Part shown: positions 1 through 64,000 of the stretch, in pieces | Position numbering within the stretch: the first letter of the stretch is position 1 | Layout of the letters: every line of letters starts with the position of its first letter | IMG/VR virus record: IMGVR_UViG_3300044796_000658 | Coordinates: 110,701-174,700 of that record | From: a virus | Reading direction: 5' to 3' (one strand) | Length of the DNA: 64,000 nucleotides | The notes under the pieces: model-generated | What the model saw: the letters and a program-made list of their open reading frames with translations, nothing else | Databases searched by the model: none | What the model was told of the DNA's origin: nothing | Position numbers and translations under genes: made by a program

Positions 1-234
1 AATCGAAGATGCGATCATGTCCTTTGCTCTATCCACTATCAATGCATCATTAGGATCAAAAATCAAATCTTTGAGCGGGGTACCAAAATCTGGCAACATA
101 ATCCTCTCGCCCGGACTAGTTAATAACAAAATCAACAAATCTGCTTTGATTTGATCTACACCACTACTTCTTGAAAAGTATCCACCGGCTGATTTCTGTA
201 TTGGATAAGAAAATCCACGAAATGTATTAGTCAT
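1..234 (-). CDS. Baseplate wedge protein, T4 gp25-like (5' part, runs off window)
   Basis: The minus strand reads an open frame from an ATG at 234 to the window edge (78 codons). It contains GGYF, then SSGVDQIKADLLILLLTSPG and ERIMLPDFGTPL. This is the signature of the gp25/GPW baseplate family: Arg-Met-x-x-Pro-Asp-Phe-Gly after a helix that ends in xxPGER. In T4-type phages gp25 is a wedge component that contacts the sheath and starts its assembly. The start overlaps the stop of the HNH gene by 8 bases, so it lies downstream in the same minus-strand transcript. The C-terminus is missing because it lies outside the window. Confidence 0.85.
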   Translation of the reverse strand, partial: MTNTFRGFSYPIQKSAGGYFSRSSGVDQIKADLLILLLTSPGERIMLPDFGTPLKDLIFDPNDALIVDRAKDMIASSI

Positions 235-652
235 GTTTTCTTTCTAAGTACGCAATTGCACTTTTGAGAATTTTTACATCATCTTTACAACAAGACAATA
301 AACGATTACATTTATTATGCAAAATACCTCTGATCTTGCCACTAGCATGACAATGATCGACATCTATTTGTGAAATTTCTTGATCTAATTTAACATTACA
401 AATCGGACATAAGTAATTTTGATTTTTTAATATCACTTCATAATCTGCTAAACTAATTTTGTAAACATGTTTCAACCTCTTATGTTTTGTTCGCTTTCGC
501 AAAACTTCTGGTTGTCGTGTCCGAAGTCGATGAACATAATTTTTTTCATACACAACGAATTTTTCTTTATTTTTAAGATACCATTTTCGCTGATAAGCAC
601 GACGCTCTTCAATTTCTTCTTGTGTTAAGTCAGAATATTTTTTCCAATTCAT
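227..652 (-). CDS. HNH endonuclease, recombination endonuclease VII type
   Basis: A 141-residue protein with a basic N-terminal half (about residues 20-65 rich in Lys/Arg) and a C-terminal zinc/HNH nuclease core: CPIC at 82-85, DVDHCH at 97-102, then G-K-I-R-G and HNKCN at 112-116. That spacing is the Endonuclease_7 pattern; the family cleaves branched DNA in T4, and related stand-alone copies behave as mobile endonucleases in phages. It sits between two essential baseplate genes, overlapping the spike gene by 4 bases (ATGA) and the gp25-like gene by 8. I infer a free-standing homing-type insertion that kept translational coupling. It could instead act in phage recombination. Confidence 0.85.
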   Translation of the reverse strand: MNWKKYSDLTQEEIEERRAYQRKWYLKNKEKFVVYEKNYVHRLRTRQPEVLRKRTKHKRLKHVYKISLADYEVILKNQNYLCPICNVKLDQEISQIDVDHCHASGKIRGILHNKCNRLLSCCKDDVKILKSAIAYLERKHD

Positions 653-2739
653 TGATGATTGTCCTCCGAAGCCGATGCAAATACACGATCACTTAAGCTG
701 TTATATAATAGTTTTTTGTGCGTCGGATCATTTGGATCAGCCATGACACCAAAGTGAACGAACTGCGTATAAGGACAAACAAATGGATCTTTGCCAACCA
801 CTACAGGGTGAACACAAGGAACCTTATTCAAAGGCAATTGATTAGGAACACCTCTCGCAGCCGACTCAGCAGCTATCTGTACATTCTCTAACGAACCAGA
901 TAATATATTGCTTCCCGTCGTATCATCCGGCGGTGGACAATCACGCCCTGCCAACAAATAGATATAACTTTCGCTATGGAACATCGTCAACTTATTATGA
1001 TTGAAATAGTAATCGCCACTGTTAACAATATGCTTGCCAGTAATCTGAACTGATTTATTGCTTGGCGATTCCTTATCTTCCGTACCAACCGCCTCTTCAT
1101 AATCATCATAAGAGTTAACTACCAAGTTACCACCAGCACGCAAGAATACCAATCCCGGCCCTTCAGCAGCTTCTTGAAAAATCAAGGTGTGATGTCCACG
1201 CTCTTTATTGTCGTATTGTGGAGCCAACAATTCAATTCGCTGTGTTTGTGTTTCTTCTTGACTACTGGAATCCATCATCATCAATTGTAAACCGTAACCA
1301 GACCGCAAAAGTACATATGCTTGATCCGCTTTCGCTTGTGGTTCACCACCTTCTTGTCTCGGCAATCCAACTTGTTTATTTCCCTGATCGTGGAATTCCA
1401 AGCGATGCTTTGACGTACTTTCCATCACAATACCACGCAAATCACCAGCCATTTCAGGATCACTTGTTTTTCCAATCGTGTGATCATAAAACTGCAACCG
1501 GTTACCCAAAGCAGTTTCAATTCTAATGCCGTTCTTTTCACCACGAATCAAAGTATCCGATTCTTCATCATTCATCTCAAAAACGTGACCAGTTTGCGAA
1601 CGAAGAAACATCTTCGCTTTGGTCATATCAGTACAGCCGAAATCGTAATCCCTGTTCCAAGTTGGTTCGCCTTGCGGTTGATCTACGCTATCATCAATAA
1701 CAAATTGCCCACCACCAACCGACTGAATTTGAATACCACTCTGAGGAAGTTCACATTTCGGGTTCTGATATTGGGCCAACGCTTCGGATGCCTGATAAAA
1801 TCTCATTTCCTCTTGACGCTTATAAAACTTGTTGGCGAACGGCTCTTCGGTATCATTGGCCTTAACTGTATCACAATCAGTATCTTCGCCATCGCCGTTA
1901 CAAGGGCTATCAGAACCTGCAGCCGTAAATCCCCATTGGCCAGCAGGATGTAAATGGTCATCCTTCATCATAAAAATGTTTGTCCGACCACTTGCGATTT
2001 CTACACGGCTCCATCGGTGGTTACAATTGGCATCACCGTCAACCTGCTTGTAATAGTGCTTACCCGGTGTCTTAAAACCGTACTGGTGAGGATATGTTGC
2101 CAACTCTTTCGCATTAGTATCACTGTCAAAGTCTGTTTTGGTATCCCAATCCTTCATTTGATGATTATCGGTATTCCAAGGCATCTTAACTTGATCGCCT
2201 TCATTGGAACCCAACAAATAGCCATTACGAGTACCTTCATAGAGTTTATCATATTCCGGCACCACGTAAGACCAAAGATCATGACGACTTTCATCTTCGT
2301 TTGTTGGAAGTTGATTATCGTCTGAGTTGTTGGCAGAAGCCTTGCCACGGGTACGAGTATAAAAAGTTCCAATGTAATATGCTTGGTTTTTATCACCATT
2401 TTCACAGAGTAAAGCCAACTTGCTACCCGCAGGCGGCACCCACGTTACGCCGCAATCATCAAAGCCGCCAAACGGTGAAACTGGATAAGCCCAAGGTAAA
2501 CCGCCAATCGGCGTTCCCGGTGCCGTGAAGAAAGGCGTGAAGTATTGTACTCGGCCTTCAGCTTGTGGATCAAGCGTACTCACACACAAAGCGCTGAACA
2601 AACTCGGTGTTGCCGAAGCAGCATATTCCATTCGGTGGTTTTGAACCAATTCCGAACGTACAACTTTACGTGTATCAAATGTCGAATCCTGTAAATAGGC
2701 TTCGAGCTGTGCTATTCTTTTTTCTAGTTCTTTTATCAT
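649..2739 (-). CDS. Baseplate central spike/hub protein with N-terminal OB fold (gp5/VgrG-like)
   Basis: A 696-residue protein. After a short coiled segment (residues 1-17) there is an OB-fold-like stretch: GRVQY..., GGLPWAYPVSPFGG, WVPPAGSKLALLCENGD, then AYYIGTFY. This matches the pattern of the gp5/VgrG OB domain (P...G.......VPP.GS.V...FE.GD...P.Y.G). The rest is polar with many Asp/Asn/Gly, as in a beta-structured needle, and I see no lysozyme catalytic motif. It lies directly downstream of the hub-like gene, abutting its stop. I infer the membrane-piercing spike of the baseplate; the lysozyme function of T4 gp5 seems absent. Confidence 0.72.
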   Translation of the reverse strand: MIKELEKRIAQLEAYLQDSTFDTRKVVRSELVQNHRMEYAASATPSLFSALCVSTLDPQAEGRVQYFTPFFTAPGTPIGGLPWAYPVSPFGGFDDCGVTWVPPAGSKLALLCENGDKNQAYYIGTFYTRTRGKASANNSDDNQLPTNEDESRHDLWSYVVPEYDKLYEGTRNGYLLGSNEGDQVKMPWNTDNHQMKDWDTKTDFDSDTNAKELATYPHQYGFKTPGKHYYKQVDGDANCNHRWSRVEIASGRTNIFMMKDDHLHPAGQWGFTAAGSDSPCNGDGEDTDCDTVKANDTEEPFANKFYKRQEEMRFYQASEALAQYQNPKCELPQSGIQIQSVGGGQFVIDDSVDQPQGEPTWNRDYDFGCTDMTKAKMFLRSQTGHVFEMNDEESDTLIRGEKNGIRIETALGNRLQFYDHTIGKTSDPEMAGDLRGIVMESTSKHRLEFHDQGNKQVGLPRQEGGEPQAKADQAYVLLRSGYGLQLMMMDSSSQEETQTQRIELLAPQYDNKERGHHTLIFQEAAEGPGLVFLRAGGNLVVNSYDDYEEAVGTEDKESPSNKSVQITGKHIVNSGDYYFNHNKLTMFHSESYIYLLAGRDCPPPDDTTGSNILSGSLENVQIAAESAARGVPNQLPLNKVPCVHPVVVGKDPFVCPYTQFVHFGVMADPNDPTHKKLLYNSLSDRVFASASEDNHQ

Positions 2740-4308
2740 TTATTTTGATCCACCATCTGGTGCTTTAACTGAAAGATCTTGTCCCGGTGTTAACATTCTT
2801 AATTTGAAGGTTGTAGTGAAAGAGCCGGGCTGAATACTATGAGAGACACCTTCAATCATCCAACTCTCATTAGAAAGAACAGAATTGCACGTTTCTATAC
2901 CAGTACTCCAACGGCAATTATCTTTAATTGTGAATGGATTGATAACAATCACATTGACGAAACGATTCAACAAGAATAAAGGCATACTCATATTCGGGTT
3001 GCCTTGAATCGTCAATTCCGCCGTAATACCGCCACCAAATACGATATTGGCGAGATTGTTCATATAAGTACAATTATAAGAATAACGCATCGCAGCGTTG
3101 ATTCTTGTAGCCACTTCACCTTCCTGCATAACAATAGAAAGGATATTACCCAACGACATATTGTCAGTACCCTTACCATACAACTGAGGTTGAGACTGCT
3201 TATCATTAATTCCATCGGCTGGCCCTTTAGCCACCATGATCTTAGCTTGTGCACCACCTGCCGTTCCACCAACGCTATAAGCAGTTTGTCCACCTGCCCA
3301 CTGAATACTCGGCTGAAAGCGAATTACAGGGCTACAGTTGCCGCCACCAACCACATAAGTACCAATACTGTATTTGGCATACGACGTTACAGCTTGTAAG
3401 TGATCAGGAATATCACACATACATATCAGGCGTGCTGGTTTGGTTGGTTCGTAGAAAAGCTTAATACCTTTTCCCGATTTCCCATCATCACACAATACAG
3501 TACGACACCACTCCATAATACATTCCAAAACCCTACGATTTTTACCTTCCCATTTGCGAATCGGCCCTTTAGTCTTAACATCCGGATTAGGATCATTTTT
3601 AGAATCAAATGTAAAAGGAACTGAAGTTGTCGGGCTGGTGAATTTCTTGAATTCTACCTTCAAATCACGGTCTTGAAATAACTGTGAAATCGCATCAGTC
3701 AAATGCATCGGCTTTTCATCAGTACCAAAAACACCCTTCACTGCCGATTGTTGTAAATCCTGTAACATATCGATACAGTTAATAGTGTATTTGACCAAGC
3801 CACCCGAATAACTGAGGGTTACTTTTTCAATCAAAAACAAGAGTTCCGGACTACTCAAACCGGCTTCTTGTGATAATGGGTTAACTTCTTTAGGTGCTGG
3901 CCCCGGCCCTACTATACTTCCATCACAATCGTTTGCAATCCAACCGAATCTTACAGATAAAAATGTACCTGCTGATGTACCACCACGGTTCAACTTTTCA
4001 AAAATAGTGGCAAACGATCCCGCTTCCTCATCCACAATTTCAATATCACAGCCAGCACCATTCGCTGAACCATAATGAAACGATTTGACTACCGCCGGTC
4101 TGGACTTATTGCCTACGCTAATAGTTGTTTGAATGCCCAAAACCGTGTCTACGTACTCACGAAGGATTGCTACGGCTGTTGGGCCAGAGTTTCCATCGGT
4201 TACCTTAACTATAACGAAAGGTGCCAGTACGGGCTGCTTGAGGGCAGTGTGGACAACGCCATTCTGCTTCTTTTGCCCACACAAACCCGTCAAAAAGCAA
4301 TCGCTCAT
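2740..4308 (-). CDS. Baseplate hub protein (gp27/late-control-D-like, tentative)
   Basis: A 522-residue protein placed between a LysM/gp53-like gene and the spike gene, the usual place of the hub. The N-terminal half has the hub-like pattern: a beta strand set followed by CDIEIVDEEAGSF, a G-G-T-S-A-G turn and VRFGWI, then conserved YTINCIDMLQDLQQ. It starts with an ATGA overlap with the gp53-like gene and ends directly next to the spike start, so hub and spike are probably co-translated. The hub would form the trimeric ring under the tail tube. Family assignment rests on order and fold pattern rather than a decisive motif. Confidence 0.58.
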   Translation of the reverse strand: MSDCFLTGLCGQKKQNGVVHTALKQPVLAPFVIVKVTDGNSGPTAVAILREYVDTVLGIQTTISVGNKSRPAVVKSFHYGSANGAGCDIEIVDEEAGSFATIFEKLNRGGTSAGTFLSVRFGWIANDCDGSIVGPGPAPKEVNPLSQEAGLSSPELLFLIEKVTLSYSGGLVKYTINCIDMLQDLQQSAVKGVFGTDEKPMHLTDAISQLFQDRDLKVEFKKFTSPTTSVPFTFDSKNDPNPDVKTKGPIRKWEGKNRRVLECIMEWCRTVLCDDGKSGKGIKLFYEPTKPARLICMCDIPDHLQAVTSYAKYSIGTYVVGGGNCSPVIRFQPSIQWAGGQTAYSVGGTAGGAQAKIMVAKGPADGINDKQSQPQLYGKGTDNMSLGNILSIVMQEGEVATRINAAMRYSYNCTYMNNLANIVFGGGITAELTIQGNPNMSMPLFLLNRFVNVIVINPFTIKDNCRWSTGIETCNSVLSNESWMIEGVSHSIQPGSFTTTFKLRMLTPGQDLSVKAPDGGSK

Positions 4309-4631
4309 ACTATAGAAGGTACCCTCAAAACTGTACCGATTTTGAGATCGAATACATCGGTGATGTTATTGGCTTCCATGATTTTCCACCAATAACCAAT
4401 TAATTGTTTGCCGTAAGCTTTCTGGGCAATCCTATCAGGACGATATTGTAATCCTGCATTGATAATCAAAAACTTATCATTTGAAGTTTTCGTTACTGGA
4501 CTTCTCTTGTAAGTCTTGAATGTCAAAATTCGCTTATCGCTCCAATAAACCACTTCGGAATTCAGGTAACGACTTGAATTCGATACGAATTGACTTGCTT
4601 TTTGCTCCGCTGGTTCTATTGAGTTTGCCAT
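4305..4631 (-). CDS. Baseplate wedge protein, gp53/LysM-like
   Basis: A 108-residue protein. It has SSRYLNSEVVYW near the N-terminus, LTFKTYKR in the middle, and a C-terminal YRPDRIAQKAYG...WWKIMEANN...GTVLRVPS segment. This Y-R-P-D-x-I-A...WW.IM.AN....G..LR.P pattern is the short LysM-like module seen in T4 gp53-type baseplate wedge proteins. It is followed by the hub gene with a 4-base overlap. In T4, gp53 locks the six wedges around the hub; the same role is inferred here. Confidence 0.7.
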   Translation of the reverse strand: MANSIEPAEQKASQFVSNSSRYLNSEVVYWSDKRILTFKTYKRSPVTKTSNDKFLIINAGLQYRPDRIAQKAYGKQLIGYWWKIMEANNITDVFDLKIGTVLRVPSIV

Positions 4632-4634
4632 ATG

Positions 4635-5171
4635 TTAACTTATGATTTTATCTCTGCCGGGGAGATTGGTACTTGCGAAAACGGCTTCCCATTCCATCTC
4701 AACTGAAAACTTATAAGGGAGATAAGTTTCTTCGTCCCATCCCACTTCGGTAGGATAAGACACAGCATAACGTCTTAGTACGGCGCAAATCGCCTCATCT
4801 TTACCAGTAGCAAAAAGTCTCTTACAGGACAATTTACAAATCGCAGGCGGGGCATATGGCGTTGAACCATTGGCCGATTGGTCGTATGGATAAACACAAC
4901 TTTGAATAGCCTTCAATCCATTGACTGCCTCTGTACGAGTTTGAGCATTAATAATTAAGAAATGCCAACGTACTGAAAAAACACGATTATCAGCATGAGA
5001 GAAAGTTTTAATTGGAAAAGAACGACCTATAACCACTTCATCAGTATAAGATGCGGATTTAGAGTCGCTGATCTCCGGTAAGATTCTTGGAATTAATGTA
5101 CCAGCCCCCGGAATGGATATAGTGCATCCTTCGATCTGTGTCAATAGACCATTTGCATCTGTTGCTTTCAT
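4635..5171 (-). CDS. Tail/baseplate protein of unknown function
   Basis: A 178-residue protein between fibre-like genes and the gp53-like gene. It has no catalytic motif that I recognise. The centre, IKTFSHADNRVFSVRWHFLI followed by a helix ending in AIQSCVYPYD, resembles small tube- or hub-associated proteins that precede baseplate hubs in contractile-tail phages, but this is only a pattern impression. The gap to the gp53-like start is 3 bases, so both are surely in one transcript. Confidence 0.6.
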   Translation of the reverse strand: MKATDANGLLTQIEGCTISIPGAGTLIPRILPEISDSKSASYTDEVVIGRSFPIKTFSHADNRVFSVRWHFLIINAQTRTEAVNGLKAIQSCVYPYDQSANGSTPYAPPAICKLSCKRLFATGKDEAICAVLRRYAVSYPTEVGWDEETYLPYKFSVEMEWEAVFASTNLPGRDKIIS

Positions 5172-5197
5172 ATACTTCCGTTAGTAATAGGCTACAA

Positions 5198-6043
5198 TTA
5201 TTGAGAAAGACCTATCAAATTACCCTGCCATGTCTGGGAATTGACAGGCGACGAGGGTGAACAAACCAATCTAATAGTTTGATTTGCGGGCAATGTGATC
5301 GATTGCCCCAATATAACGATGTCTTTGCCAAGGCCCATACTCGTTAATTGTGATGTATATAGTTTGGTACCTGCAGGACTCTCTAAAGAAACTTTGCCAA
5401 AAACCATGCTATAAGAAGTCATCTCTGACCAAACGTAACTACTCCAGCCAGATAAGACAAAAGATTTGGATGGCGTATAGCTTACAATGACCTGATCCGC
5501 ATCAGAGCTACTGGTAATTAATTCATTAGTTTGACAATTTGGTGATAAAGGAGTAGAACACGTAACGATAGCTCCACCGTCGGAAACTTTTATGGGTGCA
5601 TAGGCACCATCATCAGTAATACCAAAATTGACCGCCCTTGTCGCTTCTGAAACGGTTTTGGCCGAAACACCGGAGGCAATAGACGTTCTACCACCATCTA
5701 TAACTGATGTAGAGTACGTCGTTTGAAGCCTGAAATACTCTTGATCTTCGACTCCGTTAATGTATTGAATTCTAAAATATCTACCCCGTGGCCCTGATGA
5801 AGTATAATTACCATCACTCAAATCCAAAGTAGGAACTGGAAACGATCTATCAATGTCAATACCGTCAGTAGAAAATTGATAATTAAGCAAACCGCCTACA
5901 TTGGTTCGCCATAGAGTATACAAAATGGCAGACTGAGAAACATCTTCCCATTTGCCCACAAAAATTTCATTGGCCAACAATGGTTGAAACGTAGTATTAT
6001 CAATAGAAAACGTGACATTGGAAGATATGTTGGTAAATGGCAT
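5198..6043 (-). CDS. Virion structural protein, beta-rich, unknown
   Basis: 281 residues from the ATG at 6043, which overlaps the stop of the upstream gene as TAATG and has GGAG 8 bases before it; a longer frame to 6088 would add only a basic, unlikely N-terminus. The protein is rich in Ser, Thr, Asn and Gly with short hydrophobic strands and few Lys, typical of fibre or decoration proteins. It contains GRYFRIQYINGVEDQEYFRL. I do not recognise the family. Its position upstream of the baseplate genes suggests a tail-associated protein. Confidence 0.65.
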   Translation of the reverse strand: MPFTNISSNVTFSIDNTTFQPLLANEIFVGKWEDVSQSAILYTLWRTNVGGLLNYQFSTDGIDIDRSFPVPTLDLSDGNYTSSGPRGRYFRIQYINGVEDQEYFRLQTTYSTSVIDGGRTSIASGVSAKTVSEATRAVNFGITDDGAYAPIKVSDGGAIVTCSTPLSPNCQTNELITSSSDADQVIVSYTPSKSFVLSGWSSYVWSEMTSYSMVFGKVSLESPAGTKLYTSQLTSMGLGKDIVILGQSITLPANQTIRLVCSPSSPVNSQTWQGNLIGLSQ

Positions 6044-6369
6044 TAAATGAGCTCCGTTATCTGAGCGTTTCCTTGAGCGTCTTCCCAAATTCCATAAATA
6101 TCACCAACAAAAACAGTCGTCGGCATCTCATAGGTTGAACTAGGCAAAAGCAAAGCAGTAAACGATTCATTCGTTACGCCATTGCCAAACTTAATGTTTA
6201 ATTTAAACAATGACTGATTATAAATAATCACGCCCTTACGTGACGCATTGGCAGGCACCAAAAGCGTTTCCGAAGAATTAGCCGCTACGGAATTCACATT
6301 ACACATCAAAGATGTCGTACCGGAAATCTGAACAACAACATTGCCGGGACTATAATACTGGCCACCCAT
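6043..6369 (-). CDS. Small virion protein, unknown
   Basis: A 108-residue protein with alternating polar and hydrophobic strands (SETLLVPANASRKGVIIYNQ, then TYEMPTTVFVGDIYGIWE). The NASRKGVIIYN pattern, a surface-fibre jelly-roll-like element, recurs in phage head or tail fibre proteins. It is sandwiched between two other structural-looking genes, abutting the upstream stop and overlapping the downstream start. Function is not known. Confidence 0.6.
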   Translation of the reverse strand: MGGQYYSPGNVVVQISGTTSLMCNVNSVAANSSETLLVPANASRKGVIIYNQSLFKLNIKFGNGVTNESFTALLLPSSTYEMPTTVFVGDIYGIWEDAQGNAQITELI

Positions 6370-7008
6370 TTATGCCTCCGTCCATAAAAATTGAACACCC
6401 ATTCTCAAACCACTCAATAGTGGCGTCGCAATTTCAAGCCGCAATTCCCATCCTTCGGCAACACCGGCTCGACAAACAGGGCCGGAAACATCAATGGGAA
6501 AATCAAAAATAACACTTGATGTTGTGTTGCCAATAAATGTACTGGTACAAATATCTGTAGCTGCTCTCGTTGGGGCATTGGCACTAATTCTAACAGTAGC
6601 ACCAGAAGCAGGCGAAGCGGAATTTAAAGCCAAAGGCACCAGCGTAGAGCCACCCGGCGTATTATTTTCGGCAGTAATTCTTGTTAATCTCACAGCCATT
6701 CTGGTACTGCCGCCGCCAGAATCCGTGTTAACAACAACCTTTTGTAGATTATAAGTTTTATTCAACGAAGAAGGATGCCACAAATAAGCCAAACTCATTG
6801 TGGAATTGACCGATAGTGACAGATTGGCATAAACGGTAGCTGCGGCATAAGTACTAGTGTCGCCAAAAATAACTACGCCATTATTAACATCTCTAACAAC
6901 AAGTCCAGCTTCATTTCCCGTAGGATCAGAAGTCATAACATCGGCAAAAATAGTACCATCTGTAATCAATACCGGTTCGGCAGATTGTAGTTTCGTAACA
7001 TCAGACAT
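6370..7008 (-). CDS. Virion structural protein, unknown
   Basis: A 212-residue, Thr/Ser/Ala-rich beta protein with almost no charged clusters (VVVNTDSGGGSTRMAVRLTR, later PASGATVRISANAPTRAATD). Composition and neighbours point to an appendage or decoration protein. It begins about 60 bases after the QPVSGT-repeat fibre gene, just beyond a hairpin terminator, so it may have its own promoter or depend on read-through. Its ribosome site is weak (AAGAT). Confidence 0.6.
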   Translation of the reverse strand: MSDVTKLQSAEPVLITDGTIFADVMTSDPTGNEAGLVVRDVNNGVVIFGDTSTYAAATVYANLSLSVNSTMSLAYLWHPSSLNKTYNLQKVVVNTDSGGGSTRMAVRLTRITAENNTPGGSTLVPLALNSASPASGATVRISANAPTRAATDICTSTFIGNTTSSVIFDFPIDVSGPVCRAGVAEGWELRLEIATPLLSGLRMGVQFLWTEA

Positions 7009-7020
7009 ATCTTATAAATG

Positions 7021-7050
7021 AAAAAGGACGGCATTTTGCCGTCCTTGATC
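7021..7050 (-). terminator. Hairpin terminator after the repeat fibre gene
   Basis: AAGGACGGC (7024-7032) pairs with GCCGTCCTT (7038-7046) around an ATTTT loop. On the minus strand the stem is followed by a run of T. It lies just after the stop of the gene ending at 7067 and should separate it, at least partly, from the baseplate operon. Confidence 0.75.
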
Positions 7051-7066
7051 TAATTGTTAATATAAA

Positions 7067-7840
7067 TTAAATTTCGTGTCCGAAAATCGTCGCATAAACG
7101 TCTTGCGCAACACCAGCATTATTGGTAATTCTTACGTTTACCGGAACAGTAAGTGGAATCGGTTGAGCAAAAGTTATATCAAAATTAGGATCAGCAGCAC
7201 TAAAAAATCCAACCGCAATAACCGTTTTGCTATCACCATAATCAATCACCACTTTACATGGGGCACCAGAAGCAGCGGCATGAATTTGTTTAAGGTAAAG
7301 AGTTTTGGCGGGCGTATATGTAATAACGCCTGCAGCACCATTGACCACTGCCGATGCCGAACCAGAGCTAACAATAACACCAGAAGCCACTTCGCCAGTA
7401 GTAACCGCAACAGTACCAGATACGGCAACCGTACCAGATACTACTTGGGTTGATGGGAAGTTTGAAATCGCTACCGTGCTACTTGATGGGAAGTTGGAAA
7501 TAGCAACAGTTGTAGGGAAGTTAGAAACTGCTACAGTCCCACTAACCGCTTGCGTAGTAGGAAAGCTTGGAAAGTTAGAAACAGCAATCGTACCACTAAC
7601 TGCTTGTGTAGTAGGGAAGCTTGGAAAGTTAGAAACTACTACGGTACCACTTACTGGTTGAGTAGCAGGGAAGTTAGAAATGGCTACTGTGCTGCTTGAT
7701 GGAAAGTTTGATACCGCAATGGTACCACTTACCGGCTGAGTAACCGCTGAGCCGTCAACCTTTAAGGCGGTTCCTACGATAGCTACTGTATTAGTGTTAT
7801 CGGTTATCTTAATCGGTAACTGTGATTGAATATCTGCCAT
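7067..7840 (-). CDS. Repeat-containing virion fibre protein (QPVSGT-type repeats)
   Basis: 257 residues from the ATG at 7840, chosen because AAGGAGG lies just upstream (7845-7851); a start at 7861 would lie before this site. Residues 30-145 are a string of short repeats built on TQPVSGTVAVSNFP and SSTVAISNFP. The C-terminal 110 residues form a distinct beta domain (TYTPAKTLYLKQIHAAASG, later NVRITNNAGVAQDVYATIFG). This layout, a repeat shaft and a globular tip, is common in phage head or tail fibres. It is first in its transcript, next to a divergent start at 7934. Confidence 0.72.
   Translation of the reverse strand: MADIQSQLPIKITDNTNTVAIVGTALKVDGSAVTQPVSGTIAVSNFPSSSTVAISNFPATQPVSGTVVVSNFPSFPTTQAVSGTIAVSNFPSFPTTQAVSGTVAVSNFPTTVAISNFPSSSTVAISNFPSTQVVSGTVAVSGTVAVTTGEVASGVIVSSGSASAVVNGAAGVITYTPAKTLYLKQIHAAASGAPCKVVIDYGDSKTVIAVGFFSAADPNFDITFAQPIPLTVPVNVRITNNAGVAQDVYATIFGHEI
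7440..7735. repeat. In-frame tandem repeats coding the fibre shaft
   Basis: Degenerate units of about 27-48 bases recur (for example the block around ggaaagttagaaactgctac). They encode SGTVAVSNFP-like strands. The best-conserved pair covers about 7540-7635. Such repeats let the shaft length change by recombination. Confidence 0.7.
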
Positions 7841-7861
7841 AATACCTCCTTGGAATATCAA

Positions 7862-7933
7862 ATATATATCCTAATTTTGTTCACTTCTATTAATCGGCCT
7901 ACCATAAGAGTGACCAATCAACGTATATAAGCT
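7862..7933. promoter_or_regulatory. Divergent intergenic region with TATATA-type elements
   Basis: This 72-base gap separates a minus-strand and a plus-strand virion gene. It has ATATATAT at 7862-7869 on the side of the minus gene and GTATATAAG just before the plus ATG. No sigma70 pair is clear. Similar TATA-like elements occur near other virion genes here, which suggests a phage late promoter class. This is inference from position. Confidence 0.35.
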
Positions 7934-8356
7934 ATGGAACCCTCACAAGACAATAATTCGCTCCCACAAGTTGCTATGAACATCAATGTTCCAGCCGCCG
8001 ATCCAAAAAGCGAACTCATCAAAGCTGAACAAATCGTCGGTATGTGTCAGCAAATTGCAGCAGACATCGAAGCCGAAAAAAGTGAAGTTACGGAAACTCT
8101 CAACAACTTCGCAGAAATGGTATTTAACGCTGGTGATGCCACATCTGCCAGCAAAGAAGCTCTAGTTAACCTTTTCAAGTTACGTTCTGATTTGATTGAT
8201 AAAAAAGCCAGATTAGGTGAAATGATGATGAAGGTATTCATGAAAGACGGTATTAAGAGCGTTACTGCTCACCAACACAATGACATCCACATCACAGACA
8301 AAGGAAAACTCATCCGAGAACTAAATAACTTGGATAAGGAGAATAAAGTACAATGA
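7934..8356 (+). CDS. Unknown small virion-operon protein
   Basis: A 140-residue, mainly helical and acidic protein (residues 25-100 are helix-rich; EKSEVTETLNNFAEMVFNAG). It opens the plus-strand virion operon and overlaps the next gene by 4 bases (ATGA). I do not recognise the family; a chaperone or scaffold-like role is possible from size, charge and position only. Confidence 0.65.
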   Translation: MEPSQDNNSLPQVAMNINVPAADPKSELIKAEQIVGMCQQIAADIEAEKSEVTETLNNFAEMVFNAGDATSASKEALVNLFKLRSDLIDKKARLGEMMMKVFMKDGIKSVTAHQHNDIHITDKGKLIRELNNLDKENKVQ

Positions 8357-9141
8357 ATAGAAAAATGAACCGTATGAATCGCCACAAAGCGGTTCCGGCC
8401 AACAGTACGACAAATCCTATCCAGATTTTGACGAACTTTCCACCAATGGTGGAAACGAGTGTTATCAATCAAACACAAACGAATTACGAACTTTCGAGCA
8501 GTGGAATCATCTCCCACAAAAGGCGAGCGGCAGATACGTCGGTAAGGCCAGCCTTTGGCGTCATAGCTAGTATTATCATTTACGCCCCCGGAAAACCCGG
8601 CCCAATTACTGCGTACGACTTCGCTGGTGCATCCGCTGATGGCTCTCCCGCAGCAAGACGTACATATACCAAACTATTTCAAGTAAAATTCGGCAAAGGA
8701 TTTCATTTAGCGGCGTTCTTCTTAAATAGTATTCCGCCAATTGATGGTACACAAACACTGGTATTCAAGCACCCGCCATGCAAAAGAAGAGCAATATTGG
8801 CTGATCAGATAGTTAACGTAACCGGCGTAGACCAACAAGCATTCAAAAGCAGCAATAAAATGAATGCTCAAATCAATAGCGGGCCGACAAATGAAACGGC
8901 AGTTGATTCAGAATTAGTTTATGGCGTAATAGCATTCGGCGGAAACTTCAAGGATTATATCGCTCCGGCAGATTATATTCCAATCAATACCGCTTCAAGT
9001 AACGTAGACGAATTTGATGTTTCGTTGCGAACTTATTATAAATTAACATCCACGACGGGAAGTTTTAGGATTGGAGCCACATCTACTGGCGATTTTCAAG
9101 CGGCAGCAGCTGTGCAAACATTCAAGGCATTGACTCTATGA
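8353..9141 (+). CDS. Unknown virion protein, beta-rich
   Basis: A 262-residue protein with a basic, Met/Arg-rich first 12 residues, then a Thr/Ser/Ala/Gly-rich beta body (PAFGVIASIIIYAPGKPGP, later FGGNFKDYIAPADYIPINT). It is coupled by 4-base overlaps to both neighbours. No enzymatic motif is visible. Composition fits a structural protein. Confidence 0.62.
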   Translation: MNRKMNRMNRHKAVPANSTTNPIQILTNFPPMVETSVINQTQTNYELSSSGIISHKRRAADTSVRPAFGVIASIIIYAPGKPGPITAYDFAGASADGSPAARRTYTKLFQVKFGKGFHLAAFFLNSIPPIDGTQTLVFKHPPCKRRAILADQIVNVTGVDQQAFKSSNKMNAQINSGPTNETAVDSELVYGVIAFGGNFKDYIAPADYIPINTASSNVDEFDVSLRTYYKLTSTTGSFRIGATSTGDFQAAAAVQTFKALTL

Positions 9142-10421
9142 ACAAGAACAATTGGCATTTTTGGTACGAAGCAGAAATTCCCACGGGACAAGCGGGGCAA
9201 GCCCCTGCATCCGATCCCAACGCACCGGGACAAGGCGGTAGCGTTACGCAACAACAACCCGCAAATCCGCCACAAGACGGTAGCGATCCCTCCGCACCTG
9301 CGCAACCAGAAGATGATGTAACGCAAGATCCACAAACCATTGAAACACCAAAATCAAATGACAAGGATTTTGAACAATGGCGTCACGACTTCATGGAAAT
9401 GGCAGAAAAGTGTGATAATACCGAAATGATGAATTCCATCAATTCAGTACGTGATATGCCCGGTCTGGAATCACCACAACGAAAATTTGTAGAAGATAAC
9501 TTCCAAATCTTCTCGTTCCGCAGAGACTCCAATATCCTCAAAGCGTCTACTGAAATCCGAAATAACATCAAAAAGGATTTGGATAGAATTAACCCCGGCA
9601 CTACAGTGATGCAGCACTTGTGTCAAGCATTAGACGAACAACCACTGCTTTATCAGAACATCATCAAAATGGCTGGTACATTCGGATGGAAGAGTGATCT
9701 CCACCGTAAATGGTTGGCTGCTTTGATGGGGGCTGTTCAAATCGGCGGCGGCGGTGTTATGAAAGACTTGGTCTACAGTGCCAAAGACTTCAACATTAAC
9801 TTCAGCACCCGATTCGCAACCCAATTCGGCGAAATCAACCTCAGCCGTTGGTCGCTGGTACAAGGCGATCCAAAACAATATTTGAAACCAGATGAACAAG
9901 AAAGCCTTCAAGAAGGTAGTCCAGAAGAAAAACAAGTACTCCGTCGTAAGATCATTATCAAATCCATTGGCGAAATGTTCCGCAAAAGAGCATTCTTGAT
10001 CAATGTGGTTAACACCGATGGTACCGTGTACTCAATCGGATGGGATTTGGGCAATAGCCTCTTGGAATCCTACAAGAGTGGCAAGATCGTCGTTCGTGGC
10101 CAAGAAAGCGAAGACAAGGAAGTACTGATCGGCGATGACGGCAATATCATTCCAGTGATCGACTACAACATCATGTTTGTTAAAGAGACCGGTGAAGTGG
10201 ACGATGACGGAAGGCCAGAAACAAACGAAGTGCCATTTATTCAAAGACGGGACAGTATTCTGTATCTCGTGGCCGATTTGGATACCATTCGTACTGCTAC
10301 GGCGGGCATGAGCGGTATTTTCTTCAAGGAAACGCCTTACGGTGGAAATCCTGCTGAAATCCTGCAGCTACAACGTTCTGTACCGGGATTATTTGAAATC
10401 ATCTTCCGACAAGTGGTGTAA
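9138..10421 (+). CDS. Unknown virion protein with Pro/Gln-rich N-terminal linker
   Basis: A 427-residue protein. Residues 12-75 are disordered-looking, rich in Pro, Gln, Gly and Asp. From about residue 80 it becomes a folded, mixed helix and strand protein (IGEMFRKRAFLINVVNTDG, GWDLGNSLLESYKSGKIVVR). I recognise no family. Its neighbours overlap it by 4 bases and by 1 base (TAATG), so it is translated as part of the virion operon. Confidence 0.62.
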   Translation: MNKNNWHFWYEAEIPTGQAGQAPASDPNAPGQGGSVTQQQPANPPQDGSDPSAPAQPEDDVTQDPQTIETPKSNDKDFEQWRHDFMEMAEKCDNTEMMNSINSVRDMPGLESPQRKFVEDNFQIFSFRRDSNILKASTEIRNNIKKDLDRINPGTTVMQHLCQALDEQPLLYQNIIKMAGTFGWKSDLHRKWLAALMGAVQIGGGGVMKDLVYSAKDFNINFSTRFATQFGEINLSRWSLVQGDPKQYLKPDEQESLQEGSPEEKQVLRRKIIIKSIGEMFRKRAFLINVVNTDGTVYSIGWDLGNSLLESYKSGKIVVRGQESEDKEVLIGDDGNIIPVIDYNIMFVKETGEVDDDGRPETNEVPFIQRRDSILYLVADLDTIRTATAGMSGIFFKETPYGGNPAEILQLQRSVPGLFEIIFRQVV

Positions 10422-10894
10422 TGAAGAAGTTTATCTTATCATTAATTTGCTGTTTGAGTCTTGCTACCTATGCGGTTTCAGTTGATACGAAACCGCATAT
10501 GGAACACAGTACGTCTTTCGTAGCATTTCCACAAGATTGTAACGCCAATCCGCCAATGGTTTTCGGAGGGAAACTATTATCCGAAATGGATAGATGTGCA
10601 GGCATTACGACAAGAAGGTTTCTTTTTGCTTCACCCGTTGGTGCCAAAGATGCTGTAACGATTGCAATCAATAATGTCAAGTTTCACAAAAGTGCCGAAG
10701 TCAAGGATTTATTAATCGTAACGGGAAAAGTAATCAAGGTTGGTGAAAAGTCCATAACAATCAAAGTAACGATAGAAAAAGAAATGGCTGACGGACTAGA
10801 ACTGGTGATTGAAGGGGAATTTGTGTTTTGTGCTTACGACCTAACACAAAAGAAAGCCATACCTCATGGAATAATACTCGAAGAAGGTAAATAA
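10421..10894 (+). CDS. Secreted hotdog-fold thioesterase-like protein
   Basis: 157 residues. Residues 1-20 look like a signal peptide (MKK, then a Leu/Ile/Cys core, ending SLATYAVSV). The mature part follows the acyl-CoA thioesterase (hotdog) pattern: FPQDCNANPPMVFGGKLLSE with MDRCAG (the D.N....FGG.L...MD segment), later FHKSAEVKDLLIVTGKVIKV (the F..pa.VgD.l...g.v..Vg segment). A second hotdog protein lies at 36154-36537 and shares the DCN...FGG...D.CA core. The FGG/MD region is kept, but I cannot tell if it hydrolyses thioesters; a signal peptide is unusual for this family. It sits inside a virion operon (TAATG coupling). Confidence 0.6.
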   Translation: MKKFILSLICCLSLATYAVSVDTKPHMEHSTSFVAFPQDCNANPPMVFGGKLLSEMDRCAGITTRRFLFASPVGAKDAVTIAINNVKFHKSAEVKDLLIVTGKVIKVGEKSITIKVTIEKEMADGLELVIEGEFVFCAYDLTQKKAIPHGIILEEGK

Positions 10895-10897
10895 GAC

Positions 10898-11413
10898 ATG
10901 AGAAGATTTTCAGGCTTTATGGAACGCAAAGATCGGGAAAACAAGAACAACCTCAGAGTACTGAGTAAAGTTCTTGAACGTGCCGGTTTTACTGTTCATG
11001 ACCACCTCGATCACCATCAAGATCCATACATTTACATTGAAAAACCCATTGGCTTTGATCCCTTGATTGAAAGTTTGACTTTCGGCGGCATCAGAGTTTA
11101 CACACGTGGTACTGATATTGTCAGTTTTCGTCCGCAGAACAAAGAAGCCGCTGAGCCTTTTGGATTAGCGTATCTGTTGGACGTAACTGGCATGTATAAA
11201 GATTTGATCCGTGAACAAAATACGGATAAAATCGGCCTCGATCTTATTCGCTATTTAGTTGAAGAAGTTTCTAACTTTTTCGTTATTTCCGCCAAGAAGC
11301 AATCTGATGATGAAGGTGATAAAGTTATTGACTCAATGGGTACGGTTATTAATGGCAGTACGGGCGGTGCAGGAAGTAAGGATTACGGCAATTCAATAAG
11401 TAACCGTGGATAA
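10898..11413 (+). CDS. Unknown virion-operon protein
   Basis: A 171-residue protein, charged at the N-terminus (MRRFSGFMERKDRENKNN), with the body GLDLIRYLVEEVSNFFVIS and a Gly/Ser/Asp-rich flexible tail (residues 140-171). No family recognised. It lies between the signal-peptide hotdog gene and the GLNLHYL-motif gene; co-transcription suggests an assembly or structural role. Confidence 0.6.
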   Translation: MRRFSGFMERKDRENKNNLRVLSKVLERAGFTVHDHLDHHQDPYIYIEKPIGFDPLIESLTFGGIRVYTRGTDIVSFRPQNKEAAEPFGLAYLLDVTGMYKDLIREQNTDKIGLDLIRYLVEEVSNFFVISAKKQSDDEGDKVIDSMGTVINGSTGGAGSKDYGNSISNRG

Positions 11414-11422
11414 TGGAGTTAA

Positions 11423-12118
11423 ATGCCACCATCACAACCGCCGCAAGGCCCAATTGGAACTTCGCCCGGTCTTACTGCTCAAGACCTGCTCAATAATCAA
11501 CAAAATGCTCGACAGGCCAATCAACAATCTGGCGAGCAACAACAGCAAAAGCTCCAAAATAACGCCGACAAATTCAAAAAGTCGATATTCAAAAAAATAC
11601 AAAACAAAACGATCCAACCCGGAGCGTTAATTGTATTTCGATACAATTTTTATAAACACGATCCTTCCCCCCTATGTTTAGTAGGACGGATGGGAATGAA
11701 CGGAATGTTATCTGGTCTCAATCTACATTATTTGACATTTAGGTATGTTAAACAGCTAGTACAGATGTATTGCGGCAAAAACTTTAATTACCAGTTAATC
11801 AAAGGCAACAAATACATAGTTAACGCTTATCGTAGCTATAAGAGGGAAGGCAGAAAAGACGTTCAGGTTCTTGATTGTGATTTTCTACTAGGAGTATTAG
11901 GAACAGTTAGGTCGTTCAAACCGAGCGAACTGGAAGCTATAAGGCAATCGGTGCAAAAGCAATTACAGGAAAAGATGCACCCAACTGCCGAAGATGTATC
12001 AAAACAATACCAAAATTACGTACGACCGCAAGATCATACGGCATTTGGAACGAATAAAGAAATGCCGGATGCTCGCATGAACCCTAATAACATGCAGCAA
12101 CCAGAATTACCTCAGTAA
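11423..12118 (+). CDS. Virion protein with GxNLHYL motif
   Basis: A 231-residue protein. Residues 1-48 are Gln/Pro/Asn-rich. Then come GALIVFRYNFYKHDPSPLC, an LSGLNLHYLTFRYVKQLV motif and AYRSYKREG. The combination of F.Y.........PL..V, G.NLHYL and a basic helix recurs in structural or DNA-end-protector-like proteins of T4-type phages, as I remember them; the match is not strong enough to name it. The last 50 residues are again polar and disordered. It lies directly upstream of the tape-measure-like gene. Confidence 0.6.
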   Translation: MPPSQPPQGPIGTSPGLTAQDLLNNQQNARQANQQSGEQQQQKLQNNADKFKKSIFKKIQNKTIQPGALIVFRYNFYKHDPSPLCLVGRMGMNGMLSGLNLHYLTFRYVKQLVQMYCGKNFNYQLIKGNKYIVNAYRSYKREGRKDVQVLDCDFLLGVLGTVRSFKPSELEAIRQSVQKQLQEKMHPTAEDVSKQYQNYVRPQDHTAFGTNKEMPDARMNPNNMQQPELPQ

Positions 12119-12121
12119 AGT

Positions 12122-15100
12122 ATGGCGAATTTTTCTATATCTGATGAAAACGGTCGGTCGAGCAATTTTGATGTGCCGGATGGAATGTCACCGGCTGACC
12201 TTGCCAAAGCATTAGCCGACTCACTCAAAGGGCCGGTAGGCAAAGCCACACCATACAACAAAGGCAAATCCCCAGAGCAACAAAGGGCAATTGAACAACT
12301 CAAGCAAATTGAAAAGTTTAACGATGGATTGAGTGAAGCTAATGAATCCCTAAAAAATATCCTATCTGTTCTGGCAACTAAGGGCAGTGGCGGAAGTAGA
12401 GGTTCAACGGTTCGTGGATTCAGTAACGGTCGTGGTTATGGTGGTGGCAGTTCTGGAGAAGTTGGCATTGGCGAAGCAGGTTCTGCAAGAGTTGAACGCA
12501 CCATGACCAATATCTCCCATTCGGCGCATGACATCACAAATGAAATGCGATTGATGAAGGGTCATGCTGGTACTTACGGTACCAAACTCAAATTGCTCAA
12601 AGGCGACTTCGCAAAAATATTAGGCGATCTTGAAACGAAAATTCACTTTGACAAAGAAGATGCTGCACTTATGGAACGTGGTTTAGCCAACTTCCATAAA
12701 ATGAATGCCGAACAAAGAGACTTCCTCCAAAAGCGTGCTCACGATCTACAAAAGATTCGTGTTGAATTGGATGCGATGGCCGATGGACAATCCAAAGATT
12801 ACGCAGCAGCCAAGTACGAAGACCGATTACGGGACTTTGTAAGAAACATGTCTTACGCTGCCAATGCTTCCATGACGACAATGATGGACAGACTCCGCAG
12901 CTTTGGTTCGGCAATGAGCAGTGTCGCCAAAACATTAACTGTCAAAGACCTAGTACAAGTAGATTTTCACCTAGACCCCGGACAAATGGCCGATGAGTCC
13001 GTTAAGTGGTTGCGTGACATCAATCAAGCCATGTTTGACGCTACCGGCAATGCGGAAGACATGCGAAAGTCCCAAAAGGGCTTCTACACCGACATTTATA
13101 AGTTGGGCTTAGATATTGAAAACATCTACGCTGAAACTGGACAAACCGCAGCGGGATGGCGTAAAGAGCTAATGATTATGACCCGCCAAGGTATGCGGGG
13201 CGGAAAACAATTAGAGAACACAGTTAAAGCCGGTTTGTCATTGGCACATCTGATCGGTACTGATGCTACAGCTACCACGCAGGAAATTGGCGGATGGGTA
13301 CAAGGCTTCGATCTATCCAATGCCGCTGCGATGAACCTGACTGCTAATATTCGTCAAGTTGGACGAATGACAGGCATTACAGGTGAAAGTCTCTTACAGG
13401 CAACTCAGAATGCTAGAGCCTTAGCTAAGCAAATGTTCAACTTCGGCATGTATAGCGAAGCAGGAACAAAGTCGTTGATCGGCCTGTCGGCGCAAGCCAA
13501 GAGGATGGGTACTGAAAATAAGTCTAATGAAATCATGATGGGGTTGATGGGACAACAAAACCTTTACGAAAGAACCTCACCGGGCATGAGAGCATTCATG
13601 GTACGTGCTGCTTCGCAAGGCGGCGTCATGAATCAACTTCAGAATGGCGAAGTACTTAACGATGCTGGTTCCAAGAGAAGCTTTGCTGGCGGCATGAGAG
13701 GATCACTGAATAACTTCTTGGGTATGATGGGTGTATCAAACGTTTCACAACTCAAGGGACAAAACCTCATCAGCGCCAACAATTTCGCCAAGGGTAATGG
13801 ATTTGATGGTATTATTGAACTCGAACGCACAATTAAGAGCTTTGAGAATTCAGCACTTTCAATCGAAGATAAGATTGCCAGCATCACAAAGGATATAGCC
13901 ACCAACGTTTACAGTACGAAAGAACTTGAAGACCTCAATAAAGAGGTTGAATTGTTACGTGCTGGTAAGACCAAAGAAGAATTTACGGATGCGATCACCA
14001 AGCTAATTGACGAGTCAAGATCAGGTGTTAATGTTGAAGATAAGCTAAGAAATGCTGTTGATATGCTCAACAGAAACACTAAAAAGAAGATTACAGAAAA
14101 GCAAATCGGTGAAGCGTTAGCTAAAGGGCCAACTGGCTTTAAGGATTTATTAGAAGATGTCAGTAAGGCTTTACAAGATTCTGATCTTGAGGATAAGCAA
14201 AAGGGATTAGATCCAGCGACAGCCGCAACTAGAACTTTGGCCGACCAGATGTTGGCAATGCAAAAACAAGTAGAAGCACTAAGACTCGTAACGTTAACAC
14301 AAACCGAGTTGGTAGTTCGTGCCAATACTGAAGCAATTGTTGACTTGATGAACAAACTAATGGGCTTCAAGGATGAAATGGTTGCCTTGAAACATGCCGT
14401 TGTTGCATTGAGCGGCGTTAATGCTGCTAAGATGTTGGCTCCGGGTGGAATGGGTGGTGGAGCAGGCGCATTGGGTGTGGGTCTAATCGGTGCCGGATTA
14501 GTAGCAACAGTTGATCAACGAGTCAAAGCCGATAAAGCCGACACGGCGCAATACGAAAAGCAAGTACTTGACCATTTTGGCAATCAAAATGGTGTGGCTC
14601 AAGCGGCCTTAGACGAACAACTGAAAAAGACACAAAATGCTTTTGAACAAAAAATCATTCTGAAGCAGAAGGAATTGACCGATAGAACGAATCAAGTATT
14701 GGCAGATTCCGCAAGTTGGGACAAACGGTCAAATGACAAAGATGTCCAAATTCAGCGTGGATTAGGAGGTTGGTTCAAGAATCAACTTGGTTATGAAGGT
14801 CGTAAAGAACAAAAGGCCCAAGATGCCGAAATGGCGAAGAAGTTAACCGACGAAGCATTGTCGATTAAGGGTGAACAAGAAGGATTGAATGCCCTTAGAG
14901 GGAAACAAAACGATGTTGCTAATGCACGTGAAGCTTTCCGTCTCAAGATGGGAAGCAAGGCCGGTGATGAAGCATGGAATAAGTACTTCACCGAAGCTGC
15001 AAGCAAGAAGATGGGCCAAAACTTCGCAAACTACCATTATGCTGTAATGGGCGTGTCGCCGGAAGCTGGTAAAGCCATCTTTAATGAATCTAATGGAATG

Positions 15101-15655
15101 GGACCGGCAGGTGGTGTTGAATCGTTGGATGATTTGGGAATTAAGACCAAATCATTCAATGATGCTATGCTAAACATGAACGATCTAGCCGCTGCTGGAT
15201 TGAAGCCGGGATCAATTTATGTTCACGATACTCACTTGGAAGACCTATTAAAGAATGTTCCGGGTTACATGCAAACGCTAACTACTGCGCCTATGGAAAT
15301 GGCACTAGCTAGGCCGGAAGAGGTTGCGGTTGCGGTTGCCGAACAATTGAACCAATCGGTACTTCACAGACGGATTGAAACGGAATTCGCAGGTATTGAT
15401 GTCGATGCTACGATGCATTTAGCCAATGATTTGTTGGCTCAAATTGCCTATAGCAATAAAGAACAAGTGGATTTGATGAGACAACAAATTGGTGCCTTGA
15501 TGGCAGTTGTCAGATCATTGGGTGGTGCTGCTGGCCCGGCTGGTAGTACCACAAATCCCGTTGTACCTTTGTCAACGCCTTCATATTACCAATGGAATAT
15601 GAGACAGATGAATATGGCGAATTTCGGTGGCGTTGAAAACTATGTTCGAGGATAA
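12122..15655 (+). CDS. Very long helical protein, probable tail tape measure or large tail protein
   Basis: 1177 residues, the longest uninterrupted ATG-started gene in the window. It starts with a beta-type segment (residues 1-35), then Gly/Ser/Arg-rich repeats (85-120), and is otherwise predicted to be largely helical with many coiled-coil-like heptads. A Gly/Ala-rich hydrophobic stretch near residues 775-800 (GGMGGGAGALGVGLIGAGL) resembles the membrane-interacting segment of tape measures. Length in a tape measure sets tail length; size and position in a virion operon support this, but no peptidase or lysozyme domain is evident and the family is not proven. Confidence 0.62.
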   Translation: MANFSISDENGRSSNFDVPDGMSPADLAKALADSLKGPVGKATPYNKGKSPEQQRAIEQLKQIEKFNDGLSEANESLKNILSVLATKGSGGSRGSTVRGFSNGRGYGGGSSGEVGIGEAGSARVERTMTNISHSAHDITNEMRLMKGHAGTYGTKLKLLKGDFAKILGDLETKIHFDKEDAALMERGLANFHKMNAEQRDFLQKRAHDLQKIRVELDAMADGQSKDYAAAKYEDRLRDFVRNMSYAANASMTTMMDRLRSFGSAMSSVAKTLTVKDLVQVDFHLDPGQMADESVKWLRDINQAMFDATGNAEDMRKSQKGFYTDIYKLGLDIENIYAETGQTAAGWRKELMIMTRQGMRGGKQLENTVKAGLSLAHLIGTDATATTQEIGGWVQGFDLSNAAAMNLTANIRQVGRMTGITGESLLQATQNARALAKQMFNFGMYSEAGTKSLIGLSAQAKRMGTENKSNEIMMGLMGQQNLYERTSPGMRAFMVRAASQGGVMNQLQNGEVLNDAGSKRSFAGGMRGSLNNFLGMMGVSNVSQLKGQNLISANNFAKGNGFDGIIELERTIKSFENSALSIEDKIASITKDIATNVYSTKELEDLNKEVELLRAGKTKEEFTDAITKLIDESRSGVNVEDKLRNAVDMLNRNTKKKITEKQIGEALAKGPTGFKDLLEDVSKALQDSDLEDKQKGLDPATAATRTLADQMLAMQKQVEALRLVTLTQTELVVRANTEAIVDLMNKLMGFKDEMVALKHAVVALSGVNAAKMLAPGGMGGGAGALGVGLIGAGLVATVDQRVKADKADTAQYEKQVLDHFGNQNGVAQAALDEQLKKTQNAFEQKIILKQKELTDRTNQVLADSASWDKRSNDKDVQIQRGLGGWFKNQLGYEGRKEQKAQDAEMAKKLTDEALSIKGEQEGLNALRGKQNDVANAREAFRLKMGSKAGDEAWNKYFTEAASKKMGQNFANYHYAVMGVSPEAGKAIFNESNGMGPAGGVESLDDLGIKTKSFNDAMLNMNDLAAAGLKPGSIYVHDTHLEDLLKNVPGYMQTLTTAPMEMALARPEEVAVAVAEQLNQSVLHRRIETEFAGIDVDATMHLANDLLAQIAYSNKEQVDLMRQQIGALMAVVRSLGGAAGPAGSTTNPVVPLSTPSYYQWNMRQMNMANFGGVENYVRG

Positions 15656-15664
15656 AAAAATAAA

Positions 15665-16978
15665 ATGCAAAAGTTGACAATACATAATGATATGACTTCT
15701 ATTCTTGAATTAATGGGCTGCAATTTTACCAACTTTGTTAATTACAAAGAAGGCAAAGATACAGCAGCTATCGAACCCCACGTTATCAAAGCTGATCCAC
15801 CGATGAAAATTCCGGCTGGATTGAAGAGATTGGCTGAAGCCTTCAAAAAGGCCAAGGAAGTTTCTATCGGCAAGGAAATCGATACGAAAGCCGGTGGCGA
15901 AAAAGACGTTACGCTTAAAGCCAAACGCCTCTTTATCGTAGGCGGTGCCGTACGTGATCACATGCTGAACCACACGCCAAAGAACTTTGACTTGGCTACT
16001 GATGCCCACCCAGAAGAAGTCACTAAGATTTTACAAGCTGCAAAGCCTTCTATTCAAATTGTCAAGCAAGACCCCAAAAAGGGCTGTACGACAGTTAAAG
16101 TTGACGGTGAAAGCTACGAAATCCAAACTCTCAAAAAGAAGAGCGATAATAAAGAAGAAGGCGATGTTTTCACGGCAGAACCGGGCGAAGATAGCCAAAG
16201 TCGTGATTACACAGTTAACGCCCTTTATTACGATATTTGTGCCAATCAAATCATTGACCACGTTGGAGGATTGCGTCACCTTCAAGACGGTACTGTAAAA
16301 GCCATTGGTGGTGCGGATAAACTCAAAGCTGATGGGATGACGAAATTCAAAGGCATGAGATTATTGAATACCATGCCAAACGGTAAGTTTGATGATGAAA
16401 CCAAAGCGGCAATGGATAAACATAGCGGTGATGATGAAGACCTCAATCCAGAAAAAGTGAGAGAAGAATTCTTGCGAGGATTGGAACACGCCCACAGTGA
16501 TGTTAAGAAGTACATCCAATCTTATGCACAACAAGGATTGCTGGCAAAGGTGTTCCCAAAACTCCAAATTTCTAAGGATGTTCCAGATTCAATTTCCAAG
16601 AGTCGCCCCCTCGTTTTGGCTTTCTTGTTAAAAGACAACAAACCTTCCAAGTTGGTACCAGCATTGAAAGCTTTGAAGTACAGCGATAGAGAAATCAAAG
16701 ATGCTGTTTACCTTATCAATCTGCTTTGGTTCGCCCCAGACTTTGTGTACGAATTCAAGAAAGAACTTTTGAATACGAGTCTCACCCGTCGCCAAATTCT
16801 GGATTGGGCTAAATTAGTTAAGCTCGATAAAGGCATGATTGAAAAATTGGTAGATTATCAACTCAGAATTAACGGTGATAATGTTCCCAAGTCGCCCGGT
16901 GAAGACGCTACTGCTTCCCGTGAGAAGATTAAGAAGATGGAAGCCGACGAATTCAAAAAAACCTTATCGGAGAAGTAA
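15665..16978 (+). CDS. Class II nucleotidyltransferase (CCA-adding / poly(A) polymerase family), atypical active site
   Basis: 437 residues with a 85-residue N-terminal extension. From residue 89 it follows the family: LFIVGGAVRDHML (GG.VRD motif, residues 93-98), then PKNFDLATDAHPEEV, SRDYTVNALYYD (180-190), a DHVGG turn and a helical neck. The usual catalytic D-x-D is N107-F-D109 here: the codon AAC makes Asn where Asp normally binds a metal. The following conserved R-x-x-R segment is also altered (FKGMRLLN). I conclude that the fold is present but the activity is doubtful. It sits between the tape-measure-like gene and a membrane-segment protein, an odd place for a tRNA-processing enzyme. 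The window's tRNA gene lacks CCA, so an active form would have a substrate. Confidence 0.72.
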   Translation: MQKLTIHNDMTSILELMGCNFTNFVNYKEGKDTAAIEPHVIKADPPMKIPAGLKRLAEAFKKAKEVSIGKEIDTKAGGEKDVTLKAKRLFIVGGAVRDHMLNHTPKNFDLATDAHPEEVTKILQAAKPSIQIVKQDPKKGCTTVKVDGESYEIQTLKKKSDNKEEGDVFTAEPGEDSQSRDYTVNALYYDICANQIIDHVGGLRHLQDGTVKAIGGADKLKADGMTKFKGMRLLNTMPNGKFDDETKAAMDKHSGDDEDLNPEKVREEFLRGLEHAHSDVKKYIQSYAQQGLLAKVFPKLQISKDVPDSISKSRPLVLAFLLKDNKPSKLVPALKALKYSDREIKDAVYLINLLWFAPDFVYEFKKELLNTSLTRRQILDWAKLVKLDKGMIEKLVDYQLRINGDNVPKSPGEDATASREKIKKMEADEFKKTLSEK

Positions 16979-17874
16979 TGGATAGTTTTGAAGAATATCG
17001 TAAACTTCACGAAGAAGAACAGCCGGGGATCGACCAAACCGGCTCAATTGAGCAAGTCCCACAACCTGCCCCACCCGATCACACCTTAGCTAACGTACTG
17101 AGTAGTGCTGGCTTGGGTTTAGTGATGGGTGTTTTAGGTGCCTATGGCCTCAAACAAGTTCAAAAAGCATTATATCGCAGCGGTTATGGTTCAGGCCCAC
17201 AAGCCTTTGTCAGATACGCCAAAAATCTCGTTGGCATTAAACCTTATCAACCCCATAAATTTACGCCAGAAGAACAAAAGGCTATTAGTCGTAAGTTCTC
17301 TGAAATGATGAGTCAAGAGCGTGCAGCGATGCGTGGCAAAGACGAAGCCAAGCCAACGGAAGACAATAATCCCTTATTGGCTGACCGCATCAAGGATTTT
17401 ATCGGACGCATTTTCAATCCAGCAAAATCACCGAGACGAGCTACGGCGGCACTTGCTAGAGCGGTTATCGCATTCAGCAGAAACGCCCAACCAGAACAAA
17501 CAGATGTCCAAACAGTTCTCGGTGCCTTGTCTAGCGGAAGTGCTTCGGACGAATTCAAGACTTGGTACAGTGCCAACGCAACCAAAGCTAAAGACATCAA
17601 TAAGACGATTGGTGCTGGTAAAAACAAACGACCACTTCAATACACCAAGTACGATCTTGGCAAGTTGCCAATGAAACAAATTGATTTCGGTTTGATAGTT
17701 AAGTTCTTCCGATCAATTTACGGCCATCAAATGAGCGGCAAGACACCAGAAGACGCCAAGCCCCAAGCAAAAGTTATCGGACTTCAAAGTGATGCTGAAA
17801 AGCAAGCTAGGGATCATAGACTTGACGTAACGGCGAATGCCCTACAAAGCAATCGTGGCGAACCTGCTGTATAA
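16978..17874 (+). CDS. Unknown protein with one hydrophobic segment, end of virion operon
   Basis: A 298-residue protein coupled to the nucleotidyltransferase gene by TAATG. Residues 38-58 (VLSSAGLGLVMGVLGAYGLK) can span a membrane; the rest is basic and polar, with an Ala/Arg-rich helix near 150-170. No family recognised. It is the last gene before a strong terminator, so it closes the plus-strand virion block. Confidence 0.62.
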   Translation: MDSFEEYRKLHEEEQPGIDQTGSIEQVPQPAPPDHTLANVLSSAGLGLVMGVLGAYGLKQVQKALYRSGYGSGPQAFVRYAKNLVGIKPYQPHKFTPEEQKAISRKFSEMMSQERAAMRGKDEAKPTEDNNPLLADRIKDFIGRIFNPAKSPRRATAALARAVIAFSRNAQPEQTDVQTVLGALSSGSASDEFKTWYSANATKAKDINKTIGAGKNKRPLQYTKYDLGKLPMKQIDFGLIVKFFRSIYGHQMSGKTPEDAKPQAKVIGLQSDAEKQARDHRLDVTANALQSNRGEPAV

Positions 17875-17875
17875 C

Positions 17876-17905
17876 AAAAAAGCCCCGCATTGCGGGGCTT
17901 TTTTC
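17876..17905. terminator. Bidirectional hairpin terminator
   Basis: AGCCCCGC (17881-17888) pairs with GCGGGGCT (17892-17899), flanked by A and T runs on both sides. It can stop the plus-strand virion operon and the minus-strand gene that ends at 17904. Confidence 0.9.
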
Positions 17906-18080
17906 ATTTATTGATTTTTTCACTCACTGTGGAATCGCCTTCTTGAGCTATCCAAAGTAATTCACCAGTGTTGGAATTCCAGAAGGCAATACCATAACGG
18001 TTCTCACACACTTCATTCCAACCTATATTTGCTCTGATTTTGTATGCTTCTTCATTCGTAATGGGGCGAGACTTGTACAT
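17904..18080 (-). CDS. Small hypothetical protein (58 aa)
   Basis: 58 residues from the ATG at 18080 with AAAGGAT upstream. It reads MYKSRPITNEEAYKI, then GWNEVCENRYGIAFWNS and GELLWIAQEGD. It has its own sigma70-like promoter just upstream and shares a terminator with the opposite operon. Family unknown; the GIAFWNSNTGELLWIA strand pair suggests a small beta fold. Confidence 0.6.
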   Translation of the reverse strand: MYKSRPITNEEAYKIRANIGWNEVCENRYGIAFWNSNTGELLWIAQEGDSTVSEKINK

Positions 18081-18106
18081 GATGAATCATCCTTTTGGAA
18101 AAGAAC

Positions 18107-18136
18107 ACTATATCACAAATTAATGCCAATTGTCAA
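18107..18136 (-). promoter_or_regulatory. Sigma70-like promoter
   Basis: On the minus strand TTGACA (18136-18131) is followed after 18 bases by TATAGT (18112-18107). It points to the 58-residue gene and lies across the stop of the upstream gene. Confidence 0.6.
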
Positions 18137-18603
18137 GTCTTTTTATCAATCACCCACGCTAAAGGATAATTGCCATGAACCTGTAAATATTCTTTTTCGA
18201 AAACCTTTTTCTCAAACCATTGTTTGGCAACCATACCCGATCCTAAGTCATCGTGGGCATTCACAACTTGGAACGAAAAAAGACTTTGCTTAACTACTAA
18301 CATCAAGTGAATTTGTGGTTTCCCATCGTAATACCACTTGGAAGAAATTGCGACTATCGATCCCTTTTCCAAAGCTTTCTCAATGTCGGCAAGCTCCATT
18401 TGGCCGAACATATCAAATTTGGCATCAAGGGTTTTCAACGTCCGAACAAACTCTTTAGGCGAAATGCCGTCTTTATCGCATTTCATTTGCTCGACAAATA
18501 ATTTATATTGCTTTTCATACGTCCAAGGTAATCCCAACCATTTCCCAATATTAATAATTGCTATGGGGGCGCAAGAAAAAGAATTGCGTTGTTTAACGTA
18601 CAT
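18133..18603 (-). CDS. C39-like cysteine peptidase fold protein
   Basis: 156 residues. The N-terminus reads MYVKQRNSFSCAPIAIINI, the Q.....C.P.a..n segment that carries the catalytic Cys (C11) in C39/papain-like peptidases. A later HLMLVV strand (IHLMLVVKQ) offers the His, and VVNAHDD follows as a possible Asp/Asn site. The family cleaves leader peptides or acts as an inactive binding fold. A second protein of this type lies at 62898-63332. There is no secretion signal, so it acts in the cytoplasm if active. Substrate unknown. Confidence 0.6.
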   Translation of the reverse strand: MYVKQRNSFSCAPIAIINIGKWLGLPWTYEKQYKLFVEQMKCDKDGISPKEFVRTLKTLDAKFDMFGQMELADIEKALEKGSIVAISSKWYYDGKPQIHLMLVVKQSLFSFQVVNAHDDLGSGMVAKQWFEKKVFEKEYLQVHGNYPLAWVIDKKT

Positions 18604-18618
18604 CTTAAATCTTCCATG

Positions 18619-18978
18619 TTACTTTGGAAACTTCTTTTCTGAATATTTGCGAACCACTTCAATCATTTGGTCATTTTGTTTTCGAGTTGACAAATTCTTC
18701 CATTCATCGCCTATTAACTTTATATGAGCAGCAACAGCACTATGTATACCGTCCATCACCCCTCCAATAGCTTTCCCCGATTCCACAGTTGTAATTAATT
18801 CTGCTTCGCCGCCATCATTGGAACAAACTTGTTTTAAGGCTTGTTCTTCAGTCATACCACGCTCTTTGAGCTGTAAGTATCTTGGGAATGAAGTAGACCA
18901 CAACTCACCACGAAAATGTCCACGACTTTCCGTAAAAGGTTTAGTAGTTTTGGTCTGAAGAATGATGTAATAAGGCAT
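18619..18978 (-). CDS. Unknown protein (119 aa)
   Basis: A 119-residue mixed protein starting MPYYIILQTKTTKPFTESRG. It has a helix-rich C-terminal half ending in Lys residues. No motif recognised. It is 15 bases upstream of the C39-like gene in the same direction and may share a transcript with it. Confidence 0.6.
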   Translation of the reverse strand: MPYYIILQTKTTKPFTESRGHFRGELWSTSFPRYLQLKERGMTEEQALKQVCSNDGGEAELITTVESGKAIGGVMDGIHSAVAAHIKLIGDEWKNLSTRKQNDQMIEVVRKYSEKKFPK

Positions 18979-18980
18979 GA

Positions 18981-19322
18981 TTAATGAGTCCTCCTGAAAC
19001 CCATCATTTTGTCAAGTAATTCAGTCAGATTGGCACCCGTCATGAAAGTTGCTTTGCCAATCTTCCAATAAGTCCACAACTTTCTACCCTTATAAAATCT
19101 CATGTTTTCATTGAAGGTTAATCTTAAACGCATTATTTTGGTTTCATGTTTGGTCAATGTACCATAACAAATCATGGCACCTTCCAAATTGCCACCGGCA
19201 CCCATTTCACACGATTTACTACATTGGTGAATGGGCATTCCAGCAAGAGTTTCATAATGATGAGGCACCATGAACAAATCTATAGGATGCCCATTACAAC
19301 AAGTTTCTGGCCATGTATCCAT
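18981..19322 (-). CDS. Unknown Cys-rich protein (113 aa)
   Basis: A 113-residue protein with ETCCNGHPIDLF, IHQCSKSCEMGAGG and GAMICYGTLTKHETK in the first half. The Cys/His pattern could bind a metal, but it fits no zinc finger that I know. The second half is basic and helical. The gap to the next gene is only 2 bases, so it is co-transcribed with it. Confidence 0.58.
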   Translation of the reverse strand: MDTWPETCCNGHPIDLFMVPHHYETLAGMPIHQCSKSCEMGAGGNLEGAMICYGTLTKHETKIMRLRLTFNENMRFYKGRKLWTYWKIGKATFMTGANLTELLDKMMGFRRTH

Positions 19323-19334
19323 TGAAAGTATCCT

Positions 19335-19895
19335 TTAAGTCTGGGCACAAAACAATAACTTGCCGTCTTTAATAACGGTTACGGATGCATTGCCAATGAT
19401 CTTATCCGTCTTTGTTGACATCTTTGCCACAAGATCCAGAATGGGCGATAGGTGAGTAACAACGATTGAATATTTGGGCAATTCTTTGATGAAGCTACCC
19501 ATGTCTTCGTAGTACTGCTTCATCGTTCTCGCATCTTGCGAAACGCCACTCTTGGGGAATGATCGCCAATCGTAATCGGGAAACTCTTTGTGCCTTGAAA
19601 TCACATCCGTTAACTTCAATCTCTTGTACGCCGCATCAGGCGTTTCCGCAATCCGATGATCTACCGTGAAGTTAATGCCGATCTTATGAAGGGGCATAGC
19701 AGTGTGCAGTGTACGCAAGAATGGACTGACAAACCCCCGAAAGGGTAAATCTTGCCATTGGTCACCCAAAAGGGATTTTAAACTTAACGTAATGCCTGCA
19801 AGCTGCTCTTGTCCTTTTTTGGAAATATCACAATCGTGAAAATCCGTCTCATGTGCATTTAACAAAGAATGAACATGTCTAATAAGAACCAGCAT
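19335..19895 (-). CDS. Histidine phosphatase (phosphoglycerate mutase-like) superfamily protein
   Basis: 186 residues from the ATG at 19895, which has AGGAGG upstream. The start MLVLIRHVHSLLNAHETDF carries the RH catalytic motif (R6-H7) of the branch-1 histidine phosphatases, although the usual RHG is RHV. Later LRTLHTAMPL and YSIVVTHLSPILDLVA supply the second Arg and the second His. Members dephosphorylate small metabolites, sugars or proteins. The substrate is unknown. It overlaps the small upstream gene by 17 bases. Confidence 0.75.
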   Translation of the reverse strand: MLVLIRHVHSLLNAHETDFHDCDISKKGQEQLAGITLSLKSLLGDQWQDLPFRGFVSPFLRTLHTAMPLHKIGINFTVDHRIAETPDAAYKRLKLTDVISRHKEFPDYDWRSFPKSGVSQDARTMKQYYEDMGSFIKELPKYSIVVTHLSPILDLVAKMSTKTDKIIGNASVTVIKDGKLLFCAQT

Positions 19896-20079
19896 CACTT
19901 TCCTCCTTGAGGATTTCACAGGTAATTTTGGATTTTGACCGTCGCAACGTTGGGGGAAGTATATCACGAAAAACAAAATCTAGTTCTTCGGTAGTAAGCT
20001 GTCTGCTACCATCTATTCCCCTAGCCGTTGCACGGTCAGGTCTTCCGTTTGTCATCGCAAATTGAATTTTGATTGACAT
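19879..20079 (-). CDS. Small hypothetical protein (66 aa)
   Basis: 66 residues, basic (MSIKIQFAMTNGRPDRATAR, later PTLRRSKSKITCEILKEE). It lies in the 2-base-spaced chain between AspRS and the histidine phosphatase. No family recognised. Conserved overlap with the phosphatase start supports it as coding, but only weakly. Confidence 0.5.
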   Translation of the reverse strand: MSIKIQFAMTNGRPDRATARGIDGSRQLTTEELDFVFRDILPPTLRRSKSKITCEILKEESDAGSY

Positions 20080-20081
20080 AA

Positions 20082-21584
20082 TTAAATCTCCGACGGCGCA
20101 TCCATCACGGAAGTTTTACCGCTGCCCGTCATCGGGAACGGAATGACTTCTTTCATAGAAGTTTCGCCGCATACCAACATCGCCAACCTGTCTATTCCCA
20201 AAGCGATACCACCGTGCGGAGGCGTTCCCAAATCGAACGCTTCCAACATATGCCCAACACTCGCATTGATTTGAGCGTCGGAATATCCCATCACACGATA
20301 AGTAGCAGTTAACAATTCCCTACTGTGAGAACGAATGCTACCGCTACCGATTTCCATACCGTTACAAACCAAGTCGTACTGGTATGCTTGGATTTCGGCA
20401 ATGTTTTCGCCTTTTTTGTGCCATTCGACATGTTCATCGATTGGCCGACTGAACGGGTTGTGCATGAACGTCCAGCCAGACTTACTATCTAGCTTGTCAA
20501 TTTCTTCTTTGGCTTGCTTGAACATCGGGAAGTTAACAATCCAACAGAAAGCCAAATCCCCGTTCGCCTTTTCCTTCTCGGTACGAATATCGGGTTTATC
20601 CGTGCCGTACTTGTCCATCGCCTCTTTATAGGTGATGATGGGGAAAAGTTGCGATTTGAAATTGGCCTGTTCCCGTGGCTTGCCGAACCTTTCGCCGAAG
20701 TCCCTTTCCATACTCATCGTGTACGGCCATTTTCGTCCACCCAAGGCTTCACGGGGCAACAAACACCGTTCTTCACGACACCCTGCCATACTGTTGAACA
20801 AAGCACCTTCAACGACATCAAAAATCTCTTCCTGTTTAACGAAAGACATTTCCAAGTCTAATTGAGTGAACTCAAACCCACGGTCAGCACGTAACGCCTC
20901 ATCACGGAAACATCGGGCAATTTGGTAATAGCCCTTGAACCCCGCTGTCATCAACAATTGTTTGTACTGTTGTGGACTTTGCGGCAGAGCGTAAAACTTG
21001 CCCGGTTGTAGGCGTGAAGGTACAACAAAGTCACGAGCGCCTTCTTTGGTGGACTGCGTGAGGATTGGAGTCTCAATTTCCGTTAAGTCGCAAGACTCCA
21101 ACGAAGCCCGCAAATCACGAATGATCTTGGCACGTGTTTTAATGTTGGCTTGCATCCGTGGGCGGCGCAAGTCCAAGTACCTATAACGCAAACGAACATC
21201 TTCCGCAATGTCACGACCATCGCCATCAATAGGCAACGGCAAATCCTTACACTTGTTAAGAATTGTCAATTTCTCAACGAACAACTCAACGGTACCAGTG
21301 GGAAGATTGGGGTTAACCATCTTCTCTGGACGTTTGACGACCTTGCCGACAAGCGATACAACGTCTTCACGGTTCAATTCCTCAAAGCCTTTACCGAGAA
21401 AGGCTTGAAGAATGTTTCCTTCATTGTCACGAATGTCAATGAAAGTAAACTTGCCGTGACTACGTTTGGCATTTACCCACCCCTTAACTTCCCATAAGTT
21501 CCCACATTCCCACAAAGCGGGATAGGGGTTCGTGAGTTTAGAGATGGCTAGTGGAAGTATCATATTAATCTGCGTTGAGGGCAT
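20082..21584 (-). CDS. aspS: Aspartyl-tRNA synthetase, bacterial type without the GAD insertion domain
   Basis: 500 residues. An N-terminal OB anticodon-binding domain (VKGWVNAKRSHGKFTFIDIR) precedes a class II catalytic core. It has RYLDLRRP (136-142), motif 2 CFRDEALRADRGFEFTQLD (225-243), GMEIGSGSIRSH and motif 3 GIALGIDRLAML (459-470). Bacterial enzymes are usually near 590 residues and carry a GAD domain between KPDLR and the WVVDFP-like strand. Here DKPDIR (329-334) leads almost directly to FCWIVNFPMF (346-355), so that domain is missing. It charges tRNA-Asp in the cytoplasm. An internal ATG at 21563, 2 bases after the upstream stop, is an alternative start. Confidence 0.93.
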   Translation of the reverse strand: MPSTQINMILPLAISKLTNPYPALWECGNLWEVKGWVNAKRSHGKFTFIDIRDNEGNILQAFLGKGFEELNREDVVSLVGKVVKRPEKMVNPNLPTGTVELFVEKLTILNKCKDLPLPIDGDGRDIAEDVRLRYRYLDLRRPRMQANIKTRAKIIRDLRASLESCDLTEIETPILTQSTKEGARDFVVPSRLQPGKFYALPQSPQQYKQLLMTAGFKGYYQIARCFRDEALRADRGFEFTQLDLEMSFVKQEEIFDVVEGALFNSMAGCREERCLLPREALGGRKWPYTMSMERDFGERFGKPREQANFKSQLFPIITYKEAMDKYGTDKPDIRTEKEKANGDLAFCWIVNFPMFKQAKEEIDKLDSKSGWTFMHNPFSRPIDEHVEWHKKGENIAEIQAYQYDLVCNGMEIGSGSIRSHSRELLTATYRVMGYSDAQINASVGHMLEAFDLGTPPHGGIALGIDRLAMLVCGETSMKEVIPFPMTGSGKTSVMDAPSEI

Positions 21585-21807
21585 CTAAACATTCCATGTG
21601 ACTGTTAAATTTTTTCTTGTCGTGCTTTTTTGCCTTAGCAAGCAAAGCGGTTGCTTCAGTATCTGCTGAACCCCACGGAGTTTGTGCGGTAAATACGTTA
21701 TTCATATCAATCATACCCAAAACTTGGGCATTTTTACCAGCATGAACCTGCATATAAGCAGTTGCATCATAACCTTGCCATCGACCGAAAGTGAAATCGT
21801 TAGCCAT
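21565..21807 (-). CDS. Unknown protein (80 aa)
   Basis: 80 residues from the ATG at 21807, preferred because AGAGGAGG lies upstream and the longer frame overlaps the previous gene heavily. It reads MANDFTFGRWQGYDATAYMQ, then a Lys-rich C-terminal region. No family recognised. It overlaps or touches the AspRS start and is probably co-translated with it. Confidence 0.55.
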   Translation of the reverse strand: MANDFTFGRWQGYDATAYMQVHAGKNAQVLGMIDMNNVFTAQTPWGSADTEATALLAKAKKHDKKKFNSHMECLDALNAD

Positions 21808-22027
21808 GTGATTTACGTGCCTCCTCTTCGCTAGGGAACAAGCGACATTTCCAATCACTTAATTCCACGGGATCAAAAGTGTTACATGGGAAGTCGTTGT
21901 AATACCGCATTACAGCATCCCGAAAATCCATTCCAAAGGCTTCGCCGACGAGTTGCGCTTTAACAGTGTCGCCACCATACTGAAAGCCTTCCATCCAGAT
22001 TTGGTAATTCTTGACTGTGTTTGCCAT
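21800..22027 (-). CDS. Unknown protein (75 aa)
   Basis: 75 residues, MANTVKNYQIWMEGFQYGGD..., with FGMDFRDAVMRYYNDFP and a charged C-terminus SEEEARKSHG. The I-W-M-E-G-F and A..G.. pattern recurs in small phage proteins of unknown function, as far as I recall. It overlaps the next gene by 8 bases. Confidence 0.58.
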   Translation of the reverse strand: MANTVKNYQIWMEGFQYGGDTVKAQLVGEAFGMDFRDAVMRYYNDFPCNTFDPVELSDWKCRLFPSEEEARKSHG

Positions 22028-22070
22028 ATCTCACCAAATCAGTAAATAAACGTGAGAGAGCATCATACTC

Positions 22071-22646
22071 TTATTTGATGTTAGTGTCTAGCTTAACCGT
22101 AGACTGCATAAGCGATTTGACATTATCTTTACAGAACCCGAAACCCTGACGTTCAATGAATTCGTAAATGACACCAGTTAACAAACTCGGCTTAGTAAAG
22201 ATTTGAGTCAAACCCTCACACGTAAAAGCCTTGTCACTGGTGAACTCGGCAAAACCTTTTTCCAGCCATTCCTTTTTCTTATCTTCAACATTCGGCACTT
22301 CATAAGCCAAATGGTGAATGCCGCCGATATTACCACGGGCCTTGACCCAATTACCAACAATACTACCTTCCGTACCTTCACTCACGAAGATTTCAGGTGC
22401 CATATGGTAAGTCAAACCTGTTGGGCCATTCGCATCCCAAACCATACTAAACGGGGGATCGTAATCCTTGTACTTGATTTCGTTTTTCTCTGGTGGTTCC
22501 AAGGCGATACACCTAGCTACATCTGTTTTTTCATCATTGAAAAAGATGTCAAATTCAGACTGAAAGGTGTATCCGAACGCATCCATGAAAAACTTAACCG
22601 TCTTATCCCTATTGGCGGTACGATATGCAATGTGGTCTAGTCTCAT
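22071..22646 (-). CDS. VOC-family metalloprotein resembling 4-hydroxyphenylpyruvate dioxygenase
   Basis: 191 residues with two VOC repeats. Candidate metal ligands are H5 in LDHIAYRTANRD, H111/H112 in GGIHHLAYEVPNVE and E162 in GVIYEFIERQGFGF. The C-terminal FIERQGFGFCKDNVKSLM resembles the end of HPPD. HPPD is about 350 residues, so this is a half-size, one-module relative; reaction unknown (dioxygenase, isomerase or antibiotic-binding protein are all possible in this superfamily). A 49-residue membrane protein gene lies directly upstream. Confidence 0.7.
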   Translation of the reverse strand: MRLDHIAYRTANRDKTVKFFMDAFGYTFQSEFDIFFNDEKTDVARCIALEPPEKNEIKYKDYDPPFSMVWDANGPTGLTYHMAPEIFVSEGTEGSIVGNWVKARGNIGGIHHLAYEVPNVEDKKKEWLEKGFAEFTSDKAFTCEGLTQIFTKPSLLTGVIYEFIERQGFGFCKDNVKSLMQSTVKLDTNIK

Positions 22647-22647
22647 G

Positions 22648-22797
22648 TTATATTTTTCCTACTACACTAATAATCAAGCTGACAAACGAATAGCCCAAAG
22701 TAAACGAGGCTATCGTTGTCGTCAAAACATCTTTACTTTTCATCAAAATGGCAATTGATCCACAAAACAAAAATGCCCAAAAAGCTAAAAGGAACAT
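22648..22797 (-). CDS. Small membrane protein (49 aa)
   Basis: 49 residues: MFLLAFWAFLFCGSIAILMK, a short basic loop, then TLGYSFVSLIISVVGKI. Two transmembrane helices are likely. The ATG overlaps the upstream stop as TAATG, and its stop is 2 bases before the VOC gene. Function unknown. Confidence 0.65.
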   Translation of the reverse strand: MFLLAFWAFLFCGSIAILMKSKDVLTTTIASFTLGYSFVSLIISVVGKI

Positions 22798-23111
22798 TAA
22801 CGTCTCCAATTTTGTGATACAGCGGGTTCCCCAACATAAGAATTAAACCATTCAATATCGTTAGGTTTGAAATATGTTCCATCCGTAGCATAAATCCTTA
22901 ATTCACTGAACATTTGGGTGACGATTTTTTCACCCTGATTCACCGGCTCATTAGATTGGGAATCTGCCTGAACGATAACAGGCGGTGGCATTTCTTGAAT
23001 AACTATATTAGGCGGTTGATGGACAACCGCAACACTTATATTTCCTCTGACGGCATGGCAAAGACCGATACCGCCAATGAGGCCGACCAACAAAATCAAC
23101 ACATATCTCAT
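22797..23111 (-). CDS. Secreted or membrane-anchored small protein (104 aa)
   Basis: 104 residues from the ATG at 23111 (AGGG upstream). Residues 1-20, MRYVLILLVGLIGGIGLCHA, form a signal peptide or anchor with an A-x-A-like end. The remainder has a Pro-rich stretch (PPNIVIQEMPPPVIV) and a polar C-terminus. The protein is likely outside the cytoplasmic membrane. Family unknown. Confidence 0.62.
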   Translation of the reverse strand: MRYVLILLVGLIGGIGLCHAVRGNISVAVVHQPPNIVIQEMPPPVIVQADSQSNEPVNQGEKIVTQMFSELRIYATDGTYFKPNDIEWFNSYVGEPAVSQNWRR

Positions 23112-23124
23112 AGGCAAACCCTGA

Positions 23125-24402
23125 TTATGTCAACTTGAATCCAGGCGCAAAGCATCGCAAAATTTGAATAATTGAATCGGCAGATGCAGTGTCCAAAGTA
23201 ACACCTTTATTCTTGTTGTAGAATTCCATTAATCCACTCACAACCTTGTTCAACTTGAAGTTCGTTACGTTATGATCGATCTCTTTTTCCAGTTCTGGGA
23301 TATTAACAGGCGGCGGTAATTTCAAATCACTTTCCGCTTTACCCAACCAAACTTTCATGCGATTCAAAAATCGTTTCAATCCAACGATCTTGTCATCAGA
23401 CCAATCCCCGCCATCAAAATAGTGTCCCAAAAACATTAAGTACATCCGGAGTTCATCCGAGTCGTAATTTTCAGGATTGACGGCATTACCTTTGGACTTG
23501 CCCATCTTGGCACCGTTACAAGTAATCATCCCCTGATGGATTACCTTGCGGAACGGTTCCTCTTCCGGTACAATGCCCAAATCGTATAAAAACATATGAA
23601 TGAAGCGAGCATAGATCAAATGCATACAAGCATGTTCAGCCCCGCCAACATACAAATCCACTGGACGATACGAACCCTTCGGCAAGAATTCATCCTTGCT
23701 ATCAGTCAAGTACCGCAAGAAGTAAAAAGAACTATCAACGAAAGTATCTAACGTATCAGTTTCACCCTCTATCGGAATAGGACAACCCCACTTCCTTTGG
23801 CGAGATACGCACCAATCCCTCAAATTAGCTAACCAAGCACGCTGCTGCTTAATAGTACCCTCTGGATAATCAATCTTATCCAAATTGGCAATCAAACGAT
23901 CCTTATAATCAGTAATCTTGAAGTACCATTGGTTCATGGTATTTTCAGAAACCTTGCTATCACAGCGGTCGCACTTTTCATCCTTAACTTGTTCGTTGGC
24001 CAATACGGTTTCACAAGAGGGGCACCAATTGACAACACCGTTAGCCTTATATGCCAAACCCTTCTCGTACAACTTCATGAACAGCCACTTAGTCCACTTC
24101 TCATAATTTGCGTTACAAGTGATGAACTTTTCTTCGTACTGAGTATTCATTCGCTCCATCTGATGACGGAAGCGTTCAATATTCAAGAAAGTTACGTCGG
24201 CAGGATCACCGCCGATTTGCCGTGCGTAGTTTTCAGCAGGCAAACCGTAGGCGTCATAACCGAAAGGTTGGTTAACTTCAATACCTTTGTACCTTAACCA
24301 ACGACAATAACTATCTACGAGAGCGTAGTTGTAGTAATGCCCTAAGTGCAAACCGGCACCACTAGGATAGGGGAACATAACAACAACATTTTGATTATTC
24401 AT
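23125..24402 (-). CDS. leuS: Reduced leucyl-tRNA synthetase lacking the CP1 editing domain
   Basis: 425 residues against about 860 in ordinary bacteria. The class I core is intact: HLGH (19-22), NQPFGYDAYGLPAEN, a zinc knuckle C127/C130/C144/C147, DTFVDSSFYFLRYL, PVDLYVGGAEHACMHLIYAR, and KMGKS (299-303) for KMSKS. After KITDYKDRLIANLDKID the normal enzyme has a roughly 200-residue editing domain; here IKQQRAWLANL (184-194) runs straight into RDWCVSRQRKWGCPIP. The C-terminal tRNA-elbow domain is missing too, since the protein ends at ILRCFAPGFKLT. It should activate leucine but not proofread. A tRNA-Leu is encoded at 46897. Confidence 0.93.
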   Translation of the reverse strand: MNNQNVVVMFPYPSGAGLHLGHYYNYALVDSYCRWLRYKGIEVNQPFGYDAYGLPAENYARQIGGDPADVTFLNIERFRHQMERMNTQYEEKFITCNANYEKWTKWLFMKLYEKGLAYKANGVVNWCPSCETVLANEQVKDEKCDRCDSKVSENTMNQWYFKITDYKDRLIANLDKIDYPEGTIKQQRAWLANLRDWCVSRQRKWGCPIPIEGETDTLDTFVDSSFYFLRYLTDSKDEFLPKGSYRPVDLYVGGAEHACMHLIYARFIHMFLYDLGIVPEEEPFRKVIHQGMITCNGAKMGKSKGNAVNPENYDSDELRMYLMFLGHYFDGGDWSDDKIVGLKRFLNRMKVWLGKAESDLKLPPPVNIPELEKEIDHNVTNFKLNKVVSGLMEFYNKNKGVTLDTASADSIIQILRCFAPGFKLT

Positions 24403-24416
24403 TTTACTTTCAAAGG

Positions 24417-25157
24417 TTAAAGATCATTTGGAATTTGGGAAACTCTTGTCGTTCCTAAACGGGTACTCAATGGTACGCCTTCACGCCGACCCAAAAGAAC
24501 ATCCATTGGAAGACTATAGTGAGGCGAGCCTGTTTCGGCAGCAGGTTGCTCACCACTGATAACGGCACCACCGGACATATAGCTTGTACCACGTACACTG
24601 GTTGGTCTATTATTTCTATGCAGTTGTCTACTTACACTCAAAGCTGGTGGAAGTCCATCGCCTCTTGAACTATTAGGATCGTGCGATGGAGCAGGAATTG
24701 TTGGAATAGAAACCGAGTTCTGCCGTTGGCCACTCAAGTACCCAGAATGATTAGCAGCAGGTGAGTCATCTTCTTCTACATCACAATGAACTTCATCAGC
24801 CTCTAATGCTCGCAACTCACGCAGGAATTCACCATCTAATTCCTGTTGTAATTCGTGCCGCAATGGTACATTCCGCCTACTTAATGTTTTATTTGCTCGT
24901 CCGGGGCGAGCACTTTTCTTTGCTGAAGACTCAGGAGTATCTAACAACTCCATAATATCTTGAACGTACTGGTCAGCACTTTCAGATGTTTCCTCTTGTG
25001 CTATCTTGATACTCATCCCACCGGCATATACTACCACATCCCAAGTCTCATTGCTATCCTTTTTGACGACATATTTAGAAACGCCCACGATCAGCGACGG
25101 GTTAAGATAAATAACATCGTGGTTATTCGGATTGATTTGAAGAAAGGCTGACATCAT
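24417..25157 (-). CDS. Unknown protein with disordered C-terminal half
   Basis: About 246 residues from the ATG at 25157 (MMSAFLQINPNNHDVIYLNP). A longer frame to 25250 would overlap the methylase by 128 bases. Residues 1-75 look folded (IYLNPSLIVGVSKYVV; VVVYAGGMSIKIAQEE), like a small nucleoid- or RNA-binding beta barrel. The rest is Ser/Arg/Pro-rich and disordered. It overlaps the methylase stop by 35 bases. Family unknown. Confidence 0.55.
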   Translation of the reverse strand: MMSAFLQINPNNHDVIYLNPSLIVGVSKYVVKKDSNETWDVVVYAGGMSIKIAQEETSESADQYVQDIMELLDTPESSAKKSARPGRANKTLSRRNVPLRHELQQELDGEFLRELRALEADEVHCDVEEDDSPAANHSGYLSGQRQNSVSIPTIPAPSHDPNSSRGDGLPPALSVSRQLHRNNRPTSVRGTSYMSGGAVISGEQPAAETGSPHYSLPMDVLLGRREGVPLSTRLGTTRVSQIPNDL

Positions 25158-25956
25158 TTTCTCTTGGCTTAAAGTAACATAACCATTCGGCATTCGGTTT
25201 GGATCTATTTCCAGAAATTCCACCTTTGAGTCTACCAGCCGACAATTCATAGCACTCAGTACCAGCTAAACACTTACCCTCGGAAACATAACATGGAACA
25301 CGCAACGAATTGGCGAATTTTAACAAATTAAGTTTGTGACCGTAAAAAGTCGTGTTTTGATAAGGCGGATCAATGTAAATCGTACCTTCGCTCGGTGAAA
25401 TGTCCCATACGTCACCATGATACCCCGTAATATCCCTCATCTTGTCACAAACAAGGGCTACCCGCTCGTACAACGTGCTAGGCATCGGCATCATTGGATT
25501 AACAGGCGATCTGCGATTAGAAGTGGCAGTTGGTTCCCAATAATTGCGGAAACTACAATTCTTCCATTTGTTATCTTCAATCCAAATCGCTTTACTACCG
25601 AAACTGGACGCCTGTAGTATAAGGAAAATATAAATAGTATCAATATCAGCCGGTAGTTTAGATAATTCTTTGACGTGCGCTTGAATTTGACTCTTTTCAG
25701 GTATCGCTGAACAATACGACTTGAACTTATCCAAATCGAATTCGTTCATTCCAACCTTTTCCCAGAACAAACCCCACGGCCCCTGATCTACCATTAATAT
25801 ATCACGTGGATTGTAACCACGATTGACAAGCTCAATAGACATAGCACCACTACCACAACATAAGTCGTAAAAAGACCCTGCTGGTTTGATGATGTCTAGG
25901 ATTTTAGAAGCGAGACGTTGTTTACCGCCCTGATAGGACGTTACGGGTGTTAACAT
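25123..25956 (-). CDS. DNA adenine N6-methyltransferase, D12 class (Dam-like)
   Basis: 277 residues. YQGGKQRLASKIL (residues 8-20) is the Y.GGK motif, FYDLCCGSGAMSIELV is the SAM-binding motif I, and TIYIDPPYQNTTFYG is the catalytic DPPY motif IV. This is the D12 class, which methylates the N6 of adenine (Dam, DpnM). No paired restriction gene is adjacent, so an orphan methylase is likely, perhaps for self-protection. The target site cannot be read from the sequence. It abuts the DUF2934-like gene stop. Confidence 0.88.
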   Translation of the reverse strand: MLTPVTSYQGGKQRLASKILDIIKPAGSFYDLCCGSGAMSIELVNRGYNPRDILMVDQGPWGLFWEKVGMNEFDLDKFKSYCSAIPEKSQIQAHVKELSKLPADIDTIYIFLILQASSFGSKAIWIEDNKWKNCSFRNYWEPTATSNRRSPVNPMMPMPSTLYERVALVCDKMRDITGYHGDVWDISPSEGTIYIDPPYQNTTFYGHKLNLLKFANSLRVPCYVSEGKCLAGTECYELSAGRLKGGISGNRSKPNAEWLCYFKPRENDVSLSSNQSE

Positions 25957-26307
25957 TCAATATATACAAACACCATTATTTTCCGGAAGTTCTCGTTCTG
26001 CTTTACACCAAAATTCTAAATCTAATCCGCTTGGACAACCCGCATCCGTCCATAGTTTGGAAGCTAATTTTCGAATCAGCCGATGCCTTGGGCCGGGCAA
26101 ACGAGTATCTTGTTCAGGATTATACCTAGCACATACAACATCATCTTGATCTATAACCCTCATATCCCAAATACAACGAGCCATATTAACATTACGATTG
26201 AATGATTTCATCGCCTGTTCTAATTCATCAAACTCTTGGTGACCAGCACGATCCGAAGAAATGGTTTTCCACTCTTGACCATGATTACTTTGAACTAGAT
26301 ACTTCAT
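25957..26307 (-). CDS. DUF2934-like domain protein (116 aa)
   Basis: 116 residues. The C-terminal third, IRKLASKLWTDAGCPSGLDL followed by EFWCKAEREL, has the DUF2934 pattern (I...A..LW...G.P.G.dlE.W..AE.e). The N-terminal part (MKYLVQSNHGQEWKTIS) is unlike it and unrecognised. A second DUF2934-like protein is at 28065. The function of the domain is unknown. It is coupled end to start with the methylase. Confidence 0.65.
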   Translation of the reverse strand: MKYLVQSNHGQEWKTISSDRAGHQEFDELEQAMKSFNRNVNMARCIWDMRVIDQDDVVCARYNPEQDTRLPGPRHRLIRKLASKLWTDAGCPSGLDLEFWCKAERELPENNGVCIY

Positions 26308-26311
26308 ACGT

Positions 26312-26501
26312 TTACTTCTTTAAAGTTGCCCACCAACACATTAGATTAGCAATCATCAAACCAAAGATGGCACCAAGAATATACAAACCAACATCATCTA
26401 GTTTCAGAATGCAAGCACCTACTGCTACTACACAACTACACAACTACACAACTGATTAACGCAATTGCCGAACCAACCCACATTGATAATGGAGGCGTCA
26501 T
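26312..26501 (-). pseudogene. Two-helix membrane protein gene broken at an 8-bp tandem repeat
   Basis: An ATG at 26501 (ATGA overlap with the upstream gene) opens MTPPLSMWVGSAIALISCVV and then hits TAG inside three tandem copies of an 8-base unit. Just after the repeat a second frame reads VAVGACILKLDDVGLYILGA and continues to a TAA at 26312 as a membrane helix ending CWWATLKK. If the array had one copy, the frames would join into a 57-residue two-helix membrane protein. I infer a repeat-expansion frameshift, either decay or an on/off switch. Confidence 0.6.
26430..26453. repeat. Three tandem copies of an 8-bp unit (ACACAACT)
   Basis: The unit acacaact is repeated exactly three times. Eight is not a multiple of three, so each gain or loss of a copy shifts the reading frame of the minus-strand gene that crosses it. 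Confidence 0.95.
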
Positions 26502-26788
26502 ACATTTTTCCTTTTAGGTTTTTTGCGTACAAGATCGTGAGTAATACCAACCCACTTACAATCACTACATTGAACCCTATTCTCATCCTTGAACGATTCA
26601 GCTTCAAGGACGTTAATTATGTAACCCATGTAGGTGCTTGAATGTCTGTCGCAACCACACTCAGGACAATAAATGTGCTCCGTGTCATAATAAGCCTTAC
26701 GATACTTCGCAGCCTTTTTTTGCTGACTCATATACGCTTCTGGATCGATGCCAGAATCACTCAACATCTTCAAAAAGTTTTCGTCCAT
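26498..26788 (-). CDS. Zinc-ribbon protein (96 aa)
   Basis: 96 residues. A helical, charged N-terminus is followed by two Cys pairs, YCPECGCD and CSDCKWVG, about 30 residues apart. This is a classical zinc-ribbon layout, as in RNA polymerase- or transcript-associated factors. The C-terminus is basic (RKKPKRKNV). Nucleic-acid binding is likely but the target is unknown. It overlaps both neighbours. Confidence 0.68.
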   Translation of the reverse strand: MDENFLKMLSDSGIDPEAYMSQQKKAAKYRKAYYDTEHIYCPECGCDRHSSTYMGYIINVLEAESFKDENRVQCSDCKWVGITHDLVRKKPKRKNV

Positions 26789-26981
26789 TTCTTTCCTGCC
26801 TTCTGTACGGCTTCACTACCTGCCATCGTTTTTTTGTTTCTTTTTCGGTGATATGACCAATATGCCAAGCACAGCATCTTTCGCAAAAATATGAATGGAG
26901 ATTATCATCACCTAACGAACGCTTCATAAAAGCCAATGAACTCTTGACACGATTTTTAGAATAGTTAACTTTTTCGCACAT
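26757..26981 (-). CDS. Small zinc-binding-like protein (74 aa)
   Basis: 74 residues from the ATG at 26981 (AAAGGT upstream). The core FCERCCAWHIGHI has C-x2-C followed by H-x2-H, a compact zinc knuckle seen in many small phage proteins. The flanks are basic. It overlaps the zinc-ribbon gene by 32 bases and the upstream gene by 17. Confidence 0.6.
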   Translation of the reverse strand: MCEKVNYSKNRVKSSLAFMKRSLGDDNLHSYFCERCCAWHIGHITEKETKKRWQVVKPYRRQERNGRKLFEDVE

Positions 26982-27465
26982 CTTGACCTTTGTCAAACTT
27001 GTCTAAAATTGCGTCCATATTCGCATTAACAAAATCCTTCACCAGCTTACAATGTTCTTCAAGAGGACTCCATACTTGATAATAAGTTCTATTGAAAATC
27101 ACAAAACGAGTTGTCAGATATGTAAACCCGTCAATCGAATCAAAGTCTAATTTCCTACAATTCGGGCCACGACATACAACATCTAACACTAAACGACGAT
27201 CATAAAAATTAGCAAAAAGTATATCATCAAGAGTTAATGGTTTGAATTCAATGTAAGGATCTAACTCATACACTCTCTGTATCAGTCGCTCCCTCAGCAT
27301 CATCTCGTCTGTTATCTTCTGAATTCCGGGTAGACTCGTTCGTTTGGATGTCAGATACTCTAATCTCTTCTTCGATTCCTCGTACTGTTCCTTTGTTATC
27401 CGTATCTTTTCGTTTTTTATTGTCACATCCGTTATAGACAGTTGAACTATCTTGTTTAAATTCAT
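26965..27465 (-). CDS. Unknown protein overlapping a basic protein gene
   Basis: 166 residues from the ATG at 27465 (GAGGCAG upstream), a plausible folded protein (ITKEQYEESKKRLEYL; later GFTYLTTRFVIFNRTYYQVW). Its first 200 bases overlap, in another frame, the last part of the basic protein gene that ends at 27266. A shorter start at 27303 would remove nearly all overlap but would discard a convincing helical segment. No family recognised. Confidence 0.55.
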   Translation of the reverse strand: MNLNKIVQLSITDVTIKNEKIRITKEQYEESKKRLEYLTSKRTSLPGIQKITDEMMLRERLIQRVYELDPYIEFKPLTLDDILFANFYDRRLVLDVVCRGPNCRKLDFDSIDGFTYLTTRFVIFNRTYYQVWSPLEEHCKLVKDFVNANMDAILDKFDKGQDVRKS

Positions 27466-27592
27466 ACTCTGCCTCATGTGCCTGTTCGGGATTAGCGTCT
27501 AATTCTCTTTGTAAATGACGCCGACGATGACGGTTGCCAGTCTTTTTGACAACTCGCTTCAATTCACGTAATTTCTTTTTATCTCTTTGCAT
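27266..27592 (-). CDS. Basic small protein (108 aa)
   Basis: 108 residues from the ATG at 27592, with AAGGAT upstream. Residues 1-35 are strongly basic (MQRDKKKLRELKRVVKKTGN then RHRRRHLQREL), followed by NPEQAHEAEYEFKQDSS. This R-R-R-x-L-K...NPE.AH..E.DF pattern recurs in small basic proteins of unknown role, as I remember it. The final 50 residues are acidic and polar and overlap the next gene out of frame. Confidence 0.58.
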   Translation of the reverse strand: MQRDKKKLRELKRVVKKTGNRHRRRHLQRELDANPEQAHEAEYEFKQDSSTVYNGCDNKKRKDTDNKGTVRGIEEEIRVSDIQTNESTRNSEDNRRDDAEGATDTESV

Positions 27593-27651
27593 GTTAATCC
27601 TTAACATTTAATATCAAATCTATAAATTCTGCCATGAAATCAGCCCTTTTA

Positions 27652-27708
27652 TCAAGAGGCATCAATCCAGACTATTAATCCGAAAAAGAACCACCAAATA
27701 CTTATCAT
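27652..27708 (-). CDS. Possible 18-residue membrane peptide
   Basis: A tiny frame, MISIWWFFFGLIVWIDAS, starts 2 bases after the previous stop with GAGG upstream. It could be a single-helix peptide such as those seen elsewhere in this window, but chance cannot be excluded. The rest of 27593-27709 shows nothing else. Confidence 0.25.
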   Translation of the reverse strand: MISIWWFFFGLIVWIDAS

Positions 27709-27709
27709 T

Positions 27710-28054
27710 TTAGTCCTCAGATACTTTGCGACTTGAATCTTGCGTTTGTCCTGAAGAGCTAGAATGGAAGGAAGGAAGCGAGCCAGTGAAGCTTCCAAAA
27801 CTTCGCTCTTCGGTAATACTTGGAGCATCCATCAATCCACAATCTTCAGCCAATCGGGCACAAAGAGCAGCGACTTGGGACAATTCTTTGAGCAACTCCT
27901 GCTTATCGGGAACCTTCTTAAAGATTTCCAACTTTACTTCCCAAAACTCTTCTTCTAACAAACCAAGGGCTTCATGCGTACTGCGAATCCGACCGTGGAT
28001 GTCCCTGGCATTAGTTGCCTCAATATAAGCCATCTTAAAAAAATTATCAATCAT
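27710..28054 (-). CDS. MazG-like helical phage protein of unknown function
   Basis: 114 residues. ARDIHGRIRSTHEALGLLEE then EFWEVKLEI and LLKELSQVAALCARLAEDCG resembles the small helical proteins often found next to nucleotide-metabolism genes in phages (R..hs..Ea...L.EE..E......K......L..E...vA....r). It has the acidic look of MazG-type pyrophosphohydrolases but I cannot identify a full metal-binding set. The Ser-rich tail is disordered. Confidence 0.58.
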   Translation of the reverse strand: MIDNFFKMAYIEATNARDIHGRIRSTHEALGLLEEEFWEVKLEIFKKVPDKQELLKELSQVAALCARLAEDCGLMDAPSITEERSFGSFTGSLPSFHSSSSGQTQDSSRKVSED

Positions 28055-28064
28055 AGTTTATCCG

Positions 28065-28364
28065 TTAAGTGTTCCTGCGAATTCGCCCATACGTTCTACT
28101 TGTGTAGGAAGTGTAGGAAGTGGTATAGGGAGTGTTGGTGAAATAGCTAGTTCCCCAATTGAAGTGTGTGGGGCTTGGTTTCCGCTTCCAAGTGACTTCG
28201 ATAATCTCACTACAGTCGGGGGATATTTTTTGTGCGTACTTTTCTCTGCTGGCTTGTTCCCAAAACTCTTGGTCTTTACCGTGAGGTTTTCCAGCATCAA
28301 GCCATTTGTAATAAGCCCTATTGCTTATCTCTTTGATTTCTTCTTCTGTCCAGTCGTAAGACAT
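28065..28364 (-). CDS. DUF2934-like domain protein (99 aa)
   Basis: 99 residues from the ATG at 28364, inside the end of the ClpP gene. Residues 1-40 match DUF2934: EEIKEISNRAYYKWLDAGKP then HGKDQEFWEQASRE. The remaining 55 residues are Thr/Ser/Tyr-rich and probably disordered. It is the second member of this family in the window (other copy at 25957). Confidence 0.62.
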   Translation of the reverse strand: MSYDWTEEEIKEISNRAYYKWLDAGKPHGKDQEFWEQASREKYAQKISPDCSEIIEVTWKRKPSPTHFNWGTSYFTNTPYTTSYTSYTSRTYGRIRRNT

Positions 28365-28909
28365 GTTCCAAATTCTTTCACAATATCGCAAATGCCAAAC
28401 TTTTTGGCTTCGTTAGCAGTCAAAAATACATCCGATGGCGGCATCAAGTGTTTTTTGACATTTGCCTCTGTTAACCTAGTATGCTTGACGAAATGATGGA
28501 TCATCTGTTTCGTTACTATCTCATCCTGTTTCTGTTGCGCAATCAACTCATGTTCTTTGCCCCAACGTCCACCCGTCCATTGATGTGACATAATAAGCGT
28601 ATTCGGCGTCAAAACCCTATGACCCCTGTCACCAGCAATGAAAATATTCAATGCCATACTCGCTATTACACCCAATCCAACGGTGTGAACAGGAATTCCA
28701 CTGCCTTCCATTACATCAATAAGAGCAAATCCAGAAGTGACAAAACCGCCACCTGAATTGATAATTAACGTCAAATGGTCATGAACACCATTCAAATTAG
28801 CTTCTAAAATAAATCGGATCGCATCTGAACAATTCCCATCATCAATTTCATCAGATAATTGGTAAATCCCGAAATCTTCCAAATTGCGACTAAGTTTTTC
28901 TTCTTGCAT
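28325..28909 (-). CDS. clpP: ClpP-type serine peptidase
   Basis: 194 residues, the usual length for ClpP. Catalytic residues are in place: Ser84 in GVIASMALNIF, His109 in LIMSHQ, Asp160 in PSDVFLTANEA; the spacing 84-109-160 matches the E. coli Ser/His/Asp order. LTLIINSGGGFVTSGFALID is the conserved oligomer and substrate strand. ClpP forms a cytoplasmic barrel fed by ClpA/ClpX-type unfoldases; no ATPase is seen here, so it may use host unfoldases or replace host ClpP rings. In phages, ClpP-like proteins can also be head-maturation proteases, but no capsid genes are near. Confidence 0.88.
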   Translation of the reverse strand: MQEEKLSRNLEDFGIYQLSDEIDDGNCSDAIRFILEANLNGVHDHLTLIINSGGGFVTSGFALIDVMEGSGIPVHTVGLGVIASMALNIFIAGDRGHRVLTPNTLIMSHQWTGGRWGKEHELIAQQKQDEIVTKQMIHHFVKHTRLTEANVKKHLMPPSDVFLTANEAKKFGICDIVKEFGTCLTTGQKKKSKR

Positions 28910-28918
28910 ACGTACCCC

Positions 28919-28937
28919 CTCACCTATATAAAGGAGG
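28919..28937 (-). promoter_or_regulatory. TATA-type element upstream of clpP
   Basis: On the minus strand CCTTTATATAGGTGAGG lies about 15-30 bases before the clpP start. TATATAGG resembles the T4-type late element TATAAATA, and GGTGAGG may serve as ribosome site. Assignment as a promoter is weak. Confidence 0.3.
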
Positions 28938-28939
28938 GT

Positions 28940-29089
28940 TTACTTTTTCTCTAAACGATCCATCAAGGCTTTGATCTGTTCTTCCAATTTGGCAACCTTT
29001 TCTTTAAGAAACTTGACTTCGTTCTCCAAAATAATATTTGAAGTGACAAATCTATTATTTCCCCAACCCTGATCCGGTGTCATTGGCAT
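28940..29089 (-). CDS. Small coiled-coil protein (49 aa)
   Basis: 49 residues: MPMTPDQGWGNNRFVTSNII then a heptad-like helix LENEVKFLKEKVAKLEEQ to the end. A parallel coiled coil is likely. It lies 9 bases after the pyrB stop with GAGAA upstream. Function unknown. Confidence 0.62.
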   Translation of the reverse strand: MPMTPDQGWGNNRFVTSNIILENEVKFLKEKVAKLEEQIKALMDRLEKK

Positions 29090-29098
29090 AAATTATTC

Positions 29099-30061
29099 TC
29101 ACATATATTCAAGATTCGTATATGAAACCTTATCACAGAGAATTGAATAAATCAACGCCTTTCTGACAGTCACACCATTCTTTGGTTGTTCTTTCAAATA
29201 TCTAACACGTTTATCACCGTCCAACGATGTAGGAATTTCTTCATTTCTCGGCATTGGATGCATGATCAAAGATTTCTCTGGCAAAATCTTCAAATCACTT
29301 TCTGTCAAACAAAAATCCTTCCACCGATCAGCGTGAATGGAATAATCCACCATCCGCTCTTTCTGCAACCGAGTCATGTAAACCACATCCGGTGAAGATT
29401 GAAAGGAATCCTTGATAGACTCGTATTTGTTAACTTGAACCCTTCTACTCACCAACCAATCTGCCAATTCATCAGGTAAAGACAAACGGTTCGGACTGGT
29501 AAGCGATAAAGTTAACTTCGGATAGTTTGACAGCAAGCGTACGAGGCTGTGTACGGTTCTTCCGTGAAGAAGGTCGCCACATATCATTACGTTGAGATGA
29601 TCCAATTTGCGGTGCTTTTTGATCGTGTACAGGTCAAGCAAAGCCTGTGTGGGATGCTCGCCCGTACCATCCCCCGCATTGATTACAGGAACCTTTGCAA
29701 CCTTGGCTGCACGTTCTACGGCATTTAACACCGGAGTTCGTAAAACGATAATATCGGCATAGTTGGAAACGGTAGCAACCATATCTTCTATGGATTCACC
29801 TTTGGCAGCAGATGAGGTTCCGGAATCGGATACGGTAATGACATTGCCACCCATACAGTACATGGCAGCTTCAAATGAAAGTCGTGTTCTAGTAGAAGGT
29901 TCCAAAAAAAGTGTAGCAAGGGTTTTTCCCTTAGCTAACGAATTAGTGTAAAATAATTTGTCATCTTTAACAACGGCGGCATCAGAAACGGCATTGGCAA
30001 CGTGAAATAACTCATCCAAACTCTCACGAGTTTCAAATTGTTTGGCAGAAATGAGGTGCAT
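29099..30061 (-). CDS. pyrB: Aspartate carbamoyltransferase catalytic subunit
   Basis: 320 residues, the usual catalytic-chain length. FLEPSTRTRLSFEAAM (52-67) binds carbamoyl phosphate, KGES (88-91) is the mobile 80s loop, GEHPTQALLDLYTI (135-147) and CGDLLHGRTVHSLVRLL (161-177) are the family signatures, and MHPMPRNEEI holds the aspartate loop. It makes carbamoyl aspartate from carbamoyl phosphate and aspartate, the committed step of pyrimidine synthesis. No regulatory subunit gene (pyrI) is adjacent. It has its own sigma70-like promoter. All active-site motifs are intact, so I expect activity. Confidence 0.95.
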   Translation of the reverse strand: MHLISAKQFETRESLDELFHVANAVSDAAVVKDDKLFYTNSLAKGKTLATLFLEPSTRTRLSFEAAMYCMGGNVITVSDSGTSSAAKGESIEDMVATVSNYADIIVLRTPVLNAVERAAKVAKVPVINAGDGTGEHPTQALLDLYTIKKHRKLDHLNVMICGDLLHGRTVHSLVRLLSNYPKLTLSLTSPNRLSLPDELADWLVSRRVQVNKYESIKDSFQSSPDVVYMTRLQKERMVDYSIHADRWKDFCLTESDLKILPEKSLIMHPMPRNEEIPTSLDGDKRVRYLKEQPKNGVTVRKALIYSILCDKVSYTNLEYM

Positions 30062-30084
30062 AGAATGTCTCCATATTTCAACAA

Positions 30085-30113
30085 ATCATATCACGTTAAT
30101 CATTGCTTGTCAA
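30085..30113 (-). promoter_or_regulatory. Sigma70-like promoter of pyrB
   Basis: TTGACA (30113-30108, minus strand) is separated by exactly 17 bases from TATGAT (30090-30085). The -10 box is 24 bases from the pyrB ATG. This is the clearest host-type promoter in the window. Confidence 0.75.
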
Positions 30114-30120
30114 TAGAATG

Positions 30121-30470
30121 TTTGGCATATTCGAAAAGACCCCCTGGGACCAAAGATTAAAGTACTATAGGTGAGTACCTTTTAACTGGCTTTAGGAACT
30201 TTGATTCATCTATTTAGAACTACGCCAAACTCAGATCCTAGTCCCGTGGGTAGATCAATGAGAACTCGTAATTCAGCGAACTCGGAATGGGGTCAGGTTT
30301 CCGGGGAGGCCCGCAAAGTGAAGCGGTCGCCGGTTTTTCATTCTTGTATTGGCGGATGATGGCTTAGCACAAAAATGGACTTTAGGAAGTCAGCCAGTTC
30401 GAAAAAGTTCGTTGAGTTACTAGTTAATAGTCTGGTGGAAGTTCTAATTTGTTATCCTCGTAAAAATATT
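30121..30470 (+). ncRNA. Gene-less structured region, candidate noncoding RNA
   Basis: About 350 bases without a credible reading frame but with dense complementarity. AACTGGCT (30184-30191) can pair with AGCCAGTT (30392-30399), which would enclose a 200-base domain. Inside are GTACT/AGTAC around 30171-30178, GGGAC/GTCCC (30137 and 30240), and CCGC/GCGG plus CCGG/CCGG (30301-30333) followed by TTTTT, a plus-strand terminator-like hairpin. Another hairpin, GACTT-TAGG-AAGTC (30378-30391), repeats the CTTTAGGAA found at 30190. The strand is inferred from the T run. The class is unknown. Confidence 0.5.
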
Positions 30471-30478
30471 TGAGGATG

Positions 30479-30496
30479 AACTATATAAAATAATAG
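30479..30496 (+). promoter_or_regulatory. TATA-type late-promoter-like element
   Basis: CTATATAAAATAATAG lies about 20-35 bases before the ATG of the virion gene at 30514 and resembles the T4 late consensus TATAAATA. It follows a hairpin ATCCTC/GAGGAT (30454-30477). No -35 box is seen. Confidence 0.4.
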
Positions 30497-30513
30497 ATCG
30501 CTGAGGAAAATCA

Positions 30514-31005
30514 ATGTCAACACTTTCGGTAATTCAGTATACGGTTGGAGCAGACGTAGCCATCAACATGTCAGGTTTAGCTGACGGTTCGAAGGCTGTT
30601 TCGGATGCGATTGATAATAGCACGACTCGTTATCAACAAGCTGACATCGGCTTCAAGTTCAAAACGAACCAACACCGCATTGACAAGACCAATGGAACCG
30701 TAATTATCGGTATCTTGCGTTCTGTTGATGGTGGCACGACTTATGACACCCACCTTCGTCCGGGTAACATCCTCGCCGTGGTTAATGACTTGGATGCTGA
30801 TACCGAATACGTATTGAGCGTTTCAACGAATGGTATGGGTTTCCTGCCTTCCCACTTCAAGATTTCAGTTCGTAATAGCACTGGCGCCCCATTCTTCCAT
30901 AAAGACGAGAAGTTTGGCGTTTGGTACACTGGCAAGAAGGTTTTGGGAGTGTCGAGTGATGCTTCAATGGCTATGTCAATGACCGGCGACTGGTTGCGTG
31001 GTTAA
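30514..31005 (+). CDS. Virion structural protein, unknown
   Basis: 163 residues with a good ribosome site (GAGGAAA). Beta-rich, with GGTTYDTHLRPGNILAVVND and a C-terminal FFHKDEKFGVWYTGKK. It is a single-gene unit flanked by the structured region and a terminator, the arrangement of a highly expressed decoration or minor capsid protein, but the family is unknown. Confidence 0.68.
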   Translation: MSTLSVIQYTVGADVAINMSGLADGSKAVSDAIDNSTTRYQQADIGFKFKTNQHRIDKTNGTVIIGILRSVDGGTTYDTHLRPGNILAVVNDLDADTEYVLSVSTNGMGFLPSHFKISVRNSTGAPFFHKDEKFGVWYTGKKVLGVSSDASMAMSMTGDWLRG

Positions 31006-31030
31006 GTTCCAATAAAAATTCAGTAAATGA

Positions 31031-31059
31031 AAAGACCAATTTGATGTTGGTCTTTTTTT
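31031..31059 (+). terminator. Hairpin terminator
   Basis: AAGACCAA (31032-31039) pairs with TTGGTCTT (31047-31054), loop TTTGATG, followed by a T run. It ends the single virion gene at 31005. Confidence 0.85.
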
Positions 31060-31104
31060 ATTCGATTATCGTGTTATTGTGAGTCAATTCCTCATGGACA
31101 CATT

Positions 31105-31620
31105 ATGAATCATTACAGTACTACTGATCTTTGTATGCTTGGATTCGCATTAACAATTATCGGCCTCACAATAGGTTTTTGTCTTGGTTATTTGGCTTGT
31201 ATGCGTGAAATCACTCGGCAATTACATCGAAGTGTTAATAAAGTTTGTTTGGGCGAAAAAGGTGTTCCTTTACCACTTTTGGATGCCCCCGTTGATATGA
31301 AACCACCACCTCGGATGTATACTGTAGGCGGTATTATCAAAAGCGTGTATATGTCTGCTTCTCCGGGGCCACACGTACTTAACGGTGAACCCACTGTTAT
31401 TTCTCTTGATCAACTTATGTTGGATTTGGATACCGGTTCAAGTTATACCATTCCACCCGACATCAAGATTACTTTCCGCTATCAAAACTTAACCACAAAC
31501 GAATTCTTCGACTTGTGGGCAACAAAACTATTCAACCAAGAAATACGAGCGAATCTGAGTATTGCCGATGATAAGGTAATCCATGTATTCCTCCATCAAG
31601 CAGGAACCGCCAATGATTGA
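31105..31620 (+). CDS. Membrane-anchored unknown protein (171 aa)
   Basis: 171 residues. Residues 7-33 (DLCMLGFALTIIGLTIGFCL) form one transmembrane helix; the rest is soluble with beta strands (YTIPPDIKITFRYQNLTTNE). No catalytic motif. Its stop overlaps the start of a DUF3307-like membrane gene by 8 bases. Confidence 0.62.
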   Translation: MNHYSTTDLCMLGFALTIIGLTIGFCLGYLACMREITRQLHRSVNKVCLGEKGVPLPLLDAPVDMKPPPRMYTVGGIIKSVYMSASPGPHVLNGEPTVISLDQLMLDLDTGSSYTIPPDIKITFRYQNLTTNEFFDLWATKLFNQEIRANLSIADDKVIHVFLHQAGTAND

Positions 31621-32044
31621 AACCATTCTGTTTATTTTAGCTCTCCACTGGATCGGGGACTTTATCTGTCAATCCCGATGGATGGCCGATAACAAAAGCA
31701 AAAATCCCATCGCTCTATCCGTACACGTACTGACCTACGGATTCATACTAACAACGTTCCTTGCGTTCGGTTATCCGGTTCTCAGAATGATTGCCGGTTG
31801 TATAGATGGAAAATGGGAATACCCACCCGATATGCCTATGTTGACATTCCTCGGTTTGGTATCCTACGTTGGCGTTAATATGGGTCTTCACTGGTTTACA
31901 GACCTGATAACAAGCCAATTTACCAAGTACTTCTGGAACAAGAAAAATGTTAGTGCGTTTTTCAGCACCATAGGCTTTGACCAGCTAATCCATTCGTTCT
32001 GTCTTGTATTAACAATCAAGCCATTTTTGTTTTCATATAATTAA
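31613..32044 (+). CDS. DUF3307-like membrane protein (143 aa)
   Basis: 143 residues from the ATG at 31613. LHWIGDFICQSRWMADNKSK is the DUF3307 signature (H...DF..Q...ma.nK). Four hydrophobic segments are visible (about 1-13, 38-53, 74-95, 122-139). The family occurs in phages and bacteria with unknown function, probably in the inner membrane. It meets the minus-strand methyltransferase tail-to-tail, the two stops sharing TTAA. Confidence 0.75.
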   Translation: MIETILFILALHWIGDFICQSRWMADNKSKNPIALSVHVLTYGFILTTFLAFGYPVLRMIAGCIDGKWEYPPDMPMLTFLGLVSYVGVNMGLHWFTDLITSQFTKYFWNKKNVSAFFSTIGFDQLIHSFCLVLTIKPFLFSYN

Positions 32045-32949
32045 CGAGCTAGTATAAAATCACAGAAGTGGAAACTCATAACTCGTCCTAAATCGCCCTT
32101 ACCTTCCTTGTACTCTTCCATAGGCGAGTTTTTGAAGTGTTTTTGAATAACTGACTTGAATACATCATTATCCATAAAAAACTTCTCTACAGGCTCTTGA
32201 ATCTTATCTTCCTTAACAACCGACAATCCCGCTTTTTGAATCCAATTCTTGTAAGTCCACATAGGATGGATCACCTTGCGAGTTGGAACAATGTCATAAC
32301 CGGCTCTCTTTAACTTTTCTTCATCATAAATCAAGTGCGCAAAAGCCTTGTTGAGTTGGGTGTACAAGTGACTTCCGTGTCTTCCAATCCAAGGATGGAA
32401 CCGCACGCTGATAAATCCATCTTTCGCCAGTAATTTAGACAATTCCGACAATACATCTTTCGGGTCTTTGTCCATCACATGATCTAAAACGTCATAAATC
32501 AGAATGTAATCGTAAGGTGCATTCTCAATTACCTGTTTCCAGTCAGTCGTATAGATCGCAATACCATCTTGTGTGAAGGTTGGCCACTTGGAACCAGCCT
32601 TAATATCGTACGCTACTACCTTGCGTGCGCCCCTACTCAGCACTTCTGACGATACGTGTCCTTCGCCACAACCAAAATCCAGAAAGTTAAGTCCGAATAC
32701 ATCCTGTTCAACGTTCATTTCTACGATGCTTTTGGCCCGCAGTTGTAGTTCGTCTTCATCATCGGGGTTAACTATGAGTGCTGGATTGACGGCATAAGGC
32801 CAATCAATGTCATCTTTTAGATCGACTAACATATCGGACAAGAAAACATCGGGATCTTTGACACCAATGGTAATTTCCTTGATGTCGTCCCTGTTTTTGT
32901 CAAGAAGTCTTTTAATTGTAGCTGGATTACTTACTCTAAAATCGTGCAT
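32041..32949 (-). CDS. Class I SAM-dependent methyltransferase
   Basis: 302 residues. FLDFGCGEGHVSSEVLSRG (motif I) around residues 89-107 and YDYILIYDVLDHVMDKDP (motif IV region) mark a class I methyltransferase of the Ubie/Methyltransf_11-like fold. The N-terminal 85 residues and C-terminal 90 residues are specific extensions. The substrate is unknown; the next plus-strand gene is glycosyltransferase-like, so a sugar or lipid substrate is possible. Confidence 0.75.
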   Translation of the reverse strand: MHDFRVSNPATIKRLLDKNRDDIKEITIGVKDPDVFLSDMLVDLKDDIDWPYAVNPALIVNPDDEDELQLRAKSIVEMNVEQDVFGLNFLDFGCGEGHVSSEVLSRGARKVVAYDIKAGSKWPTFTQDGIAIYTTDWKQVIENAPYDYILIYDVLDHVMDKDPKDVLSELSKLLAKDGFISVRFHPWIGRHGSHLYTQLNKAFAHLIYDEEKLKRAGYDIVPTRKVIHPMWTYKNWIQKAGLSVVKEDKIQEPVEKFFMDNDVFKSVIQKHFKNSPMEEYKEGKGDLGRVMSFHFCDFILAR

Positions 32950-32954
32950 GTCTT

Positions 32955-32960
32955 TATAAT
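32955..32960 (+). promoter_or_regulatory. Possible -10 box (TATAAT)
   Basis: TATAAT lies 8 bases before the ATG at 32969 (very close) within the divergent gap. The -35 region is unclear. It could serve a short-leader transcript. Confidence 0.3.
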
Positions 32961-32968
32961 AGGGTAAG

Positions 32969-33619
32969 ATGTTAAAACCATATCGAACATTTTACTGTAC
33001 CAATTCAGAGAAAGCCCTACATTTGGGCGATCTAATTAACATCTATCAGCAATGCGCCCAAAGTCGTTCTACGCTTTTTTCGGATCACGTGTGCAAGTGC
33101 TGTCAAAACTCCTCAGCCGATGTTTTGAACTTTCTCACAGAATTGAATCCTGCTGTTAAGTTTGGCAAGTTGGTAGGAAAGCCGCAGGAAATGTTGCCGT
33201 GGTGGTTCAAGGAATGGTCGGGTGAGATATGTCAGTACGTTAAGGCGTTACAGTTGCCGCCCAAAGACTCACATATCGCCGTACAGATTGATTCCCGTAG
33301 TAAAGGCAAAAAGATCCCACATTGGGCCAGTAAGTCCATTCAGTTCCTAAAACGAGCGATAAACGTTGGAGACAGACCGTTAAGGTGCAGAAATAAGATC
33401 AAAGTGGATTTACGAACCAAGTTTGACATTATTGCTTCAGCTAGGTATTATGTGGGGATTGATAGCGGATTGACTCATTTGGCTTTGATGACGGATACGC
33501 CGATAGTTCTTATTCATCCCGAAGATTGGGATGTTAAGAGGTTCTATCCCGACACCGATCAGATTACCAGTGTTACCAAGTATCGTGATTTCATTAAGGT
33601 TGTTGAAAGCTATGCCTAA
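32969..33619 (+). CDS. GT-B-type glycosyltransferase-like (heptosyltransferase family resemblance)
   Basis: 216 residues. The C-terminal half has IIASARYYVGIDSGLTHLAL then TDTPIVLIHPEDW, the typical donor-binding pattern of family 9 glycosyltransferases (a..a...vG.DSG..H.A...g.P...l.g). The N-terminal half contains a Cys cluster (HVCKCCQNSSADVL). It is shorter than heptosyltransferases (about 330), so the acceptor domain is reduced. It may modify a sugar on the host surface or the virion. Confidence 0.55.
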   Translation: MLKPYRTFYCTNSEKALHLGDLINIYQQCAQSRSTLFSDHVCKCCQNSSADVLNFLTELNPAVKFGKLVGKPQEMLPWWFKEWSGEICQYVKALQLPPKDSHIAVQIDSRSKGKKIPHWASKSIQFLKRAINVGDRPLRCRNKIKVDLRTKFDIIASARYYVGIDSGLTHLALMTDTPIVLIHPEDWDVKRFYPDTDQITSVTKYRDFIKVVESYA

Positions 33620-33848
33620 ACTCTACGAAATTTGGCGAATTGATCTTAGTGATCGAGCGTCTTATGCGTGGGGCAAGTACACTAATAAGGAATTTCCGCT
33701 GATAGAGGTTATTGGTGTCATTCATTTGATGAGAGAAGAAATCCGTTCAATGGATTTGGAAAAACTCACAGCGAAGTGCAAGTATTTGAATGAATGCGGT
33801 TGTGAAGATGAACGTTACGAAATTCGTGAAGTGCCTTACGATCTATGA
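33612..33848 (+). CDS. Unknown protein (78 aa)
   Basis: 78 residues from the ATG at 33612, overlapping the previous stop by 8 bases. MPKLYEIWRIDLSDRASYAW then a helical middle and an acidic, Cys-containing end (NECGCEDERYE). No family recognised. It overlaps the next gene by 4 bases. Confidence 0.6.
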   Translation: MPKLYEIWRIDLSDRASYAWGKYTNKEFPLIEVIGVIHLMREEIRSMDLEKLTAKCKYLNECGCEDERYEIREVPYDL

Positions 33849-34294
33849 CACAAGGAGTGTTTATCGTGAATATTAACGAAAAGATACTTGCCGCAAGACA
33901 AAGGCTTGAAAACGCCAAGTCGGAAGTATTATCTGCCAAAGTAGCATTAGCCAAGTGTTACAAGGATCGCTATTCGGACGGAAAATTCTGTCTTATTAGA
34001 GGTACGCAGACGGTTACTGTAGGCGAATGGCCCAATCAGAAATATAGCACCCAAGACGTTTATTACGTTTTGGTGGAAGATTCGCCAACGCATAAATTCA
34101 TTTGTTATAAAATGGATAATAAGGGTATTACTCGTCTAACTCGATATCCGTGGACTTCGAGACACAGCAGAAAACTCACCGCTTATGATTCTTACGAGAA
34201 GTTGATAATTGGTGCTGATCGCCTTAAGATGCCAGTTGAACTTATCAACGAATTCATTGACGAATACAAAAAACCGGGGAGTCGTCGTGGATAA
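33845..34294 (+). CDS. Unknown protein (149 aa or 142 aa)
   Basis: 149 residues from an ATG at 33845 (ATGA overlap), or 142 from a GTG at 33866 that has AAGGAG at proper spacing, which I find more likely for initiation. Residues 10-40 are a basic helix; then YVLVEDSPTHKFICYKMDN and a basic RHSRKLTAYDSYEKL. Family unknown. Confidence 0.6.
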   Translation: MTQGVFIVNINEKILAARQRLENAKSEVLSAKVALAKCYKDRYSDGKFCLIRGTQTVTVGEWPNQKYSTQDVYYVLVEDSPTHKFICYKMDNKGITRLTRYPWTSRHSRKLTAYDSYEKLIIGADRLKMPVELINEFIDEYKKPGSRRG

Positions 34295-34577
34295 CGAAAC
34301 TTTGAAAGAAGCCAAACGCATCAATAAGAATTACGATGCGAAGTTGCGGCGAATGACAATTAAGACTCGCAATGGTGAAAAAGATGCAGCCCTCAATTTC
34401 ATCAAATTGCTTACTGAACAAGCTCTTGCTTTGAAGGCGATTGGTTATTGGGTGAACGATGACGGCAAATTGGAAAAAATAACAGAAAAAAGCAGGTTAA
34501 CCAAGCTGACTGAAATCAGAGAAAAGCACGGCGACCCAACGGATGCCGTAAAGTTCCTCAAGAGTTTAATGTCATGA
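34287..34577 (+). CDS. Small basic helical protein (96 aa, GTG start)
   Basis: 96 residues from a GTG at 34287 with GGGGAG upstream. It reads VDNETLKEAKRINKNYDAKL and continues Lys-rich. It overlaps the previous stop by 8 bases and the following membrane protein start by 4. Family unknown. Confidence 0.6.
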   Translation: MDNETLKEAKRINKNYDAKLRRMTIKTRNGEKDAALNFIKLLTEQALALKAIGYWVNDDGKLEKITEKSRLTKLTEIREKHGDPTDAVKFLKSLMS

Positions 34578-34750
34578 AAATTTGGCCATTTATTCGAGCA
34601 ATTGCATTCGTCGCCGTTTCAGCATACATTGGAATGGTTTGGCTTGCTGGAATTGGTTACGGATGGCACGGAGCGGTATGCGGTGGCATATTTAGCATTT
34701 TAATGCTAATCTGGGCGTACAACATCACAAAGCGATCTAAAGGAACATAA
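34574..34750 (+). CDS. Small two-helix membrane protein (58 aa)
   Basis: 58 residues: MKIWPFIRAIAFVAVSAYIG, then WLAGIGYGWHG and GGIFSILMLIWAYN before a basic end KRSKGT. Two transmembrane helices. The ATG overlaps the previous stop as ATGA, so translation is coupled. Function unknown. Confidence 0.66.
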   Translation: MKIWPFIRAIAFVAVSAYIGMVWLAGIGYGWHGAVCGGIFSILMLIWAYNITKRSKGT

Positions 34751-34751
34751 G

Positions 34752-35372
34752 ATGTTTTGCCTTCAACGTTTTTCACAATTGTCCGTTACAGAAGGCGACT
34801 TGTATTTAACGAACTACAACCTTGACAAGTTGAAGGCAATGAATTTGTCACCTTGTCGATGGGCCGAAAGTACTGACATTGTTTTGATGCCGGGTTTTGG
34901 TAGCGGTACACTTCGTCTTGGTGAGCATGAGTTCAAAATTACTTATGCTTGGTTAGGTGGTACTGCCGAAGATTCAAAAGATAAATTCAAGGCCAGATCA
35001 TATACCGTTCGTGTTTCCGGTACAAACGTTAAGGAATCCTTCAATCAATTGATGAAACAGATTATTGCGGATGAGAACGACGGCAAGTTGTATTGGGATA
35101 TGCCTATCAAGCAATACATGAAAGAAAAATTGTGTTGTAAAAATATGCGACAATATCGCAAAGACGCATACGAGAGTCGGGAAAGGTTAATCAAGCTGTT
35201 GGAAGCCAAAGACAGTACATTGTCTCCTAAATTCCGTTCCGTTATGAAAAGATTAGTTCATACAGACGAACAGCTTGAGCAGGACATTCTTGAGTTTCAA
35301 CAGGAACTCAAAGCAGGTGGTACTCGCAAAATTTATTACAAGATGAACAACCTCGATAGAATAGGGAGTTGA
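34752..35372 (+). CDS. Unknown protein (206 aa)
   Basis: 206 residues starting 1 base after the membrane protein stop. The N-terminal half is beta-rich (GTLRLGEHEFKITYAWLGG; SYTVRVSGTNVKESF) and the C-terminal half is a charged helix (LEAKDSTLSPKFRSVMKRL; EQDILEFQQELKAGG). No family recognised. Confidence 0.62.
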   Translation: MFCLQRFSQLSVTEGDLYLTNYNLDKLKAMNLSPCRWAESTDIVLMPGFGSGTLRLGEHEFKITYAWLGGTAEDSKDKFKARSYTVRVSGTNVKESFNQLMKQIIADENDGKLYWDMPIKQYMKEKLCCKNMRQYRKDAYESRERLIKLLEAKDSTLSPKFRSVMKRLVHTDEQLEQDILEFQQELKAGGTRKIYYKMNNLDRIGS

Positions 35373-35375
35373 TCT

Positions 35376-35699
35376 ATGCGTGGGCCAAACTTTAACGCTG
35401 ACCACAATGCCGTAGAAACACAGGCAAACGGTGAAACACGTACAGTACGCAGTTTGCCCAAAGGAACGCCGTCCAACTGGCTTAAGCCCTCAAGGTTTAA
35501 GGCCGGTGATCGTGTTTCTTATACTTGGCATCCAGATTTGGCGTTAGCGTGGATCACTGGCACCATTTATCAGGTCATTTATTCGCACATATCAGGTTAT
35601 CAGTATTTGATTCAACGAGAAGGAACAAACCGCAATGCTTTGTACGGAAGGGATACCGTTAACGATAGCAATCCTACGTTAAAGTTGGCAAACTCATGA
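35376..35699 (+). CDS. Unknown protein with SH3-like barrel pattern (107 aa)
   Basis: 107 residues. A polar N-terminus is followed by FKAGDRVSYTWHPDLALAWI then TGTIYQVI and YQYLIQREGTN, the strand order of an SH3- or Tudor-like barrel. It overlaps the next gene start by 4 bases. Role unknown. Confidence 0.58.
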   Translation: MRGPNFNADHNAVETQANGETRTVRSLPKGTPSNWLKPSRFKAGDRVSYTWHPDLALAWITGTIYQVIYSHISGYQYLIQREGTNRNALYGRDTVNDSNPTLKLANS

Positions 35700-35965
35700 A
35701 CTTTCCTTTGCAAATTGACTCACCAGAAGATGAATTGGCCAAAGCGATTGCCAATGATTTAGTCATTGACGGTATCAATGGTATGTTAGCTTTGCCTTTA
35801 GCTATCAAGTTAATGGCAATCATTGATGAAGCCCATACTGATCCATTGATTGGTGTTAAGAAAATCAAAGAACAACGAAAACAATCCGACCAATGGTGGG
35901 TTGACAACTGGCCAAAAACTAAAAACGCACGACAAGCAAAAAAGAGACTCAATGCAAAACTATGA
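35696..35965 (+). CDS. Unknown helical protein (89 aa)
   Basis: 89 residues, starts MNFPLQIDSPEDELAKAIAN, mainly helical with a basic end (KTKNARQAKKRLNAKL). It overlaps the next gene by 14 bases. No family recognised. Confidence 0.58.
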   Translation: MNFPLQIDSPEDELAKAIANDLVIDGINGMLALPLAIKLMAIIDEAHTDPLIGVKKIKEQRKQSDQWWVDNWPKTKNARQAKKRLNAKL

Positions 35966-36170
35966 ACTTGAAAGCAGTGAACTATTTCTCGATAATGAGA
36001 AGGTTGTTAATGATGGAACATTAACGTCTTTGGAATTGGCAACCCTTTATTCTCTTTTTGATAAATGGGTTAACTTGCCAACAAGATTTAAAAGACGAGC
36101 TCATATGCAATTGGCCGCAATGGACATTAGCAAAAAACTATGGGAGGAAGTCCGTGAACTTGGAGTATAA
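35952..36170 (+). CDS. Unknown protein (72 aa)
   Basis: 72 residues from the ATG at 35952: MQNYELESSELFLDNEKVVN, then a helix LTSLELATLYSLFDKWVNL and a basic stretch. It overlaps the hotdog gene start by 17 bases, and its last codons supply that gene's ribosome site. Confidence 0.55.
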   Translation: MQNYELESSELFLDNEKVVNDGTLTSLELATLYSLFDKWVNLPTRFKRRAHMQLAAMDISKKLWEEVRELGV

Positions 36171-36537
36171 CAATAGTTTCATTGTCATGCCGACGGATTG
36201 TAACTACCACCTTACAATGATCTTCGGCGGCGCATTCATGGCACAACTTGATTTGTGTGCTGCTGCTTGCGTTACAAGGTTTCTCCACGACTCCGAATGC
36301 GACTCGGCAGTTACGTACAGAATAAATAATCTCGTTTTTCATGGTGCTGCCATGATTGGCGATATTGTTTTTATGTACGCAAAGATTACACAGGTCAGAA
36401 CCCACGCAATTGTCGTTAACATTGAAGCATTCCGTGAAAAGCGGGACGGCCCAAAGCGTGATAAGGTTGCCGATGCAGAATTCGTGTTTGTTTCCCGTAA
36501 GGGCGACAAAGTACACCCACACGGAATGAAACTGTGA
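36154..36537 (+). CDS. Hotdog-fold acyl-CoA thioesterase-like protein
   Basis: 127 residues from a GTG at 36154 with GGGAGG just upstream. MPTDCNYHLTMIFGGAFMAQ then LDLCAAACVTRF is the D.N....FGG.lm..mD.....a segment of YciA/BACH-type thioesterases, and VFHGAAMIGDIVFMYAKITQ is the F..p...GD.v...a.v segment. Length fits a single hotdog domain that dimerises. The paralogue at 10421 has a signal peptide; this one is cytoplasmic. Catalytic competence cannot be judged by eye. Confidence 0.7.
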   Translation: MNLEYNNSFIVMPTDCNYHLTMIFGGAFMAQLDLCAAACVTRFLHDSECDSAVTYRINNLVFHGAAMIGDIVFMYAKITQVRTHAIVVNIEAFREKRDGPKRDKVADAEFVFVSRKGDKVHPHGMKL

Positions 36538-36713
36538 AAACTACAATCGCAGATTGTTTTTGTGGGTTTGCAATTAGCTTTGCTGGAGCAATGACTGGCG
36601 CTTCCGTTTCTTCTGTATTTAATATTCCCGATTTGTGCGGATTCATGATCGGTGGCATCATTGGATTTTTCATCTGGTGTCTCATCGAAATCTATAAGAG
36701 GGTATTCCCATGA
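36534..36713 (+). CDS. Small membrane protein (59 aa, GTG start)
   Basis: 59 residues from a GTG that overlaps the hotdog stop (GTGA). It reads VKTTIADCFCGFAISFAGAM and then GFMIGGIIGFFIWCLIEIYK. Two Gly-rich hydrophobic segments form a membrane hairpin. Its stop overlaps the next ATG as ATGA. Confidence 0.6.
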   Translation: MKTTIADCFCGFAISFAGAMTGASVSSVFNIPDLCGFMIGGIIGFFIWCLIEIYKRVFP

Positions 36714-36889
36714 CAGGTTATGATGGTTTAAGGATCATGGTAACGTCATTTGGCGGTGCTGTTATAGGCTGCGCAATATGTGACTCCCTAATCGCTGGTG
36801 TGATTGGATGTTTTTTCGGAACCTACATTGGTTACATGAGTTGGCATCACAGAACACAAGAAAAGGTTAATAATGGAAATCAAAAGTAA
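36710..36889 (+). CDS. Small membrane protein (59 aa)
   Basis: 59 residues: MTGYDGLRIMVTSFGGAVIG, then SLIAGVIGCFFGTYIGYMSW and a polar tail. Same length and Gly-rich two-helix plan as its upstream neighbour, so the two may be diverged duplicates. It overlaps the next gene by 17 bases. Confidence 0.6.
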   Translation: MTGYDGLRIMVTSFGGAVIGCAICDSLIAGVIGCFFGTYIGYMSWHHRTQEKVNNGNQK

Positions 36890-37127
36890 TATGGGCAATT
36901 TCGGTGCCCACGTACATAATGGCGGTATCTACGGTAAAATCACCGCAGAGAAACCACATGATAGCGAACACTTTAATTATGAATTTGAAATTGGTGTGAG
37001 TAATTTTGCGTGTCTCACAAATACAACATTCAATCTACAAGATCGTGAGCTTGTAGAAGAGATGATTGCTGCGTTAACAAATACTCTTAACCACATGAAA
37101 TCTCACAATATTGCTGAGTACATTTAG
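36873..37127 (+). CDS. Unknown protein (84 aa)
   Basis: 84 residues: MEIKSNMGNFGAHVHNGGIY, a beta segment FNYEFEIGVSNFACLT and a C-terminal helix. No family recognised. Its start lies inside the end of the previous membrane protein gene. Confidence 0.55.
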   Translation: MEIKSNMGNFGAHVHNGGIYGKITAEKPHDSEHFNYEFEIGVSNFACLTNTTFNLQDRELVEEMIAALTNTLNHMKSHNIAEYI

Positions 37128-37136
37128 GAGTTTGAT

Positions 37137-37442
37137 ATGGATGGTTGTTATAGAAACGGCGAATTGATTACCGCCGGAAGAATGGAAGATGAACCTTGGT
37201 ATTCAAACTATCAGGGTGTTATGGAAGTCATGAGTTGCGGCCCAACTAAAGATCATGAGAATTTTTACGAAGAATTACCCGATGGTCTCGAAAGAGCATT
37301 GGTTGATTGTAAGGCGTACCTCTACGAAGCACCAAATATGCCTTCTGATGAAGTATTAACTAAGTGGATTGAGAGCAGTTGGTTAAATCAAGAGGCTCTT
37401 CAGCAACTCAAAGCGATACTCAATCACCCTTTTCCAGCCTAA
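37137..37442 (+). CDS. Unknown acidic protein (101 aa)
   Basis: 101 residues, acidic (MDGCYRNGELITAGRMEDEP; NFYEELPDGLERALVDC). It has GAGTTTG upstream and ends directly against the tail of the minus-strand HNH-cupin gene. No family recognised. Confidence 0.6.
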   Translation: MDGCYRNGELITAGRMEDEPWYSNYQGVMEVMSCGPTKDHENFYEELPDGLERALVDCKAYLYEAPNMPSDEVLTKWIESSWLNQEALQQLKAILNHPFPA

Positions 37443-38681
37443 CTATGGATTTTTGCAATCTAAAAGCGAAGGATAATCTTTATGACTATCTTCAATAAAA
37501 GATTGTGTAGACACCTCAGTTAAAATACTGTTTTTTCTGGCATAGATTTGATGAACGACCTTGCGATCAACTTCAAGTTTGCCGCCCTCTTCAAGTACCA
37601 TATATTCTTGTGTATCATCGATGTCGGTTAGTATAACTTCAAACTCGCCAACCAAACAATGCCAAGCTTCTTTTTTGATGGTGTGATAGTGATTACTGAA
37701 ATATTGATCTTTAAAAAATATCAAATATTTTAAACAATAATCACTATGGTTTGCTATATGAACTTCCAATCCCCATGTTTTTTTAACAAGAGTAGAAGAT
37801 GACAAAGTAACGGCAAATAAGGTTCGCCAAAAATGTCTATCTTTGCTATTGGTAAAAGAATGACAACGACGACAAAGTGGTACTAAATTTTTATCACAAC
37901 AATTATTTTTATCGTAATCGATATGGTGAACACTCATGTTTTCACCATTGTCATCTTTTGTTTTTCCACAAATAAAACAAAGATTGTTAAATTTTTCACG
38001 ACAATCTTGTGCCGCTTTCTTGAATTCTTTGGGATAAAGAATGGGTGCTGTTTGTCCTTCATTTGAACTTTGATTGCCACGCCAACATTCAAGTGAACAA
38101 AATTTTCTAATAGACCCCGGACTCATTCCGTTGCGTGAATAAGAAAACATTTTTTGGCAACCTAAGCAAACACAAGACTCTCTCGGCGTCCAATTGGGAT
38201 TATTTTCACCAATCCTAATTTTACTCATGTAAATGCTGTTACATTCGTTCGAGCAAAATTTTTGAGAGCCATAATGTGAAAAATTTTTATGACATTCTTG
38301 GCATTCTGATAATTGTTTTATAGATTCTGGTCTGACTATGGATTTAGATTGACAAGATCGTGAACAATATAGTTGCCCTCTTTGACCATAAGGCACTTCG
38401 AAATTTTCACTACAACAATTGCAACTAATAGTCAATTTGTTCAATTCATCTTTATTACGACGTGCTGCTGAAGCAGTTTTGATTGCTTCGGTATGAGATT
38501 TTTTGAAATTTTCGTTAACTAAATATTTTTTTTTGTGAATACACAAATTGCATAAGACTTGATTGTGGCATAATTGTGAAGTTTTTGCTGTATCTGTTCT
38601 TCTTAAAAATGAGCAGCCGCATTGTTCACATAAATATTCACTTTTTTTCCGAACTCTAATTGATGCTTCAGTTGTATTCAT
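37443..38681 (-). CDS. Fusion protein: zinc fingers + HNH endonuclease + cupin
   Basis: 412 residues in three parts. Residues 15-200 hold at least five Cys-pair zinc knuckles (CEQCGC, CNLC, CNCC, CQEC, CLGC), each partnered with a C..C or CS..C. Residues 230-280 are an HNH nuclease: CFICG (235-239), VHHIDYDKNN (251-260), NLVPLCRRCH (265-274). Residues 300-400 are a cupin with KTWGLEVHI and ligands H331-x-H333, E338 and H377, resembling sugar-isomerase-type cupins (HYH.....E). It lies on the opposite strand from all neighbours. I infer that a homing endonuclease fused to a resident cupin gene. Whether the cupin part is still made as a separate enzyme is open. Confidence 0.8.
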   Translation of the reverse strand: MNTTEASIRVRKKSEYLCEQCGCSFLRRTDTAKTSQLCHNQVLCNLCIHKKKYLVNENFKKSHTEAIKTASAARRNKDELNKLTISCNCCSENFEVPYGQRGQLYCSRSCQSKSIVRPESIKQLSECQECHKNFSHYGSQKFCSNECNSIYMSKIRIGENNPNWTPRESCVCLGCQKMFSYSRNGMSPGSIRKFCSLECWRGNQSSNEGQTAPILYPKEFKKAAQDCREKFNNLCFICGKTKDDNGENMSVHHIDYDKNNCCDKNLVPLCRRCHSFTNSKDRHFWRTLFAVTLSSSTLVKKTWGLEVHIANHSDYCLKYLIFFKDQYFSNHYHTIKKEAWHCLVGEFEVILTDIDDTQEYMVLEEGGKLEVDRKVVHQIYARKNSILTEVSTQSFIEDSHKDYPSLLDCKNP

Positions 38682-38699
38682 ATATTGATAGAGTATAAT
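38672..38699 (+). promoter_or_regulatory. Possible promoter upstream of 38726
   Basis: TTGTAT (38672-38677) and TATAAT (38694-38699) are separated by 16 bases on the plus strand, 26 bases before the next ATG, restarting the plus operon after the minus-strand HNH-cupin gene. Confidence 0.45.
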
Positions 38700-38725
38700 G
38701 TAGGAAATTAACCTCAGAGGTAGTT

Positions 38726-39247
38726 ATGTCAAACCAGTTAAAAATGGACGAACTTATCAGCAACCTCACCAACGATCCAAATGCTCGTAAAGAGTGGTTG
38801 GAAGTGGCGAAACGACTGGAAGCTAAGTATCCACAAGACAAGGCTGTTAAAGAAACCAAGTCGCCCGGCAAAGCCTTAAAAGTAGCTGCCCGCACATCGG
38901 ATGCTGATTGTTGTCGTTTGCTTTATGACGATGGATACTCTCTCTGCTTCACTTCGGAAGGGAATATGTTCATCGAGAATGCCACAGACCAAGCTTCGAA
39001 GAGTGCAAAGACAATTCAGGAAAACTATCCATCAGTATTTCAGACATTCATGGAAAACCACCTTCTCGATCTTGAAGATATGATGTTCGTTGTAAATCAT
39101 ACGGGCTACATGTTCAGTCGTGAGGCAGTTAAGGGTTTTGACAGACATAAGGCAGTTGTTGCTAAATCGGTACAAAAAACCCAATACATTAACAAAGATA
39201 ACAAACGGGCTTTCATGGCCGGTCTTGTTTGTGGGAGACTCGGATAA
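38726..39247 (+). CDS. Unknown protein (173 aa)
   Basis: 173 residues with GAGGTAG upstream. Helical N-terminus (DELISNLTNDPNARKEWLEV; AKRLEAKYPQD), then ADCCRLLYDDGYSLCFTSEG and FMENHLLDLEDMMFVVNHTG. No family recognised. Its stop overlaps the following start as TAATG. Confidence 0.6.
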   Translation: MSNQLKMDELISNLTNDPNARKEWLEVAKRLEAKYPQDKAVKETKSPGKALKVAARTSDADCCRLLYDDGYSLCFTSEGNMFIENATDQASKSAKTIQENYPSVFQTFMENHLLDLEDMMFVVNHTGYMFSREAVKGFDRHKAVVAKSVQKTQYINKDNKRAFMAGLVCGRLG

Positions 39248-39591
39248 TGAGCGGCCCCGGCGAATATGCATTGGACAAAAAAAAGAAAGTTAAGTATTTT
39301 GCTGTAGGGCATAGCCTTGTAGTAAAGAAAACAGCACTTGTTGCCAAACTTGTTGAAGTGAGTGAGGAAAAAGATTCTTATAAGCTTCAATATCCAGATG
39401 GACAATACAAGTGGCACAAGAGAACCGAATGTGTATCTGACTCATTGGTGAGATGTACAGTTTGTAGAGGTATGATAAAAAGCCTCTATAAACGAAATCC
39501 AAAAGGGTGGCTTCAAACTTTCGTTGGCTTGCATGGCAACCCTACCTGTGTAGGAAGTTTTGCTCCAAGTGAAGGATGCCGATTGTTATGA
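39247..39591 (+). CDS. Unknown protein with small Cys motif (114 aa)
   Basis: 114 residues: MSGPGEYALDKKKKVKYFAV, then YKLQYPDGQYKWHKRTECV, VRCTVCRGMIKS and CVGSFAPSEGCRLL. The four Cys could bind zinc. ATGA overlap with the next gene. Family unknown. Confidence 0.58.
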   Translation: MSGPGEYALDKKKKVKYFAVGHSLVVKKTALVAKLVEVSEEKDSYKLQYPDGQYKWHKRTECVSDSLVRCTVCRGMIKSLYKRNPKGWLQTFVGLHGNPTCVGSFAPSEGCRLL

Positions 39592-39821
39592 AAGAAAGAT
39601 CGATTCGTGAAATATTTGGAGTTGACTACTTGTTAAATTCCAATAACTCTACTGGATTCGTTAACTCTTGTGGGCATTGTGGAAATTGGCACCCTAATGC
39701 TGCTTGCCCACGTATCAGAGCCATCGAATATTATCCAGATGGTACTGTCAAAAAAGTAGTGTATCATACAGACAAGAAGAAGCCCGTTAAATCCAAAACC
39801 AAAAACCCATTTGAATTCTAA
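39588..39821 (+). CDS. Small CxxCxxWH-type protein (77 aa)
   Basis: 77 residues from the ATG at 39588. CGHCGNWHPNAACPRIRAIE followed by YYPDGTVKKVVYH is a compact Cys/His motif with a beta hairpin that I recall from many small phage and planctomycete-type proteins; function unknown. The tail is Lys-rich. Confidence 0.62.
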   Translation: MKERSIREIFGVDYLLNSNNSTGFVNSCGHCGNWHPNAACPRIRAIEYYPDGTVKKVVYHTDKKKPVKSKTKNPFEF

Positions 39822-39982
39822 TGCTGATACTTGCTATTATTTTATATATTGCCGGTGCCTTAGTAACGATATTGTGTGATTATTGGGAAGATGTGCCAGA
39901 TCGTGGCGCTCATCCCATTTGCTATTTGGGCGTTTTGATGATGTTTATTGCCATTGCTTTAATGATCGTAGACATTCAATAA
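39821..39982 (+). CDS. Small two-helix membrane protein (53 aa)
   Basis: 53 residues: MLILAIILYIAGALVTILCD, short acidic loop, then ICYLGVLMMFIAIALMIVDI. Two transmembrane helices. TAATG overlap with the upstream gene. Confidence 0.62.
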   Translation: MLILAIILYIAGALVTILCDYWEDVPDRGAHPICYLGVLMMFIAIALMIVDIQ

Positions 39983-39998
39983 TCCATTTGAGTTAATT

Positions 39999-40394
39999 AT
40001 GAAATATCCCCACGCCCCATATAGACCAGTACCACCCGTAAAGACGAAAACAGTTAATCACGGCTCTGAAGTGATTTATACTGGCGATCTTTTTGCTCTT
40101 GATCAAATACCAAGCAGTGCTACCCATATGAAATTTGACAGGGGCGATGACAGTTACGATGGTTGTCAAGAAGTTCGTTTTATTGAACAAGTTAATTTGA
40201 GCGAAGAAGAGATAGCCAAAGATACCGCTGCTTACGAAAAGAAATTAAAGAAGTACGAAAAAGATTTAGCTAAATTCAATTCGGATTTGAAATCTTATAA
40301 CGAAAACGCCAAAAACAGAAAACTGGAACAACAAAGAAAACAATATCTCAGACTCAAGAAGAAGTTTGAGAATATTGACGAAATAAAAAGTTAG
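39999..40394 (+). CDS. Unknown protein with C-terminal coiled coil (131 aa)
   Basis: 131 residues. Residues 1-60 are Pro-rich then beta-like (IPSSATHMKFDRGDDSYDG). Residues 70-131 form a long charged helix (KKLKKYEKDLAKFNSDLKSY). It converges on the M4 peptidase gene, overlapping its stop by 4 bases. Confidence 0.62.
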   Translation: MKYPHAPYRPVPPVKTKTVNHGSEVIYTGDLFALDQIPSSATHMKFDRGDDSYDGCQEVRFIEQVNLSEEEIAKDTAAYEKKLKKYEKDLAKFNSDLKSYNENAKNRKLEQQRKQYLRLKKKFENIDEIKS

Positions 40395-41407
40395 ATAACG
40401 CCGACTTTTTTCCAAGCCTTGTTGAATGCATTGGTTTCCGGACCGGGGCCGAACAATTTGCGACTGACCTTTAACGTCAGATCGGCAAAATCTTGGAAAG
40501 TTGTATTAGGATCTGAAAGCCTGCGAGTTAAGGTGTTATACCAGACTCTACCCGCTTTCTCCCAAGCATTGCCCCCAATATCCACGGCAGCAAGATAAAA
40601 TGCGTGCGAAGGAATACCACAATTCATGTGAATTCCACCGTTATCATCAGTTGTATTGACGTAGTCCTTCATATCAGCAACACACGGATCTTTGCCCAAT
40701 ACTTTATCATCGTAAGCTGTACCGGGTGCTTTGAGACTTCGGATACCAACACCATTGACTTTTTTAGTGAATAAGCCTGCTCCAATAATCCATTCGGCTT
40801 GATCTGCTGTTTGTTTGTGCTTATACTGTAATGACAAGCTTCCGAATACGTCAGAAATGGCTTCATTCATAGCGCCGGGTTGATCGTGGTAACCTAACTG
40901 AAGAATCGAACCAGTAACGCCGTGAGTCATTTCATGGCCGATAACTTCAAGACACTTGGTAAATCTTAAAAAGATTTTTCCATCACCGTCACCAAAAACC
41001 ATGCGTTCGCCATTCCAGAAAGCATTGTTAAAGTTTTTGCCGAAGTGAACGGTGCTAAATAACTTCATCCCGTTTCCATCGAGTGAATTGCGGTTGTAAG
41101 CACCAAGATAAAAGTCGTAAACGTCGCCTGTGTGTTCGTATGCTTCATCTACTGATTTGTCGCCATCTGGTGCTTGGCCTTCTTTGCGACTAACTTGACC
41201 AATGAGGTTTTGTGTGTGATCAGCACTTTGAATAACTCGGAATTTGCCACTGTCTCTTTTACCGAGATTGTAACGACCGAGAATTTCCCGGTGTCCACGA
41301 ATTCTTTCACTGGAAGTCAAAGTGGCTAATGCCCAATGTTTTTGATCGTTTTCACCGTGGTTAACGATGTGTTTCAAGATATGAGGCGGCAAGATATAAT
41401 TAAGCAT
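40391..41407 (-). CDS. Thermolysin-like (M4 family) metallopeptidase
   Basis: 338 residues. HEMTH at 158-162 gives two zinc ligands and the catalytic Glu; AMNEAISDVFGSL supplies the third ligand Glu182; GGIHMNCGIPSHAFYLA carries the catalytic-site His of the family. The N-terminus (YILPPHILKHIVNHG) matches the short pro-region of the protealysin-like branch, and there is no signal peptide. Such enzymes act in the cytoplasm or leave by lysis. It is an isolated minus-strand gene with plus-strand neighbours, so probably a transferred unit. Confidence 0.9.
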   Translation of the reverse strand: MLNYILPPHILKHIVNHGENDQKHWALATLTSSERIRGHREILGRYNLGKRDSGKFRVIQSADHTQNLIGQVSRKEGQAPDGDKSVDEAYEHTGDVYDFYLGAYNRNSLDGNGMKLFSTVHFGKNFNNAFWNGERMVFGDGDGKIFLRFTKCLEVIGHEMTHGVTGSILQLGYHDQPGAMNEAISDVFGSLSLQYKHKQTADQAEWIIGAGLFTKKVNGVGIRSLKAPGTAYDDKVLGKDPCVADMKDYVNTTDDNGGIHMNCGIPSHAFYLAAVDIGGNAWEKAGRVWYNTLTRRLSDPNTTFQDFADLTLKVSRKLFGPGPETNAFNKAWKKVGVI

Positions 41408-41448
41408 AACGATATTTAGAAGAACATTTTCATTTTAAGGAATTTGAG

Positions 41449-42162
41449 ATGGCAAAAATTAAAGTCATTCAAGGTAATCAGCCATTCATGCTCATCGCTC
41501 CACACGGCGCTGGGCCTACCGACTTGTGGTCTGCCGAACAAACAGAACACATGGCCAAAGTTCTCGATTGCTCTGCCGTCATTAACGTCGGCTGGAAACG
41601 ACCTTGGACTGGAAACATTGAAGGTACGAATGATCGTTGGCCTCATGAAAAACTTGACATTGCCAACGGTATCGCCAATCTTAACGATACCACTCATTGT
41701 CGCATGAAACCTCTCAACGATGAGTTCCTACGGCCCATCAATCGTCTCAAGAGCGATATTGTTCTGGATTACGGTAAATGTGCCATTTACATTATTCATG
41801 GCATGGATGACATTGTACGCAATTATAAGGGTGTCGATCTAGTAGTCGGGGATGGTCTTGGCGAACCCGACAGATCATCCTGTACACGAACATTTAGTGA
41901 TAAGTTCATCAGTTCCTTGAATGGACACTTTACGCCCGCTAGAGGAAAACCGGGTGGTCGTTTCAGTGGTTGGAAGCAAACCAACCTTAATCAACTTTTC
42001 CAGAACGACGCCCAAATCATGAGCGTTCAAATTGAAATGGGGTTAAGTATCCGTGAAAATCTTAAAGATGCTTTGAAGATGGGTGAACGTCTGGCCGATG
42101 GTATTCTTACCAATCACTTCGGCAAAAATGTTAAGATCATGGGTTCTATCCCTGAAAGATAA
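41449..42162 (+). CDS. N-formylglutamate amidohydrolase-like protein
   Basis: 237 residues. PFMLIAPHGAGPTD has the PHaG metal-site pattern; KCAIYIIHGMDD a second His/Asp site; later CTRTFSDKF and IMSVQIEMGLSIRENL resemble the Q.E.....R end of the family. These zinc amidohydrolases cleave N-formyl or N-acyl glutamate-type bonds, and relatives cut poly-gamma-glutamate. I am only moderately sure of the family. A depolymerase role against host surface polymer is possible but unproven. It converges with the sulfotransferase gene. Confidence 0.5.
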   Translation: MAKIKVIQGNQPFMLIAPHGAGPTDLWSAEQTEHMAKVLDCSAVINVGWKRPWTGNIEGTNDRWPHEKLDIANGIANLNDTTHCRMKPLNDEFLRPINRLKSDIVLDYGKCAIYIIHGMDDIVRNYKGVDLVVGDGLGEPDRSSCTRTFSDKFISSLNGHFTPARGKPGGRFSGWKQTNLNQLFQNDAQIMSVQIEMGLSIRENLKDALKMGERLADGILTNHFGKNVKIMGSIPER

Positions 42163-42754
42163 GTTCTGAATACGCACGCCAATTGGTCGTGTATCCAAAC
42201 CTGTCCATGATTTCATGATTAGATTCAATGACTTTTTTGAGAAGCGGTTTAGTGTACCAGCGATCCAACGCAACACCTTCGTTTTTGCGTTGGGTACTAC
42301 GAGCGAACTTAGGATCAAAAGTTTCACCGGAAGTTGTTAATGCAGCAATCAAGTCTGTTGACAAGTTTTCTGTACGTCCGATGAAGTCGCATCCGTCGCA
42401 ATAGGTTTCATAGATTTTAGTTAAGTTTGTGCGGTCTAATACATTGGCAACCCAAAATTGAAAATCATTGAGTTCTGTATCGTCGGCTAATTCAAATCCC
42501 GGTTGGTTTTTGAGTTTTACAGGATGATTGTCTCTGGCAAACTTACCAGACCAGCGACTTTGATACCACGTCACAGGATTACGAACAAAAGTAAAATATT
42601 TCCTATTGCCGATGAAATGCTTGAATTTTTTGGGTGGATAGTGGATTGCGGCGATGTTTTGTACTAGGTTCATTCTCCGAAGCACGGCAGATACCCACGT
42701 TCCGCCGGTCTTTGGAATGTGAACGAATACTGATTTTGGCAAGATGATAGGCAC
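42146..42754 (-). CDS. Sulfotransferase family protein
   Basis: 202 residues. SVFVHIPKTGGTWVSAVLRR has the PAPS 5'-phosphosulfate loop (PKTGGT, 14-19), FTFVRNPVTWYQSRW the 3'-phosphate motif (R58-N-P), and CDFIGRTENLSTDL the downstream family strand. It would move sulfate from PAPS to a hydroxyl on a sugar, lipid or protein. A second, different sulfotransferase lies at 53180. It sits on the minus strand in a plus-strand block. Confidence 0.82.
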   Translation of the reverse strand: MPIILPKSVFVHIPKTGGTWVSAVLRRMNLVQNIAAIHYPPKKFKHFIGNRKYFTFVRNPVTWYQSRWSGKFARDNHPVKLKNQPGFELADDTELNDFQFWVANVLDRTNLTKIYETYCDGCDFIGRTENLSTDLIAALTTSGETFDPKFARSTQRKNEGVALDRWYTKPLLKKVIESNHEIMDRFGYTTNWRAYSELIFQG

Positions 42755-42772
42755 TCAATATAGAGAGTTATC

Positions 42773-43042
42773 GTGAAATTTAACGAATTGAAGGTTGGTT
42801 CAAAAATTCGCATTGTAAGTTTGCCGGGAATTGGCATTCTTAATTATTGCATGCATTGGGAAACGGTAGAAGCATACGAAAAATTAATAGCCCGCAAAAG
42901 AGCAGTTAGAATTTCCGAAATTACAGTAGATGGATTGCCGTGGTTTGAATTCAAATTGAAACATGCGGGTAAAATGGAACATCATCGCATGTGTGTAGCC
43001 CCCGATGATATGAATTGGGTTCCTGTTAAATCAAGAAAGTAA
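42773..43042 (+). CDS. Unknown protein (89 aa)
   Basis: 89 residues: MKFNELKVGSKIRIVSLPGI starts like a small SH3-type barrel (L..G..I.i), then a charged helix and HRMCVAPDDMNWVPV. No family recognised. Confidence 0.6.
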   Translation: MKFNELKVGSKIRIVSLPGIGILNYCMHWETVEAYEKLIARKRAVRISEITVDGLPWFEFKLKHAGKMEHHRMCVAPDDMNWVPVKSRK

Positions 43043-43044
43043 TC

Positions 43045-43305
43045 ATGCCATTTCTAGGACTTGCTTGTACGAAACCCGGACATACTGACAAAGAAATTAC
43101 AAAATTGTTAGTGACAAAGCATCAACATGATGTTATACTACTTCCTCTCAAAGTTGGCTATTTTCACGTAGAAAATGTCCCCGATGATTTACTGGAACCT
43201 TTGAAAGAAATTGCCAGAGTGTATCGTGGCGAATTAGTGAAACCGGGCAGCCCAGAGATGGAAAGACTTAAAGAAGTACATTATCCCCACTTAAACGGAT
43301 ATTAA
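43045..43305 (+). CDS. Unknown protein, tandem paralogue A (86 aa)
   Basis: 86 residues. It shares KPGHT near residue 11 and the segment NVPDDLLEPLKEIARV with the downstream neighbour's KTGHT and KVPKKYFEQLEKMATV, so the two are probably a tandem duplication. Function unknown. Confidence 0.6.
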   Translation: MPFLGLACTKPGHTDKEITKLLVTKHQHDVILLPLKVGYFHVENVPDDLLEPLKEIARVYRGELVKPGSPEMERLKEVHYPHLNGY

Positions 43306-43306
43306 C

Positions 43307-43528
43307 ATGTCTCTCGTTTTTATTACACCGAAAACCGGACATACAATGCAAAAGGTGTTTAATTACCTACTTTCCAAAGATATTGACATCACTACGGTGA
43401 ATGTCATCACAATGAAGGCCAAAGTACCCAAAAAGTACTTTGAACAGTTAGAGAAAATGGCTACGGTTATCACACAGGAACATTATGAACAAACTCTACC
43501 CAACGCTCAGCAAGTACATTCTGGCTGA
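43307..43528 (+). CDS. Unknown protein, tandem paralogue B (73 aa)
   Basis: 73 residues: MSLVFITPKTGHTMQKVFNY, later MKAKVPKKYFEQLEKMATVI. Same plan as the preceding gene. Its last 44 bases overlap the start of the aminotransferase gene in another frame. Confidence 0.6.
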   Translation: MSLVFITPKTGHTMQKVFNYLLSKDIDITTVNVITMKAKVPKKYFEQLEKMATVITQEHYEQTLPNAQQVHSG

Positions 43529-44702
43529 CAAAAATGCCATCACCGTAGACCTTGACAGAAGTCATGGATCATGGTTAGTGGATGATGAGGGACGAGAACG
43601 GCTCGATCTCTTCTCTCAATATGCAAGTCAACCCTTGGGTTGGAACGATCCAGATGTACTGGCTCAAAAAGACCGGCTCATCCGTATCGTTCAACACAAC
43701 GTTGCTAACCCTGATTTTTACACTCCTGAATATGCTCAATTCGTAGAGACATTCGCATCATTCGGCAGTGATTTCAAACACTTCTTCTTCATTGCCGGTG
43801 GTACATTGGGTGTAGAGAATGCCTTGAAAGCAGCATTTGATTACAAGGCAAAAAAGAATGGTTGGTCGGGTGAAAAAGTTAACAGTTTGGATGTAATTCA
43901 TTTCCGCAATGCATTCCACGGACGAAGCGGTTATACATTATCACTAACCAATACCACTCCGGACAAGACCGACAATTTCCCCAAGTTCGATTGGACTCGG
44001 ATGGATATTCCGAATGATGAAATTGGAGAAGAAAGCGTACTGGACGAGATTTGTGGCAGACTTAACCACAACAAGGAAGTGGCAGCAATTCTGATTGAAC
44101 CTATTCAGGGTGAAGGTGGTGATAATCACTTTACGCCGTCGTTTATGTTTGAATTGAAGAAATTGGCAGACGAATATGATGTCATGTTGATTTTGGATGA
44201 AGTTCAGACGGGAATGGGATTAACTGGTAAGACTTGGGCGTACGAGCATTATGGCATCGTACCTGACTTGATTTCCTTTGGCAAAAAGGTTCAAGTGTGT
44301 GGTTGTGCGTCCACTGGCAAGATTGATGCTGTACCAGACAACGTATTCAAGGTCAAGTCCCGCATTAACAGTACGTGGGGCGGGAATTTGGTGGATATGG
44401 TACGATCAACGATTAGCATGGAAGTGATTCGTGAAAGAAAGTTGATAGAAAATGCAGCCAAGGTAGGCAAATACTTCCAAATCAAACTTGCAAAGTTGGG
44501 ATTGGAAAACCTACGTGGTAAAGGGTTGATGATTGCTTTTGATCTTCCCAACAGCGATAGCAGGAACAAATTCCTAGATCGTTTGCATGAAAAAGCGATT
44601 GCGATCAAATGTGGCAAAAAGAGTGTCAGATTACGACCGCACTTAACTTTTGGAACAGAGGAGGCCGATTTGGCCGTCGATATGATCCGTGAATCTTTAT
44701 AA
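43485..44702 (+). CDS. lat: L-lysine 6-aminotransferase-like class III PLP enzyme
   Basis: 405 residues. It follows the lysine epsilon-aminotransferase family closely: VDLDRSHGSWLVDDEGRERL, FIAGGTLGVENALKAAFDYK, FHGRSGYTLSLTNTTPDKTD, EPIQGEGGDNHFTPSF, LILDEVQTGMGLTGKTW (Asp238 binds the PLP ring N) and LISFGKKVQVCG with the Schiff-base Lys (267 or 268). The family converts L-lysine to the 6-semialdehyde, which cyclises to piperideine-6-carboxylate. AGGA precedes the ATG, which lies 44 bases inside the upstream gene. No partner dehydrogenase is seen. Confidence 0.85.
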   Translation: MNKLYPTLSKYILADKNAITVDLDRSHGSWLVDDEGRERLDLFSQYASQPLGWNDPDVLAQKDRLIRIVQHNVANPDFYTPEYAQFVETFASFGSDFKHFFFIAGGTLGVENALKAAFDYKAKKNGWSGEKVNSLDVIHFRNAFHGRSGYTLSLTNTTPDKTDNFPKFDWTRMDIPNDEIGEESVLDEICGRLNHNKEVAAILIEPIQGEGGDNHFTPSFMFELKKLADEYDVMLILDEVQTGMGLTGKTWAYEHYGIVPDLISFGKKVQVCGCASTGKIDAVPDNVFKVKSRINSTWGGNLVDMVRSTISMEVIRERKLIENAAKVGKYFQIKLAKLGLENLRGKGLMIAFDLPNSDSRNKFLDRLHEKAIAIKCGKKSVRLRPHLTFGTEEADLAVDMIRESL

Positions 44703-44704
44703 CT

Positions 44705-45319
44705 ATGAGAACCATGAAAAACAAAAAAATAATTGAACTAGCTCCAACGGCACTCAACTACGGCTTCTACGGCTACAAAATACGAAAAGAAGATTTTGGT
44801 ATTGGGTATCTTTCCGTACCGGGTGAATTCGCCAACACAAACAGTAATTGGGGTGAAATATCATCAAAAACCCTTTTCCAGTGGCACAGTTGTCGTGAAA
44901 CTTTTCATCGGGTGTGTACCAGACAAAAGGTAAAGAAATTTCTCTTTAGAACACCTGTACCTAATAAGGTCATTGCCTTTATGGAAGGGATTCAAGACAA
45001 ACTCAAACTCGAAGGTTCTGATAGACTAAAAATTCTGAGAACAAATTTTAAGAATATCGTTTGTGTTTTTATGAGTCGTTGGTGGCGTGTCCAAATCCGT
45101 CGCAGCTTATTAACCGTCTTATTAAGAGCAAGCCGTTCTTCAAGAGTCAATTCTTGGGAAGCTATTGGTCCAAAGAACAAGTACCTTGGCAATCAAATTG
45201 CTTTTAGAAGATTCATGAATGGTCACACTAAGTATAATGGTCAATTGCTCGGCGGTTGGCGAAGTGCACTTGGTTATCGTACTGAAAAAGAAATCAAGAA
45301 AAAGCTCCTCAAAGGCTAA
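44705..45319 (+). CDS. Unknown basic protein (204 aa)
   Basis: 204 residues, strongly basic, beginning 2 bases after the aminotransferase stop (an alternative ATG is at 44714). It has APTALNYGFYGYKIRKEDFG and a C-terminal region rich in Arg/Lys (WWRVQIRRSLLTVLLRASRS). No family recognised; nucleic acid binding is possible from charge. Confidence 0.58.
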   Translation: MRTMKNKKIIELAPTALNYGFYGYKIRKEDFGIGYLSVPGEFANTNSNWGEISSKTLFQWHSCRETFHRVCTRQKVKKFLFRTPVPNKVIAFMEGIQDKLKLEGSDRLKILRTNFKNIVCVFMSRWWRVQIRRSLLTVLLRASRSSRVNSWEAIGPKNKYLGNQIAFRRFMNGHTKYNGQLLGGWRSALGYRTEKEIKKKLLKG

Positions 45320-45321
45320 GA

Positions 45322-45600
45322 ATGCTGTGTGTAATCAACCCTGAAAAAATTGAGAATTTAACTTTTACGGCTTCCGAAAAGGAGTGGCGGGTTTTCCTAT
45401 CAAAATCTTGTGTGGCAAGTTCCGCCTCTGCTTTTCTGGAAGTGCTTTGTATCGGTGTCAGTCACGAATATACTGTTTACAAAGTGAAGCAAAGAGGTTA
45501 TATTCATGAGTATATTCCCAACTTTTACTTGGGACAGGTTAAATTTACTCAGCTTGAGCGTAGTGATGTAATATCAACAATCAATTTCAGACAACAGTAA
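45322..45600 (+). CDS. Unknown protein (92 aa)
   Basis: 92 residues: FTASEKEWRVFLSKSCVASS, then CIGVSHEYTVYKVKQRGYIH. Mixed strand and helix. No family recognised. Located 2 bases after the previous stop. Confidence 0.55.
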   Translation: MLCVINPEKIENLTFTASEKEWRVFLSKSCVASSASAFLEVLCIGVSHEYTVYKVKQRGYIHEYIPNFYLGQVKFTQLERSDVISTINFRQQ

Positions 45601-45611
45601 GAGGATCGACA

Positions 45612-45803
45612 ATGTGCGATCAAACTTGGTGGAATGAAGTCAAAAGGTTAATGGTCGAGAACTTCTATCGTAGTCCCGAAGACGCCGATAAGATCATAGA
45701 AAAACGAAAACTAACTGCAATTGTGGACTTTAACGATTCCGCATTGTATGAAGCGGAATCTCTTTCTTGGAATATTAATGACAAACCTAGCATTCGGCGC
45801 TGA
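45612..45803 (+). CDS. Unknown small protein (63 aa)
   Basis: 63 residues with GAGGATC upstream: MCDQTWWNEVKRLMVENFYR then SPEDADKIIEKRKL, a helical pair. It overlaps the next gene by 26 bases. Family unknown. Confidence 0.52.
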   Translation: MCDQTWWNEVKRLMVENFYRSPEDADKIIEKRKLTAIVDFNDSALYEAESLSWNINDKPSIRR

Positions 45804-46059
45804 AACTGTAACCCTTGTCGTCAATCGTGATGAGGTTTTATACAAAGGCACTAAAAATGCGTGGCTTTATGTTTTCGCCCACTGTCCAATTATAGATGGA
45901 TGGAAAAAGGGTGAAAGAATTTGTCATGAATTGTATTTTTCCAGTAAGGAAAAATTTGAAGAACTTTGGGGGCGTCCCATTGACGACAGAGAAGCTTTGA
46001 TTAAAGTTTGGGTGCCCGAAGATTTTGATGATTGGGATTACATTCCAAACGATTATTAA
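45778..46059 (+). CDS. Unknown protein (93 aa)
   Basis: 93 residues from the ATG at 45778 (TTGGAATATTAATG). It reads MTNLAFGAETVTLVVNRDEV, later WKKGERICHELYFSSKEKFE and an acidic, Trp-containing end. Family unknown. Confidence 0.55.
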   Translation: MTNLAFGAETVTLVVNRDEVLYKGTKNAWLYVFAHCPIIDGWKKGERICHELYFSSKEKFEELWGRPIDDREALIKVWVPEDFDDWDYIPNDY

Positions 46060-46071
46060 CGGAGCAAAAGC

Positions 46072-46269
46072 ATGCAAGTCAACTTCCCAGAGTTTGTTGA
46101 AATCATGCGGGTGGCTGAAAAGGAAAATGAAATCTCACGTGAAGAATCTTTACTGATTCGTAATCAAGTGAGTACGCTAATGCGGCCAAAGTGTCCACCT
46201 AAGCTGGCACTTGCATTAGCCCTCGGTGTTAACGCAAAACTCAAACGTTCGGTTGTTCAAATTAAGTGA
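46072..46269 (+). CDS. Unknown small protein (65 aa)
   Basis: 65 residues with GGAGCAA upstream: a helical segment FVEIMRVAEKENEISREESL then a Leu/Ala-rich helix PPKLALALALGVNAKLK. Family unknown. Confidence 0.55.
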   Translation: MQVNFPEFVEIMRVAEKENEISREESLLIRNQVSTLMRPKCPPKLALALALGVNAKLKRSVVQIK

Positions 46270-46276
46270 GTTAACT

Positions 46277-46597
46277 ATGAGAAGTATGGATGCTTGTGAG
46301 TTGGAGCGACTTATCAAAGAGACCTACAACGCAAACGAGGAACAATGTGATATTGTCTCTGGCATAATGATGGATCAAAAAATCATTGAGGCCGATGCAT
46401 ATTCACAAGACCCAGACAAGGATGCTGATTCAAAGGAAGTAATTAAGAAGTTTATAGCAGGCGAGTTGGAGCTAAGCGAGCATTATCCTGACAACGCCCA
46501 AACGATGGGGCCGCAGGTGCTTGAATACATCATCAACGACCTTTGCTTCAAGAAAAAAATCAAAAAGGGTGAATTCCTCATTCGTTTTGATGATTAA
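46277..46597 (+). CDS. Unknown acidic protein (106 aa)
   Basis: 106 residues from the ATG at 46277; acidic and helical (MRSMDACELERLIKETYNAN; later IAGELELSEHYPDNAQTMG). No family recognised. Confidence 0.56.
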   Translation: MRSMDACELERLIKETYNANEEQCDIVSGIMMDQKIIEADAYSQDPDKDADSKEVIKKFIAGELELSEHYPDNAQTMGPQVLEYIINDLCFKKKIKKGEFLIRFDD

Positions 46598-46611
46598 CAA
46601 AAAGAATTACC

Positions 46612-46890
46612 ATGAATCCAGAAAAGCAAGCCATTTTTGATCTAGTGACTTTGGGATACAATGTAGACTGTATCAATCTCAATGTAGGCTTCTTAACTAT
46701 CAGACCGCTTGTCAATGGGCAGTATCTTGTATCTCATGATTTGGGTGCCCCACTCGACTTTGATGACCCTATGATGAGTTACGAATCTCTAGATGATACA
46801 CCGCTTGATTTGAATACGAATTGGAACAAGACCTTTAATGATTTGAGTGAAGCGGTAGATTTGTTTGTAAGTTTGAGAGATTTCGGGTAA
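46612..46890 (+). CDS. Unknown acidic protein (92 aa)
   Basis: 92 residues: MNPEKQAIFDLVTLGYNVDC, beta-like middle, acidic end with LSEAVDLFVSLRDFG. It is the last gene before the tRNA. Family unknown. Confidence 0.56.
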   Translation: MNPEKQAIFDLVTLGYNVDCINLNVGFLTIRPLVNGQYLVSHDLGAPLDFDDPMMSYESLDDTPLDLNTNWNKTFNDLSEAVDLFVSLRDFG

Positions 46891-46896
46891 GATTGA

Positions 46897-46970
46897 GGCC
46901 AAGTGGTGGAACGGTTATACACGTTAGTTTTAGGAACTAATTTTTGAGGGTTCGAATCCCTCCTTGGTCA
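46897..46970 (+). tRNA. tRNA-Leu (anticodon UAG) with short variable loop
   Basis: A complete 74-base cloverleaf. Acceptor GGCCAAG/CTTGGTC (7 pairs, one G-T) with discriminator A; D arm GTG/CAC; anticodon stem TTAGT/ACTAA with loop TTTAGGA, so anticodon TAG, reading CUA (Leu); variable loop TTTTT (5 bases); T arm GAGGG/CCCTC with TTCGAAT. Bacterial tRNA-Leu normally has a long, paired variable arm; this one does not. CCA is not encoded (CTA follows), so it must be added by an enzyme. It lies 6 bases after one gene and 17 before the next, inside the operon. Confidence 0.88.
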
Positions 46971-46987
46971 CTAAACAGGAGAATTTC

Positions 46988-47518
46988 ATGTCAAGAACTG
47001 TGAATACTGGTAATGGCAAACCCGTTGGACTTTATTTTTTGATCTGCTGTGCAGTCGCAGCATTTGTAATTTTTGGGCTTGTGTATGTCATGACTCCAAA
47101 GGCCGTACCTACACCAACCACATTAACCAAGTCGGCAGTAGGATCAAGTTTTGCTGTCATGGAACAAGACGACAGAATTCAATTTGTTAACTGGGATAAG
47201 GTACTGGTTCTTGCAAAAGGCAATGGACACGTAACAATGGCTGTTCGTGATATTGAAGAAGCACCGCCCGGCGAATGTGCAGTGGTTTATTTGGTAGATG
47301 GCAATAAAGAGTATGTCGTAGGGCCAGCGTGCTTCTACCCCGTTGGCATCAAGAAATCCAGTTTTGGATTTCAGATCGATCACGTTCTCGCCAACATTAA
47401 TTCGTTATCATCGGATACCTTTATCCGTGTCAGAGACACCAAAGGTAATCTATTAAACTTTGGTGTAGTAGAAGTCAAAGTGACGAGCAAACAACCTGTG
47501 ATGGGTGAACGCCAATGA
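46988..47518 (+). CDS. Membrane-anchored unknown protein (176 aa)
   Basis: 176 residues from the ATG at 46988 (CAGGAG upstream). Residues 12-36 (GLYFLICCAVAAFVIFGLVY) form one transmembrane helix, followed by a soluble beta-rich domain (DDRIQFVNWDKVLVLAKGNG; GECAVVYLVDGNKEYVVGPA). N-in topology with the domain outside is likely. Family unknown. Confidence 0.62.
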   Translation: MSRTVNTGNGKPVGLYFLICCAVAAFVIFGLVYVMTPKAVPTPTTLTKSAVGSSFAVMEQDDRIQFVNWDKVLVLAKGNGHVTMAVRDIEEAPPGECAVVYLVDGNKEYVVGPACFYPVGIKKSSFGFQIDHVLANINSLSSDTFIRVRDTKGNLLNFGVVEVKVTSKQPVMGERQ

Positions 47519-47796
47519 AACGACCAACAAAATTTTTGTACCAATCCATCAACGTATTGCCAAGGCGATTTTGGTTAAGTGAAAAAAGGCACAAGTATCA
47601 ATTTGATTGTCCTTTATTGGACGAAAATCAAAAGACTTGGCCTGAACATGAGGATTATAGTCCCTTCTATACGGTTTCCGTTTGGGGGGTCGATAGTCGC
47701 TTCCACGAAATCGGAGCAGTACCTGTAGATGCCGTTGATTTTGATGTGGATAAATTCTTGGTTGATGCCAGCATCCTTGACATTATTGGTGAATAA
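47515..47796 (+). CDS. Unknown protein (93 aa)
   Basis: 93 residues: basic N-terminus (MKRPTKFLYQSINVLPRRFW), later YTVSVWGVDSRFHEIGAVPV. Overlaps both neighbours by short ATGA/TAATG junctions. No family recognised. Confidence 0.58.
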   Translation: MKRPTKFLYQSINVLPRRFWLSEKRHKYQFDCPLLDENQKTWPEHEDYSPFYTVSVWGVDSRFHEIGAVPVDAVDFDVDKFLVDASILDIIGE

Positions 47797-47870
47797 TGAC
47801 CCAGAATAAATTCGGATGGATTTTATTTTTCTTGTTTTTGTTGTGGGTATTAGTTTGTAGCGTCATATAA
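47796..47870 (+). CDS. Tiny single-helix membrane peptide (24 aa)
   Basis: 24 residues: MTQNKFGWILFFLFLLWVLV then CSVI. One transmembrane helix. The TAATG overlap with the previous gene supports translation, but the length makes it uncertain. The following 54 bases up to 47924 contain no gene. Confidence 0.45.
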   Translation: MTQNKFGWILFFLFLLWVLVCSVI

Positions 47871-47924
47871 GATTGATTCTACATTTTTATTTGGTAAAAT
47901 AAGACCATCACAAGGAAGCAGTGA

Positions 47925-48758
47925 ATGTTAAAGAAGAAATCAAAATTGACAGCGGCGATTAAACCGAGACGCTCCAGACACCTTAGTAAAATTATCAAAA
48001 AAGTAAAATCTCTTAGGGGACACAAGATGACTTCGGAAACGGTACCGACTACGGAAACGGAAGTACTGAAGATGCAGGATGACGGTTACACCGGCACCGC
48101 TCCAAGTGACGAGGTTAAACCTTCAACCGAAGTTGTCAAACCTGTTACGCCTGCTGTCAAAGCATGGGCGGCAGCACCGAGAACATATTACTCGCCGTGG
48201 CAACGTCAAAACGGTTTCCTTCAACCCGACCATATGACAAGGCCGGATCGGTTTCCCAAAATCTTCGAAACCGCCCAAAAGTTTAACCCGAACGCCAAAC
48301 GAGTTTTGTCATTCGGGTGCTCCACCGGTGAAGAATGTCAATCGCTCCGCAAATATTTCCCCAACGCTGAAATCGTTGGTGTGGATTTGGACTATACGAG
48401 CATTCAAAAAGCTCGCAAAAACAACAAAGACCCAAACATCCATTTCCATACGGATCTTGGTGCAACCGGCAAGTACGATGTTGTACTCTGCTTGATGGTG
48501 TTTTTCTGCATGGATTGTCCTGTCACTTACGGCGGTTTTTCCACAGTTCTGAAAAACGTCCACAAGTACATTAACGAAGATGGACACTTGCTCATTTACA
48601 CCAGCGATCACAATCCGAGTTGGGTTGAGGAAATCGCCACTGAGTACGAACCGTTAAATGTTTGGACTCGGACACATGATAAAAACAAGAAAGACTATTA
48701 TAACGGTTACTATCGGCGACTCCGCAGTGACGAGTTGCCGCCAAAAACCGGTGAGTGA
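47925..48758 (+). CDS. SAM-dependent methyltransferase with disordered N-terminal extension
   Basis: 277 residues. Residues 1-34 are very basic (MLKKKSKLTAAIKPRRSRHL), 35-85 Thr/Val/Pro-rich and disordered. From about 120 it is a class I methyltransferase: AKRVLSFGCSTGEECQSLRK (motif I), NAEIVGVDLDYTSIQKARKN (motif II), GKYDVVLCLMVFFCMD. CheR-like spacing is possible; the substrate is unknown. A strong terminator overlaps its stop, so it ends this transcript. Confidence 0.7.
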   Translation: MLKKKSKLTAAIKPRRSRHLSKIIKKVKSLRGHKMTSETVPTTETEVLKMQDDGYTGTAPSDEVKPSTEVVKPVTPAVKAWAAAPRTYYSPWQRQNGFLQPDHMTRPDRFPKIFETAQKFNPNAKRVLSFGCSTGEECQSLRKYFPNAEIVGVDLDYTSIQKARKNNKDPNIHFHTDLGATGKYDVVLCLMVFFCMDCPVTYGGFSTVLKNVHKYINEDGHLLIYTSDHNPSWVEEIATEYEPLNVWTRTHDKNKKDYYNGYYRRLRSDELPPKTGE

Positions 48759-48787
48759 TTCCGCCTTGCACGCTCACCGGTTTTTCA
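48743..48787 (+). terminator. Strong hairpin terminator
   Basis: AAAAACCGGTGAG (48743-48755) pairs perfectly with CTCACCGGTTTTT (48773-48785) over 13 bases. The 5' arm lies in the last codons of the methyltransferase gene. Confidence 0.85.
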
Positions 48788-48802
48788 AACAAAGAGTTAG
48801 AC

Positions 48803-48904
48803 ATGGATGATAAAAAAGCACCGCCCGGTTGGGTGATTTTGATTCTTGTTGTTCTTTTTGGCTTTGCCATTCACGGTTGTTTACAGGGAACGTGCTTCAA
48901 ATGA
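48803..48904 (+). CDS. Small single-helix membrane protein (33 aa)
   Basis: 33 residues: MDDKKAPPGWVILILVVLFG then FAIHGCLQGTCFK. One transmembrane helix after a short charged N-terminus. The stop overlaps the next ATG (ATGA), which supports it. Confidence 0.55.
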   Translation: MDDKKAPPGWVILILVVLFGFAIHGCLQGTCFK

Positions 48905-49251
48905 GCAAGCCCACAAACTGGTCTTTTGATCCCACCGTTTTGGGCTTCTATTTTTCCAAAAAATTCAAGTCTGGCATTCTCGATAAAAACTTCAACAAAG
49001 ATGAATTCACTTGGTATGCCGAATTCGTTAAAGTTGTTGAAGGTGAAGAATATGACATGTCGGTGTTGTCTCATATCCGAAAAGTTGGTAAAAGTAAGTA
49101 CCGCATAATGCGGGAACGATGGAAACACATGGTGAGTAATTTCTACGAAGATCGTTACTCTCAAAAACAATGGGAATGTGTTATTGAAAGTCAAAAAGAC
49201 TTTGAAGAAGTTGTTAAAGAACTAGGTCTCATTAGGCCGTGGAAAAAATGA
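48901..49251 (+). CDS. Unknown protein (116 aa)
   Basis: 116 residues from the ATG at 48901. MSKPTNWSFDPTVLGFYFSK, then a charged helical body (KYRIMRERWKHMVSNFYEDR). Basic and aromatic. No family recognised. Confidence 0.58.
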   Translation: MSKPTNWSFDPTVLGFYFSKKFKSGILDKNFNKDEFTWYAEFVKVVEGEEYDMSVLSHIRKVGKSKYRIMRERWKHMVSNFYEDRYSQKQWECVIESQKDFEEVVKELGLIRPWKK

Positions 49252-49451
49252 AAAGACTGTTCGTATTGCCAAGTCCAAATCTGGATCGTAAAAGCAAGCT
49301 CAAATGGTTTTTTTATATTACCTGTTGGGGTTATTTGTTCACCCCCTTCAGTCGTAAAGGTACCGCTCACGCAATTGTTAGAGATTGGGTGTTATCATTA
49401 AGTGCCGAACAAGTGTCGTTATTAACCAAGGAAAAGAATGAAAACTACTGA
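49248..49451 (+). CDS. Unknown small protein with hydrophobic segment (67 aa)
   Basis: 67 residues from the ATG at 49248 (ATGA overlap). MKRLFVLPSPNLDRKSKLKW then FFYITCWGYLFTPF, which may touch the membrane. It overlaps the next gene by 14 bases. Confidence 0.52.
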   Translation: MKRLFVLPSPNLDRKSKLKWFFYITCWGYLFTPFSRKGTAHAIVRDWVLSLSAEQVSLLTKEKNENY

Positions 49452-49869
49452 ACTTCCAAAAGCCCTCAAAACTCGTATCGCTGATGCCATTTCTGGTCTG
49501 TCTAAAAAAGTAGATAAGCGAGCAGAAAAATATGAAGAATTATTCTCTGTAGCCAAAGAATTTGAAGGCATCAAAACTGCTGCTGGCCATCCAATCAAGG
49601 TTGGCGTCAGATCACAATCCCTCAACGTTAACGGTGTGGTTGGTTTCCATCGCATTATTACACTTGAAAAAGAAGAACCGCTGACTGTCGGTTTCACTAG
49701 CCCCAACGTCTTTGTCCCACTTTCAGCACCGTTCGCTTATTGCTATTGGGCACCGCACGACGGCAATTATTACATCGGTAGCTGGACGACCGCACCACTC
49801 GGCGCACAACCCTTTGGTTGTATTGAAGAAGTCGTTGTCGGTTTGACTGAAAGAATTATTGCCAATTAA
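49438..49869 (+). CDS. Unknown protein (143 aa)
   Basis: 143 residues: a helical N-terminus (LPKALKTRIADAISGLSKKV), then a beta domain (GVVGFHRIITLEKEEPLTVG; APFAYCYWAPHDGNYYIGSW). No family recognised. It converges on the glycosyltransferase gene with a 4-base overlap. Confidence 0.6.
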   Translation: MKTTELPKALKTRIADAISGLSKKVDKRAEKYEELFSVAKEFEGIKTAAGHPIKVGVRSQSLNVNGVVGFHRIITLEKEEPLTVGFTSPNVFVPLSAPFAYCYWAPHDGNYYIGSWTTAPLGAQPFGCIEEVVVGLTERIIAN

Positions 49870-50678
49870 ATTGTTAACATCTTAGAAATAAGTCGCATAC
49901 GATCAAGTATGCGACTTATTGTCGTACTATTAGGCAAATCAGGATTATTCAAATCCTTCCAAGACTCCACCTTCGACTTCGTTCTCAACAAATGAGCAAC
50001 AATCATTTTCTCAGAACCCGGAATGTCTCCATATAAATCAGGACAGTTACACCACACCGGCAATTCATGACAAGGCAATCCTAATGCTGCCAATGACAGA
50101 CACAGAGCAAATTGCGGTCTGTGATAATGACTCTTCATCGTTATATCAGAAGCTATCAAATATTCTGCCATCGCCTCATTCAATTGTACAACATACTTCG
50201 AAGGCATTGCCACAAAGCCCAAATTGAAGTAATAGGGTGATTTCTTATCGTCGTAATTAGTTGTACAAGAGAGTTTAGGTAAAGGCACACCACAACCATC
50301 AAAGAGCCTTTCCCATCCTGTACGATTAGCAAAGGGGGACTGGTAGGCCATTACGCCGCATACCTTATCCTTCGCTGGCTTCGTAATTGGCGATAAATCA
50401 CACAAGACCAGCATATCGGTATCCGTGTAGATCGTAACGTCGCCTTTGGTGGGACAGGCTGTTAGTCCACCATACCACATAGGATTAAAATGCTTATTGT
50501 GAGTTATGATTTCGGATTTTTTTCTGAGATATGAACTTTCAAGAGTATCGCCGGGATTTTGACATATAGTTAAACAAAAAGGTGTGTTGCCATAAAGTTC
50601 AAGAGAACGAATGAAAACCTCAGCTTGGAATTCATATTTCTTCCCGCCGCTCAAGGTCATGTAAAAGTGAGTCAACAT
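49866..50678 (-). CDS. GT-A-type glycosyltransferase (GT8-like pattern)
   Basis: 270 residues from the ATG at 50678 (MLTHFYMTLSGGKKYEFQAE). GDVTIYTDTDMLVLCDLSPI contains the D-x-D metal site; later YYFNLGFVAMPSKYV and IVAHLLRTKSK fit the N.G...m and His segments of GT8-like enzymes. It would transfer a sugar from a nucleotide donor. The acceptor is unknown. Its last codons form one arm-pair of a 14-base inverted repeat. Confidence 0.68.
   Translation of the reverse strand: MLTHFYMTLSGGKKYEFQAEVFIRSLELYGNTPFCLTICQNPGDTLESSYLRKKSEIITHNKHFNPMWYGGLTACPTKGDVTIYTDTDMLVLCDLSPITKPAKDKVCGVMAYQSPFANRTGWERLFDGCGVPLPKLSCTTNYDDKKSPYYFNLGFVAMPSKYVVQLNEAMAEYLIASDITMKSHYHRPQFALCLSLAALGLPCHELPVWCNCPDLYGDIPGSEKMIVAHLLRTKSKVESWKDLNNPDLPNSTTISRILDRMRLISKMLTI
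49887..49920. terminator. Perfect 14-bp inverted repeat within the end of the glycosyltransferase gene
   Basis: AATAAGTCGCATAC (49887-49900) and GTATGCGACTTATT (49907-49920) flank a GATCAA loop. It lies between two convergent genes and could terminate both, although T runs are short. It is also coding on the minus strand. Confidence 0.6.
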
Positions 50679-50691
50679 ATCTAAATATAAT

Positions 50692-51345
50692 ATGACTGAA
50701 ATATTTAAAGGCGGTGGCAATACGCAATGGTTCCATAAAAGGTTCCATTTCTCTCTTAATATCATCCCTGAAAATTATTCATATAGGATTGTTGACATAT
50801 CGGACGATGGTTTAGCAAAGCGTGTGCTTGTATTTTTGATCAATGTTTCGGCAGGTTTTGATGAGGGTGACACTGCCTATTGGCAGGATTTCGTATTAGA
50901 AGCCGGTGGCATGGCTTATTTCAATTTCTTCGGCGATAATGTGATTCGAGCGAGTATCAATTCTTTTTCATTGCCTGATACCGTAGCAGTTAATCATACA
51001 ATTTATGGAAGTAATGGAACTTCAACCGATTTTGTTATTGAAGACGGCAGTGTCAATCCTAGTGAATTCAAAATTCACAATAACGATACCACTTACGATA
51101 TGAATGTATCAATTATGCGTAATGGCCGTATTATTGAAACAAGTGTTATTGGCCCTGATGCAATCAAGACGGTTCAATATCGGCCAACATTTTGGATTGC
51201 GGCAACATCTGATTTAGAAGCGACTATTACTTTGGATGATGTCAATACAGAAATATCAATTTTAGGTGTCAATACCGCCGATATTAATGTTGACGCAAGC
51301 GATGACGTTTACACCTTCACTTTGGCTAATATCACCTTTGCTTGA
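50692..51345 (+). CDS. Virion-like beta-rich protein (217 aa)
   Basis: 217 residues, strongly beta-patterned and acidic, few Lys (ASINSFSLPDTVAVNHTIYG; ITLDDVNTEISILGVNTADI). Composition is like the fibre and decoration proteins at the left end of the window. It starts 13 bases from the divergent glycosyltransferase start, just after CTAAATATAAT. Family unknown. Confidence 0.6.
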   Translation: MTEIFKGGGNTQWFHKRFHFSLNIIPENYSYRIVDISDDGLAKRVLVFLINVSAGFDEGDTAYWQDFVLEAGGMAYFNFFGDNVIRASINSFSLPDTVAVNHTIYGSNGTSTDFVIEDGSVNPSEFKIHNNDTTYDMNVSIMRNGRIIETSVIGPDAIKTVQYRPTFWIAATSDLEATITLDDVNTEISILGVNTADINVDASDDVYTFTLANITFA

Positions 51346-51465
51346 TTTGTAGGGACAATGACGACAATTCGAATGACAACACTTCTTGCGTTTCAGCAAG
51401 AAGTGTTCGGTGAATACGTATTTGCCGTTTTCAATGTAATAATCAATTCCTTCGACTAATTCCAT
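51262..51465 (-). CDS. DUF5522-like small Cys-rich protein (67 aa)
   Basis: 67 residues. DYYIENGKYVFTEHFLLKRK followed by KCCHSNCRHCPYKSS matches the pattern of DUF5522-type proteins (DYY...G..VfT..YHL.RG.CC...CRHCPY). The four Cys and His suggest metal or cluster binding; the function of the family is unknown. Its last 84 bases overlap the end of the convergent virion-like gene. Confidence 0.65.
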   Translation of the reverse strand: MELVEGIDYYIENGKYVFTEHFLLKRKKCCHSNCRHCPYKSSKGDISQSEGVNVIACVNINIGGIDT

Positions 51466-52995
51466 TTACTTCTTTCTTGGGAACAATGGTTCCAACTTTT
51501 CGCTAGTGACCTCAATCTTTCCTTCGGTATCGTATTCACGGTGAATGATTTTGTACATCTGATCCCACGTTAACTTTTCCCATTCGTCTTTCCAATTGAA
51601 AGCCTTGTATACTTTTTCAGCAGTATCCGGCAAGTAGGGTTTGAGATAAATGGAAACGATTCGCAAGCTCATGCAACACCAACGTAGGAACGATGGTGTT
51701 GACTCAATGGTTTTGTCCCACGGTTTGTTTTCTTCGATTTGAGTATTGATGTACGTCAAAAGATTCCAAACCAATTGAAGGGCATCACGGTAGTGGTAAA
51801 AACACGTTTTTTCAATCCATGTAGAATTTCTTGGCAGCGGCGGTGCCCATTTTTCGTTATGTGAATTTTCCGCTGTTCCAAACTTGCGAACCAGAGTGTG
51901 AACCCGGCTAAGCAGATTTCCAAGATTGTTAGCAAGATCGGAGTTGTAAACTTCCTTAAAGTGCTGAGGATCATAATCGCCATCTGAGCCGAATGAGCAT
52001 TTCGCCAAAAAGTAGTAGCGGTAAGCATCACGACCGTATTCGCTAACGATTTCTGTTGGATCGATAAACGTACCACTCTTGGAAATCTTCTCACCCTTCG
52101 TTTGGATGAATCCATGTCCAAACACCTTGGAAGGCAGAGCGATATGTGGTTGCGCAATTGGCTGTTCGGCACCAATGTTGTACGCTGCAATCATAGCTGG
52201 CCAAAAGATACAGTGGAAGCGAGTGATGTCTTTCCCGATGATGTGAGCGTCCGCAGGCCACCATTTGAGGAACATCTCTTCATTGTTCCCAAACCCTGCC
52301 CCGGTCAAATAATTAATGAGGGCGTCAAACCAAACATAAATTACTTGGCTTTCATCCCACGGAATCGGAATGCCCCATCCTTGATTGCGACGACTAATCG
52401 AGATGTCTTCAATCTCTTCCAAAAAGGCTTCCACTTCATTTGCTCTCACTTGCGGTCGAACATTAACCAAAAAGTTTTTGGCGACTTCTTTGAACCTCGG
52501 ATCGGACAACCGGAAGAAGTAGTTTTCCTCTTCAACCTGAACTATGTCGAGGGTTTGGTGATTCGGACACTTGCCATCAACGAGGCTTTTACCTGTCTTG
52601 AATTCTTCACAACCGGCACAGTAAGGAGCTTTATACTGTTTTTTGTAAATGGCTCCCGATCTTTCGGCTATGGTAATGAATTTGGTTACTGCTGCCTTGT
52701 GTTCGGGGGAGGTGGTCTGGATGAAGGCATCGTAGGAAATGCCGAGCAAGTCCCAGACCTTGCGAAATTCGATTGCCATTTCATCGCAATACGCTTGTGG
52801 ATCTTTGTTGAGTTTCTTGGCACGTTCGGCAACTTTCAGGGTATTCTCGTCGTTACCCATTAAGAATCGTACTTCGTTGCCAGTCATCCGTTGGAACCGG
52901 GCTTGGGCATCAGCACCCAATTTCTCGAATGCCGTTCCAATGTGAGGAAGACTGTTTGGGTAATCAATTGCGGTCGTGATGAAGAACTTAGACAT
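51466..52995 (-). CDS. metG: Methionyl-tRNA synthetase
   Basis: 509 residues. ITTAIDYPNSLPHIGTAFEK has the HIG(H) motif; a single zinc knuckle C126/C129/C143/H146 (CAGCEEF...CPNH); ISISRRNQGWGIPIPWD; YVWFDALINYLTG; and KGEKISKSGTFIDP (KMSKS variant KISKS, 303-307). The anticodon-binding helical domain is present; the C-terminal EMAP-like dimerisation domain of many bacteria is absent, as in the short form. It charges tRNA-Met in the cytoplasm. A sigma70-like promoter lies upstream. Confidence 0.95.
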   Translation of the reverse strand: MSKFFITTAIDYPNSLPHIGTAFEKLGADAQARFQRMTGNEVRFLMGNDENTLKVAERAKKLNKDPQAYCDEMAIEFRKVWDLLGISYDAFIQTTSPEHKAAVTKFITIAERSGAIYKKQYKAPYCAGCEEFKTGKSLVDGKCPNHQTLDIVQVEEENYFFRLSDPRFKEVAKNFLVNVRPQVRANEVEAFLEEIEDISISRRNQGWGIPIPWDESQVIYVWFDALINYLTGAGFGNNEEMFLKWWPADAHIIGKDITRFHCIFWPAMIAAYNIGAEQPIAQPHIALPSKVFGHGFIQTKGEKISKSGTFIDPTEIVSEYGRDAYRYYFLAKCSFGSDGDYDPQHFKEVYNSDLANNLGNLLSRVHTLVRKFGTAENSHNEKWAPPLPRNSTWIEKTCFYHYRDALQLVWNLLTYINTQIEENKPWDKTIESTPSFLRWCCMSLRIVSIYLKPYLPDTAEKVYKAFNWKDEWEKLTWDQMYKIIHREYDTEGKIEVTSEKLEPLFPRKK

Positions 52996-53051
52996 AGGTT
53001 TCCCTTGAAAAAAACAAACGCCCCTAATGGTGAGGCGTTAATGTTGAACCT

Positions 53052-53079
53052 ATGATACACTTTATTCGTACAATGTCAA
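53052..53079 (-). promoter_or_regulatory. Sigma70-like promoter of the MetRS gene
   Basis: TTGACA (53079-53074) and TATCAT (53057-53052) on the minus strand, spacer 16. The -35 box overlaps the stop codon of the 34-residue upstream gene. Confidence 0.6.
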
Positions 53080-53180
53080 GTTTTTTTATTCTTGATTTCT
53101 TCCAATAAGTCTTCAATCGTTCTCAATTTATAAGCTACCAAAAACATCCATAAAGCAACAACAAATGAGGCACATACCAT
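53076..53180 (-). CDS. Small single-helix membrane protein (34 aa)
   Basis: 34 residues: MVCASFVVALWMFLVAYKLR then TIEDLLEEIKNKKT. One transmembrane helix and a charged amphipathic tail, like a phi29 gp16.7- or holin-sized peptide, but no family is recognised. TAATG overlap with the sulfotransferase stop. Confidence 0.52.
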   Translation of the reverse strand: MVCASFVVALWMFLVAYKLRTIEDLLEEIKNKKT

Positions 53181-53842
53181 TATAGGATCACTCTCTGTAA
53201 GAATTTAGGTCGTTTCTTATTAATGAATTCCACCAAGCTTGTCTTTCCATCGTATTTGTGCGTCATATTCCGCAACTGCTTGGCCGTTGGGTTCAAATCC
53301 CAATCCAACTCCGCTTGTAGATTTCTGTTTTTAAATCCAAGGTCATCCAACTTGAAATCAATTCCAGCCATCTCACCCAATTGCCGCAAGCCCGGCTTCA
53401 TATTTTCGTACTGGATTTCTACGTATTGCTTCGGCAAAATGTTGTAGAGTCCCAAACAATGCATGCTGTTTGAGTACCAGCGTTGCATACAGAGTCTTAC
53501 TCGTTGGTCAGTTTCATATTCACCGTAAAGGTTTCTCGGAGGATATGAGTCTGGCTTAGAAAAAGCCATACTGTTTACTACATTATCTGGATCACGCCAG
53601 ACGTTAACATAAATGCTGTCCGGGTATTTGTTGGACAAGATGTGTAGGTTTCGCCAGTTTTCGCAATACTTGAATGTTATCGTTTTAGCCTTGGGTGGAA
53701 ATGTCCATGTTCGTGGTGATTCTAGTGGGTGTGAATCCCACGGTTCATTGTATGTACGATCAGTATGTTTCCCAACGAAATCTGTTACGAACGTTGTACC
53801 GCTTCTTGGGGAACCGATTATAAAGAGCATCTTTGCCATCAT
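53180..53842 (-). CDS. Sulfotransferase family protein
   Basis: 220 residues. LFIIGSPRSGTTFVTDFVGK (GSPRSGTT, 10-17) is the PAPS-binding loop and SIYVNVWRDPDNVVNSMAF carries the R-D-P 3'-phosphate motif of sulfotransferases. The sequence differs strongly from the sulfotransferase at 42146, so the two were probably acquired separately. Next to it lie a small protein and a GT8-like glycosyltransferase, suggesting joint work on a glycan. Confidence 0.82.
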   Translation of the reverse strand: MMAKMLFIIGSPRSGTTFVTDFVGKHTDRTYNEPWDSHPLESPRTWTFPPKAKTITFKYCENWRNLHILSNKYPDSIYVNVWRDPDNVVNSMAFSKPDSYPPRNLYGEYETDQRVRLCMQRWYSNSMHCLGLYNILPKQYVEIQYENMKPGLRQLGEMAGIDFKLDDLGFKNRNLQAELDWDLNPTAKQLRNMTHKYDGKTSLVEFINKKRPKFLQRVIL

Positions 53843-54057
53843 TAAGCCTCACAAACAAATGCGATATGTTTTTCGTCAATATTGATTTTGTTTTTGTAGA
53901 TCACGTTTGTTGTGACATTCACGCTATACAAATTAATTCCCAATTGACCATTTTCCCAACCATATTGATGACAACCTACTATTTTGCCGTATTGAAGACC
54001 CATTTTGGGGGTATGAGCAATAGCATAATCATTAATTTTATACTTGAATTTTTTCAT
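53842..54057 (-). CDS. Unknown small protein (71 aa)
   Basis: 71 residues: MKKFKYKINDYAIAHTPKMG, then YGWENGQLGINLYSVNVTTN, an SH3-like strand pattern. TAATG overlap with the sulfotransferase start and 4-base overlap with the glycosyltransferase stop. Family unknown. Confidence 0.58.
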   Translation of the reverse strand: MKKFKYKINDYAIAHTPKMGLQYGKIVGCHQYGWENGQLGINLYSVNVTTNVIYKNKINIDEKHIAFVCEA

Positions 54058-54845
54058 GAAAATATCCTCACACGTGCTTTACATAACTCCTTGTACTCTT
54101 TGACAAAAAGCTTTTTGTTGCGAACTCCTGTATAATGTATCGACTGCATATTAAAAATGTCTGTATATTTACATTTGCTTCTAAATGAGTTGACTTCGTT
54201 GTATTGTTTGATCGGTAAGCCGTATTTGGCTATCAATAGGCTAGTAGGGTGTTCATCATTGTTAAACCACGCCTTATTGCTTTCGATCCAATCCTTTTCA
54301 TCAAAGAATTCTGCTTTGAGTGCCTTCAATTCTTCGGTAATCGCAATACTCGGTCTTGGAATCCAAATCATTCCACAATTGTATTGACGGTCAGCTACTG
54401 CCGGTAATGGTTTGCGACAAAGCGTTTGTAGGTTCCGTGTGGAAGATAGTTGGAAAAGATTGAAGGGGCCGGAAGTTGTTAAATGTCTACGTGCGAAGTT
54501 GCGTACTAAAATGATGTCCGTATCAAGATACATTGCGGGTGCATCAATTAAACTGTATAATTCAAACTTGGCGGTGTGATTGGGTTCTAATTCAGGTCGA
54601 TAGTGGAATATCAACTTCTTGAGATTTTTGTGTCGTTCATTTGTTAAAACGTGGACGGTAGCTTTGGGATAAAAGAAGTTCAGTTGGCTAACCATCGTAC
54701 TGAACATGGTGTCCTGTGTAGAGTTCCAAAGATCGACTTTGGTGCTGTGCTCCACATAGGACGGAATGTCGTTAAGGTTTTTTTTGCTGTATTTGACTAG
54801 CAAAAAATTATCAATCAGCAATTTATTCGTTCTAGGGTGGATCAT
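54054..54845 (-). CDS. GT-A-type glycosyltransferase (GT8-like)
   Basis: 263 residues. YSLIDAPAMYLDTDIILVRN contains the D-T-D metal site after a conserved helix; YNCGMIWIPRPSIAITEEL is the N.G......s segment and NMQSIHYTGVRNK the C-terminal His motif (H.....K). These fit glycogenin/GT8-like retaining transferases. Acceptor unknown. First gene of a minus-strand group with a sulfotransferase. Confidence 0.72.
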   Translation of the reverse strand: MIHPRTNKLLIDNFLLVKYSKKNLNDIPSYVEHSTKVDLWNSTQDTMFSTMVSQLNFFYPKATVHVLTNERHKNLKKLIFHYRPELEPNHTAKFELYSLIDAPAMYLDTDIILVRNFARRHLTTSGPFNLFQLSSTRNLQTLCRKPLPAVADRQYNCGMIWIPRPSIAITEELKALKAEFFDEKDWIESNKAWFNNDEHPTSLLIAKYGLPIKQYNEVNSFRSKCKYTDIFNMQSIHYTGVRNKKLFVKEYKELCKARVRIFS

Positions 54846-54922
54846 TGGATTTCCTATGTTATTATAGGAACCTTATGTACAACCTATAAGTCGTGTACAA
54901 ATAGTGGCGAGGTAATTTACTA

Positions 54923-55099
54923 ATGTGGAATCCGTGGATGAAATTGGTTAAACTACGGTCACTGTATCCTGTCGGAAGCAGCCATACGGATACCAATGGA
55001 ATTGGTGGCGTAATTGTTGGGCATTTGGCTTCAGATGGGAATTTATTTCTGATCCTCGATGTTCGAGGATTCAGATACCGCAAAAGCATTAAGATTTAA
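54923..55099 (+). CDS. Small hypothetical protein (58 aa)
   Basis: 58 residues with CGAGG upstream: MWNPWMKLVKLRSLYPVGSS, then GGVIVGHLASDGNLFLILDV and a basic end. A small beta fold. It precedes the next gene by 10 bases and its stop region (TAAGGA) supplies that gene's ribosome site. The gap 54846-54922 holds no other gene. Confidence 0.55.
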   Translation: MWNPWMKLVKLRSLYPVGSSHTDTNGIGGVIVGHLASDGNLFLILDVRGFRYRKSIKI

Positions 55100-55109
55100 G
55101 GAATCGGCC

Positions 55110-55514
55110 ATGCGTCAAGAAAAGACCCTTACATCGTTTCTCGGCAAACCAGAGGAACCTAAGCCTCGCAAGGGTATGTCGCCAGAGCAAAAGCAACGCA
55201 TCGGCGGCTACATGGATGATTTCAAGGCAACCAATGGTGGATGCCTCTTGTGTAAAGACAAAACGCTCATCGCCGAAACGAACGCCTTCCCCGATATTTC
55301 CGCAACCCACGCCGGATTGTTCCTTTATGGGTTGTGCAAGCAGCACGCCAACGAAGTCGATTCCGATAAGCAATCAGAACTGGCCATGATGCAGATATGG
55401 CGTACAAGATCCGAAATTCCCAAAGAAGAGCGACAAACCCAATCTCTGCCTGCGGATTGCAAAATCGTGATGATCGACCTTAACCAAGATCCCGAAGTGA
55501 GAATTTATCTGTGA
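55110..55514 (+). CDS. Unknown protein with Cys pair (134 aa)
   Basis: 134 residues from the ATG at 55110 with AAGGA upstream. MSPEQKQRIGGYMDDFKATN then GGCLLCKDKTLIAETNAFPD and LFLYGLCKQHANEV. The CLLC...C..H set could bind zinc. The stop overlaps the PurC start (GTGA). Family unknown. Confidence 0.58.
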   Translation: MRQEKTLTSFLGKPEEPKPRKGMSPEQKQRIGGYMDDFKATNGGCLLCKDKTLIAETNAFPDISATHAGLFLYGLCKQHANEVDSDKQSELAMMQIWRTRSEIPKEERQTQSLPADCKIVMIDLNQDPEVRIYL

Positions 55515-56371
55515 TTCGATCTGAAATTGACGCCTACCCCGTTATGCGGGGTAAGGTACGTGATACCTACGATGTTGGTAATAACACTCTGGTGGTTGTA
55601 ACAACCGACCGCCTGAGTGCCTTTGATTATGTACTTCCAAGTATCATTCCCAATCGTGGGAAAGTGTTAACTCAACTCACAAACTTTTGGTTTCCAAGAC
55701 TACTAACAACAACTCATGTTCTTTCTACTGACTTGAAAGATATGCCGAAAGAATTTCATAAAAAGGAATTCGAAGATAGAACGATGTTGGTTACTAAGTG
55801 CCAAATGTTTCCCTACGAATGTGTTGTTAGAGGATTTCTATCCGGCTCGGCATGGGATGAATACACCAAAAAAGGCACCATAGGTTTTCAAGATGCTCCT
55901 AAAGGCTTGACTGAATCTATGCCTCTATATCCGCCAGTCTTTACTCCGGCCACAAAAGAAGCTAATGGACACGACATTAATATCTCATTGGATGAAATGA
56001 GAGAGGGTTGTGTGTGGGCTGATTTTCTCTCGCTTCATTCAACTGATATTTTCATAGAAGCACAAGAAATCGCATTTTCCAAAGGATTGCTTTTGGCGGA
56101 TACGAAGTTTGAATTTGGAGCCAACCATAATAAAGAAGTCATATTGTGCGATGAATTCTTGACTCCTGATAGCAGCCGTTATTGGCCAGTCGATACATAT
56201 CGTACGGGATCGAATGTACCAAGTCTTGACAAACAGGTTGTTAGACAATGGCTTTTGGAATCTGGTTGGGATCGCAAGAGCGAACCGCCTGAACTTCCGC
56301 AAGCTGTAATAGAAAAAGTCAGTAAGAATTACGAACGTGTTTACTTCATGTTAACTGGAAAAACATTGTAA
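55511..56371 (+). CDS. purC: Phosphoribosylaminoimidazole-succinocarboxamide (SAICAR) synthetase
   Basis: 286 residues from a GTG at 55511. RGKVRDTYDVG (ATP loop), TTDRLSAFDYVLPSIIPNRG, CVVRGFLSGSAWDEYTKKGT, LLLADTKFEFG and LTPDSSRYWPVDTYRTG are the family motifs. It joins CAIR and aspartate to SAICAR with ATP in purine synthesis. All key motifs look intact; length fits the longer PurC form. It is in a plus-strand operon with no other pur gene in the window. Confidence 0.94.
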   Translation: MIRSEIDAYPVMRGKVRDTYDVGNNTLVVVTTDRLSAFDYVLPSIIPNRGKVLTQLTNFWFPRLLTTTHVLSTDLKDMPKEFHKKEFEDRTMLVTKCQMFPYECVVRGFLSGSAWDEYTKKGTIGFQDAPKGLTESMPLYPPVFTPATKEANGHDINISLDEMREGCVWADFLSLHSTDIFIEAQEIAFSKGLLLADTKFEFGANHNKEVILCDEFLTPDSSRYWPVDTYRTGSNVPSLDKQVVRQWLLESGWDRKSEPPELPQAVIEKVSKNYERVYFMLTGKTL

Positions 56372-56898
56372 TGGACTCAATTCAAGCGATACTCTGTGGA
56401 ACACCCAAACTCGAAAAGCATTTCGTTGGACAAAAGAGCATTTTCGCCATTCTTGTCAATAACGGAAAGCTTTTGAAATTGCCAATGGGCGGATCGCCAT
56501 ATTTAGTTCATAAAGAACGCAACAGTTATTTGGGTGTAGCCAATCGTTACATCTTTGAAAAATTTACTGTGGTTGATTTTGGCAATTTGGTAGGGTATAA
56601 GAATAATAAGATGGAATCTAAAAATGACCGCTGTGGATCGGAGTGGTCATTCAGAGTCGTTGATCCCATTATGGCTCCTAAATTTGCTGCATACGAGTGG
56701 ACGATTAACAAGATTGAGCTGGTGACAAGACGTTATTTGATCTCTGACGAAGATGATCATATTCCTGATATGAATGATATGTCTACGTTGATGATAGACC
56801 AAATAGACATTGACTCTGACATCAAGAAAGTTCCAGCACCGCAAGGTGTAACATTGCTACCGTTCAATGTTAATTACATCCTCCACCTTTCCAAGTGA
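56371..56898 (+). CDS. Unknown protein (175 aa)
   Basis: 175 residues; TAATG overlap with purC. It starts MDSIQAILCGTPKLEKHFVG, with beta strands and an acidic end (ISDEDDHIPDMNDMSTLMID). No family recognised. Confidence 0.6.
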   Translation: MDSIQAILCGTPKLEKHFVGQKSIFAILVNNGKLLKLPMGGSPYLVHKERNSYLGVANRYIFEKFTVVDFGNLVGYKNNKMESKNDRCGSEWSFRVVDPIMAPKFAAYEWTINKIELVTRRYLISDEDDHIPDMNDMSTLMIDQIDIDSDIKKVPAPQGVTLLPFNVNYILHLSK

Positions 56899-56907
56899 GA
56901 AGCCTTT

Positions 56908-57183
56908 ATGTTTTACGCAACTTACGGCCACGGAAGAGACTCAGTTGTTAAGTTGAAAGCAATGTCCTTGGAAGACGCCAAGGCCGAAGTTGCTGGATTG
57001 ACGGACAAAGGCTTCTGGAGTACCGTACTTGGAAAAAAAATAGTAATCTTGCATGTCATTGGCGAGTATGCTTTTGATTTGAACCAATGGCAAAAAAATC
57101 AAGTTCCTCCCACACCTCCACGTAAACCAACTAGACAAGAATACTACGATTACTTGTATCGTGAGTTGGGCGGCGAAGGTTAA
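56908..57183 (+). CDS. Unknown protein (91 aa)
   Basis: 91 residues: MFYATYGHGRDSVVKLKAMS, DAKAEVAGLTDKGFWSTVLG, Pro-rich middle (VPPTPPRKPTRQ) and a Tyr-rich acidic end. No family recognised. AGAAGCC upstream. Confidence 0.58.
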   Translation: MFYATYGHGRDSVVKLKAMSLEDAKAEVAGLTDKGFWSTVLGKKIVILHVIGEYAFDLNQWQKNQVPPTPPRKPTRQEYYDYLYRELGGEG

Positions 57184-57204
57184 CAATTTTCCGAAGGGTC
57201 ATTC

Positions 57205-57834
57205 ATGACATGCATCATAGGTTTCGCTGATAAAGACAAAGTTTATATCGGCGGCGACTCGGCAGGCGTTTCCGGATATAGCATTCATATCCGTGCCGAT
57301 GAAAAGGTGTTTCGCAATGGCCCATTCATTATGGGCTTTACATCAAGCTTCCGAATGGGACAACTTCTCCGGTACGTTTTTCAACCGCCCGAACAACCCG
57401 CCGATATGGATGATCGCAAATTCATGGTTGCGGTATTCATTCCCGCAGTTAAGAAATGTTTCAAAAGCGGTGGTTTTCAAAGAAGTAAAGACGGGGGAGA
57501 CAGAGGCGGCGCATTCCTAGTAGGATACAAAGGCAGACTGTACGAAATTGACGAAGACTACCAAGTTGGCTTATTGGCTGACAACGTGGCCTCGGTTGGA
57601 TGTGGTGAGAGTGTGGCATTGGGTGCTATGTACGGTTTAGCTCATACCAAACTTGATCCCATCGCAAAAATTCTTAAGGCTTTGGAAATTACATCCTACT
57701 TGAATGCTGGTGTTAGACCACCATTCATTGTTGAGACTCTTTCAATTCACGATACACCACCACTCACGACATTGCCTTTACCATCTTTAACACCACCACC
57801 TGTTGAAGCTGTAACAGAGCCAGAGAAGAGTTAA
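57205..57834 (+). CDS. Ntn-hydrolase resembling proteasome beta / HslV
   Basis: 209 residues. MTCIIGFADKDKVYIGGDSA begins like HslV and proteasome beta subunits. If Met1 is removed, Thr is residue 1, the Asp of GGDSA is residue 17 and the Lys of ADEKVF is residue 33, the exact proteasome T1-D17-K33 triad; GCGESVALGAMYG fits the GSG/Ser129 region. Pro-rich C-terminal 35 residues are extra. Such proteins form rings that cleave peptides with Thr1; whether this assembles and what feeds it is unknown. It closes the plus operon before a strong terminator. Confidence 0.75.
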   Translation: MTCIIGFADKDKVYIGGDSAGVSGYSIHIRADEKVFRNGPFIMGFTSSFRMGQLLRYVFQPPEQPADMDDRKFMVAVFIPAVKKCFKSGGFQRSKDGGDRGGAFLVGYKGRLYEIDEDYQVGLLADNVASVGCGESVALGAMYGLAHTKLDPIAKILKALEITSYLNAGVRPPFIVETLSIHDTPPLTTLPLPSLTPPPVEAVTEPEKS

Positions 57835-57837
57835 ATG

Positions 57838-57867
57838 AAAAAAGCCGCCCATATGGGCGGCTTTTTT
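57838..57867. terminator. Hairpin terminator (bidirectional)
   Basis: AGCCGCCC (57843-57850) pairs with GGGCGGCT (57855-57862), flanked by A and T runs. It ends the proteasome-like gene and could also stop the minus-strand fibre gene read-through. Confidence 0.9.
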
Positions 57868-57904
57868 ATTGTTTAGTAGCCACTCACTTTCAGATAACCG
57901 CTAA

Positions 57905-58834
57905 CTATGAGGCACTCATTATAATCCCATTTGAGATGCTGAAATAGGTGTAATTGCCACTACCATTAAACCCGCCTAATGAACTACTGGTTAGATAACC
58001 CGCATCGTTGGTAAATGTGCTTACATTACTTGGAATACTAGAACTTGTAATATAATTAGCATCATTTGAAAAATAACTTACATTGCTAGGAATACTTGAA
58101 CTTGTAATATAGTTAGCATCATTTGAAAAAGAACTTACGTTGCTAGGATAACCAGTAATGTAGCCAACATCATTTGAAAAATAACCTACATTGGTAGGCA
58201 GACCACTCAAATCACTATAGTTATTAGAAGTAGCTACCATTGCCAAACCGCTAGATGTTATAAATCCCGTATCATTATTTAAGTGTGATGTAGCCAAAGC
58301 AGCACCACTAACTTTGTAAGAACTCATATCACAGGTTAATCCGGTGAGAGTACTAAAAGCCTGAGTTCCACTGAATGTATTGTCAACGTTAGTATAAGCC
58401 AAATGGTTTGACACTAGGTAGTTTGGAATATCGCCAGTAGAACCGGCAAGATGAGAAGCAGCTAAATTCGTAATACCCGATCCATTTCCAGTCAAAGAAG
58501 TAGCGGCAAGTGTGCCAGTTACAGTTTGTCCAACTGAAAAGTTATTGTTGGTATTCTTCAAAGCAACATTACTAGAAAGACGAGCATCAGCAACAGTGCC
58601 AGAAGAAATGTTTGAACCCGAAAGAGCCGTAATACCACTACCAGCACCAGTTAACGTGGTAGCAGCAAGCGTACCAGTTACGGTAAGTGGGCCACTCATT
58701 GTTTGTAATGCTGTTTCTGCGACATTAACGCAAGAAACCAAAAAATCTCTAATGTCTTGAGGTGTGATTTCCCCATTTGTATTATCTACTAGAATTGCCT
58801 TCAATGCAGCAATATTGCGTACTGTATCTGTCAT
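57905..58834 (-). CDS. Tail-fibre-like repeat protein (309 aa)
   Basis: 309 residues. A short N-terminal helical domain (residues 1-45) is followed by Thr/Ser/Asn/Gly-rich beta repeats (VTGTLAATTLTGAGSGITAL, twice) and then three to four SNDANYITSSSIPSNVSYF units near the C-terminus. Shaft repeats of this type are typical of phage tail or head fibres that trimerise. It has a TATAAATA element 35 bases upstream. Receptor specificity cannot be judged. Confidence 0.75.
   Translation of the reverse strand: MTDTVRNIAALKAILVDNTNGEITPQDIRDFLVSCVNVAETALQTMSGPLTVTGTLAATTLTGAGSGITALSGSNISSGTVADARLSSNVALKNTNNNFSVGQTVTGTLAATSLTGNGSGITNLAASHLAGSTGDIPNYLVSNHLAYTNVDNTFSGTQAFSTLTGLTCDMSSYKVSGAALATSHLNNDTGFITSSGLAMVATSNNYSDLSGLPTNVGYFSNDVGYITGYPSNVSSFSNDANYITSSSIPSNVSYFSNDANYITSSSIPSNVSTFTNDAGYLTSSSLGGFNGSGNYTYFSISNGIIMSAS
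58019..58132. repeat. 57-bp in-frame tandem repeat (two best copies)
   Basis: Two near-identical 57-base units (about 58019-58075 and 58076-58132), plus weaker flanking copies, encode 19-residue shaft units. They allow fibre length change by recombination. Confidence 0.75.
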
Positions 58835-58868
58835 AAACCTCTCCTTTGAATAAAAAACACTTTACTCC

Positions 58869-58876
58869 TATTTATA
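58869..58876 (-). promoter_or_regulatory. T4-type late promoter element TATAAATA
   Basis: The minus strand carries exact TATAAATA, the T4 late consensus, 35 bases before the fibre-gene ATG. On the plus strand the same bases form a TATA-rich leader just before the start at 58881. No -35 box is evident. Confidence 0.5.
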
Positions 58877-58880
58877 TATT

Positions 58881-59381
58881 ATGGTGGACACCAATAAGAA
58901 TATTAATGATAATGCAGGCAACAAACAATCGGAAAATCCGATGTTGTTGAAACGATTTGCAAAAAAAGTCAAGAATGACAATACGTTTCCGGGCTTTATT
59001 AATCCAAATCATATTCCTGATCCACATTTGAGTAGCTCGTCAAGCGATGCTTTGAGTAACAATATTGGCTTTATCAAGAATATTGTTCGGCATTTCAATC
59101 CAGACAGAGCAGTGTTGGTTGTTCGTCATAACAAACAAGATTTGAATATTGTTGCCGATTTCAAAACAGAGATTTTGGTAGGTAAGCAAAAGGGTGATTT
59201 TGACGACTTAACAATTAACCAAACCATTGATTTTCAAATTGATAGCCATAATACAGCTTTTTTAATCCAAATCAATGCCGGTGTTTTTGAAGGCAAGGTT
59301 CAAAAGATCATTAAGGATGGCGGCGATACCGTTATTCTCGTAGAAGACGATTCTAAAAAAAAAACTCTAAGCATTTCATAA
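58881..59381 (+). CDS. N-terminal part of a putative frameshift fusion; unknown virion-like protein (166 aa)
   Basis: 166 residues in its own frame: polar N-terminus, then VRHFNPDRAVLVVRHNKQDL and FQIDSHNTAFLIQINAGVFE. The end has the codons AAA-AAA-AAA inside an A10 run (59355-59364) before a stop at 59381. A -1 shift there continues into the open frame that leads to the Met/Lys-rich protein, whose first convincing coding bases (59381-59503) have no start codon. I infer that the two are one protein of about 934 residues made by slippage, or that one A is missing from the assembly. Confidence 0.6.
   Translation: MVDTNKNINDNAGNKQSENPMLLKRFAKKVKNDNTFPGFINPNHIPDPHLSSSSSDALSNNIGFIKNIVRHFNPDRAVLVVRHNKQDLNIVADFKTEILVGKQKGDFDDLTINQTIDFQIDSHNTAFLIQINAGVFEGKVQKIIKDGGDTVILVEDDSKKKTLSIS
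59355..59364 (+). other. A10 slippery run, probable frameshift or transcript slippage site
   Basis: Ten consecutive A follow CTTCT... (TCT AAA AAA AAA ACT in the first frame). One extra A or a -1 slip gives TCT AAA AAA AAA AAC and joins two coding frames. Long A runs are known sites of polymerase slippage and of -1 frameshifting. Confidence 0.65.
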
Positions 59382-59503
59382 TAACGGCTGAAACCTTACG
59401 TCGTAAATTCGTTAAAGACGGAATTGTATTCTCACGCCGTCGCCTTCATGTAGGCATTGACGTAACAGTTTATTATACAGTTAACGACCATCATAGAGCG
59501 AGA

Positions 59504-61684
59504 ATGGTCGTCATTGCTCCGAAGTTAGGCCAAAACTCATCTTCTCTTTCACTTTCATCAACCACTAAAATGATGAAAAAGAAGAAGAATTCGAAGATGA
59601 TGAAGACCCGCCCTAATCACATGATGATGAAGGCGAAAATGATGATGATGATGGGTCACAAGATGACCATGAAGAAAATGATGTCTGGCATGAAGCCAAA
59701 GATGATGTCTATGATGTCTATGATGTCTAAGATGATGATGAAGAAAAAAATGAAAATGAAGAAAAAGGGGATGATGACCCCCATGATGATGATGAAGATG
59801 ATGAAAAATAAAATGACCGGTATGAGTGTTAAGATGATGAAAGGAAAAATGACGGGCACTATGACCGGTATGGGTGGAATGAATGGTGAGCCGGGGGGGC
59901 CGGGAACTATGAATGGCGGGCCGGGTATGATGATGGGTATGAAGCCTAAAATGTCAATGATGATGAAGATGAAGAACAAGATGAAAATGATGATGATGAA
60001 GATGAAGATGAAAATGAAAATGATGAAAATGATGAAATCCGGAATGATGATGTTTGCGTCTTCATTCGTTCCTTTTTCCTCTTCATTGTCAAGTTTCGCT
60101 AGTTCTGTGCGATCAAGTTTCGTCAGTAACTCGGCACAGTCGTCTTACGTACCTTTCTCATCATCGTTTGGAAGTCCTACGTCATTTTCATTTTCGCAGA
60201 ATTCCCAATCGTTTAGCCCGTTCAGTTTTTCGCTTGGTAGTAATAGCTTTAATCCGTCCACTTTGCCTTCACCATCACCACCTGCGAGCCTACGACATCC
60301 TTCGATATCATTGGAACCTAGTAGTATACCAGAACCATCCTTTACAGGGCCACAGCCGACGCCATATCCGTCGCCAAGTAGTCAACCACACCCTTCACCA
60401 AGTAGCTCGAAGCCAGCAAGCAAGAGTCATGAATACTCTTCGTACTTTTCTTCACACTCTTCATCATCACCACAACCGTGCTGTGAATGCCATTACGAAG
60501 TACAGAATTTAGGACTATGTGGTATGGGTATTTTCGGCTTCCAATTTTGCCCTGAAGAAAATCACCCAGAACTAGGATGTGCAGGCGGATTTGGTACTCG
60601 TTTACTCCAAAAGGGTTTCGGCGCTACAGTATGTGGCGGGCCATTCATTGTATGTTGGTTCGGAACAGCACGATTGGAAGTATGTGAGCCGTGTCCAGAA
60701 CCTTCGGGAGGTGGACCGGGACCGGGTGGTCCAGGACCGGGTCCAGGGCCGGGACCGGGTGGACCAGGGCCGGGACCACAACCGGGACCGGGTGGAATGG
60801 GTGGTGGCATGATGGGCATGGGGCCAGCAGTAGCAACTCGTCTAGTTGTCACAACCGACAAAGATAGCTATAAGGCGGGCGAAACCATTTATGTTAACGT
60901 CAAAACATATCGTGGCAAGAAGTTTTTCAATAGATATAATGGTGTTCTTGCCATTCACGCTAATGATGATACTGGTGTTTATCCATTAACTGTTATGATA
61001 ACTAATGGTATTGGAAACTTTACCGCCACATTCTGCAAGCCGGGACTGAGTCATAGAATCAAGGTTGGCGACGGCGTACTCATTGGTAAAACTGACAAAT
61101 TTAGAATCATACCGGGTGATGTTGTTGGATTTGATGTACAATACTTACGTCCACCAGATGAACCGGCTACTATTGAAGCCTGTAAAATATTAACTATTAC
61201 GGTATGTGCCAAAGATGGATGTGGTAATATTGTAAAGAATTTTGTTGGATTAGTTAATTTTTCTTCTACGGATTTGAATGCTACTTTACCTATTCCTATT
61301 AATTTCAAGAAGGGATTCCAAGGTTGCAGCCAAAGAACTATGACATTTACAACGGTAGGCAGTCAAATATTAACTGCTACATCTGCTGATAATCCAACAC
61401 TCACCGGAACAATGCCAATGTTGGTTGTACATAATGTAATTAGAAAATTCATTGTGAAACGAGTTGGTGGTCAAGTTTGCATTTCAGCATCAGATAGATG
61501 TGGCAATACAATTACCGAATATGTCGGCACCGCTGTTATTACAACAACGGTATCAGGCATTCCTTCAAGTTACACGTTTATGGTAAGTGATTTTGGTACA
61601 AAGTGTTTTACTACACCAAGTAATGGTAATGTTCTAGCGATTGATAATATTAATTGTGAAATTAGGGGAAGTGGTATCGTATAA
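59504..61684 (+). CDS. Giant low-complexity surface protein: Met/Lys-rich, Ser-rich, Cys-rich, PG repeat, Ig-like domains
   Basis: 726 residues from the first ATG; the open frame without a start extends back to 59357. Domains: a Met/Lys stretch of about 160 residues (about 69 Met and 39 Lys by my count), Ser/Phe/Pro-rich region (residues 185-315), a Cys-rich module (CCECHYEV...CEPCPEP, about 12 Cys), Pro-Gly repeats (GPGPGGPGPGPGPGPGGPG), then at least two beta domains of the bacterial Ig-like type (ITVCAKDGCGNIVKNFVGLV; later VGSQILTATSADNPTLTGTM). I infer a surface or appendage protein. The frame is real because the other frames have stops through the region. A strong terminator follows. 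Confidence 0.7.
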   Translation: MVVIAPKLGQNSSSLSLSSTTKMMKKKKNSKMMKTRPNHMMMKAKMMMMMGHKMTMKKMMSGMKPKMMSMMSMMSKMMMKKKMKMKKKGMMTPMMMMKMMKNKMTGMSVKMMKGKMTGTMTGMGGMNGEPGGPGTMNGGPGMMMGMKPKMSMMMKMKNKMKMMMMKMKMKMKMMKMMKSGMMMFASSFVPFSSSLSSFASSVRSSFVSNSAQSSYVPFSSSFGSPTSFSFSQNSQSFSPFSFSLGSNSFNPSTLPSPSPPASLRHPSISLEPSSIPEPSFTGPQPTPYPSPSSQPHPSPSSSKPASKSHEYSSYFSSHSSSSPQPCCECHYEVQNLGLCGMGIFGFQFCPEENHPELGCAGGFGTRLLQKGFGATVCGGPFIVCWFGTARLEVCEPCPEPSGGGPGPGGPGPGPGPGPGGPGPGPQPGPGGMGGGMMGMGPAVATRLVVTTDKDSYKAGETIYVNVKTYRGKKFFNRYNGVLAIHANDDTGVYPLTVMITNGIGNFTATFCKPGLSHRIKVGDGVLIGKTDKFRIIPGDVVGFDVQYLRPPDEPATIEACKILTITVCAKDGCGNIVKNFVGLVNFSSTDLNATLPIPINFKKGFQGCSQRTMTFTTVGSQILTATSADNPTLTGTMPMLVVHNVIRKFIVKRVGGQVCISASDRCGNTITEYVGTAVITTTVSGIPSSYTFMVSDFGTKCFTTPSNGNVLAIDNINCEIRGSGIV

Positions 61685-61717
61685 CAAAAAAAGCCCGGCC
61701 AAGCCGGGCTTTTTTTG
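61685..61717. terminator. Bidirectional hairpin terminator
   Basis: AGCCCGGC (61692-61699) pairs with GCCGGGCT (61703-61710) between an A run and a T run. It separates the giant protein from the convergent small gene. Confidence 0.92.
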
Positions 61718-62077
61718 TTACATCGGGATTTGACTAATTAATTCATCCTTTTCAAATATTTCAATTTGAAGTTTAGCAATTTCCATTTTGAGTCTTCGGA
61801 CGGTGCTTTCCAATTCGAAAATTTTAGCTTCATTGTGTCTTTGATCGATATCAATGCCAGCTAATTTTTTCATCCAATTAATTTCTTTCAAGGCTTTTTC
61901 GTAATAAGCAGGCGAAAAGCCGGAAGTATTTAACGTTCCTTCTTTTTCTCTCTTCTTCCAGCCCGTCTTAACACAATTGGGATAAATTTTAGAATATTCT
62001 TGTTCGGCTTGTTTGACTTGCTCCGAAAATTCTAAACTAACTTGCATTCCACTCATCTTAACTGATTCTTTTGACAT
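61718..62077 (-). CDS. Small coiled-coil protein (119 aa)
   Basis: 119 residues. Residues 60-119 are a heptad-like helix (ELESTVRRLKMEIAKLQIEI), with a Lys-rich middle (GWKKREKEGTLNTSGFSP). No family recognised. It ends at the shared terminator. The region 62078-62209 upstream holds a plus-strand promoter and no further gene. Confidence 0.62.
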   Translation of the reverse strand: MSKESVKMSGMQVSLEFSEQVKQAEQEYSKIYPNCVKTGWKKREKEGTLNTSGFSPAYYEKALKEINWMKKLAGIDIDQRHNEAKIFELESTVRRLKMEIAKLQIEIFEKDELISQIPM

Positions 62078-62157
62078 GCTTTCCTTTCGTTAAAAAACAT
62101 ACGTATCGGGGTGTATGGTCACAGAGTTAAGTTAGTTCTTCATAAAATAAAAATTGA

Positions 62158-62186
62158 TTGATTGTTAATGACGTAAGTGGTATATT
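62158..62186 (+). promoter_or_regulatory. Sigma70-like promoter
   Basis: TTGATT (62158-62163) and TATATT (62181-62186) with a 17-base spacer, 24 bases before the GTG at 62210. Confidence 0.5.
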
Positions 62187-62209
62187 GGATTTCATCAAGG
62201 AGTCATGCG

Positions 62210-62374
62210 GTGAAAGATGTTTTGCATTGGTGGTTAGTCGGTTCGATTCTGGTGCAATTTCTATTTAATTGTTTTTGTTCACCAGTGCCAATGTTGCAAA
62301 ATAAAATAGGTGATTACACCCAATACGTTCATTGTTTTTCTTGTTGTTTTTGTATGTCTCTTATTTGGTGTTAA
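62210..62374 (+). CDS. Small Cys-rich membrane protein (54 aa, GTG start)
   Basis: 54 residues from a GTG with AAGGAG upstream: VKDVLHWWLVGSILVQFLFN, then CFCS and a C-terminal CFSCCFCMSLIWC. One transmembrane helix near the N-terminus and many Cys at the end. Function unknown. Confidence 0.55.
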   Translation: MKDVLHWWLVGSILVQFLFNCFCSPVPMLQNKIGDYTQYVHCFSCCFCMSLIWC

Positions 62375-62398
62375 TATTTTCAAGTGATCGTGGTTGTA

Positions 62399-62896
62399 AT
62401 GAAAAGAAAAGATATTTCTGGACAAGAATTTGGTCGACTTAAAGTTGTTGAATTTTCTCATATTGAAAACGAAATGGCTCATTGGGAATGTGTATGTTCC
62501 TGTGGTTCAATAAAAAAAATAAATGGTAGAAGTTTGAGAACAGGAAAAACTCAAAGTTGTGGCTGTTTACACAAAGAAAAAGCAAAAAGTGGTACAAGAC
62601 CAATTAAACATAACGAAGCTAAAAAGGGGCAAAAAACTCCCGAATACAAAATATGGATTGGAATGAGAACAAGATGTAATAATAAAAAAAGAAAAGATTA
62701 TGAGGATTATGGTGGTAGAGGCATTACAATTTGTGAAAGATGGGAAAATTTTCAAAATTTTCTTTTAGATATGGGCCGTCGACCAAGTAATACGACGCTG
62801 GATCGTATAAACAATGATGAAGGCTATAACCCTTCAAATTGTCGATGGGCAACTAATAAAGAACAAGCAAACAATAGACGCCAAAAAAGAAGGTAA
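62399..62896 (+). CDS. Homing-endonuclease-like phage protein (YGGRGI...LDRI...NCRWAT family)
   Basis: 165 residues from the ATG at 62399. The first half has ISGQEFGRLKVVEFSHIENE and a Cys motif WECVCSCGSIKKI...SCGCLH. The second half has WIGMRTRCNN, YEDYGGRGITICERWENFQN, TTLDRINNDEGYNPSNCRWA and EQANNRR. This family is common and scattered in phage genomes and is regarded as a mobile DNA-binding or HNH-like endonuclease. Lys/Asn-rich codon use is more AT-rich than its neighbours, consistent with recent arrival. Confidence 0.72.
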   Translation: MKRKDISGQEFGRLKVVEFSHIENEMAHWECVCSCGSIKKINGRSLRTGKTQSCGCLHKEKAKSGTRPIKHNEAKKGQKTPEYKIWIGMRTRCNNKKRKDYEDYGGRGITICERWENFQNFLLDMGRRPSNTTLDRINNDEGYNPSNCRWATNKEQANNRRQKRR

Positions 62897-62897
62897 T

Positions 62898-63332
62898 ATG
62901 TTTCCTTTCAACCAAGAACCGAAAACCAAAGATTGCGGTTACCGATGCCTGTATTATGCATTGGAAAGCGATCTGCCTTATGAAGAGTGGATTGACCAAT
63001 TTAAGGTATTCGATCCTGCACATCACGGCATATTCTTCTCAGATATTGCTCAAGTCTTAAAGTTTAATGAGCGGGACTTCAAGTTCACTCAACTCACTGA
63101 AAAAGGATTGTATATCATCTTCAGTGGTTGCTGGCTCAAACATGGTCACTACTTTGTCTATCAAGATGGCGTTGTTTTTTGTAGCACGAAAAGTGGGCCT
63201 TATCGAATGCCTTTGAAAGATGTTATTGAACAATTGGAAACCAAATCATCTGATCATGGTTTCAAAGTAATGAAAGTTTTTCCAAAGGGTGAAAAACACG
63301 AACTCAAACTTAAGCCGTGGGAGCAATCATAA
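62898..63332 (+). CDS. C39-like cysteine peptidase fold protein
   Basis: 144 residues from the ATG at 62898 (GGTAAT upstream). TKDCGYRCLYYALESDLPYE has the D-C-G catalytic-Cys pattern of C39-like peptidases (Cys at residue 12), and LKHGHYFVYQDGVVFCSTKS supplies the H....D pair. Similar to but distinct from the protein at 18133. Possible roles are proteolysis of small peptides or an inactive binding domain. Confidence 0.65.
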   Translation: MFPFNQEPKTKDCGYRCLYYALESDLPYEEWIDQFKVFDPAHHGIFFSDIAQVLKFNERDFKFTQLTEKGLYIIFSGCWLKHGHYFVYQDGVVFCSTKSGPYRMPLKDVIEQLETKSSDHGFKVMKVFPKGEKHELKLKPWEQS

Positions 63333-64000
63333 TGTTTGGTAGACAAATTCCAATTCGCCCATATATTCCACCCGCACCCGTTGTACCCAAAGACGTTGTT
63401 CCTAATAGAATGTCTTGCTTCGTATCGGCCTATTTCAATAAGAAGTTTGTAACATGCAGCAGAACCGCATGTTGGGCCATGCTCAATTACCCTTTCTATT
63501 GGGAAATGGCCCCAAACGGTAAGCCGGTCGCTTATAATGCTAATTCTTTTAAGATAGATTATACTTTCGCTGGCAGGTACATCTACATCAGCGATTATAA
63601 TCATCCAAAAACTATTGAACACCAATACTTATTGTTCAATATCATCAATGAAATTACGCCTTGTCGAATCACTGATATTAAAGGAACACCGTATATCAAA
63701 TTTAAGTGTTTGGGTACCTATGATCAAAGCTTAATTGTATTGAACTTCATCAGAAATTTGTGGCATAGCCCGTTTCCTCAATACTCAGAAAAGTTTTTTG
63801 AGCATTTGAGAAATGCTACCCAATCTGATCCGATGGAAAGATTGACATGGGCCAATATGAATGCTGTTAAAGAAACTTCAAAATCCGCATATAACAGTCC
63901 CGGTCACTCCAATATTTTCACTGGTCTGAGAGTCAAGACCACTGCTCAACTCTTGGCATGGAAAGGCAATGTCATTAGTGTCTTTTTGACTGGAAGATGA
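63332..64000 (+). CDS. Unknown protein (222 aa)
   Basis: 222 residues from the ATG at 63332, TAATG-coupled to the C39-like gene; it ends on the last base of the window. It reads RPYIPPAPVVPKDVVPNRMS, CSRTACWAMLNYPFYWEMAP, LTWANMNAVKETSKSAYNSP and ends LLAWKGNVISVFLTGR. Soluble, aromatic-rich. No family recognised; coupling suggests it works with its neighbour. Confidence 0.6.
   Translation: MFGRQIPIRPYIPPAPVVPKDVVPNRMSCFVSAYFNKKFVTCSRTACWAMLNYPFYWEMAPNGKPVAYNANSFKIDYTFAGRYIYISDYNHPKTIEHQYLLFNIINEITPCRITDIKGTPYIKFKCLGTYDQSLIVLNFIRNLWHSPFPQYSEKFFEHLRNATQSDPMERLTWANMNAVKETSKSAYNSPGHSNIFTGLRVKTTAQLLAWKGNVISVFLTGR

Follow-up and report, generated by a model that had tools for sequence, protein, structure and literature searches.

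A Met/Lys-rich segment of 163 residues, encoded on the plus strand at positions 59567 to 60055, is most likely a genuine, translated low-complexity module that forms part of a modular, fibre-like phage protein, as judged from codon usage, stop counts and the open frame around it. The window that was analyzed spans 64,000 nucleotides (positions 110701 to 174700 of a 174.7-kb IMG/VR virus record) from a large uncultured phage, and coordinates are given in the window unless stated otherwise. The tract is unusual, belongs to no known family, and is a low-complexity linker of a modular phage protein.

Composition of the Met/Lys Tract and Organization of the 726-aa ORF

Translation of exactly 59567 to 60055 provides 69 Met, 40 Lys, 18 Gly, 8 Ser, 8 Thr, and 7 Pro residues, together with 2 His, no Cys, one Glu, and no Asp. 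These values agree with the first-pass annotation, which had listed about 162 residues with roughly 69 Met, 39 Lys, and almost no acidic residues. The probability of at least 69 Met in 163 residues is ~1e-58 against a Met background of 3.1% in the confident genes of the window, and the dominance of Met is thus well beyond chance. Neither α-type nor β-type periodicity, and no amphipathic periodicity, appears in the spacing of Met versus Lys within the tract. The description of an unusual disordered, cationic polymer fits the net charge of +40, the lack of Met/Lys periodicity, and the adjoining low-complexity modules, from which the disorder itself would follow.

What the first-pass annotation had overlooked is that the tract is no gene of its own but belongs to the N-terminal portion of an ORF of 726 aa. 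In this ORF a 21-aa lead is followed by the six modules listed below in order.

59504 to 61684, plus strand, 726-aa ORF containing the Met/Lys tract; frame open from 59357
59567 to 60055, plus strand, Met/Lys-rich tract, 163 aa, net charge +40
60056 to 60274, plus strand, Ser/Phe-rich tract, assigned from composition
60275 to 60439, plus strand, Pro/Ser-rich tract, boundary approximate
60440 to 60706, plus strand, Cys-rich module, boundary approximate, no match in Pfam
60707 to 60826, plus strand, Gly-Pro collagen-like linker that ends in MGGGMMGMGP
60827 to 61681, plus strand, C-terminal region, 285 aa, putative Ig-like repeats (internal repeat, sub-threshold MG2/Big_1)

The C-terminal region contains two internally related parts (parts 2 and 3; Z = 4.2, P = 0.002), and we infer that it may be Ig-like. 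The MG2 model (PF01835) scores 13.4 bits (E = 0.11) against a gathering cutoff of 32.8 bits, and the Big_1 model (PF02369) scores 11.6 bits (E = 0.31) against a cutoff of 34.9 bits. Motifs of the KD-x-x-GN and DK-x-x-Y-x-AGE types are common to this region and to proteins with Big_1/MG2 domains, although the phage region scores below both Pfam cutoffs. AlphaFold2 predictions from the single sequence without an alignment gave pLDDT values of 36 and 37, the latter for the C-terminal Ig-like candidate. No match above threshold was obtained for the region of the 726-aa ORF in sequence searches of Pfam, PHROGs, and the PDB, and every match in Rfam was far below the gathering score. Homologues of the C-terminal part were absent among the phages, plasmids, viral contigs, and related records searched. 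The genomic setting of the ORF consists of metabolic and unknown genes outside the structural cluster.

A survey of Met-rich low-complexity domains, some of which are associated with redox sensing in yeast, found few low-complexity domains of any class in viruses, placed the Met-rich class among the rare ones, and named Gly as the residue that most often accompanies Met (PMC11132505). Met is the dominant residue in those domains as it is in the phage tract, whereas the tract is phage-borne, has Lys as the partner residue, and carries a net charge of +40. No description of a Met/Lys tract in a phage was found in the literature search.

Reading Frame of the Tract

The Met/Lys frame, rather than the Asp/Glu-rich third frame, is favored as the coding frame by the variation among its codons. 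The Lys codons vary synonymously (18 AAA and 22 AAG), and the equally easy transitions of Lys codons to Arg-type and Glu codons are rare, with 0 and 1 occurrences, respectively. All 69 Met codons are ATG, with no ATA or GTG in the tract. The use of AAA and AAG is like that of other genes in the window (P = 0.51), whereas codon use in the acidic frame deviates from them (P = 0.008 for GAT/GAC and P = 0.018 for GAA/GAG); these P values are approximate because the codons of a low-complexity tract are not independent.

The third frame was confirmed to be Asp/Glu-rich and interrupted by several stops, as had been annotated. It contains six scattered stops with a longest open run of 37 codons, and so is not open across the tract. 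When the Met/Lys codons were shuffled, a mean of 6.75 stops was expected in the acidic frame; the six observed thus indicate that no selection has purged stops from it. Downstream, the Cys-rich and Ig-like modules score as coding in the Met/Lys frame, and the other forward frames carry stops.

The same DNA was followed outside this phage by searching for an exact 27-base Met/Lys motif, which returned 25 viral and 16 cellular stretches in which the frame was judged by openness. In nearly all of them the likely gene is read in the acidic frame. The clear exceptions are two loci from Woesebacteria, where a hydrophobic segment precedes a short MKMKMMKMM stretch. As DNA the motif is common, and its reading as Met/Lys is exceptional. 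Acidic repeat tracts of phage and cellular proteins are built from DNA repeats nearly identical to those described here, but they use another frame, which in this phage holds the six stops. A search of viral loci with the pattern GMKPKM provided no comparable tract among the matches listed.

The near-universal acidic reading of the motif is the argument for a genuine Asp/Glu gene whose frame was shifted by an indel in the assembly or in the genome, the outcome that the first-pass annotation had named as its refutation. This explanation is highly improbable here: the stops are spread over the frame in the number expected without selection, the codon tests favor Met/Lys, and the Met/Lys frame runs unbroken into the downstream modules. 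The objection is thereby disfavored, indirectly, by codon tests and stop counts drawn from the nucleotide sequence. Since the motif nearly always encodes acidic repeats, annotators could wrongly choose the acidic frame at this locus.

The two Woesebacteria loci (L278 and L283) contain a short MGMKMKMMKMM after the hydrophobic segment in an open frame of 104 to 106 codons, and they are the only cellular loci with the motif that are seemingly read as Met/Lys.

Upstream ORF and A10 Run

The Met/Lys frame may begin upstream of ATG 59504. The features that bear on its start are as follows.

58881 to 59381, plus strand, 166-aa upstream ORF that may supply the N-terminus of a fusion; coding score 62, stops in the other forward frames
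59355 to 59364, plus strand, A10 run; slippage by −1 here would fuse the upstream ORF with the Met/Lys frame (suggestive)
59357 to 59503, plus strand, stretch ahead of ATG 59504 in which the Met/Lys frame is already open; lacks ATG, GTG, and TTG

The upstream ORF ends five codons past the A10 run, and the −1 frame is then open for 775 codons. A dnaX-type −1 frameshift test found an A-rich slippery run in the right phase at 59355 to 59364. Only two 10-base homopolymers occur in the record, and the second is located in an ORF whose frame continues unchanged. In bacteria, slippage is known from tracts of nine A, and phage tail genes make use of −1 frameshifting (PMC5009743). The A10 run, the early upstream stop, and the long open −1 frame resemble such genes, whereas no stimulatory hairpin was found downstream of the run (z-score −0.25) and the codon score right after it is poor; about 27% of wrong frames that are open by chance score as well as the segment between A10 and ATG 59504. 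No homologue was found that would show conservation of the site and frame change in relatives, and none of the upstream ORF or of the fused N-terminus among phages, plasmids, viral contigs, and related records. A −1 slip at A10 that fuses the upstream ORF to the Met/Lys frame is thus suggestive only. A separate gene may instead start at ATG 59504, or an assembly indel may separate the two frames.

Two weak matches were discarded. The upstream ORF matched LR756511 (E ~0.01–0.03) in an unrelated-looking 277-aa ORF, and a weak DUF1344 match after A10, considered as support for the fusion, did not extend into the upstream ORF once the two were fused. Directly adjoining the upstream ORF on the opposite strand is a gene for a 309-aa fibre-like protein (57905 to 58834, minus strand) with 57-base tandem repeats (SNVSYFSNDANYITSSSIP).

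A Met-Rich Analogue in a Related Phage

Relatives were identified with the protein encoded at 652 to 2739, which is 59% identical to those of G017 and G018 and 41% identical to that of LR756511 (595 kb). The nearest relative found, IMGVR_UViG_3300046678_000278 (G018), carries an unannotated gene for a Met-rich protein.

L150, 3585 to 4481, G018 Met-rich protein, 298 aa, unannotated

From the N-terminus, this protein consists of a β-type domain that includes a PKD-like stretch (GSHTYHKTGKFILKVTVYN; unmatched in Pfam), a Met/Gly/Lys/His tract, a PSPSP stalk, and a Cys-rich end. The 93-aa tract contains 25 Met, 25 Gly, 19 Lys, 12 His, and 1 Glu, and stops break the other frames of the gene. In both phages, the tract is Met-rich and cationic, has a single acidic residue, and is combined with stalk, Cys, and β-type modules. 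The G018 tract is built of Met, Gly, Lys, and His and the window tract of Met and Lys; unlike the window protein, that of G018 lacks a Gly-Pro linker and a C-terminal Ig-like region. The two sequences are unalignable and lie in different genomic places. Orthology was not supported, as the tract and C-terminal part of the window protein are unmatched in G018 and the neighborhood differs. What the two proteins have in common is composition and plan, and common ancestry is not demonstrable from their sequences.

The G018 gene is flanked by a PKD-domain gene (700 aa) and a gene of 594 aa, and the homologues of these two are adjacent with nothing between them both in LR756511 and in the genome of the window. 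Either the lineage of G018 therefore acquired the Met-rich gene, or the other lineages lost it. Members of the 700-aa family occur at 54 viral loci; when their flanks were fetched, a Met-rich tract beside the family member was present only in G018 and its duplicate. Across 44 related records, matches to the Met pattern lay in acidic reading frames except in G018. Such pattern scans, together with composition scans, were chosen because a similarity search with the tract fails even on the G018 analogue, and empty answers from such searches mean little. A match of the tract in G013 (24% identity) was dropped because no Met-rich stretch is present there.

The search for Met-rich proteins in related phages that had been proposed as a check thus yielded the 298-aa analogue. 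The accompanying statement that no phage protein like it was known holds for the sequence and fails for composition and architecture, of which G018 carries an analogue.

Another Met-rich repeat protein of G018 (L153, 10955 to 11608; 217 aa) contains tandem copies of MSGDTPVWMPSDGMSGMNG. GGM/MGG-rich low-complexity stretches occur in LR756511 (L188, 3185 to 4231) and in the window's own genome (L146, 2625 to 3020), and Met/Gly linkers seem recurrent in this phage group.

Proposed Role of the Tract and Alternatives

The best explanation, tentatively preferred though somewhat short of even odds, is that the 726-aa ORF, carried by a large tailed phage, encodes a fibre-type or surface protein in which the Met/Lys tract would act as a cationic, sticky tether. 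The tract would form a long, flexible, strongly cationic, and thioether-rich connection between the N-terminal part and the Ser/Pro stalks, which would be followed by the Cys-rich module and the C-terminal Ig-like domains. Using contacts by charge and by thioethers, the tether might bind an anionic partner, which could be polymers of the host envelope or the phage particle. We infer its disorder, its location and exposure on the virion, and its stickiness to anionic surfaces. This role is favored because variation at Lys is synonymous only, AAA/AAG use is normal, stops in the acidic frame are at the no-selection level, and the same frame stays open through the coding-scoring Cys and Ig-like modules. 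The G018 protein has the same module order beside PKD-domain genes, and a cationic, Met-rich tract thus accompanies stalk, Cys, and β-sandwich-type modules in both proteins. As the two are unalignable, a common function rests on composition and plan. The sub-threshold Ig-like assignment, the pLDDT of 37, and the location of the gene outside the structural cluster weaken the proposal. A differing protein on the same plan suggests that the odd composition may be kept by selection and not by accident.

The main alternative, possible but less probable than a tether, is neutral repeat growth, in which ATG/AAG-type triplets expanded by replication slippage in a tolerant linker; the Met/Lys content would then serve only to keep the frame open. 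In-frame imperfect tandem repeats of 6, 9, 18, 24, 27, 30, and 33 bases within the tract are consistent with such growth, as are the missing amphipathic periodicity and the abundance of the same DNA repeats elsewhere in the acidic frame. It is opposed by the synonymous Lys variation with 0 Arg-type and 1 Glu codons, by the absence of ATA and GTG beside 69 ATG, and by the G018 tract, where a Met-rich cationic segment is built from different codons and residues (His and Gly).

An extended form of the tether proposal is rather unlikely. Cationic Met-rich tethers would be recurrent, selected, and independently arisen in exposed proteins of the clade, and slippage at A10 would generate a long form, so that only a fraction of the short N-terminal protein would carry the sticky tract and the Ig-like end.

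A putative soft-metal segment is improbable. Clustered Met thioethers, and His in G018, could bind Cu(I), and copper or silver would be the candidate metals. The 69 Met in 163 residues of the window tract and the 25 Met and 12 His in 93 residues of G018 are in line with this function, and the G018 tract would suit copper better. The argument is one of composition, however, and the window tract contains just 2 His and lacks Cys, its charge of +40 would repel cations, and no metal-handling gene was seen beside it.

Least probable among the functional alternatives is a putative redox-responsive assembly, very unlikely on these data, in which the Met-rich tract would self-associate under the control of Met oxidation, since the high charge opposes self-association. 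With its analogue in G018, the 163-residue tract (42% Met, +40) offers a defined natural polymer for adhesion, metal, and redox tests.

Other Genes in the Window

Genes for translation and nucleotide synthesis, a peptidase, and less usual cargo were also observed in the window.

20082 to 21584, minus strand, aspartyl-tRNA ligase
23125 to 24402, minus strand, leucyl-tRNA ligase, short, 425 aa
29099 to 30061, minus strand, aspartate carbamoyltransferase (nucleotide synthesis), above the NCBIfam cutoff
40391 to 41407, minus strand, M4-type metalloprotease-like protein
43485 to 44702, plus strand, aminotransferase nearest to L-lysine 6-transaminase, below its cutoff
46897 to 46971, plus strand, tRNA-Leu
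51466 to 52995, minus strand, methionyl-tRNA ligase
55511 to 56371, plus strand, PurC (SAICAR synthase; nucleotide synthesis), above the NCBIfam cutoff
57205 to 57834, plus strand, HslV-family peptidase (PHROG 1040)

The methionyl-tRNA ligase is a curious neighbor for a Met-rich protein. Relatives of the HslV-family peptidase, 50–57% identical, occur on 16 viral contigs, the largest of 481 kb. The aminotransferase and the metalloprotease-like protein are unusual phage cargo.
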